Of a stretch of 38,477 nt of DNA, positions 1 through 38,477 are shown one piece after another. A program made the translations under genes and the position numbers. The DNA comes from an uncultured Clostridia bacterium (lineage in GTDB: Bacteria; Bacillota; Clostridia; Oscillospirales; Acutalibacteraceae), in the NCBI GenBank assembly GCA_946637545.1, contig CAMPBI010000003.1:1-38477 (forward strand), given 5' to 3'. The notes beneath the pieces are model-generated. The model worked only from the letters and a program-made list of their open reading frames with translations, was not told the DNA's origin and made no database searches. Numbering within the stretch: position 1 is the stretch's first letter; the number at the start of each line of letters is the position of its first letter.

Positions 1-2
1 CA

Positions 3-1649
3 GACCAGGCTATCGCAGACGCAGCCGCAGCAGTTACAGCAGCAGGCGACCTTCTTGTAACTTCAACTGTTACCGACACCAGCACAATTCAAGCTGCAAG
101 AGCACTTGTTCAGGCAGAGCTTGAAAATGCTGACGACCCAGATGCTGTTGATTACACTGCTCTTAACGAGACACTCGACGCTTTAACGGCTGCAGAGGAT
201 GCTACAGTATTCAAGAATAATTCTTATTACGGCGAACTTGAAACAACCGGTTATACATATGCAACAATTGACGAAGTTAACGCAGTTGTTACCGAGGCTT
301 TCTATCAGCTTAAAACAAATAGGAATTATACCATTACTATTAAGGGTGCAAATGCTGCAAGCACACAATTTGAGTACGTTGTAGCAGGTGAGACTATTAA
401 CGCAACCGGTTCAACACTTGATGTACCTTATGGAACAGAGGTTAAGATTACTGCTCCAAACGGCAATACAGTAAACTGGTATTACAAGTATACATCAACA
501 AACGGAACGGGCGATAACTACATAGAAAAGTATCTCACAAACGATACGCACATCAGCTTTGTTATTACAGGTAATACAAGCTTCAAGATTAATAATGCAA
601 CTGCTCCTGAAACTGACACAAGCATTAGAGTTACATATGCAAATGCCCTCAGAAACAAGGCGTATAAGGTTGAATATGTAACCAAGGATTCAGAAGGAAC
701 CGCATCAATCACACTTCCTGAAGCTCCTGCGATTGCTAACTATACCTTCAAGAATTACACAATCGGCGGCAAAGCATACGATGAATTTGATAGCGTTGAT
801 ATTAGCAAAAACACTGTAGTCATAGCTAATTATGATTATAATAAAGATACTAACGATATTCAGATTACACTTTGCAACTTTGACGATACAACGTATTCAA
901 CTGTAGATGTAAAATATAACGATAAAATCGAGATTACCCAGGAAGGTCTTGAAAATGGCGTTATTTACATCAACGGCGAAGAAACCGCACTCGATGGCTA
1001 CAACTTCAGAGGCAGCGGCGAAATTTATGCGTACACTGCACTCAGAGGAACTGACAGAGAGATTTGGGACGGAATTAGCTATGAAAGAGCTTATGACTGG
1101 GATTCACCGGATCTTTACAACACAGAACAGCTTCTTGGTTATGGCAACGATTATACGTTCTTTGCCAGTGAGAGTCTCCATATCTTTACCTACACTCATG
1201 ATGAGTTCCTTGCTGCAACGGGACAGAATCCTGACGCTGACGATCCTCATACATATATCAATGTTGATGAGATTGACGATAATGGCGCGTCAGTATTTAC
1301 ATCAAAATTCATCAATGCCGGCACAAAGCTGTCAATTGTATCAAACTTTGTGCTTCCTGAAGGATGCGAGCTTGTTGAAGCAGGTATCATTATGAAGGCT
1401 GTTAAAAACGATACAATGCCTGACGATGATCTTACTTTCAATACAGTCGGCAAAAATGGTGTAGTTCGTATGAAGTCATCACAGCATACTGTGGGCGGTC
1501 AGTTCGTAATTTCACCAATTCAGATTACTGATTCAGTTTTGGGCAACAAGATTAGCGCTAAATATGTTGCATATGTGAAATATGTTGACTCAAACGGCGT
1601 TCAGCACGAAACAATGACAACGCCTGTTAAGACATCTATAAATCTTTAA
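3..1649 (+). CDS. C-terminal part of a large secreted/surface protein (5' end outside window)
   Basis: Frame 3 is open from the window start to TAA at 1647-1649 (DQAIADAAAAVTAAGDLLVTSTV...TTPVKTSINL*). Ala/Thr/Asn/Asp-rich, helical FIVAR-like start followed by beta-rich Ig-like segments. The ORF track shows only its in-frame tail (1350-1649). Confidence 0.75.
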   Translation, partial: DQAIADAAAAVTAAGDLLVTSTVTDTSTIQAARALVQAELENADDPDAVDYTALNETLDALTAAEDATVFKNNSYYGELETTGYTYATIDEVNAVVTEAFYQLKTNRNYTITIKGANAASTQFEYVVAGETINATGSTLDVPYGTEVKITAPNGNTVNWYYKYTSTNGTGDNYIEKYLTNDTHISFVITGNTSFKINNATAPETDTSIRVTYANALRNKAYKVEYVTKDSEGTASITLPEAPAIANYTFKNYTIGGKAYDEFDSVDISKNTVVIANYDYNKDTNDIQITLCNFDDTTYSTVDVKYNDKIEITQEGLENGVIYINGEETALDGYNFRGSGEIYAYTALRGTDREIWDGISYERAYDWDSPDLYNTEQLLGYGNDYTFFASESLHIFTYTHDEFLAATGQNPDADDPHTYINVDEIDDNGASVFTSKFINAGTKLSIVSNFVLPEGCELVEAGIIMKAVKNDTMPDDDLTFNTVGKNGVVRMKSSQHTVGGQFVISPIQITDSVLGNKISAKYVAYVKYVDSNGVQHETMTTPVKTSINL

Positions 1650-1663
1650 CGGGGGTGGCAGAT

Positions 1664-1807
1664 ATGAAAAAATACACTGAACCCGAAATTGAGATTCGTA
1701 AGTATGCCGTATCCGCGGGCAATGTTTTCACAGAATCAGACCCCAGCGGAAATAACGACAACGACCTTAACAACGACGACGAATACGATTACTTCGGCAA
1801 TAACTAA
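1664..1807 (+). CDS. 47-aa small peptide MKKYTEPEIEIRKYAVSAGNVFTESDPSGNNDNDLNNDDEYDYFGNN
   Basis: Purine-rich RBS (gggggtgg) just upstream of ATG 1664, stop 1805-1807, and a strong terminator 6 nt later. Below the 60-aa cutoff of the ORF track. Confidence 0.7.
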   Translation: MKKYTEPEIEIRKYAVSAGNVFTESDPSGNNDNDLNNDDEYDYFGNN

Positions 1808-1813
1808 CACAAG

Positions 1814-1841
1814 GGCAACCGCGAAAGCGGTTGCCTTTTTC
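1814..1841 (+). terminator. Rho-independent terminator
   Basis: GGCAACCGC-GAAA-GCGGTTGCC-TTTTT: perfect 9-bp stem, GNRA-type loop, T-tract. Confidence 0.92.
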
Positions 1842-1886
1842 TGTGCTTGCGTTTATTAAATAAATGTAACATTATTGAATTTTAAT

Positions 1887-1915
1887 TTGACATATTATAA
1901 TTTATATATTATTAT
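1887..1915 (+). promoter_or_regulatory. Sigma-A-like promoter for the tyrA-aro-pheA operon
   Basis: TTGACA (1887-1892), 17-bp spacer, TATTAT (1910-1915), upstream of tyrA. Confidence 0.7.
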
Positions 1916-1950
1916 AAACAATGGTAATTTATAAACTATCGGAGAACACT

Positions 1951-2781
1951 ATGAACATCTTAATTTGCGGACTCGGTCTTATTGGCGCAAGCCTTGCGAA
2001 GACTTTAAAAAAGAATACAAGCCACACTGTTCTTGGATGGAACAGAACCCCGTCTGTTACAGAAAAGGCGCTGCGTGACGGCACTATTGACAGAACGGGC
2101 GACATTGACGAGCTTATCGCTGACGCGGATATAACATTTGTCAATTTTTATCCCGATGCGATTGTGCCGTTCATACTTGAGCACAAGGACAGTTTCAAGC
2201 AGGATAGTATTGTAACTGATTCCTGCGGCATCAAAACAAAAATTTGTACCGAAATGAGCGAGCAGAAAAACCTTAAGTTTTACTTTATCGGCGCGCATCC
2301 TATGGCAGGACGAGAGGTTGGCGGATACGATAACAGCCTTGACAATCTCTTTGATAACGCAAGCTTTATCTGTACACCAAGCGCCGATGTACCGCGCAAC
2401 AAAACTGATGCGCTTGTCGGACTTGCGCAGGATATGGGGTTTGCCCGTACTGTTGTTACCACCCCCGAGCATCACGACGAGATGATTGCTTTTACCTCAC
2501 AGATTGCACATGTTCTTGCTTGCTCGTATGTGCTTTCGCCGCTTGCACCTATGCACGCCGGATATTCTGCAGGCTCGTACCGCGATGTCAGCCGTGTTGC
2601 ACGAATTAATGCTGATATGTGGACGCAGCTTTTTCTTGACAACAAGGAGCCTCTTGTGCGTGAGATTGACGACCTTGTTTCTAATCTTATGCGTTTCAAG
2701 TATAACATTGTCAATGGCGACGGCGAGGCTCTTACAGAATTGATGAAAAAGGGTAACCGCATTAAGGAAGAAATCGGATAA
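1951..2781 (+). CDS. tyrA: Prephenate dehydrogenase
   Basis: MNILICGLGLIGASLAKTLKK Rossmann motif, GAHPMAGRE motif, aromatic operon context. ATG 1951 with upstream GGAG preferred over 1921. Confidence 0.9.
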   Translation: MNILICGLGLIGASLAKTLKKNTSHTVLGWNRTPSVTEKALRDGTIDRTGDIDELIADADITFVNFYPDAIVPFILEHKDSFKQDSIVTDSCGIKTKICTEMSEQKNLKFYFIGAHPMAGREVGGYDNSLDNLFDNASFICTPSADVPRNKTDALVGLAQDMGFARTVVTTPEHHDEMIAFTSQIAHVLACSYVLSPLAPMHAGYSAGSYRDVSRVARINADMWTQLFLDNKEPLVREIDDLVSNLMRFKYNIVNGDGEALTELMKKGNRIKEEIG

Positions 2782-3830
2782 TGAAAAAACTTACTGTTAA
2801 AGTATCGCACGGATACGATATATTAATTGAAAAGGGCATACTTTCCGAATGCGGAAAATATATTAAAGCGGTCAGACCGTGCAAAAAGGTGTGTCTTATC
2901 AGTGACACAAACGTGTATCCTATTTACGGTGACACGGTTAAAAAGTCGCTTGAAGGTGAGGGTTACGAGGTTTTCACCTTTGTGTTTGAGGCGGGCGAAA
3001 GCTCAAAAACAACCGACACCGTGATTAAAATGGTGCAGTTTATGTCTGAAAATGAACTCACCCGCAGCGACATTGCTGTTGCACTCGGCGGCGGCGTGTG
3101 CGGTGATATGGCAGGCTTTGCGGCTGCAATATATCTTCGCGGAATTGATTTTGTTCAGATTCCCACATCGCTTCTCGCGCAGGTCGATTCATCAGTGGGC
3201 GGCAAAACTGCCGTTGATTTACCGACAGGCAAAAACCTCTGCGGCGCCTTTCATCAGCCTTCACTCGTTCTTATTGACAGCAATACGCTTGACACGCTCA
3301 CACCGCATTTTTTTGCCGACGGAATGGCAGAGGCAATTAAGATGGGCTGCATAAAAAGTGAAGCGCTGTTTGAAAAAATTGAAAAAAACAACGCCCGCGA
3401 TATAATTGACGATGTTATTTTTGAGTGCGTCAGCTTAAAGGCGGGAGTTGTTGAGCGTGACGAGAAGGAGCACGGCGAAAGAGCGCTTTTGAATTTTGGT
3501 CACACCGCAGGGCACGCCATTGAAAAGCTGCATAATTTCACTACTGTTTCGCACGGCGAGGCAGTCGGAATCGGTATGGTGATTATTTCAAAAGCGGGTG
3601 AAAATAACGGGCTAACCGAGCAGGGAACTGCCGACAGAATTGCAGCGGTGCTGAAAAAATACAACCTTCCCGTTTGCGATAACAATTCACTTAACGATAT
3701 TATCACGGCTATGAATGCCGACAAAAAACGCACCGGCACGGGCGTAAAATTCGTGTTCATCAGAAAAATCGGCGACGGCTTTATCAACCCGATAGAAAAC
3801 GAAAATATACCGACCTTTTTCGGAGTGTAA
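2781..3830 (+). CDS. aroB: 3-dehydroquinate synthase
   Basis: ALGGGVCGDMAGFAAAIYLRGIDFVQIPTSLLAQVDSSVGGKTAVD and NFGHTAGHAIE motifs. Confidence 0.97.
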   Translation: MKKLTVKVSHGYDILIEKGILSECGKYIKAVRPCKKVCLISDTNVYPIYGDTVKKSLEGEGYEVFTFVFEAGESSKTTDTVIKMVQFMSENELTRSDIAVALGGGVCGDMAGFAAAIYLRGIDFVQIPTSLLAQVDSSVGGKTAVDLPTGKNLCGAFHQPSLVLIDSNTLDTLTPHFFADGMAEAIKMGCIKSEALFEKIEKNNARDIIDDVIFECVSLKAGVVERDEKEHGERALLNFGHTAGHAIEKLHNFTTVSHGEAVGIGMVIISKAGENNGLTEQGTADRIAAVLKKYNLPVCDNNSLNDIITAMNADKKRTGTGVKFVFIRKIGDGFINPIENENIPTFFGV

Positions 3831-3831
3831 A

Positions 3832-5040
3832 ATGAGTTCAGTCAGAATCGAAAACTCAATACCGCGTGGAAGTGTTACCGTGCCTCCGTCAAAATCTGCG
3901 GCGCACAGAGCGCTTATTTGCTCGTTTCTTGCAGGCGGCGGAAGCGTGAATCCCATAATCTCTTCAAACGATATGAAGGCGACCCTGCAGGCGATTGACG
4001 CGATAAAAAACGGCAGTGAGCTTTGCGACTGTATTGAGTCGGGCTCGACGCTTCGTTTTATGATTCCTGTTGCGGCGGCACTCGGCAAAACTATTACCTT
4101 TGTCGGCAGCGGCAAGCTGCCCGAAAGGCCGATAGGCGATTATTTAAGATTGCTCCCCGAGCACGGCGTAAATTGCAGCAGCGAGGGCGGACTGCCGCTT
4201 AAGGTTAGCGGACAGCTTGAAAGCGGCACCTTTGAGATTGCGGGGAATATCAGTTCGCAGTACATTACAGGACTTCTTCTCGCTCTTCCGATTCTTGACG
4301 GCGACAGCGAAATTGTGCTGACTACTCCGCTTCAGAGCAAGCCGTATGTTGATATGACAATCGCCGTTATGAAGAGCTACGGCGTAGAGGTTGCCGAAAC
4401 TGAAAATGGTTATTATGTAAAAGGCAATCAGCACTACAAGGTTCAGAATTTTACTGTTGAGGGCGACTGGTCGCAGGCGGCGTTTTTCCTTGCGGCAGGC
4501 GCAATCGGCGGCGATATTACAGTCTGTGGACTCGATTTGAACAGCACCCAGGGCGACAAAGAAATCATAAATGTTCTAAAAAAATTCGGTGCAAAAATCA
4601 CAGTCGGCGATGGATTTGTCCGCGCTGAAAAAAGCAAGCTTTCCGGTGCGGAAATTGACGCTTCGGATATTCCCGATATGGTACCTTCAATCGCTGTTCT
4701 TGCCGCTTTTGCAAACGGCAAAACGGTTATAAGCGGCGCCGAAAGGCTGCGGCTCAAGGAAAGCGACAGGATTGAAAGCGTTGTAACTAATCTGAAAAAA
4801 GCAAAAGTTGCCGTCAGTGAAACAGCCCACGGAATGATTATAAACGGAGGAGGCGCCTGCGGTGCAGCGCTTTGCGGCTATAACGACCACCGCATTGTAA
4901 TGGCGTTTTCTGTTTTGGGTATGTATGCCAGCGGCGTCACAACAATCACCGATGCCGAAAGCATCAACAAATCATACCCCGATTATTTTGATGATTATAA
5001 CAGCTTAGGAGGAAGAGCAGATGTCATCAGTGACAGGTAA
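3832..5040 (+). CDS. aroA: 3-phosphoshikimate 1-carboxyvinyltransferase (EPSP synthase)
   Basis: PPSKSAAHRALI, SGSTLRFMIPVAA, RLRLKESDRIES and GYNDHRIVMAFSV motifs. Confidence 0.97.
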   Translation: MSSVRIENSIPRGSVTVPPSKSAAHRALICSFLAGGGSVNPIISSNDMKATLQAIDAIKNGSELCDCIESGSTLRFMIPVAAALGKTITFVGSGKLPERPIGDYLRLLPEHGVNCSSEGGLPLKVSGQLESGTFEIAGNISSQYITGLLLALPILDGDSEIVLTTPLQSKPYVDMTIAVMKSYGVEVAETENGYYVKGNQHYKVQNFTVEGDWSQAAFFLAAGAIGGDITVCGLDLNSTQGDKEIINVLKKFGAKITVGDGFVRAEKSKLSGAEIDASDIPDMVPSIAVLAAFANGKTVISGAERLRLKESDRIESVVTNLKKAKVAVSETAHGMIINGGGACGAALCGYNDHRIVMAFSVLGMYASGVTTITDAESINKSYPDYFDDYNSLGGRADVISDR

Positions 5041-6097
5041 AAATATCAGGCTTTCAGTGTTTGGCGAAAGTCACGGCGAAGCAATCGGTTGTGTAATTGA
5101 CGGATTGCCGAGCGGTGTAAAGCTTGATTTTGACAGAATATATGCCGATATGGCGCGTCGTGCACCCGGCAGGGATAAGACATCAACACCAAGGCTTGAA
5201 AAGGATATTCCTCATATTCTTTCCGGTATGCTCGGCGACAAAACCACAGGCGCACCGCTTGCAATGGTTATTGAAAATACCAACACAAAAAGCGGCGACT
5301 ACGACAATATTATGACTGTTCCGCGCCCGTCGCACAGCGATTATCCTGCTTACGTAAAGTTCGGCGGTAACAACGACATCCGCGGCGGCGGTCATTTCAG
5401 CGCAAGGCTTACTGCACCGCTTGTTTTTGCAGGCGCTGTTGCAAAGCAAATACTTGAAACAAAGGGCGTTACGGTTGGAGCGCATATCAAACAAATCGGT
5501 TCTGTCAGCGACACTCCGTTTGACAAAAACGGAGTTACTAAAGAGCAGCTGCTTGACCTTTCATCAAAAAGCTTTTCTGTAATTGACCCCGATGCAGAGG
5601 ATAAAATGCGCGGTGAAATTGAAAAATACCGCCTTGACCTTGACAGCGTTGGCGGCATTATTGAGTGCGCAGCAGTTGGACTTCCCGTCGGCGCAGGCGG
5701 AAATATTTTTGACACAGTCGAGGGCAGGCTTTCGCAAATTCTTTTTGGAATACCTGCAGTAAAGGGTGTTGAATTCGGACTCGGTTTTGACTTTGCAAAG
5801 TCAAACGCCAAGGCTGTCAACGACTGCTATGAGGTTGTCGACGGCAAGGTTGCACTCAAATCAAACAACAACGGCGGAGTTCTCGGCGGGATGACAAGCG
5901 GCGCACCGCTTGTGCTGTCTGTCGCAATCAAGCCTACACCGTCTATTGCAGCGCCGCAGGACAGCGTCAATCTTCAGACGATGGAAAACACCACGCTTGA
6001 AATTAAGGGAAGGCACGACCCGTGCATATTGCCAAGGGCAGTTCCTGTTGTTGAAAGTGCAGTTGCGCTTGGAATTTTGGATATACTTTCGGAATAA
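5021..6097 (+). CDS. aroC: Chorismate synthase
   Basis: FGESHGEAIGCVIDGLPSG, RRAPGRDKTSTPR, GGMTSGAPLVL and RHDPCILPRAVPVVE motifs. Overlaps aroA by 20 nt. Confidence 0.97.
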   Translation: MSSVTGKNIRLSVFGESHGEAIGCVIDGLPSGVKLDFDRIYADMARRAPGRDKTSTPRLEKDIPHILSGMLGDKTTGAPLAMVIENTNTKSGDYDNIMTVPRPSHSDYPAYVKFGGNNDIRGGGHFSARLTAPLVFAGAVAKQILETKGVTVGAHIKQIGSVSDTPFDKNGVTKEQLLDLSSKSFSVIDPDAEDKMRGEIEKYRLDLDSVGGIIECAAVGLPVGAGGNIFDTVEGRLSQILFGIPAVKGVEFGLGFDFAKSNAKAVNDCYEVVDGKVALKSNNNGGVLGGMTSGAPLVLSVAIKPTPSIAAPQDSVNLQTMENTTLEIKGRHDPCILPRAVPVVESAVALGILDILSE

Positions 6098-6116
6098 AAT
6101 ATAAGGATAAAGGCAA

Positions 6117-7253
6117 ATGGATTTATTAACACTGCGCGGTCAGATTGACGAAATTGACGAACAGTTGATTCCGCTTTTGATGAAGCGTATGAACATATCG
6201 CGCGAGGTCGCAAAATATAAGGTCGAGCACGGAATACCTGTGCTCAATGCCGAGCGCGAGCAGCAGATTCTTGACAATGTTGCCGAAAAATGCGGCGAGC
6301 AGGGCGACGCTATAAAGACTGTGTTTTCAGCAACTATGGACGCGTCAAGAGCCCTTCAGCACAAGATTATCGGCGGCGGCGAGGAGCTTCGCAGCCTTGT
6401 TGAAAATGCACGCAAGGTTGAAAAGCTTTCAACCGACGGTATGCCGATTGCCTGTCAGGGCGTTGAGGGCGCGTACAGCTCAATTGCGGGCGAAACACTT
6501 TTCCCCGACACAGATATTATGTTTTTCAAGCAGTTTGAGGATGTGTTTGAGGCTGTCAACAAGGGCAGGGCGCGCTATGGAATTATCCCTGTCGAAAATT
6601 CAACTGCAGGCTCGGTACACGAATCTTATGACTTGATTATGAAATACAGATTCTTTGTTATCGGCGCTTGCGACCTTCGTATCGAGCACTGCCTTTGTGC
6701 AAAAGAGGGCACAAAGTTTGAAAAAATTGACGAGGTTTACTCTCATCCGCAGGCGCTCAATCAGTGTAACGTTTTTCTTAAGAGCTTTGATTTTACAGGT
6801 ATCAACTACACAAACACCGCTGCGGCTGCAAAGTATGTCAGCGAAAGCAGCAAAAAGAATATCGGTGCAATCTGCTCCGTAAGAGCGGCAAAAAAATACG
6901 GACTGAAAATACTTCGCCGCAATATTCAGAATATCACAAATAATTTTACAAGATTTATTGTGATTTCAAAGGAGCTTGTCATCGATGAAAATGCCGACAA
7001 GATTTCACTTATTTTTTCGGCACCGCATACAACGGGCTCGCTTTACAGAGTGCTGGGCAGATTTTCAATGACGGGGCTCAACCTCACAAAGCTGGAGTCG
7101 CGCCCGATGGCAAACGGAAAATTTGACTATTTCTTTTACGCCGATGTGCTCGGCAATGTGTACAACGAGGCAACGCTTGACCTTTTATGCGCACTGTCTG
7201 ACGAACTCGACGAATTTACATTCCTCGGGAATTATCACGAGATAAAGGACTAA
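6117..7253 (+). CDS. pheA: Bifunctional chorismate mutase / prephenate dehydratase (P-protein)
   Basis: N-terminal AroH-class mutase helix (LRGQIDEIDEQLIPLLMKRMNISREVAKYK), dehydratase (GVEGAYSSIAGE, GIIPVENSTAGSVHESYDL) and C-terminal ACT region with ESRP (KLESRPMANGKFDYFFYAD). Confidence 0.95.
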   Translation: MDLLTLRGQIDEIDEQLIPLLMKRMNISREVAKYKVEHGIPVLNAEREQQILDNVAEKCGEQGDAIKTVFSATMDASRALQHKIIGGGEELRSLVENARKVEKLSTDGMPIACQGVEGAYSSIAGETLFPDTDIMFFKQFEDVFEAVNKGRARYGIIPVENSTAGSVHESYDLIMKYRFFVIGACDLRIEHCLCAKEGTKFEKIDEVYSHPQALNQCNVFLKSFDFTGINYTNTAAAAKYVSESSKKNIGAICSVRAAKKYGLKILRRNIQNITNNFTRFIVISKELVIDENADKISLIFSAPHTTGSLYRVLGRFSMTGLNLTKLESRPMANGKFDYFFYADVLGNVYNEATLDLLCALSDELDEFTFLGNYHEIKD

Positions 7254-7257
7254 TTTT

Positions 7258-8028
7258 ATGCAACGGACGAAACGTCACCGCACAAATTTCATATCCACGA
7301 TTATTGCGCTTGTCACCACGGGAATAGTTGTTGCGCTTGTTCTGATGCTTATTAATCACACCACGCTTGAAATCAGGTTCAACACAATAATCGGCTGGCT
7401 TAACAAAATTGATATTGCAGTGTCGCGGCTTGACACCGAGCGCGAGATTCTGATTTGCATTTTTGCGCTGTATATTGCAAAATGCCAGCTTCCGATTCCG
7501 ATGAGCTTTCTGTGTGCAATTTCAGGTATGGTTTTTCCGCTTGACAGGGCGTTGCTTATTAATACGGCGTTTACCACATTTTTCTTTGTGGTAAAGTATT
7601 TTGAGGGCACGTTTATCGGCGGAGGATGGGCAGGAATGATACTCAATATCAAAAAACTGCATTTCATCCGCGATTTGATTCAGTTTAAGGGAACCGGCAA
7701 TCCGTATATACTTTCGGTCACAAGGCTTGTGCCTGCAATTCCTCTGGGTATGGTTTCAAAATATTACGGCTCAATGCATTATGATATGCTGTATTATATA
7801 CTGCTCAGCCTTCTCGGCTATGCGCCAAGGCTTTACATTTACACAAAAATCGGTGCGGCTTTTACCAATCCGTTTTCAGTTCAGTTTATCACGCTGCTTA
7901 TTATTCTGGTGGCGTTTACAGGGTTTTCAAGTTTGATATTCAATGTCTTTTACGGCATCAAGTCAAATCAGATGACGCAGACTCTGCTGATATACAGTCA
8001 AAAAGAAAAGTATAAAATTGTGTTATAG
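7258..8028 (+). CDS. TVP38/TMEM64 (VTT-domain) family membrane protein
   Basis: Multiple hydrophobic helices, central Gly-rich F.G....G segment and TRLVPAIPLGMVSKYYG. Confidence 0.65.
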   Translation: MQRTKRHRTNFISTIIALVTTGIVVALVLMLINHTTLEIRFNTIIGWLNKIDIAVSRLDTEREILICIFALYIAKCQLPIPMSFLCAISGMVFPLDRALLINTAFTTFFFVVKYFEGTFIGGGWAGMILNIKKLHFIRDLIQFKGTGNPYILSVTRLVPAIPLGMVSKYYGSMHYDMLYYILLSLLGYAPRLYIYTKIGAAFTNPFSVQFITLLIILVAFTGFSSLIFNVFYGIKSNQMTQTLLIYSQKEKYKIVL

Positions 8029-8039
8029 GAGATATATTT

Positions 8040-9320
8040 ATGAAAGTAAAAGAGTTAATCACAGCGATTGAAAACGGTCAGTTTGATGAAAACCTCAAGG
8101 CTGTTTATGTAACAGACGGCTTTGTGGCAGAGCAAAAGCCCCGCTATACCCAGACTCTCACCGAGTTTGGCGAGCTTTTTGGCTTTGACAGAGAGGTAAG
8201 CATTATGTCCGCGCCCGGCAGAACAGAGGTGTGCGGTAATCACACCGACCATAATAACGGCAAGGTGCTTGCAGCGTCAATCAATCTTGACGCAATCGCT
8301 GTTGTCAGCGCAAATGACGATAATATTATCCGCGTAAAGTCAAAGGGTCACAAGATGAATGTTGTTGACCTTGCCGACCTTGAGCCGAAGGAGAGCAGAT
8401 ACGGCGATTCAACCACTCTTGTTCAGGGCGTCGCAGCAGGCGTAAAGAACCTTGGCTTTGACGTGAAGGGCTTTGATGCTTATACTACAAGCGACGTTAT
8501 GGGCGGCTCGGGACTGTCATCATCAGCAGCGTTTGAGGTGCTGCTCGGCTCGGTTATTTCGTATATGTTTAACGACGGAAAAATCAGCGCCGTTGATATT
8601 GCAAAGGTTGCGCAGTACAGCGAAAATGTATTCTTCGGCAAGCCCTGCGGTCTGCTTGACCAGATGGCAGCGTCTGTCGGCACTTTTGTTACAATCGATT
8701 TTGAGTCAACTGAAAATCCTGTTATTAAGAAGGTTGATTTTGATTTTTCAAAGTCGGGTCATTCACTCTGCATTGTTGACACAGGCGGAAATCACTCCGA
8801 CCTTACAGATGATTACGCTGCTGTTCGCGGCGAGATGGAGTCTGTTGCAAAGGCGATGGGCAAAAATGTTCTTCGCGAGATTCCGTACGAGGATTTCTTT
8901 GCGGCTATTCCGGAGCTTACGGGTAAGGTGAACGACAGAGCGCTCCTTCGTGCAATTCATTTTTACAACGAAAACAAACGAGTTGACAGAGCCGTTGAGT
9001 GCCTTGAAAGCGGCGACTTTGACGGCTTCAAAGAGATTATTCTTGAATCCGGTAAATCGTCGTTTGAGCTCAATCAGAATGTTTACACGCCGAAAAATCC
9101 GACAGAGCAGAAGCTTTCGCTCGCGCTTGCAATCAGCGAGGAAATCCTCAAGGGCAGAGGCGCGTGGAGAGTTCACGGCGGCGGCTTTGCCGGCACAATT
9201 CAGGCGTTTGTTCCGAATGACCTGCTTGATACATACAAAACAACAATAGAAAGCGTATTCGGCAAAGATAAGTGCTATGTTCTTATCATTCGTCCTGTTG
9301 GGGGAACACAGGTAATATAA
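8040..9320 (+). CDS. galK: Galactokinase-family GHMP kinase
   Basis: APGRTEVCGNHTDHNNGKVLAASIN N-terminal signature and GGSGLSSSAAFEVLLG GHMP ATP motif; C-terminal GGGFAGTIQAFV. Confidence 0.85.
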   Translation: MKVKELITAIENGQFDENLKAVYVTDGFVAEQKPRYTQTLTEFGELFGFDREVSIMSAPGRTEVCGNHTDHNNGKVLAASINLDAIAVVSANDDNIIRVKSKGHKMNVVDLADLEPKESRYGDSTTLVQGVAAGVKNLGFDVKGFDAYTTSDVMGGSGLSSSAAFEVLLGSVISYMFNDGKISAVDIAKVAQYSENVFFGKPCGLLDQMAASVGTFVTIDFESTENPVIKKVDFDFSKSGHSLCIVDTGGNHSDLTDDYAAVRGEMESVAKAMGKNVLREIPYEDFFAAIPELTGKVNDRALLRAIHFYNENKRVDRAVECLESGDFDGFKEIILESGKSSFELNQNVYTPKNPTEQKLSLALAISEEILKGRGAWRVHGGGFAGTIQAFVPNDLLDTYKTTIESVFGKDKCYVLIIRPVGGTQVI

Positions 9321-9347
9321 TAGAATGAGCTGAAGGCGAGTAACTGA

Positions 9348-9377
9348 TTTGCTCCCCTTGTAAAAAAGGGGAGCAAA
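9348..9377. repeat. Perfect 12-bp inverted repeat (hairpin) between galK and the dagK-like gene
   Basis: TTTGCTCCCCTT-gtaaaa-AAGGGGAGCAAA, no T-tract after it. Confidence 0.8.
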
Positions 9378-9408
9378 CAGGTTGTTTATATGAAAAGAGA
9401 AGTGTATT

Positions 9409-10365
9409 ATGAAATTTGTATTTATTGTTAATCCCATTGCGGGTAATGAGGACAAGGCGCGAATCTTTAAGAACATTAAAAGTGCTTTTCGTCACAACGA
9501 CCACGAAATGATTATTGAGGAAACCCGGATGCAGGGTGACGCGCAGCATATCGCCAAACGCTATGCTGACGAGTTCGGGGGTGACTGCGTAGTAGTTGCC
9601 TGCGGCGGCGACGGCACAGTTCACGAGGTTGCAAACGGACTTGCACATACCGACACGCCTATGCTCCTTTTGCCGCTTGGCACCGGTAATGATTTTGCCA
9701 AAAAAGTTTACGGCACCAAGGATATTGATGCTGAAAAAATTATTTCGCAGTTCGGCTTTTTCGGCGGCGACATTGAATATGATGTAAAGCCGATTGACCT
9801 TATTGACTACAATGGCGAAAAGTGCATTAATGTTATGTCGTTCGGGCTTGATACGATTGTTGAAACTATCGGCAGAAAGATGGCTGCAAAAGCGCCGTTT
9901 CTCGGGCAGAAGGCTTACACCGTTGCAATCCTTCCTGCCATTATGAAACCGCTTCACTATAACATCAGCTTCGATGTGCTTTGCGTTGACGAAAACGGAA
10001 ATGAGTACCGTATGGCAGAAAACAACAAGGACTATGTTCTTTTCGCAATCTGCAACGCAAGCTATTACGGTGGAGGCTTTTGCCCTGCGCCGGATTCGGT
10101 TCTTGATGACGGGCTGCTTGATTTTGCACTGGTAAACGGTATGGCGCTGCATAAGGCTCTGCCGATTATTCCAAAGTATTCTGACGGCAAGGCGAATGAA
10201 AAAACCTGCCCCGGTCTGATTACTAACGGCAGACTCAAAAACGGCAGAATCTGGATGGAGGACGGTTCAAACCTCCTCGGAAACTGCGACGGAGAAAACT
10301 TTACATATTCCGACCTCACCTTTAAGGTTGAGGAAAAGGCGCTGAAGCTTTGCTTCATTAAATGA
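9409..10365 (+). CDS. Diacylglycerol/lipid kinase family protein (DagK/YegS-like)
   Basis: FIVNPIAGN, ACGGDGTVHEVANGL and LPLGTGNDFAK catalytic-domain motifs. Confidence 0.9.
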   Translation: MKFVFIVNPIAGNEDKARIFKNIKSAFRHNDHEMIIEETRMQGDAQHIAKRYADEFGGDCVVVACGGDGTVHEVANGLAHTDTPMLLLPLGTGNDFAKKVYGTKDIDAEKIISQFGFFGGDIEYDVKPIDLIDYNGEKCINVMSFGLDTIVETIGRKMAAKAPFLGQKAYTVAILPAIMKPLHYNISFDVLCVDENGNEYRMAENNKDYVLFAICNASYYGGGFCPAPDSVLDDGLLDFALVNGMALHKALPIIPKYSDGKANEKTCPGLITNGRLKNGRIWMEDGSNLLGNCDGENFTYSDLTFKVEEKALKLCFIK

Positions 10366-10366
10366 C

Positions 10367-10403
10367 AAAAAAGGCTGATTCACTAACGTGAATCAGCCTT
10401 TTT
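10367..10403. terminator. Bidirectional Rho-independent terminator between convergent genes
   Basis: AAAAAAGGCTGATTCAC-TAAC-GTGAATCAGCCTTTTT, A-tract 5' and T-tract 3'. Confidence 0.92.
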
Positions 10404-10409
10404 GATAAT

Positions 10410-10544
10410 CTATCGCAAAATAGCAAAGCCCAAATCAATTGCTCCGCCAAGCACTCGGGAGGTTCTGTGCATACCGAGCGTTTCAGTAAGCCACAAAATT
10501 ATAAGTGCTATCAGAATTGCTATAATCATTGCCTCTCTGCTCAT
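10410..10544 (-). CDS. 44-aa membrane microprotein MSREAMIIAILIALIILWLTETLGMHRTSRVLGGAIDLGFAILR
   Basis: Minus-strand ORF with RBS ACGGAGGGTAATT-ATG, a predicted single TM helix, upstream promoter (TTGATT-17-TATAAT) and a terminator after the stop. Not in ORF track because it is under 60 aa. Confidence 0.7.
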   Translation of the reverse strand: MSREAMIIAILIALIILWLTETLGMHRTSRVLGGAIDLGFAILR

Positions 10545-10579
10545 AATTACCCTCCGTTAAAATATTTAATCTAATACTT

Positions 10580-10608
10580 ATTATAAACACATTTTGAAAA
10601 TAAATCAA
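10580..10608 (-). promoter_or_regulatory. Promoter for the 44-aa ORF
   Basis: Minus strand: TTGATT (10608-10603), 17-bp spacer, TATAAT (10585-10580). Confidence 0.6.
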
Positions 10609-10656
10609 CCTCTTTTTTATGCAAATTGACAAAGTAAAAAAAATATGTGTTTTTGG

Positions 10657-10685
10657 TTGAAAAAAAGAGAATATTGATTTATAAT
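10657..10685 (+). promoter_or_regulatory. Promoter for the oadG/oadB-like pair
   Basis: TTGAAA (10657-10662), 17-bp spacer, TATAAT (10680-10685). Confidence 0.7.
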
Positions 10686-10717
10686 ACTTATAATATTTAA
10701 AATGGGGGAATTTGGGT

Positions 10718-11176
10718 ATGAACCTTTTGAACCTTTATTCGCTTACAACCTCTATTGTGCCGGACAGGTCGGTAGCATTTACCGCAACGCTGATTATCGC
10801 AGGACTTTCAGTCGTGCTCGGCGTGCTTGCACTGCTGATTGCAGTTGTAAAGATTTACGGCATAATTGTCACAAAGACTCAAGGAGTAAATATGAGAAAG
10901 CATAAGAAAAAGACTAATACAGCCCCTCCCGAGCTCAATTTTGTGAACACACCGCCTCCGGCGCCTGCAAAGCCTGCAGCGCCCGCAGTGTCACAGGGCA
11001 TCAGCGGTGAGGTTGTTGCTGCCATCAGCGCAGCAGTATATATGATGGAGGGCGAGGGTGCAACCGTTACCTCTATCGCACCTGCAGCGGCAGCTCGTCA
11101 GCAGGCGCCAAATCCGATTACAAGGCGCAACCCCTGGGCGTTTGCGGCTATTACGGAGAACACAAGACCCTTTTAG
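10718..11176 (+). CDS. OadG-like (sodium pump decarboxylase gamma) subunit
   Basis: N-terminal TM helix followed by Pro/Ala-rich linker (TPPPAPAKPAAPAVSQG) and conserved-looking C-terminal tail; directly precedes an OadB-like gene. ATG 10718 preferred over TTG 10712. Confidence 0.7.
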   Translation: MNLLNLYSLTTSIVPDRSVAFTATLIIAGLSVVLGVLALLIAVVKIYGIIVTKTQGVNMRKHKKKTNTAPPELNFVNTPPPAPAKPAAPAVSQGISGEVVAAISAAVYMMEGEGATVTSIAPAAAARQQAPNPITRRNPWAFAAITENTRPF

Positions 11177-11188
11177 GAGGACAATGTG

Positions 11189-12403
11189 ATGGAAATTTTA
11201 CAAGGTGTCTGGGAGGTTATCAGGAGTATCTTCCTCAACAGCGGATACGCTTATTTCTTCACAGGCGACGGTGTAAAGAATCTTGTAATGATTCTGTTTG
11301 CCTTTCTGTTCCTCTGGCTTGGAATCAAAAAAGGCTTTGAGCCTCTTTTGATGATACCTATTGCCTTTGGTATGCTGCTTGCGAATCTGCCTTTCGCGAA
11401 TCTCGCGGTGCAGTACCACGACTTGCAGGGCTTTATTGACCTGCTTGCAGGACGGCTTACAGACAGCGCAGGTAAAACGCTTACACCGGGACTGATGGAC
11501 TTTCTGTATTTCGGCGTAAAAGCAGGAATTTACCCACCGCTTATATTCCTTGGTATCGGCTCAATGACCGACTTTACATCGCTTATCGCACGCCCGAGCT
11601 CATTTATTCTGGGCGCTGCTGCGCAGCTTGGTATATTTGTTGCTTACCTCGTTGCGATTGTTATGGGCTTTTCACCGCTTCAGGCAGGCTCAATTGCAAT
11701 CATCGGCGGTGCGGACGGTCCTACAGCGATTTTTGTAACATCAAAGCTCGCACCCGAAATGCTTGGTACAATCGCGGTGGCGGCGTATTCGTATATGGCG
11801 CTTGTACCTGTTATTCAGCCGCCGATTATGCGCGCACTTACCACCAAAAAAGAGCGTAGCGTAGTTATGGGCAATCTTCGCCCTGTTTCTAAACTTGAAA
11901 AGATTTTGTTCCCGATTGTAATTACAGTAGTCGTTTCGCTGCTTCTGCCCGATGCGGCAACGCTTGTCGGAATGCTTATGCTCGGCAACCTGCTCAAAGA
12001 GAGCGGACGCACGGAGCGTATTGCAAAAGCGGCGCAGAACGAGCTTATGAATATTATCACAATTCTGCTCGGCTTGTCTGTCGGCGCAACAACCTCTGCA
12101 CAGTCGTTCCTCAACTGGAATACAATCAAAATCGTTGCCCTCGGCTTTCTCGCCTTCGGCTTCGGTACGGCAGGCGGCGTGCTCTTCGGAAAGCTTATGT
12201 ATATCTTTTCAAAGGGCAAGGTCAATCCGCTTATCGGCTCTGCAGGCGTTTCGGCAGTACCGATGGCGGCACGCGTAAGTCAAAAGGTCGGAGCAAAAGA
12301 AAATCCGGCAAACTTTCTGCTTATGCACGCAATGGGACCGAATGTTTCGGGCGTTATCGGCTCGGCAGTTGCAGCAGGTATACTGCTCACACTTTTAGGA
12401 TAA
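11189..12403 (+). CDS. oadB: Sodium ion-translocating decarboxylase beta subunit (OadB/GcdB-like)
   Basis: Polytopic membrane protein with IIGGADGPTAIFVTSKLAPEMLG and GAKENPANFLLMHAMGPNVSGVIGSAVAAG motifs. Confidence 0.92.
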   Translation: MEILQGVWEVIRSIFLNSGYAYFFTGDGVKNLVMILFAFLFLWLGIKKGFEPLLMIPIAFGMLLANLPFANLAVQYHDLQGFIDLLAGRLTDSAGKTLTPGLMDFLYFGVKAGIYPPLIFLGIGSMTDFTSLIARPSSFILGAAAQLGIFVAYLVAIVMGFSPLQAGSIAIIGGADGPTAIFVTSKLAPEMLGTIAVAAYSYMALVPVIQPPIMRALTTKKERSVVMGNLRPVSKLEKILFPIVITVVVSLLLPDAATLVGMLMLGNLLKESGRTERIAKAAQNELMNIITILLGLSVGATTSAQSFLNWNTIKIVALGFLAFGFGTAGGVLFGKLMYIFSKGKVNPLIGSAGVSAVPMAARVSQKVGAKENPANFLLMHAMGPNVSGVIGSAVAAGILLTLLG

Positions 12404-12412
12404 AGCTTTTAA

Positions 12413-12438
12413 CGGCACGATGCCAAAACATCGTGCCG
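12413..12438 (+). terminator. Hairpin after oadB, possible weak terminator
   Basis: CGGCACGATG-CCAAAA-CATCGTGCCG perfect 10-bp stem; the following ATTATTTAAT is only a poor U-tract. Confidence 0.5.
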
Positions 12439-12460
12439 ATTATTTAATAAAGGAATTTTT

Positions 12461-14746
12461 ATGAACAAAGACGCGGTAAAACCGAACAAAGAACAGCAAA
12501 GAGTTATTGATACAATTGACGGCCCTGTGCTTGTTGTTGCAGGTGCAGGAACGGGCAAAACCGCCACGATTGTAAAACGTATTGAGCACATTATACGCGA
12601 CGGCTATGCTCTGCCGTGGCAGGTGCTTGCTATTACGTTTACAAACAAGGCGGCAGGCGAACTCAAGGACAGACTTATCAACACAATCGGCGACGAGGCT
12701 GCAGAAATCTGGGCGCAGACCTTTCACTCAATGTGTGCAAGAATGCTTCGCAGATACGGTGACAGGCTCGGCTATTCGCAGCACTTTACTATCTACGACA
12801 CCGACGACCAGAAGCGTGTTATGAAACGCGTTCAGAAAAGTCTTGGAATTGAGGATAAATTCCTCAATCACCGTTCAATTCTTGCGGAAATCAGTCACGC
12901 AAAGGACAGTCTGATAGGTCCTGCAGAGTACAAGGCTACCACTGTAAACGATTTCAGAAAAGCAAAAATAGCGCAATGCTACGAGGAGTATCAGAAGGAG
13001 CTGATGCGCGCTGACGCAATGGATTTTGACGATATGATTTACAACACCGTTGCTCTGCTCAAGGAAAATGAGGATGTTCTCGAGCAGTATCAGCATCAGT
13101 TTAAGTATGTTATCGTTGACGAGTACCAGGACACAAGCTACGCGCAGTATGTGCTTACATATTTACTTGCGGGCGGCTATCACAATATCTGCGTTGTCGG
13201 TGACGACGACCAGAGTATTTATCGTTTTCGCGGCGCCACTATCGAAAATATTATGCGCTTTAAAGAGCGTTACGAGGACGAAGGGCTCAAGGTAATTCAG
13301 CTCGAGCTCGCCGAAAACTATCGCTCAATGCAGAATATTCTTGACGCTGCAAACGGAGTTATCAAAAATAATTCCACACGACTTGCCGACAAGCGCCTTC
13401 GCTCCTATGCCGGCAAGGACGGCGACAAGGTTGTGCTCTACACAGCAATCAGCGAAACTGACGAGGCACAGTTTATTGTTGACGAAATCAACGAAAGTGT
13501 TAAAAACGGCAGGGCATACCGTGACCACGCCGTGCTTTACCGTATGAACGCGCAGTCGCGTAATATTGAAATGATGCTTGCAAAATCGGGCGTGTCGTAC
13601 AAAATTATCGGCGGCAACAGATTCTTTGACCGAAAGGAAATCAAGGATATTGTTTCGTACTTTGCGGTTATAAATAACACTGCCGACAATGTGCGCCTTC
13701 AGCGTATTATCAACACTCCTAAACGCGGTATAGGCGACACGATGTTCAACTATATTCTTGAGATTGCTGCAGTCAACAAAATGACTGCTTTTGAGGTGTG
13801 CGAGCACGCTGATGAGTTTGCAAAAACCTCGCGCAGCGCAGGAAAGCTCCGCGAGTTCTGCGACCTTATCAACGGCTTTATCAGATGCGCCGAGGACGGA
13901 ATGGAGCCGTCCGATTTGCTGCAGGAAATCATTGAAAAAACGCATTATTTTGAATATCTCGACGAGGATGACCCACAAAAAGCAGACAGCAGAAAAGAGA
14001 ATGTGCAGGAGCTTTCGTCAATGCTCATCAAGTATCAGGAGGATGACGACGAGTTCACGATTTCTGATTTTCTTGAGGACGTTGCTCTTGTGTCGGACAT
14101 CGATTCATACAACGAGGATGACGACTGCGTTGTGCTTATGACTCTTCACTCGGCAAAGGGACTTGAGTTTCCTGTTGTGTTCATTCCCGGTATGGAGGAG
14201 GGAATCTTCCCCGGAAATCAGAGTATGTACAGCGACGAGGAGCTTGAAGAGGAACGCCGTCTTGCGTATGTGGGTATCACACGGGCAAGGGAGAAGCTTT
14301 ACCTTATTAATGCGCGTCAGCGTATGCTTTACGGCACGACGAACAGAAACATAGCATCGCGTTTTCTGCGTGAAATTCCCGAGAGTGTAACCGAGGACAG
14401 AACTGTCAGAGAGCAGCCGAGGTCTTACTCCTTCGGCTCATCGTATTCGGGAGGCTCGGGCAGCTTCGGCACACCGAAAAAGCCGTATAAATACAGCAAA
14501 TCAACGCCCATCGGCGCGGCGAAGCAGAGCAGCTCTGCAGCGCATCAGTTCGGTCAGGCGGGCGGGGGAGCAGCGCCTTCGGGCGAATCGTATAATGCAG
14601 GCGACACCGTGCGTCATAAGTCGTTCGGAACGGGTGTGATTCTGAATGCAAAGCCAATGGGCAACGACACTCTGCTTGAGGTTGCTTTTGACAAGGCAGG
14701 CACCAAAAAGCTTATGGCAAACTTTGCCAAGCTCGAAAAACTTTAA
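12461..14746 (+). CDS. pcrA: ATP-dependent DNA helicase PcrA/UvrD
   Basis: GAGTGKTATIVKRIEHII Walker A, VDEYQDTS, GDDDQSIYRFRGA, TLHSAKGLEFPVVFIPGMEEG, EEERRLAYVGITRAR motifs. Confidence 0.97.
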   Translation: MNKDAVKPNKEQQRVIDTIDGPVLVVAGAGTGKTATIVKRIEHIIRDGYALPWQVLAITFTNKAAGELKDRLINTIGDEAAEIWAQTFHSMCARMLRRYGDRLGYSQHFTIYDTDDQKRVMKRVQKSLGIEDKFLNHRSILAEISHAKDSLIGPAEYKATTVNDFRKAKIAQCYEEYQKELMRADAMDFDDMIYNTVALLKENEDVLEQYQHQFKYVIVDEYQDTSYAQYVLTYLLAGGYHNICVVGDDDQSIYRFRGATIENIMRFKERYEDEGLKVIQLELAENYRSMQNILDAANGVIKNNSTRLADKRLRSYAGKDGDKVVLYTAISETDEAQFIVDEINESVKNGRAYRDHAVLYRMNAQSRNIEMMLAKSGVSYKIIGGNRFFDRKEIKDIVSYFAVINNTADNVRLQRIINTPKRGIGDTMFNYILEIAAVNKMTAFEVCEHADEFAKTSRSAGKLREFCDLINGFIRCAEDGMEPSDLLQEIIEKTHYFEYLDEDDPQKADSRKENVQELSSMLIKYQEDDDEFTISDFLEDVALVSDIDSYNEDDDCVVLMTLHSAKGLEFPVVFIPGMEEGIFPGNQSMYSDEELEEERRLAYVGITRAREKLYLINARQRMLYGTTNRNIASRFLREIPESVTEDRTVREQPRSYSFGSSYSGGSGSFGTPKKPYKYSKSTPIGAAKQSSSAAHQFGQAGGGAAPSGESYNAGDTVRHKSFGTGVILNAKPMGNDTLLEVAFDKAGTKKLMANFAKLEKL

Positions 14747-14755
14747 CAAAAAATC

Positions 14756-14813
14756 AACTCCTTCATAAGATGTACTAAAGCGATGCTTTAATAACTTATG
14801 AAGGAGTTTTTTT
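14756..14813 (+). promoter_or_regulatory. Terminator-like hairpin that contains the RBS of the next gene
   Basis: AACTCCTTCATAAG (14756-14769) pairs perfectly with CTTATGAAGGAGTT (14795-14808); inner hairpin TAAAGC-gat-GCTTTA; T7 tract 14807-14813, then ATG 14814. SD AAGGAG lies in the 3' arm. Confidence 0.8.
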
Positions 14814-15641
14814 ATGGCTGATGTACCTATCATCAACAACGCAAACAGCAGAATTAACGAGGCAGTTTGCATCGACACCAAGCGAATCTTTGACTCGTGT
14901 GTCAGCAAGGACTGCGCAGAGGATTTAAGAGTTACATTTTACGGTGGGTCGCAGGACATCATCGACAGAGCCGACAGTATCAAAACGCGCGACTGTGACA
15001 TAGTAGCAGTAAGCATCGATGTTGAGGATGTGCCTTTTAACAGAGGTTACTACAACGTTGACATCAATTTCTATTTCAGACTGCGCTTTGATGTTTACGG
15101 CACGCCTTTTGCAAATCCGCAGACAGTAATCGGCTTTACAAACTTTGAGAAAAAGTGCATTCTCTTTGGCTCCGAGGGCGACGTAAAGGTGTTCAAGTCA
15201 ACAATGAACCGCTGCTCAAATCAGCTTGACCGTCCCGAAGCGCCGCAGTACAGCAATCCCACTGCAAAGGTGCAGGCTGTTGACCCTGTTGTGCTTGATA
15301 CCGATGTTGTGGATATTCACCACTGCCGCCGTCCTATCTTTACAGCCTTCCCCGAGAGCGTAAGAGATATGGTCGACGACATCAATTTCCGCCCGAATCC
15401 GCGCAAGGCAGTGCTTGTAACGCTCGGTCTGTTCTCAATCGTTCAGATGGTGCGCGATGTGCAGCTTCTTATTCCTGCATATGACTACTGCATTCCGGAC
15501 AGAGAGTGTGATTGCGCAACACAGGATCCGTGCTCAACCTTCCAGAACATCGAATTCCCGGTTGATGATTTCTTCCCGCCCGAAAAGGACGATATTTCAA
15601 ACATCGGAATCAGTAATAACAACAATAATAACTGCTGTTAA
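14814..15641 (+). CDS. Uncharacterised Cys-containing protein with Asn5-Cys2 C-terminus
   Basis: 275-aa ORF (VCIDTKRIFDSCVSKDCAEDLRVTFYGG...CDCATQDPC...NNNNNNCC) with RBS AAGGAG and own terminator. Confidence 0.85.
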   Translation: MADVPIINNANSRINEAVCIDTKRIFDSCVSKDCAEDLRVTFYGGSQDIIDRADSIKTRDCDIVAVSIDVEDVPFNRGYYNVDINFYFRLRFDVYGTPFANPQTVIGFTNFEKKCILFGSEGDVKVFKSTMNRCSNQLDRPEAPQYSNPTAKVQAVDPVVLDTDVVDIHHCRRPIFTAFPESVRDMVDDINFRPNPRKAVLVTLGLFSIVQMVRDVQLLIPAYDYCIPDRECDCATQDPCSTFQNIEFPVDDFFPPEKDDISNIGISNNNNNNCC

Positions 15642-15646
15642 AAACC

Positions 15647-15682
15647 AAAACAGGCGTCGCTTCGGGCGACGCCTGTTTTTTT
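15647..15682. terminator. Bidirectional terminator between convergent genes
   Basis: AAAACAGGCGTCGC-TTCGG-GCGACGCCTGTTTTTTT; overlaps the malQ stop codon. Confidence 0.92.
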
Positions 15683-17210
15683 ATTTTTTCTTTTCAATCG
15701 AAGGATACATCCTGCGGTAAAGCGCGTTGATGCGCTTGAAATAATCGCCGTCAATACTGTCGATTGTGTCCCTCGTAGTACGAAAACGCCAGTTTTTGTC
15801 GGGCACGCCCGGGATGTTCATTCGCGCGTCGGAGCCAAAGCCGCACATATCCTGCAGTGCTATGATTGCAACATTTGACGCGCTCTGCCATACCGCCTCC
15901 GTAATGCATCTGCACGACGGAGAATAGTAGCCGCCCTCGCCCCAGTTTCCGCCACGAAAATGACAGTATTCAAGAGCAAAATTGCGTTCGTCCTCGCTTG
16001 CCTCCCAGAGCCAGCCCAAAATTGTGTTGTTGTCGTGGGTGCCTACATAGTTAATTGAATTAGGCACGGCGTTGTGCGGCAGGTGAGAAGAATCAGAGTT
16101 TGCATCAAATGCAAACTGCGCTACCTTCATACCCGGAAATCCTGTGTTTGCAAGGAGTTCAACAACATCCTCGCCAAAAATTCCGAGGTCCTCTGCAATA
16201 ATCGGAGCATCCTCGCCGAAGGCTTCAAACACCTTGCCGAACAAATCCATTTTCGGTCCGTCGAGCCACTCGCCGACCTTTGCAGTGTCGCTGTCGGCAG
16301 GCACTGCCCAGTACGATGCAAACGCTCTGAAATGGTCTATTCTGACAGTATCATATGTTTTTAGCGCGTGCGACAAACGCGAAATCCACCACGAGTATCC
16401 GTCCTTTTTCATAGCCTTCCAGTCGTAAATCGGGTTGCCCCAAAGCTGACCGTTTTCGCTGAAATAATCGGGCGGAACGCCTGCGACCTTTTCGACCTTA
16501 AGAGTTTTTTCGTCAATCAGGAACATCGGCAGATTTGACCACACGTCCACGCTGTCCATCGCCACATAAATCGGCATATCGCCTATGATGGCAACGCCCT
16601 TCTTGTTGGCATATTTTTTGAGCTCAAACCACTGCTTGTAGAATATGTACTGCACGAATTTCCAAAAAGCAGCCTCGCTCTCGTAGTCAAAAATATTCCT
16701 GATGCACTCAAAGTAGTGCGCGTGCTCGTTTTTCCACTCCCACCAGGGCTTGAAATTCTCCTTTTCCTTGACCGCCATATATACTGCGTAGTCAGTCAGC
16801 CAGTCGTTTTCAAGCTCAAAAGCCTTGATGTCTGCGGCAATTTCATCGCTGATGTTCAAAAATGCTTTTTTGAGCGTTTCATATCGCACCTTTGCGGCGA
16901 ATTCGTAGTCAGCGGTGTACGGCGTGCCGTCGTAAATATTTGCACGGTAAGCCTCCTCGTCAATCAGACCCATATCGTAAAGTCCCTTCGGGTCGATGAA
17001 CAAAAAATTACCTGCAAAAGCAGACGGTGAACAGTACGGCGAGTTTGCGTCGTCTGTCGGATTGAACGGCAGAACCTGCCAGTAGGTGAATCCCATATCG
17101 GCAATTCTGTCTATAAAATGGCGGGCGTTTTCGTCAAAAACTCCCACGCCGTACTCCGACGGCATAGAGCTTATGTGAAGCAGAACGCCTGCACCTCGTT
17201 TTTTTAACAT
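15681..17210 (-). CDS. malQ: 4-alpha-glucanotransferase (amylomaltase)
   Basis: RGAGVLLHISSMPSEYGVGVF, YWQVLPFNPT, VRIDHFRAFASYWAVP, IIAEDLGIFGEDV and YVGTHDNNTILGW motifs (GH77). Confidence 0.96.
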   Translation of the reverse strand: MLKKRGAGVLLHISSMPSEYGVGVFDENARHFIDRIADMGFTYWQVLPFNPTDDANSPYCSPSAFAGNFLFIDPKGLYDMGLIDEEAYRANIYDGTPYTADYEFAAKVRYETLKKAFLNISDEIAADIKAFELENDWLTDYAVYMAVKEKENFKPWWEWKNEHAHYFECIRNIFDYESEAAFWKFVQYIFYKQWFELKKYANKKGVAIIGDMPIYVAMDSVDVWSNLPMFLIDEKTLKVEKVAGVPPDYFSENGQLWGNPIYDWKAMKKDGYSWWISRLSHALKTYDTVRIDHFRAFASYWAVPADSDTAKVGEWLDGPKMDLFGKVFEAFGEDAPIIAEDLGIFGEDVVELLANTGFPGMKVAQFAFDANSDSSHLPHNAVPNSINYVGTHDNNTILGWLWEASEDERNFALEYCHFRGGNWGEGGYYSPSCRCITEAVWQSASNVAIIALQDMCGFGSDARMNIPGVPDKNWRFRTTRDTIDSIDGDYFKRINALYRRMYPSIEKKK

Positions 17211-17242
17211 ACATTTACCACCTTATAAAAAATCCAATACTG

Positions 17243-17271
17243 ATAATACCACTTACTGCACAAAAAATCAA
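17243..17271 (-). promoter_or_regulatory. Promoter for malQ
   Basis: Minus strand TTGATT (17271-17266), 17-bp spacer, TATTAT (17248-17243). Confidence 0.6.
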
Positions 17272-17329
17272 TTGTGAATTTTATATATAATAATATAATA
17301 AATTAACAAAATATTTATTATTTTATATA

Positions 17330-17358
17330 TTGAATATATATCTTGTATTTGGTATAAT
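17330..17358 (+). promoter_or_regulatory. Promoter for the miaB operon
   Basis: TTGAAT (17330-17335), 17-bp spacer, TATAAT (17353-17358), upstream of a GTG start with RBS GGAGGTGAT. Confidence 0.7.
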
Positions 17359-17400
17359 AACACAGTACTACTTAAAGTGGATTATTATGGAGGTGATTAG

Positions 17401-18825
17401 GTGGCTGTCAATACCAGAACGGTGAGCGAAAAAGAGCTTGACGAGCAAAGGGAATATTCACTTAAGGTTTCGGCAGTACTTAATCAGCGTTACACGGACA
17501 AGCCTCTCGCTTGCGTAGTTACATACGGCTGCCAGCAAAATGTTGCCGACAGCGAGCATATCAAGGGTATGCTTGACAAAATGGGTTACGGCTTTACAGA
17601 CGACAGGCAGAAAGCAAAGGTTATAATCTTCAACACCTGCGCTGTGCGCGAGCATGCAGAGGACAGAGTGTTCGGCAATGTCGGCGCACTCAAAAAGTAC
17701 AAGCTCGCAAATCCCGATGTTGTTATTGCGCTGTGCGGCTGTATGATGCAGCAAAAACATATTGCCGACAAAATTTACAACAGCTTTCCGTTTGTTGACC
17801 TTGTGTTCGGCACGCATGTTGTGCACAGGCTTCCCGAGCTGCTTTATAAAGCGATGACCCGCCGCAAAAGAGTTTTTGAGCTTCCGGACGAGGACGGCGT
17901 TATTGCAGAGGGACTGCCTGTCAGACGCGACAACGACAGTAAGGCATGGCTCCCTATTATGTACGGCTGCAATAATTTTTGCACCTACTGCGTTGTGCCG
18001 TATGTTCGCGGCAGGGAACGCAGCAGGCAGGTCAGCGATATTGTTGAAGAATTTGAAGAGCTTGTCAGCGAGGGCTACAAGGAAATCACACTTCTCGGGC
18101 AGAATGTCAATTCTTACGGCAAGGACCTTGAGCCAAGTGTGAGCTTTTCCGAGCTGCTGCGAATTCTTAACGGCATTGACGGCGATTTCAGAATCCGGTT
18201 TATGACAAGTCACCCGAAGGACTGCACAAGGGAGCTGCTCGAAACTATGGCACAGTGCGACAAGGTCGCAACGCACCTGCACCTGCCGTTTCAGAGCGGC
18301 AACAACAGAGTGCTCAAGGCGATGAATCGCGGCTACACCCGAGAAAAGTATCTTGAACTCATAAATTATGCAAAAGAACTTATGGGTGACGAGCTTTCAA
18401 TCACAAGCGACATTATTGTCGGCTTTCCCGGTGAAACGCGCGAGGAGTTTCTCGACACTCTTTCACTTGTTAACGAGGTGAAGGCAACGGGACTGTTCAC
18501 CTTTATCTATTCACCAAGAGTGGGTACTCCTGCTGCAAAAATGGACGACCCCGTCAGCCACGAGGAAAAGGCAAAGTGGCTTGCGGAAATTCTTGATGCG
18601 CAGGAAAAAATCTCTGCCGCGCAGATGAAACTCCACGCGGGAAAAACTTTTAAATGCTATGTGGTTGGCAGAGGCAAACTGGGCGATAATTATCTTGCCG
18701 CAAGAACAGACGGCAATTTGATTATAGAATTTGTAGGTGACGACGGGCTCATCGGCACCTTTCAGAATATCAAGGTTATTGAGCCGCTTACCTTCGTTTT
18801 GAAGGGCGAAATAGTAAATTGTTAA
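17401..18825 (+). CDS. miaB: tRNA-2-methylthio-N6-dimethylallyladenosine synthase
   Basis: MTTase domain (TYGCQQNVADSE), radical SAM CNNFCTYCVVPYVRGRERSR, LLGQNVNSYG, C-terminal TRAM. GTG start. Confidence 0.97.
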   Translation: MAVNTRTVSEKELDEQREYSLKVSAVLNQRYTDKPLACVVTYGCQQNVADSEHIKGMLDKMGYGFTDDRQKAKVIIFNTCAVREHAEDRVFGNVGALKKYKLANPDVVIALCGCMMQQKHIADKIYNSFPFVDLVFGTHVVHRLPELLYKAMTRRKRVFELPDEDGVIAEGLPVRRDNDSKAWLPIMYGCNNFCTYCVVPYVRGRERSRQVSDIVEEFEELVSEGYKEITLLGQNVNSYGKDLEPSVSFSELLRILNGIDGDFRIRFMTSHPKDCTRELLETMAQCDKVATHLHLPFQSGNNRVLKAMNRGYTREKYLELINYAKELMGDELSITSDIIVGFPGETREEFLDTLSLVNEVKATGLFTFIYSPRVGTPAAKMDDPVSHEEKAKWLAEILDAQEKISAAQMKLHAGKTFKCYVVGRGKLGDNYLAARTDGNLIIEFVGDDGLIGTFQNIKVIEPLTFVLKGEIVNC

Positions 18826-18842
18826 CTCAAAGGAGAAAAATT

Positions 18843-19256
18843 ATGAGTTTAGAATCAGTACTCAGAGAACTTGGCAAAGAAATTCAGAAGGACGAGCGCT
18901 TCATCAAGCTTCAGGCTTGCGCAAAGGCTAATGACGCAGATGAGGAACTCCAGAAGCAGATGCAGGAGCTTCAGCTTATGTCGCTCAAATTCCAGCAGGA
19001 AATGCAGAAGGGCGAGGAGGCTGACAAGGACAGAATCACCGAGCTTCAGACACAGTACCAGGACCTTTATAACGAGATTATGAAGGGCAGCAATATGATG
19101 AACTATTCAGTAGCCGCTTCGGAAATGGAGCAGATGGCGCAGTACATCAGCGCAATGATTGGTCTTTTCTTCGAGGGACAGGACCCCGAAACCTGCGAGC
19201 CGCCTGCACCGGAGGATTGCACACACGACTGCTCAACCTGCGGCGGCTGCCATTAA
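18843..19256 (+). CDS. YlbF/YmcA family protein with Cys-rich tail
   Basis: Helical YlbF-like body between miaB and mutS (synteny). RBS AAAGGAG and ATG 18843; tail ETCEPPAPEDCTHDCSTCGGCH. Confidence 0.85.
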   Translation: MSLESVLRELGKEIQKDERFIKLQACAKANDADEELQKQMQELQLMSLKFQQEMQKGEEADKDRITELQTQYQDLYNEIMKGSNMMNYSVAASEMEQMAQYISAMIGLFFEGQDPETCEPPAPEDCTHDCSTCGGCH

Positions 19257-19333
19257 TTACCCGACAAAGTCGGATTTCATAAGATAAAATCTCTGCTTTG
19301 CAAAGAAAAATAATTTGAGAGGGGAAATACAAA

Positions 19334-21964
19334 ATGGCTAAAAAGGGCGAACTGTCGCCGATGATGCAGCAGTACTTTTTAATAAAAAAAGAATATCCCG
19401 GCGCGATTTTGTTTTTTCGCCTTGGCGACTTTTACGAAATGTTTTTTGACGATGCCAAAACCGCGGCGCAGGAGCTGGATCTTGTACTCACGGGCAGGGA
19501 CTGCGGTCAGGACGAGCGCGCGCCTATGTGCGGCGTTCCGTTTCACAGCGCAGACGGCTATATTGCAAAGCTTGTTGCACGCGGCTACAAGGTTGCAATC
19601 TGTGAGCAGGTTGAGGACCCCAAGGCAGCCAAGGGCATCGTAAAGCGCGAGGTTATCCGTGTTATTACACCCGGCACAGTGCTTGAAAACAGTCTGCTTG
19701 AGGACGGCGTTAATAATTATCTTTGCTCAATCTTCAAAGCGACCAACGAAACGGGGCTTTGTTTTGCCGATGTTTCGACGGGTGAATTTCGCATCACTGT
19801 TGTCGGAAATGACGATACCGAAAATAAAATTATAGACCAGCTTTCGGCTTATTCGCCCAAAGAGATTATTGCAAATTCTGCAGCTGCAGGCTTTGATGCG
19901 GTGCAGCGCTTTGCCGATTCAAGACTCGGCACTGCGATAGAAACGCTTGACGACACTTATTTTGATTTTGACGCCGCAACAGAACGCATACTTTCAACAA
20001 TGAAGCGCGAGGAGATTTCGTCGCTCGGTATCGGTCACAGCAAGGCTGCAGTATGTGCGCTTGGCGCAGTTATCGCGTATCTTCACGAAACGCAGAAAAC
20101 CGACGAACTTGAGGCTCCCGGCGAGGTTGAGTTTTACGAAGAAAGCGACTTTATGTCGCTTGACATCAACGCAAGGCGAAACCTTGAACTCACAAAGTCT
20201 ATGATGACGGGCGAAAAACGCCACTCGCTTTTGTGGGTTATTGATAACACCAAAACTGCGATGGGCAAGCGTATGCTTCGTACCTGGCTTGAAAGACCGC
20301 TTGTCAATGTTGCAAAAATCACCAAGCGGCAGAACGCAGTCGGCGAGCTGCTCGACAATTCCGTTCTTCGCGATGGCATAAGGCAGGAACTTTCGGGCAT
20401 CAAGGATATGGAGCGACTGCTTTCGCGAATTGCCTACGCAACGGCAAACGCAAAGGAATTGCGTTCGCTTTCATCTGCAGTCGAGCCGCTTCCTGCAATC
20501 AAGTCAATGCTTGCCGATTCGTCTGCGGCGCTGCTCAAGGGAGTGCACGGCGAAATTGATTTGCTTGACGACGTCAAGGAGCTGATTAATTCTTCAATCG
20601 TTGACGAGCCTCCGTTTTCGCTGCGCGAGGGCGGAATTATCCGCGAGGGCTTTAATTCCGAAATTGACGAGCTGCGCGATATTGTTGACGGCGGCGCAAA
20701 TATCCTTGCCGAAATTGAGGCGAGGGAAAAGGAACGCACGGGAATTCCGAAACTGCGCGTTTCGTACAACAAGGTATTCGGATACTTTATCGAGGTAACT
20801 AATTCCTACAGGGATATGGTTCCCGAGGATTATATCAGAAAACAGACGCTCACAAACTGCGAGCGATACATAACGCAGGAGCTCAAGGACCTTGAAGGCA
20901 AGGTGCTCGGCGCGAAGGACAGACTCGTGGCGCTTGAATACGAGGTGTTCACCGCAGTACGCACACAGCTTTCGGGCGAGGCAATGCGTATACAGAAAAC
21001 GGCAAAAGCAATCGCAACACTCGACACGCTTGCATCTCTTGCCGAAACTGCGGCGGCAAATAATTACTGCTCACCGCAAATCACAACTGACGGCGTTATT
21101 GACATTAAAGAGGGCAGGCACCCCGTTGTTGAAACACTGCTCGACGGCGCGATGTTTGTTCCGAACGACACACTGCTTGATTGCGACAAAAACCGATGCG
21201 CTATCATCACCGGACCGAATATGGCAGGTAAGTCAACCTATATGCGCCAGACAGCGCTTATTACTCTGCTTGCCCAAATCGGCTCGTTTGTGCCTGCAAA
21301 GAGTGCGAAAATATCGGTAGTCGACGCGATTTTCACAAGAGTCGGCGCGTCGGATGACCTTGCAACAGGTCAGTCCACCTTTATGGTCGAGATGAACGAG
21401 GTTTCAACTATCCTCAAAAACGCTACTGCAAACTCACTCATTATCCTTGACGAAATCGGCAGAGGCACCTCAACCTTTGACGGTATGAGTATTGCAAGGG
21501 CGGTGCTCGAGTTTGCTGTCAAGAAAAAGACGCTCGGCGCAAAAACGCTTTTTGCAACTCATTATCACGAGCTCACCGCTATGGAAGGACTGCTCGACGG
21601 CGTAAACAACTACTCAATCGCAGTCAAAAAGCGCGGCGACGACATAACCTTCCTTCGCCGCATTGTTCACGGCGGCGCAGACCAGAGCTTCGGTATCGAG
21701 GTTGCCAAGCTTGCAGGCTTGCCGCAAAGCGTTATCAAGCGAGCAAAGGTTATTCTCAAGGAGCTTGAGGCAAACAAAATTGAAATTGAATTTAAAGCAG
21801 ATGACAGTGTTGTCGAGGAAAGCGACGATATTCAGTACAACTTCAGAACCAACACAACCGAAGATTTGCTTGAACTTATAAAAGCGGTTGACATCAACAC
21901 GCTCACGCCTATTGAGGCTATGCAAACACTCTACGACCTGAAAAAGAAAGCAGAAGAATTGTAA
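19334..21964 (+). CDS. mutS: DNA mismatch repair protein MutS
   Basis: FFRLGDFYEMFFDDA, TGPNMAGKSTYMRQTALITLLAQIGSFVPA, DEIGRGTSTFDGMSIA, FATHYHEL motifs. Confidence 0.98.
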   Translation: MAKKGELSPMMQQYFLIKKEYPGAILFFRLGDFYEMFFDDAKTAAQELDLVLTGRDCGQDERAPMCGVPFHSADGYIAKLVARGYKVAICEQVEDPKAAKGIVKREVIRVITPGTVLENSLLEDGVNNYLCSIFKATNETGLCFADVSTGEFRITVVGNDDTENKIIDQLSAYSPKEIIANSAAAGFDAVQRFADSRLGTAIETLDDTYFDFDAATERILSTMKREEISSLGIGHSKAAVCALGAVIAYLHETQKTDELEAPGEVEFYEESDFMSLDINARRNLELTKSMMTGEKRHSLLWVIDNTKTAMGKRMLRTWLERPLVNVAKITKRQNAVGELLDNSVLRDGIRQELSGIKDMERLLSRIAYATANAKELRSLSSAVEPLPAIKSMLADSSAALLKGVHGEIDLLDDVKELINSSIVDEPPFSLREGGIIREGFNSEIDELRDIVDGGANILAEIEAREKERTGIPKLRVSYNKVFGYFIEVTNSYRDMVPEDYIRKQTLTNCERYITQELKDLEGKVLGAKDRLVALEYEVFTAVRTQLSGEAMRIQKTAKAIATLDTLASLAETAAANNYCSPQITTDGVIDIKEGRHPVVETLLDGAMFVPNDTLLDCDKNRCAIITGPNMAGKSTYMRQTALITLLAQIGSFVPAKSAKISVVDAIFTRVGASDDLATGQSTFMVEMNEVSTILKNATANSLIILDEIGRGTSTFDGMSIARAVLEFAVKKKTLGAKTLFATHYHELTAMEGLLDGVNNYSIAVKKRGDDITFLRRIVHGGADQSFGIEVAKLAGLPQSVIKRAKVILKELEANKIEIEFKADDSVVEESDDIQYNFRTNTTEDLLELIKAVDINTLTPIEAMQTLYDLKKKAEEL

Positions 21965-21988
21965 AAACTGCGAAAGGAGTTGAACACT

Positions 21989-23872
21989 TTGCCTGAAATT
22001 AATATATTACCCAAGGAAGTCTATCAGCTTATTGCTGCCGGCGAGGTTGTTGAACGCCCTTCGTCAGTTGTAAAAGAAATGATTGAAAACTCCGTTGACG
22101 CCGGAGCAAAGAGCATCACTGTCGAAATCAAAAACGGCGGCTCAACTTATATTCGCATCACGGACGACGGCTGCGGAATTGCACGCGACCAGATTAAAAA
22201 GGTCTTTTTGCCGCACGCCACCAGTAAAATAAAATATTCAAACGACCTCGACAGTATTTCAACACTCGGCTTCAGAGGCGAGGCTATGGCGTCGATTGCC
22301 GCTGTTGCCAAGGTTGAGCTCTTGAGCAGACCTAAAGGCGACGAACTCGGAACACGCTATGTTATCGAGGGCGGCGAGGAAAAGGAATTTGCAGACGCCG
22401 GCTGTCCGGAAGGCACCACAATTGTTGTGCGCGACATATTCTTTAACACGCCTGCGCGTATGAAATTCCTCAAAAAAGATGTTACCGAGGGCAATTCCGT
22501 TGCAGGAATTGTTGACCGTATGGCAATCAGCCACCCCGATATTTCGTTCCGCTTTATCCGCGACGGAAAGCAGACGCTTATCACATCGGGAAACGGCGAC
22601 CTCAAAAGCACGGTTTATTCAGTGCTTGGCAGAGATTTTTCGTCCACACTTGTTGACGTTGACTACACTGTAAACAATATGCGCGTTACAGGCGTTGTTA
22701 CAAAACCGTCAGGCGCACGCAAAAGCAGGGCGATGGAGTTTTTCTTCATCAATAACCGCCTTGTAAAATGTCAGACCGCTATGGCGGCTCTTGAGCAGGC
22801 GTACAAGAACAAAATTATGGTCGGCAGATTTCCCGGCTGTGTGCTCAACATTGAGTGCGACACATCGTTTGTTGATGTAAATGTTCACCCTGCAAAAATC
22901 GAGGTTCGTTTTGCAAACGAACGACCTGTGTTTGAGCTTGTGTATTACGGCGTAAAGTCCGCAATCGAAACGCAGGACACAACAATCGAGGCGCATTTTA
23001 GCCAGCGCAAAACAGTTGTAAACAGCAGCGGCAAGCTCGACTTTATGCAAAAGGAAGAGGACAAGCCGCATCAGATGGAATTCAGGCAAAAGAGCAGCGA
23101 GGATTTCTGGCAGGTTGTTTCGGCACCTAAAGCACAGGAATCAAAGCCGCAGCAGGCAGAAATTAATGCTTACAGGGAAGCGCTTGAGGATGTTAAAAAG
23201 ATTTCCGAGGATTTAACTGTTGCTGCACCGCAGAAAACTGTAATTCACGACAAGACACCCGAGCCTGTAAAAGAGCAGGCGCCCGCAACACCGACTGTGG
23301 ATATTCCCGATTTCAAGGTTGTGGGTGAGGCGTTTAAAACATACATCATCGTTGAGATTGATAACTCGCTTTACTACATAGACAAGCACGCGGCGCACGA
23401 GCGTATGAATTTTGAAGCGCTCAAGGCGAGCACCGTTATAAGCTCGCAGGTGCTGCTTGCACCCGTTCCCGTCAGACTGTCAAGGGAGGAGTACAGCGCC
23501 GTGCTGAACAACCTTGAGCTTTACTCAAAATGCGGCTTTCAGGTTGAGGATTTTGGCAATTCAACAGTGCTCGTGCGCGAGTGTCCGTCAATTCTTGACG
23601 GCGAGGGCGTGGAGGACTTAATTGTTGAAACCGCAGGCAAGCTGCTTGACGGCAAAACAGATATAACCCCCGAACAGATGGACTGGATTTTTCATTCAAC
23701 ATCATGCAGGGCGGCAATCAAGGGCGGCGATACCACGTCACCGTACGAGCGTGAACTGTTTGTTAAAAAACTGCTCTCAATGCCCGATATTCGCTATTGT
23801 CCGCACGGCAGACCTGTTATGATTAAGGTCAGCCGATACGACATCGAAAAGCAGTTCGGCAGGCAGGGTTAG
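21989..23872 (+). CDS. mutL: DNA mismatch repair protein MutL
   Basis: INILPKEVYQLIAAGEVVERPSSVVKEMIENSVDAGA and LGFRGEAMASIAAV GHKL motifs. AAGGAG RBS points to TTG start at 21989. Confidence 0.96.
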   Translation: MPEINILPKEVYQLIAAGEVVERPSSVVKEMIENSVDAGAKSITVEIKNGGSTYIRITDDGCGIARDQIKKVFLPHATSKIKYSNDLDSISTLGFRGEAMASIAAVAKVELLSRPKGDELGTRYVIEGGEEKEFADAGCPEGTTIVVRDIFFNTPARMKFLKKDVTEGNSVAGIVDRMAISHPDISFRFIRDGKQTLITSGNGDLKSTVYSVLGRDFSSTLVDVDYTVNNMRVTGVVTKPSGARKSRAMEFFFINNRLVKCQTAMAALEQAYKNKIMVGRFPGCVLNIECDTSFVDVNVHPAKIEVRFANERPVFELVYYGVKSAIETQDTTIEAHFSQRKTVVNSSGKLDFMQKEEDKPHQMEFRQKSSEDFWQVVSAPKAQESKPQQAEINAYREALEDVKKISEDLTVAAPQKTVIHDKTPEPVKEQAPATPTVDIPDFKVVGEAFKTYIIVEIDNSLYYIDKHAAHERMNFEALKASTVISSQVLLAPVPVRLSREEYSAVLNNLELYSKCGFQVEDFGNSTVLVRECPSILDGEGVEDLIVETAGKLLDGKTDITPEQMDWIFHSTSCRAAIKGGDTTSPYERELFVKKLLSMPDIRYCPHGRPVMIKVSRYDIEKQFGRQG

Positions 23873-23873
23873 T

Positions 23874-24809
23874 ATGAGTAAAACAAAAATCATCTGCGTG
23901 GTCGGTGCAACAGCATCCGGCAAAACGTCGCTTGCGGTAGAGCTTGCAAAAGCTCTTGACGGAGAAATAATATCTGCCGACTCAATGCAGGTTTACAGGG
24001 ATATGACGGTTGCCACGGCAGCCGCAACCGAGGAAGAACAGCAGGGGGTCAAGCATCACCTTCTGCAAATACTCGATATGAGCGAAAGCTTTTCGGTATC
24101 CGATTTTGTTGAAAAAGCAGGCGACGCGATTGACGATATCACCTCGCGCGGCAAAGTTCCCATTGTCGCAGGCGGCACGGGACTGTTTATCGACAGCCTT
24201 GTGAAGGGCGTGAAGTTTTCAGATGTCGGTATTGATGAAAAATTGCGCGAGGAGCTCGGAAAAAAGTCAAACGACGAGCTTTACGACGAGTTGTGCAGAC
24301 TTGACAGCGCTGCGGCTGCAGAAATTCACAAAAACAACCGCAAGCGCGTAATCAGAGCGCTTGAACTCTGCTACGGCGGGACAAGCAAAACCGAGCAGAA
24401 CGACAATTCGCTCAAGGATAAAAGTCCCTACGATGCGTTTTACATCGGTATCGGTTACAGGGACAGGGAAAAGCTTTATGCACGCATCAACAGGCGTGTT
24501 GACATAATGCTTGAAAATGGGCTGCTCGACGAAGCAAAGGCTGTTGTCGGCAGCGCGGGCAAGACAGCCCGACAGGCAATCGGGCACAAGGAACTCGTGC
24601 CGTATTTTGACGGCGACTGCACGCTTGACGAGGCCGTGGAAAACATCAAACGCGAAACACGGCGTTATGCAAAGCGGCAGCTTACCTGGTTTCGCAGAAA
24701 CGAGGGGATTAAGTGGCTTTACGCCGACGAAATGACGGCTGACGGCCTTGTAAAGAGCGCAACGGCGCTTGCAAAAGAATTTTTGGAAACGGAGGGGGAA
24801 AATGCCTAA
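23874..24809 (+). CDS. miaA: tRNA dimethylallyltransferase
   Basis: VVGATASGKTSLAVELAKALDGEIISADSMQVYRDM motif. Confidence 0.96.
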   Translation: MSKTKIICVVGATASGKTSLAVELAKALDGEIISADSMQVYRDMTVATAAATEEEQQGVKHHLLQILDMSESFSVSDFVEKAGDAIDDITSRGKVPIVAGGTGLFIDSLVKGVKFSDVGIDEKLREELGKKSNDELYDELCRLDSAAAAEIHKNNRKRVIRALELCYGGTSKTEQNDNSLKDKSPYDAFYIGIGYRDREKLYARINRRVDIMLENGLLDEAKAVVGSAGKTARQAIGHKELVPYFDGDCTLDEAVENIKRETRRYAKRQLTWFRRNEGIKWLYADEMTADGLVKSATALAKEFLETEGENA

Positions 24810-26028
24810 ACTAAAAAGAGATGACATAGCCATAGTTATAGCAGTTCTTGTTATAGCGGTGTACATAATTTTTCAGTTTTACAGCGTTTCGCATGTTGAA
24901 CTTGAAACGCAGACGGCGACACTCACCACCGTTTATAACAAAATTGACGCGACGGCTCTTGTCGTCCGCGACGAGCACACTCTTGACGCCGCTGCGAGCG
25001 GAGTTACCGTGCCGTGCATTTCGGACGGCGACAAGGTCAGGGTCGACGGAAATGTGGCGATGACCTTTTCATCTGCTGACGAGGCAAAAAAATTCTCACA
25101 GTATGCAGATATAACAAGGGAGCTTAAGTATTACGAAAATCTTGAATCTATGACTGTCGGTCAGGTGGGCAATGTTGAAACGCTCGACAGTGAAATTGCT
25201 GCAAAGACGGATGAGTATATTCGCGCAACTGCAAAACTGTCAACCTCCGGTGTGGCAGACAGGAGCAGCGAACTCAACGAAACTATACTTCGCCGCCAGA
25301 TGCTTATCGGCGAAAATGTTGACCTCGTTTCAATTATTCAGGATTTACGAAAACAGCAGCAAAGTTATTCCGGAACAAAGCCGAGCAGTTATATCAAAAC
25401 CGATGTTTCAGGTGTGTTTTCAAGCTTTACTGACGGATTTGAACAATCGTTTGATTATTCGAAGATTACCGAAATGAAGCTCGGCGATGTCAAAAAAGCG
25501 CTTAAAAAGGTTGACAGTAAAACGAATGAAAGCGGCAAGTACCTTGGCAAGCTTGTTACAAGTTATCAGTGGTATTTTCTGTGCGCGGTGCCGAGCGACT
25601 CAGTAAAGGGACTTGAAAACGGCAATACCATACAGGTGGCGCTGAAAAACAGCGACGACACGGTTATCAATATGCAAATTATCAGCGGCGCGCAGCCCGA
25701 AGCAGGTGCAAAGGAAACCGTGCTGGTACTCGGCTCAAGTACTATGAACAGCAAGCTTGCTTCAATTCGCAAGGAGGATATCGAAATACGAATTGATTCA
25801 AAGGAAGGCATCAAGGTTCCTTCGGCTGCACTCCATGTTGAAGACGGTAAAAAAGGCGTTTACGCTCTTATCTCGAGCCAGATTCGCTTTCGCGAGGCAG
25901 AGGTCATTTACAGCGACGAGGATTACGTTCTGCTGAAATTTGACCCCGAGAACGGAAACGGAATTCGCCTTTACGATAAAATTATTATTCAGGGAAAGGG
26001 GTTAAGTGATGGCAGAGTTTATACTTGA
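24802..26028 (+). CDS. HlyD-like single-TM protein (efflux adaptor-like)
   Basis: One N-terminal TM (DDIAIVIAVLVIAVYIIFQF), biotinyl-lipoyl/hairpin-like beta region (DAAASGVTVPCISDGDKV), coiled-coil centre. ATG 24802 overlaps miaA end by 8 nt. Confidence 0.65.
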   Translation: MPKLKRDDIAIVIAVLVIAVYIIFQFYSVSHVELETQTATLTTVYNKIDATALVVRDEHTLDAAASGVTVPCISDGDKVRVDGNVAMTFSSADEAKKFSQYADITRELKYYENLESMTVGQVGNVETLDSEIAAKTDEYIRATAKLSTSGVADRSSELNETILRRQMLIGENVDLVSIIQDLRKQQQSYSGTKPSSYIKTDVSGVFSSFTDGFEQSFDYSKITEMKLGDVKKALKKVDSKTNESGKYLGKLVTSYQWYFLCAVPSDSVKGLENGNTIQVALKNSDDTVINMQIISGAQPEAGAKETVLVLGSSTMNSKLASIRKEDIEIRIDSKEGIKVPSAALHVEDGKKGVYALISSQIRFREAEVIYSDEDYVLLKFDPENGNGIRLYDKIIIQGKGLSDGRVYT

Positions 26029-26734
26029 TGAAAAACGCGTTCAGACCACGATAGACAATTACAACCGAGTCAGAACGCAGATTAAGGAGGCTGCGCTCAA
26101 AGCGGGCAGAGGTGAAAACGATGTCCGTCTGATGTGCGTTACCAAAACTGTTGAGGCGCAGTACATTAACCCCGTGCTCGACCTCGGAGCCGATTTAATC
26201 GGTGAAAACAGGGTGCAGGAGTTCCTCGGAAAAAAGGACGACCTTCACCTTGACGGAGTTGAAAAGCATCTTATCGGTCATCTTCAGACAAACAAGGTGC
26301 GACAGATTGTCGGCGAGGTTGATATGATTGAGTCGGTTGACTCGCTCAAGCTCGCTGCCGAAATTGCAAAGCAGTCGCAGAAAAGGGATATAGTCACCGA
26401 CGTGCTTGTCGAGGTAAATGTCGGCAAAGAGGAATCAAAAAGCGGTATTTATGCCGAGGGGCTCGAAGAACTGCTCTGTCAGATTTCAGAGCTTGGCGGA
26501 ATCCGTGTTCGCGGACTTATGACAATTCCCCCGATTTGTGACGAAAGCGAGGCGCGAAAATATTTTGCCCGACTTCGTCAGTCCTTTGAGGACATCAAGG
26601 GCAAAAAAATTGACAACATTAATATGGACATTCTCTCTATGGGTATGAGCGGCGATTTTGAAGCTGCCGTGCTCGAGGGGTCAAATATAGTAAGAGTAGG
26701 CTCTGCAATCTTCGGAGCCAGAAAATATTTTTAA
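26009..26734 (+). CDS. YggS/PLPBP family pyridoxal-phosphate homeostasis protein
   Basis: LMCVTKTVEAQYINPVLDLGADLIGENRVQEF, HLIGHLQTNK and LSMGMSGDFEAAV motifs. Confidence 0.93.
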   Translation: MAEFILDEKRVQTTIDNYNRVRTQIKEAALKAGRGENDVRLMCVTKTVEAQYINPVLDLGADLIGENRVQEFLGKKDDLHLDGVEKHLIGHLQTNKVRQIVGEVDMIESVDSLKLAAEIAKQSQKRDIVTDVLVEVNVGKEESKSGIYAEGLEELLCQISELGGIRVRGLMTIPPICDESEARKYFARLRQSFEDIKGKKIDNINMDILSMGMSGDFEAAVLEGSNIVRVGSAIFGARKYF

Positions 26735-26758
26735 CAAATTAAGAGTGAGGTAGAAAAG

Positions 26759-27262
26759 ATGGGATTTTTAGACAAGGTTAAAGACATTATCAGCGAAAAC
26801 GACGAGGACGAATTTGACGATTACTATGACGATGCGGAGTCATTCGGCTCTTCGTCCAGAAGCTCACGCCGCGAAAGAGAGCGCGAGCTGGCACCTCCTG
26901 TTTCAAGCTACGAAAGGGAGGAACGCCCTGCAGAGCGTCCTTTGAGACGTCAGAAAAATGACAAGGTTGTCAACATTCACACAACCGCACAGCTTCAGGT
27001 TGTTCTCTGTAAGCCTGAAAGATATGAAGAGGCTGCTGCAATTGCCGACAACCTCAACGAAAGACGCACGGTTGTGCTCAATCTTGAAAGCACAAACCGC
27101 GATGTTGCAAGGCGCCTGCTCGACTTTTTGTCCGGCGTAGCATATGCAAACAACGGTCAGATTAAGCGTGTTGCAAATTCAACATACATAATTACCCCGT
27201 ACAATGTTGATGTAATGGGCGATTTGATTGACGAGCTTGAAAATAACGGAATGTTTATGTAA
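26759..27262 (+). CDS. sepF: Cell division protein SepF
   Basis: N-terminal amphipathic MGFLDKVKDII and SepF core (RRTVVLNLESTNRDVARRLLDFLSGVAYANNGQIKRVANSTYIITP). Confidence 0.94.
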   Translation: MGFLDKVKDIISENDEDEFDDYYDDAESFGSSSRSSRRERERELAPPVSSYEREERPAERPLRRQKNDKVVNIHTTAQLQVVLCKPERYEEAAAIADNLNERRTVVLNLESTNRDVARRLLDFLSGVAYANNGQIKRVANSTYIITPYNVDVMGDLIDELENNGMFM

Positions 27263-27280
27263 CGAGGGAAAGAGAAGAAT

Positions 27281-28510
27281 ATGATTAGTGCAAATGATTT
27301 AAGAAATGTCAGCCTTACAAAAAATGACGGCGGCTACGATGTTGAAGAGGTAAACGCAACAATCAATGCTGCTGCCGACACTATTGACGCTTATGTTAAC
27401 GAGAACAAGGAGCTCTATCGCAAGATGGAGGTTCTCGCCGCTAAAATAGAGGAGTACAGGGAAGAGGAGGACTCGATTAAGACCGCCCTCATCACTGCAC
27501 AGAAGATGGCAGATCAGATTAAGAAGGAATCAAGCGCAACAGCGAAAGAGCTGCTTACCACAAGCGAGGCTACTGCAACCAAGACTGTAAGCGACGCAAA
27601 CGAGCAGGCAGACAAGATTGTCAGCGAGGCAAGGGACTACGCGTCATCAATCGTCAAGGAAAAAACTGACGAGGCAAACGCAATTACAGCCGACGCCGAA
27701 AAGAAGGCAAACGATGCAATCAATTCCTCAAAAATTGTTGCGCAAAACATTCTTGACCAGGCAAAAGAGATTTCGGACGACCTCATCGCAAAGTCAAAAG
27801 AGGAAAAGGTTGCTTACGAAGCACTCAATTCATCACTTCGCGCAAACGCGCAGGAGTTTATCGCAAACGTTTCGGCACTCTATATTCGCCAGCTTGAGTC
27901 ACTCAAAAACGCAAGCCTTGACGCCGCAGAAAGCGATGAAAAGGAAATTGAGTCGATTCAGCAGGAGGTTGATTCTCTTGTAAGCGAAATGGGCGAAATT
28001 GAAAACTCGATTCCTACCGATGTCACTGTTGACACCTTCGATTTTGACGACGAGGAAGAAACACAGGACGCTTCGGAGGAAATCGCTGAAGAGGCTGAAG
28101 AAGCAGAGGAAAATGACGATGATTTTGAAATCATCGACGATGACGACGACGCATTTGAAGAGCTTGACGAAGATGATATAAATGACGCTGTCGAGAGCTT
28201 TACCGAGGAAGAGGAGGAGCCCGAGGATCCGATGAAGGCTGTTGAGGCTTTTTCGCAGAAGGGTATGACTCCGATTGACAGAGACGCTTTTTCAGTTCCG
28301 GAAATCACCGAGGAGCCGACCATGGAAAGCGCAGAGGAGAAGTCGCTTTTTGATGAAGAGGCACCTGCGTTTGAATCCTATTTCAACGTAAAGAAAAAGG
28401 ATGTTCACGGCGACAGAACACAGACTATTTCGCTTGTTCCGCCCGAGGATGACGAGGAAGAGAAAAAAGATGAGCCTAAATTCAAGGGCTTTTTCGGAAA
28501 AAAGAAATAA
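27281..28510 (+). CDS. DivIVA-domain protein with acidic C-terminal region
   Basis: N-terminal DivIVA-like GGYDVEEVNATINAAADTIDAYVNENKEL, long Ala-rich coiled coil, acidic segment; sits between sepF and ileS. Confidence 0.85.
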   Translation: MISANDLRNVSLTKNDGGYDVEEVNATINAAADTIDAYVNENKELYRKMEVLAAKIEEYREEEDSIKTALITAQKMADQIKKESSATAKELLTTSEATATKTVSDANEQADKIVSEARDYASSIVKEKTDEANAITADAEKKANDAINSSKIVAQNILDQAKEISDDLIAKSKEEKVAYEALNSSLRANAQEFIANVSALYIRQLESLKNASLDAAESDEKEIESIQQEVDSLVSEMGEIENSIPTDVTVDTFDFDDEEETQDASEEIAEEAEEAEENDDDFEIIDDDDDAFEELDEDDINDAVESFTEEEEEPEDPMKAVEAFSQKGMTPIDRDAFSVPEITEEPTMESAEEKSLFDEEAPAFESYFNVKKKDVHGDRTQTISLVPPEDDEEEKKDEPKFKGFFGKKK

Positions 28511-28532
28511 ACCAAAGGAGCAAAACAGACCA

Positions 28533-31328
28533 ATGGACTACAATAAGACACTGAATTTACCGCAGACCGATTTCCCGATGCGTGCCTCGCTGCCGCAGAG
28601 AGAGCCTGAATTTCTCAAGGCATGGGAGGAAAACAAGCAGTACGAAGAGCTTATGAAGCATAATGCCGACAAGCCTATGTTTCTTCTTCACGACGGCCCT
28701 CCGTACGCAAACGGCGATATTCACATCGGACATGCGCTCAACAAAACGCTCAAGGATTTTATCGTTCGCTACAAGAATATGACCGGCTTTCAGTCACCGT
28801 ATGTTCCCGGATGGGACACTCACGGTCTGCCGACAGAGCTTGCGGCAAGAAAGAAGGCGGGCATTTCTGCAGAGAGCAATATCTCTGACCTTGAACTGCG
28901 CAAAATTTGCCGCGACACAGCGCTTTCCTATGTTGACCTTCAGCGTGAAAGCTTCAAAAGAATGGGCGTAATCGGCGAATGGGACAATCCGTACATCACA
29001 CTCAAAAAAGAATTTGAGCAGGAGCAGATTAAGGTGTTTGCGTCAATGGCAAACAAGGGCTACATCTACAAGGGACTCAAGCCTGTTTACTGGTGCTCCG
29101 ACTGCCACACTGCACTTGCAGAGGCAGAAATTGAGTACGGCGAGGACCCGTGCCACTCAATTTATGTAAAGTTCAAGGTTACAGACGATATGGGCAAGCT
29201 TGCCGCAATGGGCGCTGACCTTGATAAAACATATTTTGTAATCTGGACCACAACAACCTGGACTCTTCCTGCAAACGTTGCTATCTGCGTAGGACCGAAC
29301 TATGAGTACTCACTCCTCAAGGCAAACGGCGAATACTATGTAATGGCAACCGACCTTGCACCTGTTGCAATGGCAGACGCAGGCGTAACAGATTACGAAA
29401 CCGTCGGCATCATCCGCGGTAACGAGCTTGAATATATGAAGACCGCGCATCCTTTCATCGACAGAACCTCACTTGTTATTGTCGGCGACCACGTAACTCT
29501 TGAAAGCGGTACAGGCTGCGTTCACACAGCACCGGGTCACGGTGTTGACGACTACAATGTCTGCAGAAAATATCCCGAAATCCCGATGGTAGTTCCTGTT
29601 GACGACAAGGGTATGCTCACCGAGGAAGCAGGTATGTTTGCAGGTCTTTCAACAGAAGATGCAAACAAGCCGATTGCGCAGTATCTCGACGAGCACGGTT
29701 CACTTTTTGCACTCAAAAAGATTAAGCACCAGTATCCTCACTGCTGGAGATGCCACAAGCCCGTTATCTTCAGAGCAACATCACAGTGGTTCTGCTCTGT
29801 CGACGACTTCAAGGACGACGCTGTAAAGGCTGCCGAGGAGGTAAAGTGGTTCCCCGAGTGGGGCAAGGACAGACTTCAGTCGATGGTTCAGGAGCGCGCC
29901 GACTGGTGTATTTCGCGTCAGAGAAAATGGGGCGTTCCGATTCCGGTTATCTACTGTAAGGACTGCGGCAAAGAGATTATTGACGCAGGCGTAATGGACA
30001 AGGTTTCAGACATTTTCGGCGAGGAAGGCTCGGACGCGTGGTTCGCTCACGACGCAGAGTACTTTGTACCCGAAGGCTTCACTTGCCCGCACTGCGGCAA
30101 GGCAAACGGCTTTGAAAAAGAAACCGATATTATGGATGTTTGGTTTGACTCGGGCTCGTCGCACTTTGCAGTTTGCAAAAACAGACCGAATCTCAAATGG
30201 CCTGCAGACGTTTATCTTGAGGGTGCAGACCAGTACAGAGGCTGGTTCCAGTCATCGCTGCTCACATCTGTCGCAGCGGGTAAGGGCGCGCCTTACAAAG
30301 AAATCATCACTCACGGCTGGACAGTTGACGGCGAGGGCAGAAAGATGTCAAAATCTCTCGGCAACGGTATCGCACCGCAGGAGGTTATCTCAAAGTACGG
30401 CGCAGATATTCTCCGTCTTTGGGTTGCATCTGCCGACTACCACGCAGACATCCGCATCAGCCCCGAAATCCTCAAGCAGATTTCGGATAATTACAGAAAA
30501 ATCAGAAATACTGCAAGATACTGCCTCGGCAACCTCTACGATTTTGATCCCGACAAGGATATGGTTGCTACTGATGAGCTTGAAGAGCTCGACAAGTACG
30601 CTCTTATGAAGCTTGACGAGGTGCTCAAAACAGCGAGAGCAGGCTACGATAACTATGAGTATCACACAACTGCTCACGCGCTTCACAATTTCTGCGTTGT
30701 CGATATGAGTAATTTCTATTTTGACGTTCTCAAAAACAGACTTTACACATCGGCACCGGACAGCAAGTCAAGACGCGCAGCACAGACAGTTCTTTACAAG
30801 GTGCTTGACGCGCTCACACTTGTACTCACTCCGATTCTTGCATTTACCTGCGATGAAATCTGGAGAGAAATGAAGCACGAAAGCGGCAAGGACGCACGCT
30901 CACCGCTGTTTAACGAGATTCCGACTGCAGATTTTATCGAAACTGACGACGCTTTCATCGCAAAGTGGGACAGAATCCACGAAATCCGCACCGATGTTCA
31001 GAAGGCTCTCGAGCTTGCACGAAATGAAAAGATTATCGGCAAGCCGCTCGAGGCAAAGATTACTCTTTTCGCAGACGGCGAGCTGAAGGAATTCCTCGAG
31101 GCTGCAAAGGCAGACCTCCCCGAAATCTTCATCACCTCTGCTGTTGAAATTGCAGACGGCGAGGGCGAGTTCAAGGGCGATGTTGACGGACTTTCTGTCA
31201 CTGTTTCAAAGGCAGACGGCGAAAAGTGCGAGCGCTGCTGGAGATACACACGCACAGTAGGTATTAACGGCGCACATCCGACACTTTGTAAGGAATGTGC
31301 AGATACAATGGAAAAGCTTAATTTTTAA
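28533..31328 (+). CDS. ileS: Isoleucyl-tRNA synthetase
   Basis: PPYANGDIHIGHALNKTLKDF (HIGH), GRKMSKSLGNG (KMSKS), C-terminal Zn motif CERCWRYTRTVG...CKECAD. ATG 28533 with RBS AAAGGAG; the tracked start at 28401 is inside divIVA. Confidence 0.97.
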   Translation: MDYNKTLNLPQTDFPMRASLPQREPEFLKAWEENKQYEELMKHNADKPMFLLHDGPPYANGDIHIGHALNKTLKDFIVRYKNMTGFQSPYVPGWDTHGLPTELAARKKAGISAESNISDLELRKICRDTALSYVDLQRESFKRMGVIGEWDNPYITLKKEFEQEQIKVFASMANKGYIYKGLKPVYWCSDCHTALAEAEIEYGEDPCHSIYVKFKVTDDMGKLAAMGADLDKTYFVIWTTTTWTLPANVAICVGPNYEYSLLKANGEYYVMATDLAPVAMADAGVTDYETVGIIRGNELEYMKTAHPFIDRTSLVIVGDHVTLESGTGCVHTAPGHGVDDYNVCRKYPEIPMVVPVDDKGMLTEEAGMFAGLSTEDANKPIAQYLDEHGSLFALKKIKHQYPHCWRCHKPVIFRATSQWFCSVDDFKDDAVKAAEEVKWFPEWGKDRLQSMVQERADWCISRQRKWGVPIPVIYCKDCGKEIIDAGVMDKVSDIFGEEGSDAWFAHDAEYFVPEGFTCPHCGKANGFEKETDIMDVWFDSGSSHFAVCKNRPNLKWPADVYLEGADQYRGWFQSSLLTSVAAGKGAPYKEIITHGWTVDGEGRKMSKSLGNGIAPQEVISKYGADILRLWVASADYHADIRISPEILKQISDNYRKIRNTARYCLGNLYDFDPDKDMVATDELEELDKYALMKLDEVLKTARAGYDNYEYHTTAHALHNFCVVDMSNFYFDVLKNRLYTSAPDSKSRRAAQTVLYKVLDALTLVLTPILAFTCDEIWREMKHESGKDARSPLFNEIPTADFIETDDAFIAKWDRIHEIRTDVQKALELARNEKIIGKPLEAKITLFADGELKEFLEAAKADLPEIFITSAVEIADGEGEFKGDVDGLSVTVSKADGEKCERCWRYTRTVGINGAHPTLCKECADTMEKLNF

Positions 31329-31464
31329 TTATAAATGATTAATTATGAATGATGAATTGAGGTTACTCGCTTTGCTCGTACAATATAGGGGCACTTTGTG
31401 AATTGCCATGTAAAACGGATGTGAGCAGAACTCACCATCAAATCATAATTTATAATTTACAATT
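31327..31464. mobile_element. Candidate MITE-like element with imperfect terminal inverted repeats
   Basis: Left AATTATAAATGATTAATTATGAATGATG (31327-31354) matches the reverse complement of 31436-31464 (AATTGTAAATTATAAATTATGATTTGATG) at 24 of 29 alignment columns by eye; no ORF inside. Confidence 0.55.
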
Positions 31465-31469
31465 CCTGT

Positions 31470-31955
31470 ATGCATACTAAAAAACATATATCCTGCTCGG
31501 TTATGATTATTCTCATAATCGCGTTTGACCAGATAACTAAATATCTTGCAAAAGCATATCTCGCAGGGGGTAAAGTCGTGGACTTTATCCCCCGCGCGGT
31601 GCAGTTTCGCTATGCCGAAAATACAGGTATGGCTTTTTCGCTTTTTTCGGGTGCAAGGTGGATTTTTATTGTGCTCACGGTTGTTGTCTGCGCAGGCGTA
31701 ATGTGGTATATGTTTTCAAACAGGTGCCGGTCACTTTGGATGTACTGGTCGCTCGGCGTAGTTGTTTCGGGCGGACTCGGCAATCTTGTTGACAGGGCGC
31801 GTTTCGGCTATGTTGTCGATTTTATCGAACCTACATTTATGAACTTTGCGGTGTTCAATATTGCCGACAGTGCGGTAACTCTCGGAGCGGTGTCGCTTGT
31901 TTTGTATCTTGTTTTTGACTTGTTCAAAAAGGACGGGGAAAAAGCAGATGAATAA
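31470..31955 (+). CDS. lspA: Lipoprotein signal peptidase (signal peptidase II)
   Basis: FDQITKYLAK, RYAENTGMAFSLFSG, GGLGNLVDRARFGYVVDFIE and FNIADSAVTLGA motifs with both catalytic Asp. Confidence 0.95.
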   Translation: MHTKKHISCSVMIILIIAFDQITKYLAKAYLAGGKVVDFIPRAVQFRYAENTGMAFSLFSGARWIFIVLTVVVCAGVMWYMFSNRCRSLWMYWSLGVVVSGGLGNLVDRARFGYVVDFIEPTFMNFAVFNIADSAVTLGAVSLVLYLVFDLFKKDGEKADE

Positions 31956-32874
31956 TTATACTTTCACTCTTGACGACAGCGCAGCAGGCGAAAGGCTCGA
32001 CAAGCTGCTTGCGCAGCTTTTGAGTGAACTCACACGCTCTGCTGTGCAAAAGATTATTGACGACGGCGGCGTCGCTGTCAACGGCAAAACCGAAAATAAA
32101 AAATACAAATGCAAAGCGGGCGACAGGGTTGAAATCACTGTTCCCGACGCCAAGCCGCTTGAGGCGAAGGCGCAAAACCTTCCGCTTGAAATTGTGTACG
32201 AGGACGACGATTTGCTCGTTGTCAACAAGCCGAAGGGAATGGTTGTCCACCCTGCAAGCGGCAACCCCGACGGCACGCTTGTGAACGCTCTGCTTTACCA
32301 CTGCGGCGACTCGCTCTCGGGAATTAACGGCGTCATCCGTCCCGGAATTGTTCACCGTATCGACAAGGATACATCAGGGCTGCTCATAGTTGCAAAAAAT
32401 GATATGGCGCACATCAGCCTTGCCGAGCAGATTAAGGAGCACTCTTTTTCAAGAGCGTACGAGGCGGTTGTTTACGGCAACATCAAAGAGGACAAACTCA
32501 CCGTAAATCAGCCCATAGGCAGAAGCCCGAAGGACCGCAAAAAAATGGCGGTCACGTTAAAAAATTCTAAAAATGCTACAACTCATATCGAGGTGCTCGA
32601 ACGATTCGGAAATTTTACGCACATTCGATGCGTGCTTGAAACAGGCAGAACTCATCAGATAAGAGTTCACTGCGCGCACATCGGTCACCCCGTTGCGGGC
32701 GACGAGGTTTACGGACCGAAAAAGGTAATAACCGAGCTTCACGGGCAGTGCCTGCACGCAAAGCATATCGGATTTGTTCATCCGCGCACTCACGAGTGGC
32801 TGGAGTTTGAATCAGAGCTCCCCGAATATTTCACTAACTTTCTTAACAAGCTTAAAGGAGAAATGCATGGATAA
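31948..32874 (+). CDS. RluA/RluD-family pseudouridine synthase
   Basis: S4 domain (GERLDKLLAQLLSELTRSAVQKIIDDGGVAVNG) and IVHRIDKDTSGLLIVAKND catalytic motif. Confidence 0.94.
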   Translation: MNNYTFTLDDSAAGERLDKLLAQLLSELTRSAVQKIIDDGGVAVNGKTENKKYKCKAGDRVEITVPDAKPLEAKAQNLPLEIVYEDDDLLVVNKPKGMVVHPASGNPDGTLVNALLYHCGDSLSGINGVIRPGIVHRIDKDTSGLLIVAKNDMAHISLAEQIKEHSFSRAYEAVVYGNIKEDKLTVNQPIGRSPKDRKKMAVTLKNSKNATTHIEVLERFGNFTHIRCVLETGRTHQIRVHCAHIGHPVAGDEVYGPKKVITELHGQCLHAKHIGFVHPRTHEWLEFESELPEYFTNFLNKLKGEMHG

Positions 32875-33724
32875 GACATTTGAAAACTGGCTTGTTGTGT
32901 CCGACATCGACGGCACTCTCAACAACAAGTTCAGACGCCCCGTGCAGAGAAATTACGACGCAATCAAAAAATTCACTGACCTCGGCGGTAACTTTACGCT
33001 CGCTTCGGGCAGACTGCAGTCAAGCCTTGAGCGCAACTACAACCGCATAACGCCTAATCAGCCTGCGATAGTGCTCAACGGCGCAGGTCTTTACGATTAC
33101 AAGCAGCGTAAAATGATTTGGCGCAACACAATCGGACCGAAGGGCAGGGAATTTGTTAAATATATTTACGAAGAATTTGACGAGATTTTCAAAAGCGTTG
33201 ACATCGGAATATATTTTGACGACTATGTATATGTTGTCAAAAGCGGCTTTTTTCAAAAGTTTACAACGCATTTTGACAAGGCGAAGCATGAGTATGTCAA
33301 ATCGTTTGACGAAATCCCCGAGGAGGGATGGATGAAGGTCATTTTCTGGTCTAATCCGTTTACGATTATGAAGCTTAATAACCTTGTAAAAAAGCTCGAA
33401 AATCCCGACGCAAACTTTATGCTCTCGTCTGTTATGACGCTCGAAATGCTGCAAAAGGACACCCACAAGGGCGTTGGCATTATGCACCTTGCGGATATGC
33501 TCGGCATTGACAGGAGCCACGTTGCCGCAATTGGCGACTACTACAACGACTGGGATATGCTCCAAACAGTCGGACTGCCTGCCTGTGCAGGACAGGCACC
33601 GTCGTCAATTCATAAAATCTGCAAATTTGAAGCGTGCCACTGCAACAAGGGCTGCGTTGCCGATTTGCTCGAATATATTATGAGCGGACAGGCTGAAGCA
33701 GATATGGAAAGCGGCAAAATATGA
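32867..33724 (+). CDS. HAD-superfamily Cof-type hydrolase
   Basis: [12 protein letters not shown] motif I, LASGR motif [12 protein letters not shown] motif IV. Confidence 0.88.
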
Positions 33725-34551
33725 TGTATCTCGGAGCGCATCTTTCCTCGTCAAAGGGCTACACCGCAATGCTCGAAACAGCGCTTTCAATCGGCGCAAA
33801 CACTTTTCAGTTTTTTACGCGCAATCCGCGCGGCGGAGCGGCAAAAGAGCTTGACCGAGGGGATATAAAAACATTTTTAAAGCGGAAGGACGAAGAGCAT
33901 TTCGGCACTATTCTTGCTCACGCACCGTATACGCTGAATCTTTGCAGCGCAAAGCCGGAGGTCCGCGAGTTTGCACAAAACACTTTCAGAAACGACCTTG
34001 ACCGCCTTGAGCAAACGCCGAATCAGCTCTATAATTTCCATCCCGGCTCGCATGTCGGACAGGGCGCTGACAAAGGAATTGAGTTAATCGCCGACGCTCT
34101 CAACAGCGTGCTGGCAGAGGATATGACAACAACTGTCCTGCTCGAAACTATGGCAGGCAAGGGCAGCGAAATCGGCAGAAGCTTTGAGGAGCTGCGCGCG
34201 ATTATTGACCGCGTTGAACTAAAGGATAAAATGGGCGTATGCCTTGACACCTGCCATGTCAGCGACGGCGGATATGATATTGCAAACAACCTTGACGGAG
34301 TGCTTGAGGAATTTGACAGAATTGTAGGAATCAATCGCCTGAAAGCGCTGCACCTTAACGACAGCAAAAACCCGCTTGGCGCACACAAGGACAGGCACGA
34401 AAAAATCGGCGAGGGCTTCCTCGGAATGAAAACCTTTGAGAACATCATCAACCATCCGCAATTGTGTGATTTGCCGATGTTCCTGGAAACGCCCAACGAG
34501 CTCGACGGCTATGCACGCGAGATTGAATTACTGAAAAACCACAGGAGATAA
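33721..34551 (+). CDS. nfo: Endonuclease IV
   Basis: [86 protein letters not shown] motifs. Confidence 0.96.
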
Positions 34552-34556
34552 CCGTT

Positions 34557-34982
34557 ATGATGAAAGTCAGATACGCCAGGGAGGCGGATTACGAGCAGAT
34601 GCAGGTGATTGACAAATCAGTTACCAAAGCAGAATTCAAGCGCTGGACGGATAACGCGCAGGTGCTTTTTATCTATGAAAATGACGACTTTGCGGGGTGG
34701 CTGCAGTACAGCTTTTTCCTCGAAAAAACACCGTTTGTCAACCGTTTTTACATTCTGCCCGAATTCCGCGGTCTCGGCAACGGCAAGCTCACCCTTTTAA
34801 TCTGGCAAAGGCAGATGGAGGAGCGCTTTTTTGACGACGTAATGATTTCGTGCGAAAGCACAAACGAAAAAGCGCAAAAGCTTTACGAAGGACTTGGATA
34901 CAAAAAAATCGGCACTCTCGCTCTGCACGAAAATGCCGATGAAATAGTTTATAAAAAGGTACTTCCAAAACCCGAATTTTAA
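34557..34982 (+). CDS. GNAT-family N-acetyltransferase
   Basis: FYILPEFRGLGNGKLTLLIWQRQM acetyl-CoA motif; CESTNEKAQKLYEGLGYKKIGT. Confidence 0.88.
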   Translation: MMKVRYAREADYEQMQVIDKSVTKAEFKRWTDNAQVLFIYENDDFAGWLQYSFFLEKTPFVNRFYILPEFRGLGNGKLTLLIWQRQMEERFFDDVMISCESTNEKAQKLYEGLGYKKIGTLALHENADEIVYKKVLPKPEF

Positions 34983-34992
34983 TTCGGGTTTT
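34967..34992. terminator. Bidirectional terminator shared by convergent genes
   Basis: AAAACCCGAATT-TT-AATTCGGGTTTT self-complementary; overlaps the stop codons of both genes. Confidence 0.85.
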
Positions 34993-36805
34993 AATTTTGC
35001 GCTTTATCTATAATTGTATAAAGCGGTGCATACGGGTCGTCAATCATTTTGATTTCGCTGTCAAGCTGAATAATCTGCTTTTGATTTTTTGTGTATTGTT
35101 TCCATTCAGGAAGGCTGTCGTCGTTCGGGTCGCCTGTTTTAACAAAGTTGACCCAGTAATTCTGCATGTCCTCTGACAGCGCATTATCCGCGCCGTCATA
35201 CATTTCAGCGTGGCGCCACAGATTGCCGTACGCATAAGGCATTTCACCTGCGTGATTAGCGCGCAGTGAGGCGTTATCCTTGCTGAAATAGTAAAAATAT
35301 ACAGGCTTGTTCTGTGCAGCCATATAGTCCGACCATTTTTTGTGGCTGTATGCAAACCAGGTGCCGCCGAGAACATAATCGTATGTACCCTTTGCGCTGC
35401 CTCCTGCCTCAACAAGGAAGTCATAGTCAAGCTCAACGCTGTCAGGCGGATAAGCCTTCAGCGCCTCGTCTGCGTAGTCGCCGAACAGGTCGGTCAGTGC
35501 TTTTTTATAATCATCATCCTCGACCTTGCTGAACAGATTAAACACATTTGCCTCGTGTGAGTTGTATCCGTTTAGCAGCGCCTGCTCGTTGTTTTCACCC
35601 TTTTCATATGTAAGATACGGCTGCTCTGTAATCGCATATCCGTCAACGGTCATTGCGCTGTTGTTCGCAGTGGTGTTTACAAGTTCCTCGGCAGGAATAT
35701 CACGCAGGTCATCAACGCTTTTTGCGCCAAATTCCTCAAGCGCCTTGTCGCCCTGCGTAAGTGCGTCCTCAAATGTTCTGAAGGTGTGATAGGGGACTTT
35801 CGGAGTAATGCCGCTGCTCTCTGCAATAGCATATCTGAACAGACCTTTTGCAAGCGGCGAAACACAAAGCGCATTAACGCTTGAGGCGCCTGCCGATTCA
35901 CCTGCAACGGTGATTTTTGAAGAGTCGCCGCCGAAAGCTTCAATGTTTTCATTAACCCATTTCAGCGCGGCAATCTGGTCAAGCAAACCGTAGTTGCCCG
36001 TCGTACCGTTTGGCGATTCCTTTGCAAGTTCGCCGTTTGCCATATATCCGAAAATGTTAACCCTGTAACCGAAATTTACAACGATTATTCCTTTTTTCGC
36101 AAGGTTCTCACCGCGATAGGCGTCAAACGAAGGCTGACCGCCCGTGAGTGAACCGCCGTGGATGAAAAACAGCACGGGTGCGTCCTTCACCTCGCCTGCA
36201 GGCTTCCAGATATTGAGATACAGCGAGTCCTCGCTGACCGCCTCGCGAAAGTTATCCTTAAGGCTGATTTTGTAGTCGTGATAGCCTATGATTCTTGTGA
36301 GCGAGTTCACAATTTCGGGACTCCTTTGCTGCATCGACATAGGCGCAAAATGGTCGCAAACCTTTACGCCGTCCCAGCTTTCAGGCGCCTGCGGCTCTTT
36401 CCATCGCAGCTCGCCAACGGGCGGCTTTGCATATGGGATTTTCGTGTAAACCTCAACGCTTTTGTCCTCGCTGAAAACACCGGTAAGGTCACCCTGTTTA
36501 ACTGTGACAACATCTGTAACCTCGGGATTTTTTGCATCTACGGCAGGAACAGTTTTGTACGGCGGCTGCGAAATTATCATAGCCGCTCCGAGCGAAATGA
36601 AAAAGCCAACCCACGCAAGCAGTCTTACAAACCACTTTTTGTTTTTAATCACCTTTATTTCAAGCGCTATGTATGCTGCAAACAGAACAAGTGCCACACA
36701 CCATCCAAGCAGTGTGTTTTTTCCGAGTTCAAGAATGGCAAAAAATATCACAGCACACAGCACAAGTACTATCCAGTAAAAAATACTAACTTTTTTCTTT
36801 TTCAT
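34991..36805 (-). CDS. Membrane-anchored type-B carboxylesterase
   Basis: Hydrophobic N-terminal helices, then GELRWKEPQAPESWDGV, SEDSLYLNIWKP, FFIHGGSL and VAGESAGASSVNAL motifs. Confidence 0.9.
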   Translation of the reverse strand: MKKKKVSIFYWIVLVLCAVIFFAILELGKNTLLGWCVALVLFAAYIALEIKVIKNKKWFVRLLAWVGFFISLGAAMIISQPPYKTVPAVDAKNPEVTDVVTVKQGDLTGVFSEDKSVEVYTKIPYAKPPVGELRWKEPQAPESWDGVKVCDHFAPMSMQQRSPEIVNSLTRIIGYHDYKISLKDNFREAVSEDSLYLNIWKPAGEVKDAPVLFFIHGGSLTGGQPSFDAYRGENLAKKGIIVVNFGYRVNIFGYMANGELAKESPNGTTGNYGLLDQIAALKWVNENIEAFGGDSSKITVAGESAGASSVNALCVSPLAKGLFRYAIAESSGITPKVPYHTFRTFEDALTQGDKALEEFGAKSVDDLRDIPAEELVNTTANNSAMTVDGYAITEQPYLTYEKGENNEQALLNGYNSHEANVFNLFSKVEDDDYKKALTDLFGDYADEALKAYPPDSVELDYDFLVEAGGSAKGTYDYVLGGTWFAYSHKKWSDYMAAQNKPVYFYYFSKDNASLRANHAGEMPYAYGNLWRHAEMYDGADNALSEDMQNYWVNFVKTGDPNDDSLPEWKQYTKNQKQIIQLDSEIKMIDDPYAPLYTIIDKAQN

Positions 36806-36813
36806 TATTACTC

Positions 36814-37584
36814 CTAAAGTGTTTTTATTTCGTGCGGCTTTCGCGGTGCAGTACGCACATATTTAACATCGGGATAGCCAAAAATCATACAGGTGACAGC
36901 CTTGTGTCCTCTCGGGAGCTTGAGCTTTGCTTTTATCATCGGATTAAGCTTTGTGCAAGCCACAAAAAAGCCGCTGTACAAAACCCCGAGCCCAAGGCTG
37001 TTTGCCTCAATTTCCATATATGCGCTTGCAAGCGTTGCATTTACTGCGTCGCGACCCGAAACAACGATAACGAGCGGCGCACCTTTAAAGAAAAACTTGT
37101 CGTGAATGTCTGTGTTTTTCAGTGACGCAGAAAACTTTGAGCCGACGTTAACGCCAGCTCTGAAAAGCTTTACGCAGTCGCGTTCAAGCTCCTCCTGCTT
37201 CGAGCCAAGAATTGTGAACGCAACATTTTGCGAGTTGGCACCGGTGGGAGCAAATCTGCCTGCATTAATAATTTTGTCAATCTTTTCCTGCTCAACAGGC
37301 ACGTCCTTGTACTGCCTGATAGTTCTTCTGCTTTTCATAGCAGCAAGCAGAGTGTCGCTGTCAATTTCAGTCATTGATGTCACGGGCTCGCACTCGCTTG
37401 TGTCGTAACCCTTCATATCAATTGCGCCCTGCGGACAAATTGCATAGCAGTGTCCGCACTCAATGCATCCGTCTCGCAAAACGGCTTTTTTATTGTCAAT
37501 GTAAAGTGCTGATGCCACGCAGTCCTTTACACAAAGACCGCAGCCAATGCACTTGTCGGTATTTATTTTTACTGTATTATTCAT
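36814..37584 (-). CDS. Nitroreductase-family protein with N-terminal 2[4Fe-4S] ferredoxin domain
   Basis: CIGCGLCVKDC and CIECGHCYAICPQGAI clusters, then SRRTIRQYKDVPVEQEKIDKIINAGRFAPTGANSQN. MNNTV start (37584) preferred because RBS AAGGAGG lies just upstream. Confidence 0.92.
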   Translation of the reverse strand: MNNTVKINTDKCIGCGLCVKDCVASALYIDNKKAVLRDGCIECGHCYAICPQGAIDMKGYDTSECEPVTSMTEIDSDTLLAAMKSRRTIRQYKDVPVEQEKIDKIINAGRFAPTGANSQNVAFTILGSKQEELERDCVKLFRAGVNVGSKFSASLKNTDIHDKFFFKGAPLVIVVSGRDAVNATLASAYMEIEANSLGLGVLYSGFFVACTKLNPMIKAKLKLPRGHKAVTCMIFGYPDVKYVRTAPRKPHEIKTL

Positions 37585-37638
37585 TTTCAAGCCCTCCTTA
37601 TTATACATATAATAGCATATTGTACAAAAATATCAATA

Positions 37639-38382
37639 CTATTTTGTAAGCAACGATATTATTTTATTAATTTCAGCCGGAGGCAGATTTTCGTCGCCGC
37701 TTTTAATAAATTCAAGCATATCGAGCCCGCCGTTCGTGCGGCAGGCAAATACTGCAGTATCACCTGAATCGCCGTAAAGCGAAAGCACTGCAGCAGGATT
37801 TGAAAAGTAGACTACCTTGTTTATATAAGCGTGAACTCCGTTGCTGCGCAGGTATTTTGCCACACGGTATACATGTGTTCCAACCTGCTTTGCAGGACTG
37901 TAAAACTCTTCTGAATACGGTGTGCCGCCCCTGCCAACCTTGTGCTGTACCCAGTTTTTATCTTCAAAATCACCGACAATTTTGCCGTTGTGATTTTTTG
38001 ATTCAATCACAAAAACGCCCGATTTTCCTACAACAATATTGTCAATTTCACTTGTTTTGCCGTCGTAGGTGACAAACACATCCTGAATCACGGTATAGTT
38101 GTCCGGCAGCCTTTCAAGAACCCGGGTAGTTGCAGATTCGCCTTGAATACCTGCTGCTATAATATCTTTATCTTTGCTGTTAATGCTGCCAAAAAGCGCA
38201 ATAATCAGACATATCAAAAACAAAACACCGCAAACCGCGCCGCCGATAACATTTGAATTTGCAAAAAATGCAACCGACCCGAGCAGCGCAAGAACCGCCC
38301 AGATTATCCCGATTGCACCCGCACCCGATTTTTCTTTGTACGCTTCTTCAAGATGATCACTTTTCTTAATAAACTTCGCCAT
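37639..38382 (-). CDS. NERD-domain membrane protein
   Basis: Two N-terminal TM helices, then GIQGESATTRVLERLPDNYTVIQDVFVTYDGKTSEIDNIVVGKSGVFVIESKNHNGKI. MAKF start at 38382 preferred over 38391. Confidence 0.85.
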   Translation of the reverse strand: MAKFIKKSDHLEEAYKEKSGAGAIGIIWAVLALLGSVAFFANSNVIGGAVCGVLFLICLIIALFGSINSKDKDIIAAGIQGESATTRVLERLPDNYTVIQDVFVTYDGKTSEIDNIVVGKSGVFVIESKNHNGKIVGDFEDKNWVQHKVGRGGTPYSEEFYSPAKQVGTHVYRVAKYLRSNGVHAYINKVVYFSNPAAVLSLYGDSGDTAVFACRTNGGLDMLEFIKSGDENLPPAEINKIISLLTK

Positions 38383-38392
38383 ATAATTCACC

Positions 38393-38428
38393 TGTTATGA
38401 TAATATCATAACAAAAAAATAATGTCAA
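38393..38428 (-). promoter_or_regulatory. Promoter and palindromic operator candidate for the NERD gene
   Basis: Minus strand TTGACA (38428-38423), 17-bp spacer, TATTAT (38405-38400). Palindrome TGTTATGATA-A-TATCATAACA at 38393-38413. Confidence 0.7.
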
Positions 38429-38477
38429 AATTTACAATTTGTATTTTTGTCAGTGATGCACACAATAAATTTGCAAG

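Follow-up and report, generated by a model that had tools for sequence, protein, structure and literature searches.

A putative sigma-K-type promoter nested in a terminator-like hairpin that hides the ribosome binding site of a candidate sporulation gene

The locus and its hairpin

The window analyzed here is a 38,477-nucleotide stretch of DNA from an uncultured Clostridia bacterium of the family Acutalibacteraceae (contig CAMPBI010000003.1). Within it, a pcrA-type helicase gene is separated by an intergenic gap of 67 nt (from 14746 to the ATG at 14814) from a gene encoding a 275-aa protein with no assigned family. The features found in and around this gap are listed in Table 1. On inspection, the sequence is as described in an initial annotation of this DNA, which had reported a perfect outer stem of 14 bp, an inner hairpin of 6 bp (TAAAGC-GAT-GCTTTA) and a Shine-Dalgarno (SD) sequence, AAGGAG, lying in the 3′ arm. 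The same annotation counted seven T residues between the stem and the start codon. While the position of the ATG is right, two of these residues pair with the AA of the 5′ arm, and hence five T directly follow the stem.

Table 1. Coordinates of the features at the pcrA-14814 locus (positions in the window)
Feature	Position	Strand	Basis or comment
pcrA-type UvrD helicase gene	12461..14746	+	Pfam/NCBIfam, ORF; TAA stop codon (14744-14746) overlaps the -35 element
Putative -35 element TAACA (AC at 14746-14747)	14744..14748	+	AC-N16-CATA spacing across loci
5′ arm AACTCCTTCATAAG	14756..14769	+	Promoter spacer and first part of the -10 element; anti-SD
Putative -10 element CATAAGATG	14764..14772	+	Within the 5′ arm and slightly past its end; logo, exact pattern match
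Inner 6-bp hairpin at the predicted start site	14776..14790	+	Fold; related inverted repeat across the order
Predicted mother-cell transcript start	14777..14779	+	Placed some 14 nt past the C of CATA; purines RAAG
3′ arm CTTATGAAGGAGTT, containing the SD	14795..14808	+	Fold; covaries with the 5′ arm
Shine-Dalgarno AAGGAG	14801..14806	+	7 nt before the ATG
T-tract	14807..14813	+	Terminator tail and SD-ATG spacer; T-runs longer in hairpin-bearing genera
Gene for a 275-aa protein, no assigned family	14814..15641	+	Probable late mother-cell sporulation protein

RNA folding, which had been proposed as a check, gave the hairpin (14756-14808) an energy of -30.4 kcal/mol (z = -4.99), and none of 200 shuffled sequences was as stable. 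Having a T-tract immediately after a stable stem, the element has the layout of an intrinsic terminator, as the annotation had suggested, and is predicted to end transcription; it is missing from a terminator scan because its loop exceeds 8 nt. The claim that the ribosome binding site (RBS) would be hidden in read-through RNA is likewise supported by prediction: the SD of the 14814 gene has an unpaired probability of 0.00, versus 0.31-1.00 for the other window genes with a recognizable SD, among which it is the only one to be fully paired. A search of Rfam returned no family match at the gathering score for this hairpin, only a sub-threshold match to a microRNA. A second strong terminator-like hairpin, bidirectional and with a 15-bp stem, lies at 15647-15679 between the 14814 gene and a convergent GH77 gene.

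A conserved motif in the 5′ arm and covariation of the two arms

When 115 regions upstream of homologues of the 14814 gene were aligned on the start codon, the first conserved feature was the motif TnAC-N16-CATAnnATG, which is present at 105 of these loci and in 60 of 67 genera, while 9% of shuffled upstream regions reach an equal motif score. The gap between AC and CATA is exactly 16 nt in 89 of the 105 motif-bearing loci and 17 nt in eight others. In the logo built from 104 loci, CATAnnATG carries 1.3-2.0 bits per position, and conserved purines (RAAG) appear in the region of the predicted start. It is also kept outside the family, at 22 of 25 readable loci from elsewhere in the order. In the window, the putative -10 element overlaps the 5′ arm of the hairpin, and this nesting is conserved. 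The exact pattern occurs nine times in the genome of the window versus 17 times for a reversed control, and so the motif by itself does not constitute genome-wide evidence; the case for a promoter rests on its conservation upstream of the homologues of the 14814 gene. Another match (ACC-N16-CATAAGATA) at 19259-19286, between the ORF at 18819-19256 and mutS, may be due to chance, given the lack of enrichment of the pattern in this genome.

The two arms of the hairpin coevolve. The pairing energy between the 5′ arm and the SD is -11.1 kcal/mol for sequences from the same locus versus -8.3 kcal/mol when arms are swapped between genera, with none of 200 draws being as good, and sliding windows along the upstream sequence confined this gain to about -12 to +11 around CATA. 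Matched variants of the SD and its complement were found, such as AAGGAG/CTCCTT, GGGAGGA/TCCTCCC, GGGAGC/GCTCCC, CGGAGGTTT/AAACCTCCG, AGGAGGATT/AATCCTCCT and GGGGATTT/AAATCCCC. In the genus alignment, double changes occur at five pairs (12 cells versus 3.7 in shuffles; 0/500 shuffles reached this count). These pairs were counted on the structure described above because the stem recovered by RNAalifold was incomplete (11 pairs). Two of them are the 'nn' of the -10 element, that is, the letters left free by the promoter. Compensatory changes in relatives, which the initial annotation had asked for, are thus found, both within and across genera. Within the genus, 48 of the 60 genomes show the stem pattern, almost always at the homologue of the 14814 gene, and a genus-wide pattern search for the nested hairpin at other genes gave nothing recurring apart from a few chance-like repeats. 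The stem that pairs with the SD is weak or lacking in more than half of the genera, and this also holds for most loci outside the family; when all genera are taken together, pairing of the SD in read-through RNA only modestly exceeds that obtained with shuffled upstream sequences (0.28 vs. 0.34, p = 0.02). As the promoter motif is older and wider than the stem, the hairpin is an add-on that the promoter does not need.

The strength of the pairing is related to what lies upstream. It amounts to -14.5 in the 26 genera in which a co-directional gene, as judged from open-frame length, ends 75 nt or less upstream, versus -8.5 in the 34 others (p = 3e-5), and the longest T-run before the ATG averages 3.9 in hairpin genera versus 2.5 (p = 0.005). 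The upstream neighbor itself varies: it is pcrA in 15 genera and elsewhere, among others, a GH77, mutarotase-like, dagK-like or oxidoreductase-like gene. Even within the genus, five kinds are found (including pcrA, GH77 glucanotransferase, mutarotase-like and dagK-like genes) while the hairpin stays. It follows that the hairpin belongs to the downstream gene and not to pcrA, and that it would meet read-through from whichever gene is upstream.

Both the longer T-tracts and the link with a nearby co-directional gene would also be expected if the hairpin were simply the intrinsic terminator of the upstream gene, sharing bases with the SD by chance, so that hiding of the SD plays no role. We consider this unlikely, as the 3′ arm that covaries is the SD itself and a good T-tract is missing from several of the paired examples, for instance GGAGGATTATTATG (L071) and GGAGCTTTGTAATT (L032). 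Termination is in any case compatible with hiding of the RBS, and the two readings differ only in emphasis.

Sigma-factor assignment and proposed mode of action

In Bacillus and Clostridioides difficile, sigma-K promoters of mother-cell genes such as dpaA have an AC at -35 and a CATA-type -10 (PMC517825, PMC3789822), and in C. difficile they differ from sigma-E promoters, which have similar -10 elements, by their -35, ATA being found in the latter (PMC3789822). The motif described here has the same AC and CATA-type elements, at near-constant spacing. Same-clade controls included dpaA, which belongs to the sigma-K genes of both C. difficile and B. subtilis, and spoIVA, which in C. difficile is a sigma-E gene. 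A motif score of at least 13 was obtained upstream of dpaA in 20 of 27 cases, versus 3 of 29 for spoIVA and 3 of 28 for genes of small acid-soluble proteins (SASP); the motif thus precedes a known sigma-K gene and is rare upstream of genes assigned to sigma-E or sigma-G in this clade. The dpaA upstream regions carry the same -10, with an AC-CATA spacing that is mostly 17; yabG, sought as a further sigma-K control, is absent from the family. The assignment of the putative promoter to the sigma-K type is therefore well supported by these comparisons, and we infer that sigma-K itself uses it. The absence of an obvious separate promoter, noted in the initial annotation, holds for sigma-A only.

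Recognition of the same promoter by sigma-E or sigma-A has a still smaller probability than the terminator reading. A weak sigma-70 match (TTAACA-N17-TAAGAT, 9/12) does overlap it, but fails to explain the logo because the G needed in TTGACA is present in only 6% of sequences at that position and the CA preceding TA is nearly invariant. For sigma-E, the -35 is AC and not ATA, and the motif is rare upstream of spoIVA while its -10 is present upstream of dpaA.

In two dpaA upstream regions from two genera (L162 and L164), the promoter is itself nested in an inverted repeat reaching the SD (CATAGAATG...CATTCTATGGGGG and CATAGGATG...GATCCTATGGAGG, respectively). For the dpaA set as a whole, the gain of own over swapped arms is weaker (-8.8 vs. 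-7.5, 3/300).

The overlap between inverted repeat and promoter could also point to a DNA operator bound by a dimeric regulator of sporulation, and the start site carries a smaller, widely conserved inverted repeat. This is very improbable, as the outer arms differ between genera and yet keep their complementarity to the local SD, as expected from base pairing and not from a fixed protein site. The smaller repeat (14773-14790; L263, L267, L268 and L288), of the TATTGAAG...CTTCAATA type, is common across the order and occurs at 42% versus 18% in shuffled sequences, counted per genus, with or without the SD-pairing stem. It may be a 5′-terminal mRNA hairpin or a DNA site.

The reading that we consider probable is that a late mother-cell promoter of the sigma-K type lies inside the 5′ arm of an intrinsic-terminator-like, SD-hiding hairpin. 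Read-through RNA from the upstream gene would carry both arms and end at the T-tract, and any RNA passing this point would keep its ribosome site locked by the 5′ arm. The sigma-K RNA, by starting within the hairpin, is predicted to lack the anti-SD arm and would be open to translation; the SD has a predicted unpaired probability of 0.49 in this RNA versus 0.00 in the window read-through RNA. Expression of the 14814 gene would thus depend solely on its own sporulation promoter despite the proximity of a housekeeping gene. The initial annotation had proposed that expression probably needs an upstream start or active unfolding of the stem, whereas a nested promoter predicts an own start inside the hairpin. 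It had also named the interval 14770-14795 as the one in which a mapped start would speak against a regulatory stem; the start predicted here falls in this interval.

The stability of the hairpin and the conservation of its arms over the RBS had led to the proposal of a cis-regulatory RNA or thermosensor-like switch. Like this hairpin, those of RNA thermometers and RBS-sequestering riboswitches cover the SD, but they act on their own mRNA. Here, the 5′ arm contains the -10 of a promoter that is conserved order-wide, and the main mRNA of the gene is therefore predicted to lack this arm. In addition, no known RNA family is matched, and the spacer varies while complementarity is kept, with no conserved ligand-like core outside the promoter. 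A thermosensor, a riboswitch-like element or a protein-opened switch acting on the gene's own mRNA has therefore the slightest probability of all the readings. More generally, RBS hairpins predicted in silico need promoter mapping before they are labeled as riboswitches.

A closer parallel is provided by the leaders of phage T4 gene e, soc, gene 49 and I-TevI, in which a hairpin locks the RBS on longer RNAs started upstream and includes a promoter in its 5′ strand (PMC3014915). In the gene e type, as proposed for the window locus, this promoter is stage-specific and gives a short RNA, which in T4 is well translated. In the window, the SD is predicted to be sequestered in upstream-initiated RNA and the putative stage-specific promoter has its -10 (14764-14772) within and just past the 5′ arm (14756-14769). 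The locus is therefore like T4 gene e in layout, the translational effect being predicted. T4 leaders depend on early/late phage timing and on the late sigma factor of the phage, whereas the window contains a bacterial chromosomal locus with a sporulation promoter of the sigma-K type, which, unlike these leaders, has a T-tract beside the stem and overlaps the upstream stop codon. A related device protects IS10 and IS50, mobile elements guarding against outside promoters: a hairpin in read-through RNA hides the RBS of the transposase, and RNA from the own promoter lacks the 5′ arm. No developmental sigma factor is involved in that case. In the papers searched, whose coverage of subscription journals was incomplete, no description was found of a sigma-K promoter of Bacillus or C. 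difficile nested in a terminator or RBS hairpin, nor of any nested RBS hairpin linked to sporulation.

A layout known from viruses such as phage T4 is here conserved on the chromosomes of spore-forming bacteria of the gut and rumen. If the proposed reading is true, a bacterial developmental program uses a phage trick, with a promoter placed in the arm that silences read-through RNA. Both promoter elements (-35 and -10) would share 67 nt with the upstream stop codon, the terminator, the start site and the RBS. This would be a simple and testable way to keep a spore gene of the terminal stage silent although a housekeeping gene precedes it. It is also conceivable, although we put this forward as a tentative idea more doubtful than the reading itself, that nested hairpins are a general late mother-cell insulator in this family of spore-formers. 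Such an insulator would combine sigma-K promoter, terminator and SD in a 60-bp element, recur before several sigma-K genes (the 14814 gene and, in some genera, dpaA), and re-form with new sequences as the neighborhood changes.

The downstream gene and its split homologues

The 275-aa protein has no relative in Pfam, NCBIfam or the PDB, and its predicted structure has a mean pLDDT of 34. Homologues are nevertheless widespread, being present in 57 of 60 genomes of the genus, 150 of 200 of the family and 78 of 98 drawn from the order. Among the 200 family genomes, presence of the protein is associated with that of SpoIVA (odds ratio 11.9, p = 2e-9): 140 genomes have both, 10 the protein only, 27 SpoIVA only and 23 neither. 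Together with the sigma-K-type promoter, this co-occurrence strengthens the link with sporulation raised by the initial annotation. In the genome of the window (a 92% complete assembly), SpoIVA and DpaA gave no match; SASP is present, and the sigma-K model has two or more full-length matches there.

Skin-type intervening elements are known in sigK, gerE, spsM and yabG (PMC5595907, PMC10747680), and the literature examined on such elements does not name the 14814 gene as a target. Split homologues (L289-L303) were found in genomes G127, G291, G290, G269, G337, G012, G170, G152, G025 and G257. In these, the first 20-30, about 64 or about 144 codons are located far from the rest of the gene, and genes for large serine recombinases (PF00239 and PF07508) adjoin the breaks. 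Skin-type elements thus occur at three or more sites in homologues of this gene, with two breaks in G257; the exact att cores are not readable from short repeats. The promoter is kept before the 5′ gene piece in all seven split homologues examined. Such splits are in keeping with a gene required solely in a cell destined to die and support the view that the 14814 gene is a terminal mother-cell gene. Its product would then be a sporulation protein that is widespread but still without a name, and its gene would be one that skin-type elements have hit repeatedly.

In G021, which belongs to the same genus as the window, matches to sigK are in two pieces (G021:C11:15921-16262 and 50228-50578), the pattern expected of a skin-like element in sigK. 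Two-piece matches are also present in G038, G031, G030 and G045; across these genomes, G021 included, the pieces are 7-34 kb apart when located on one contig.
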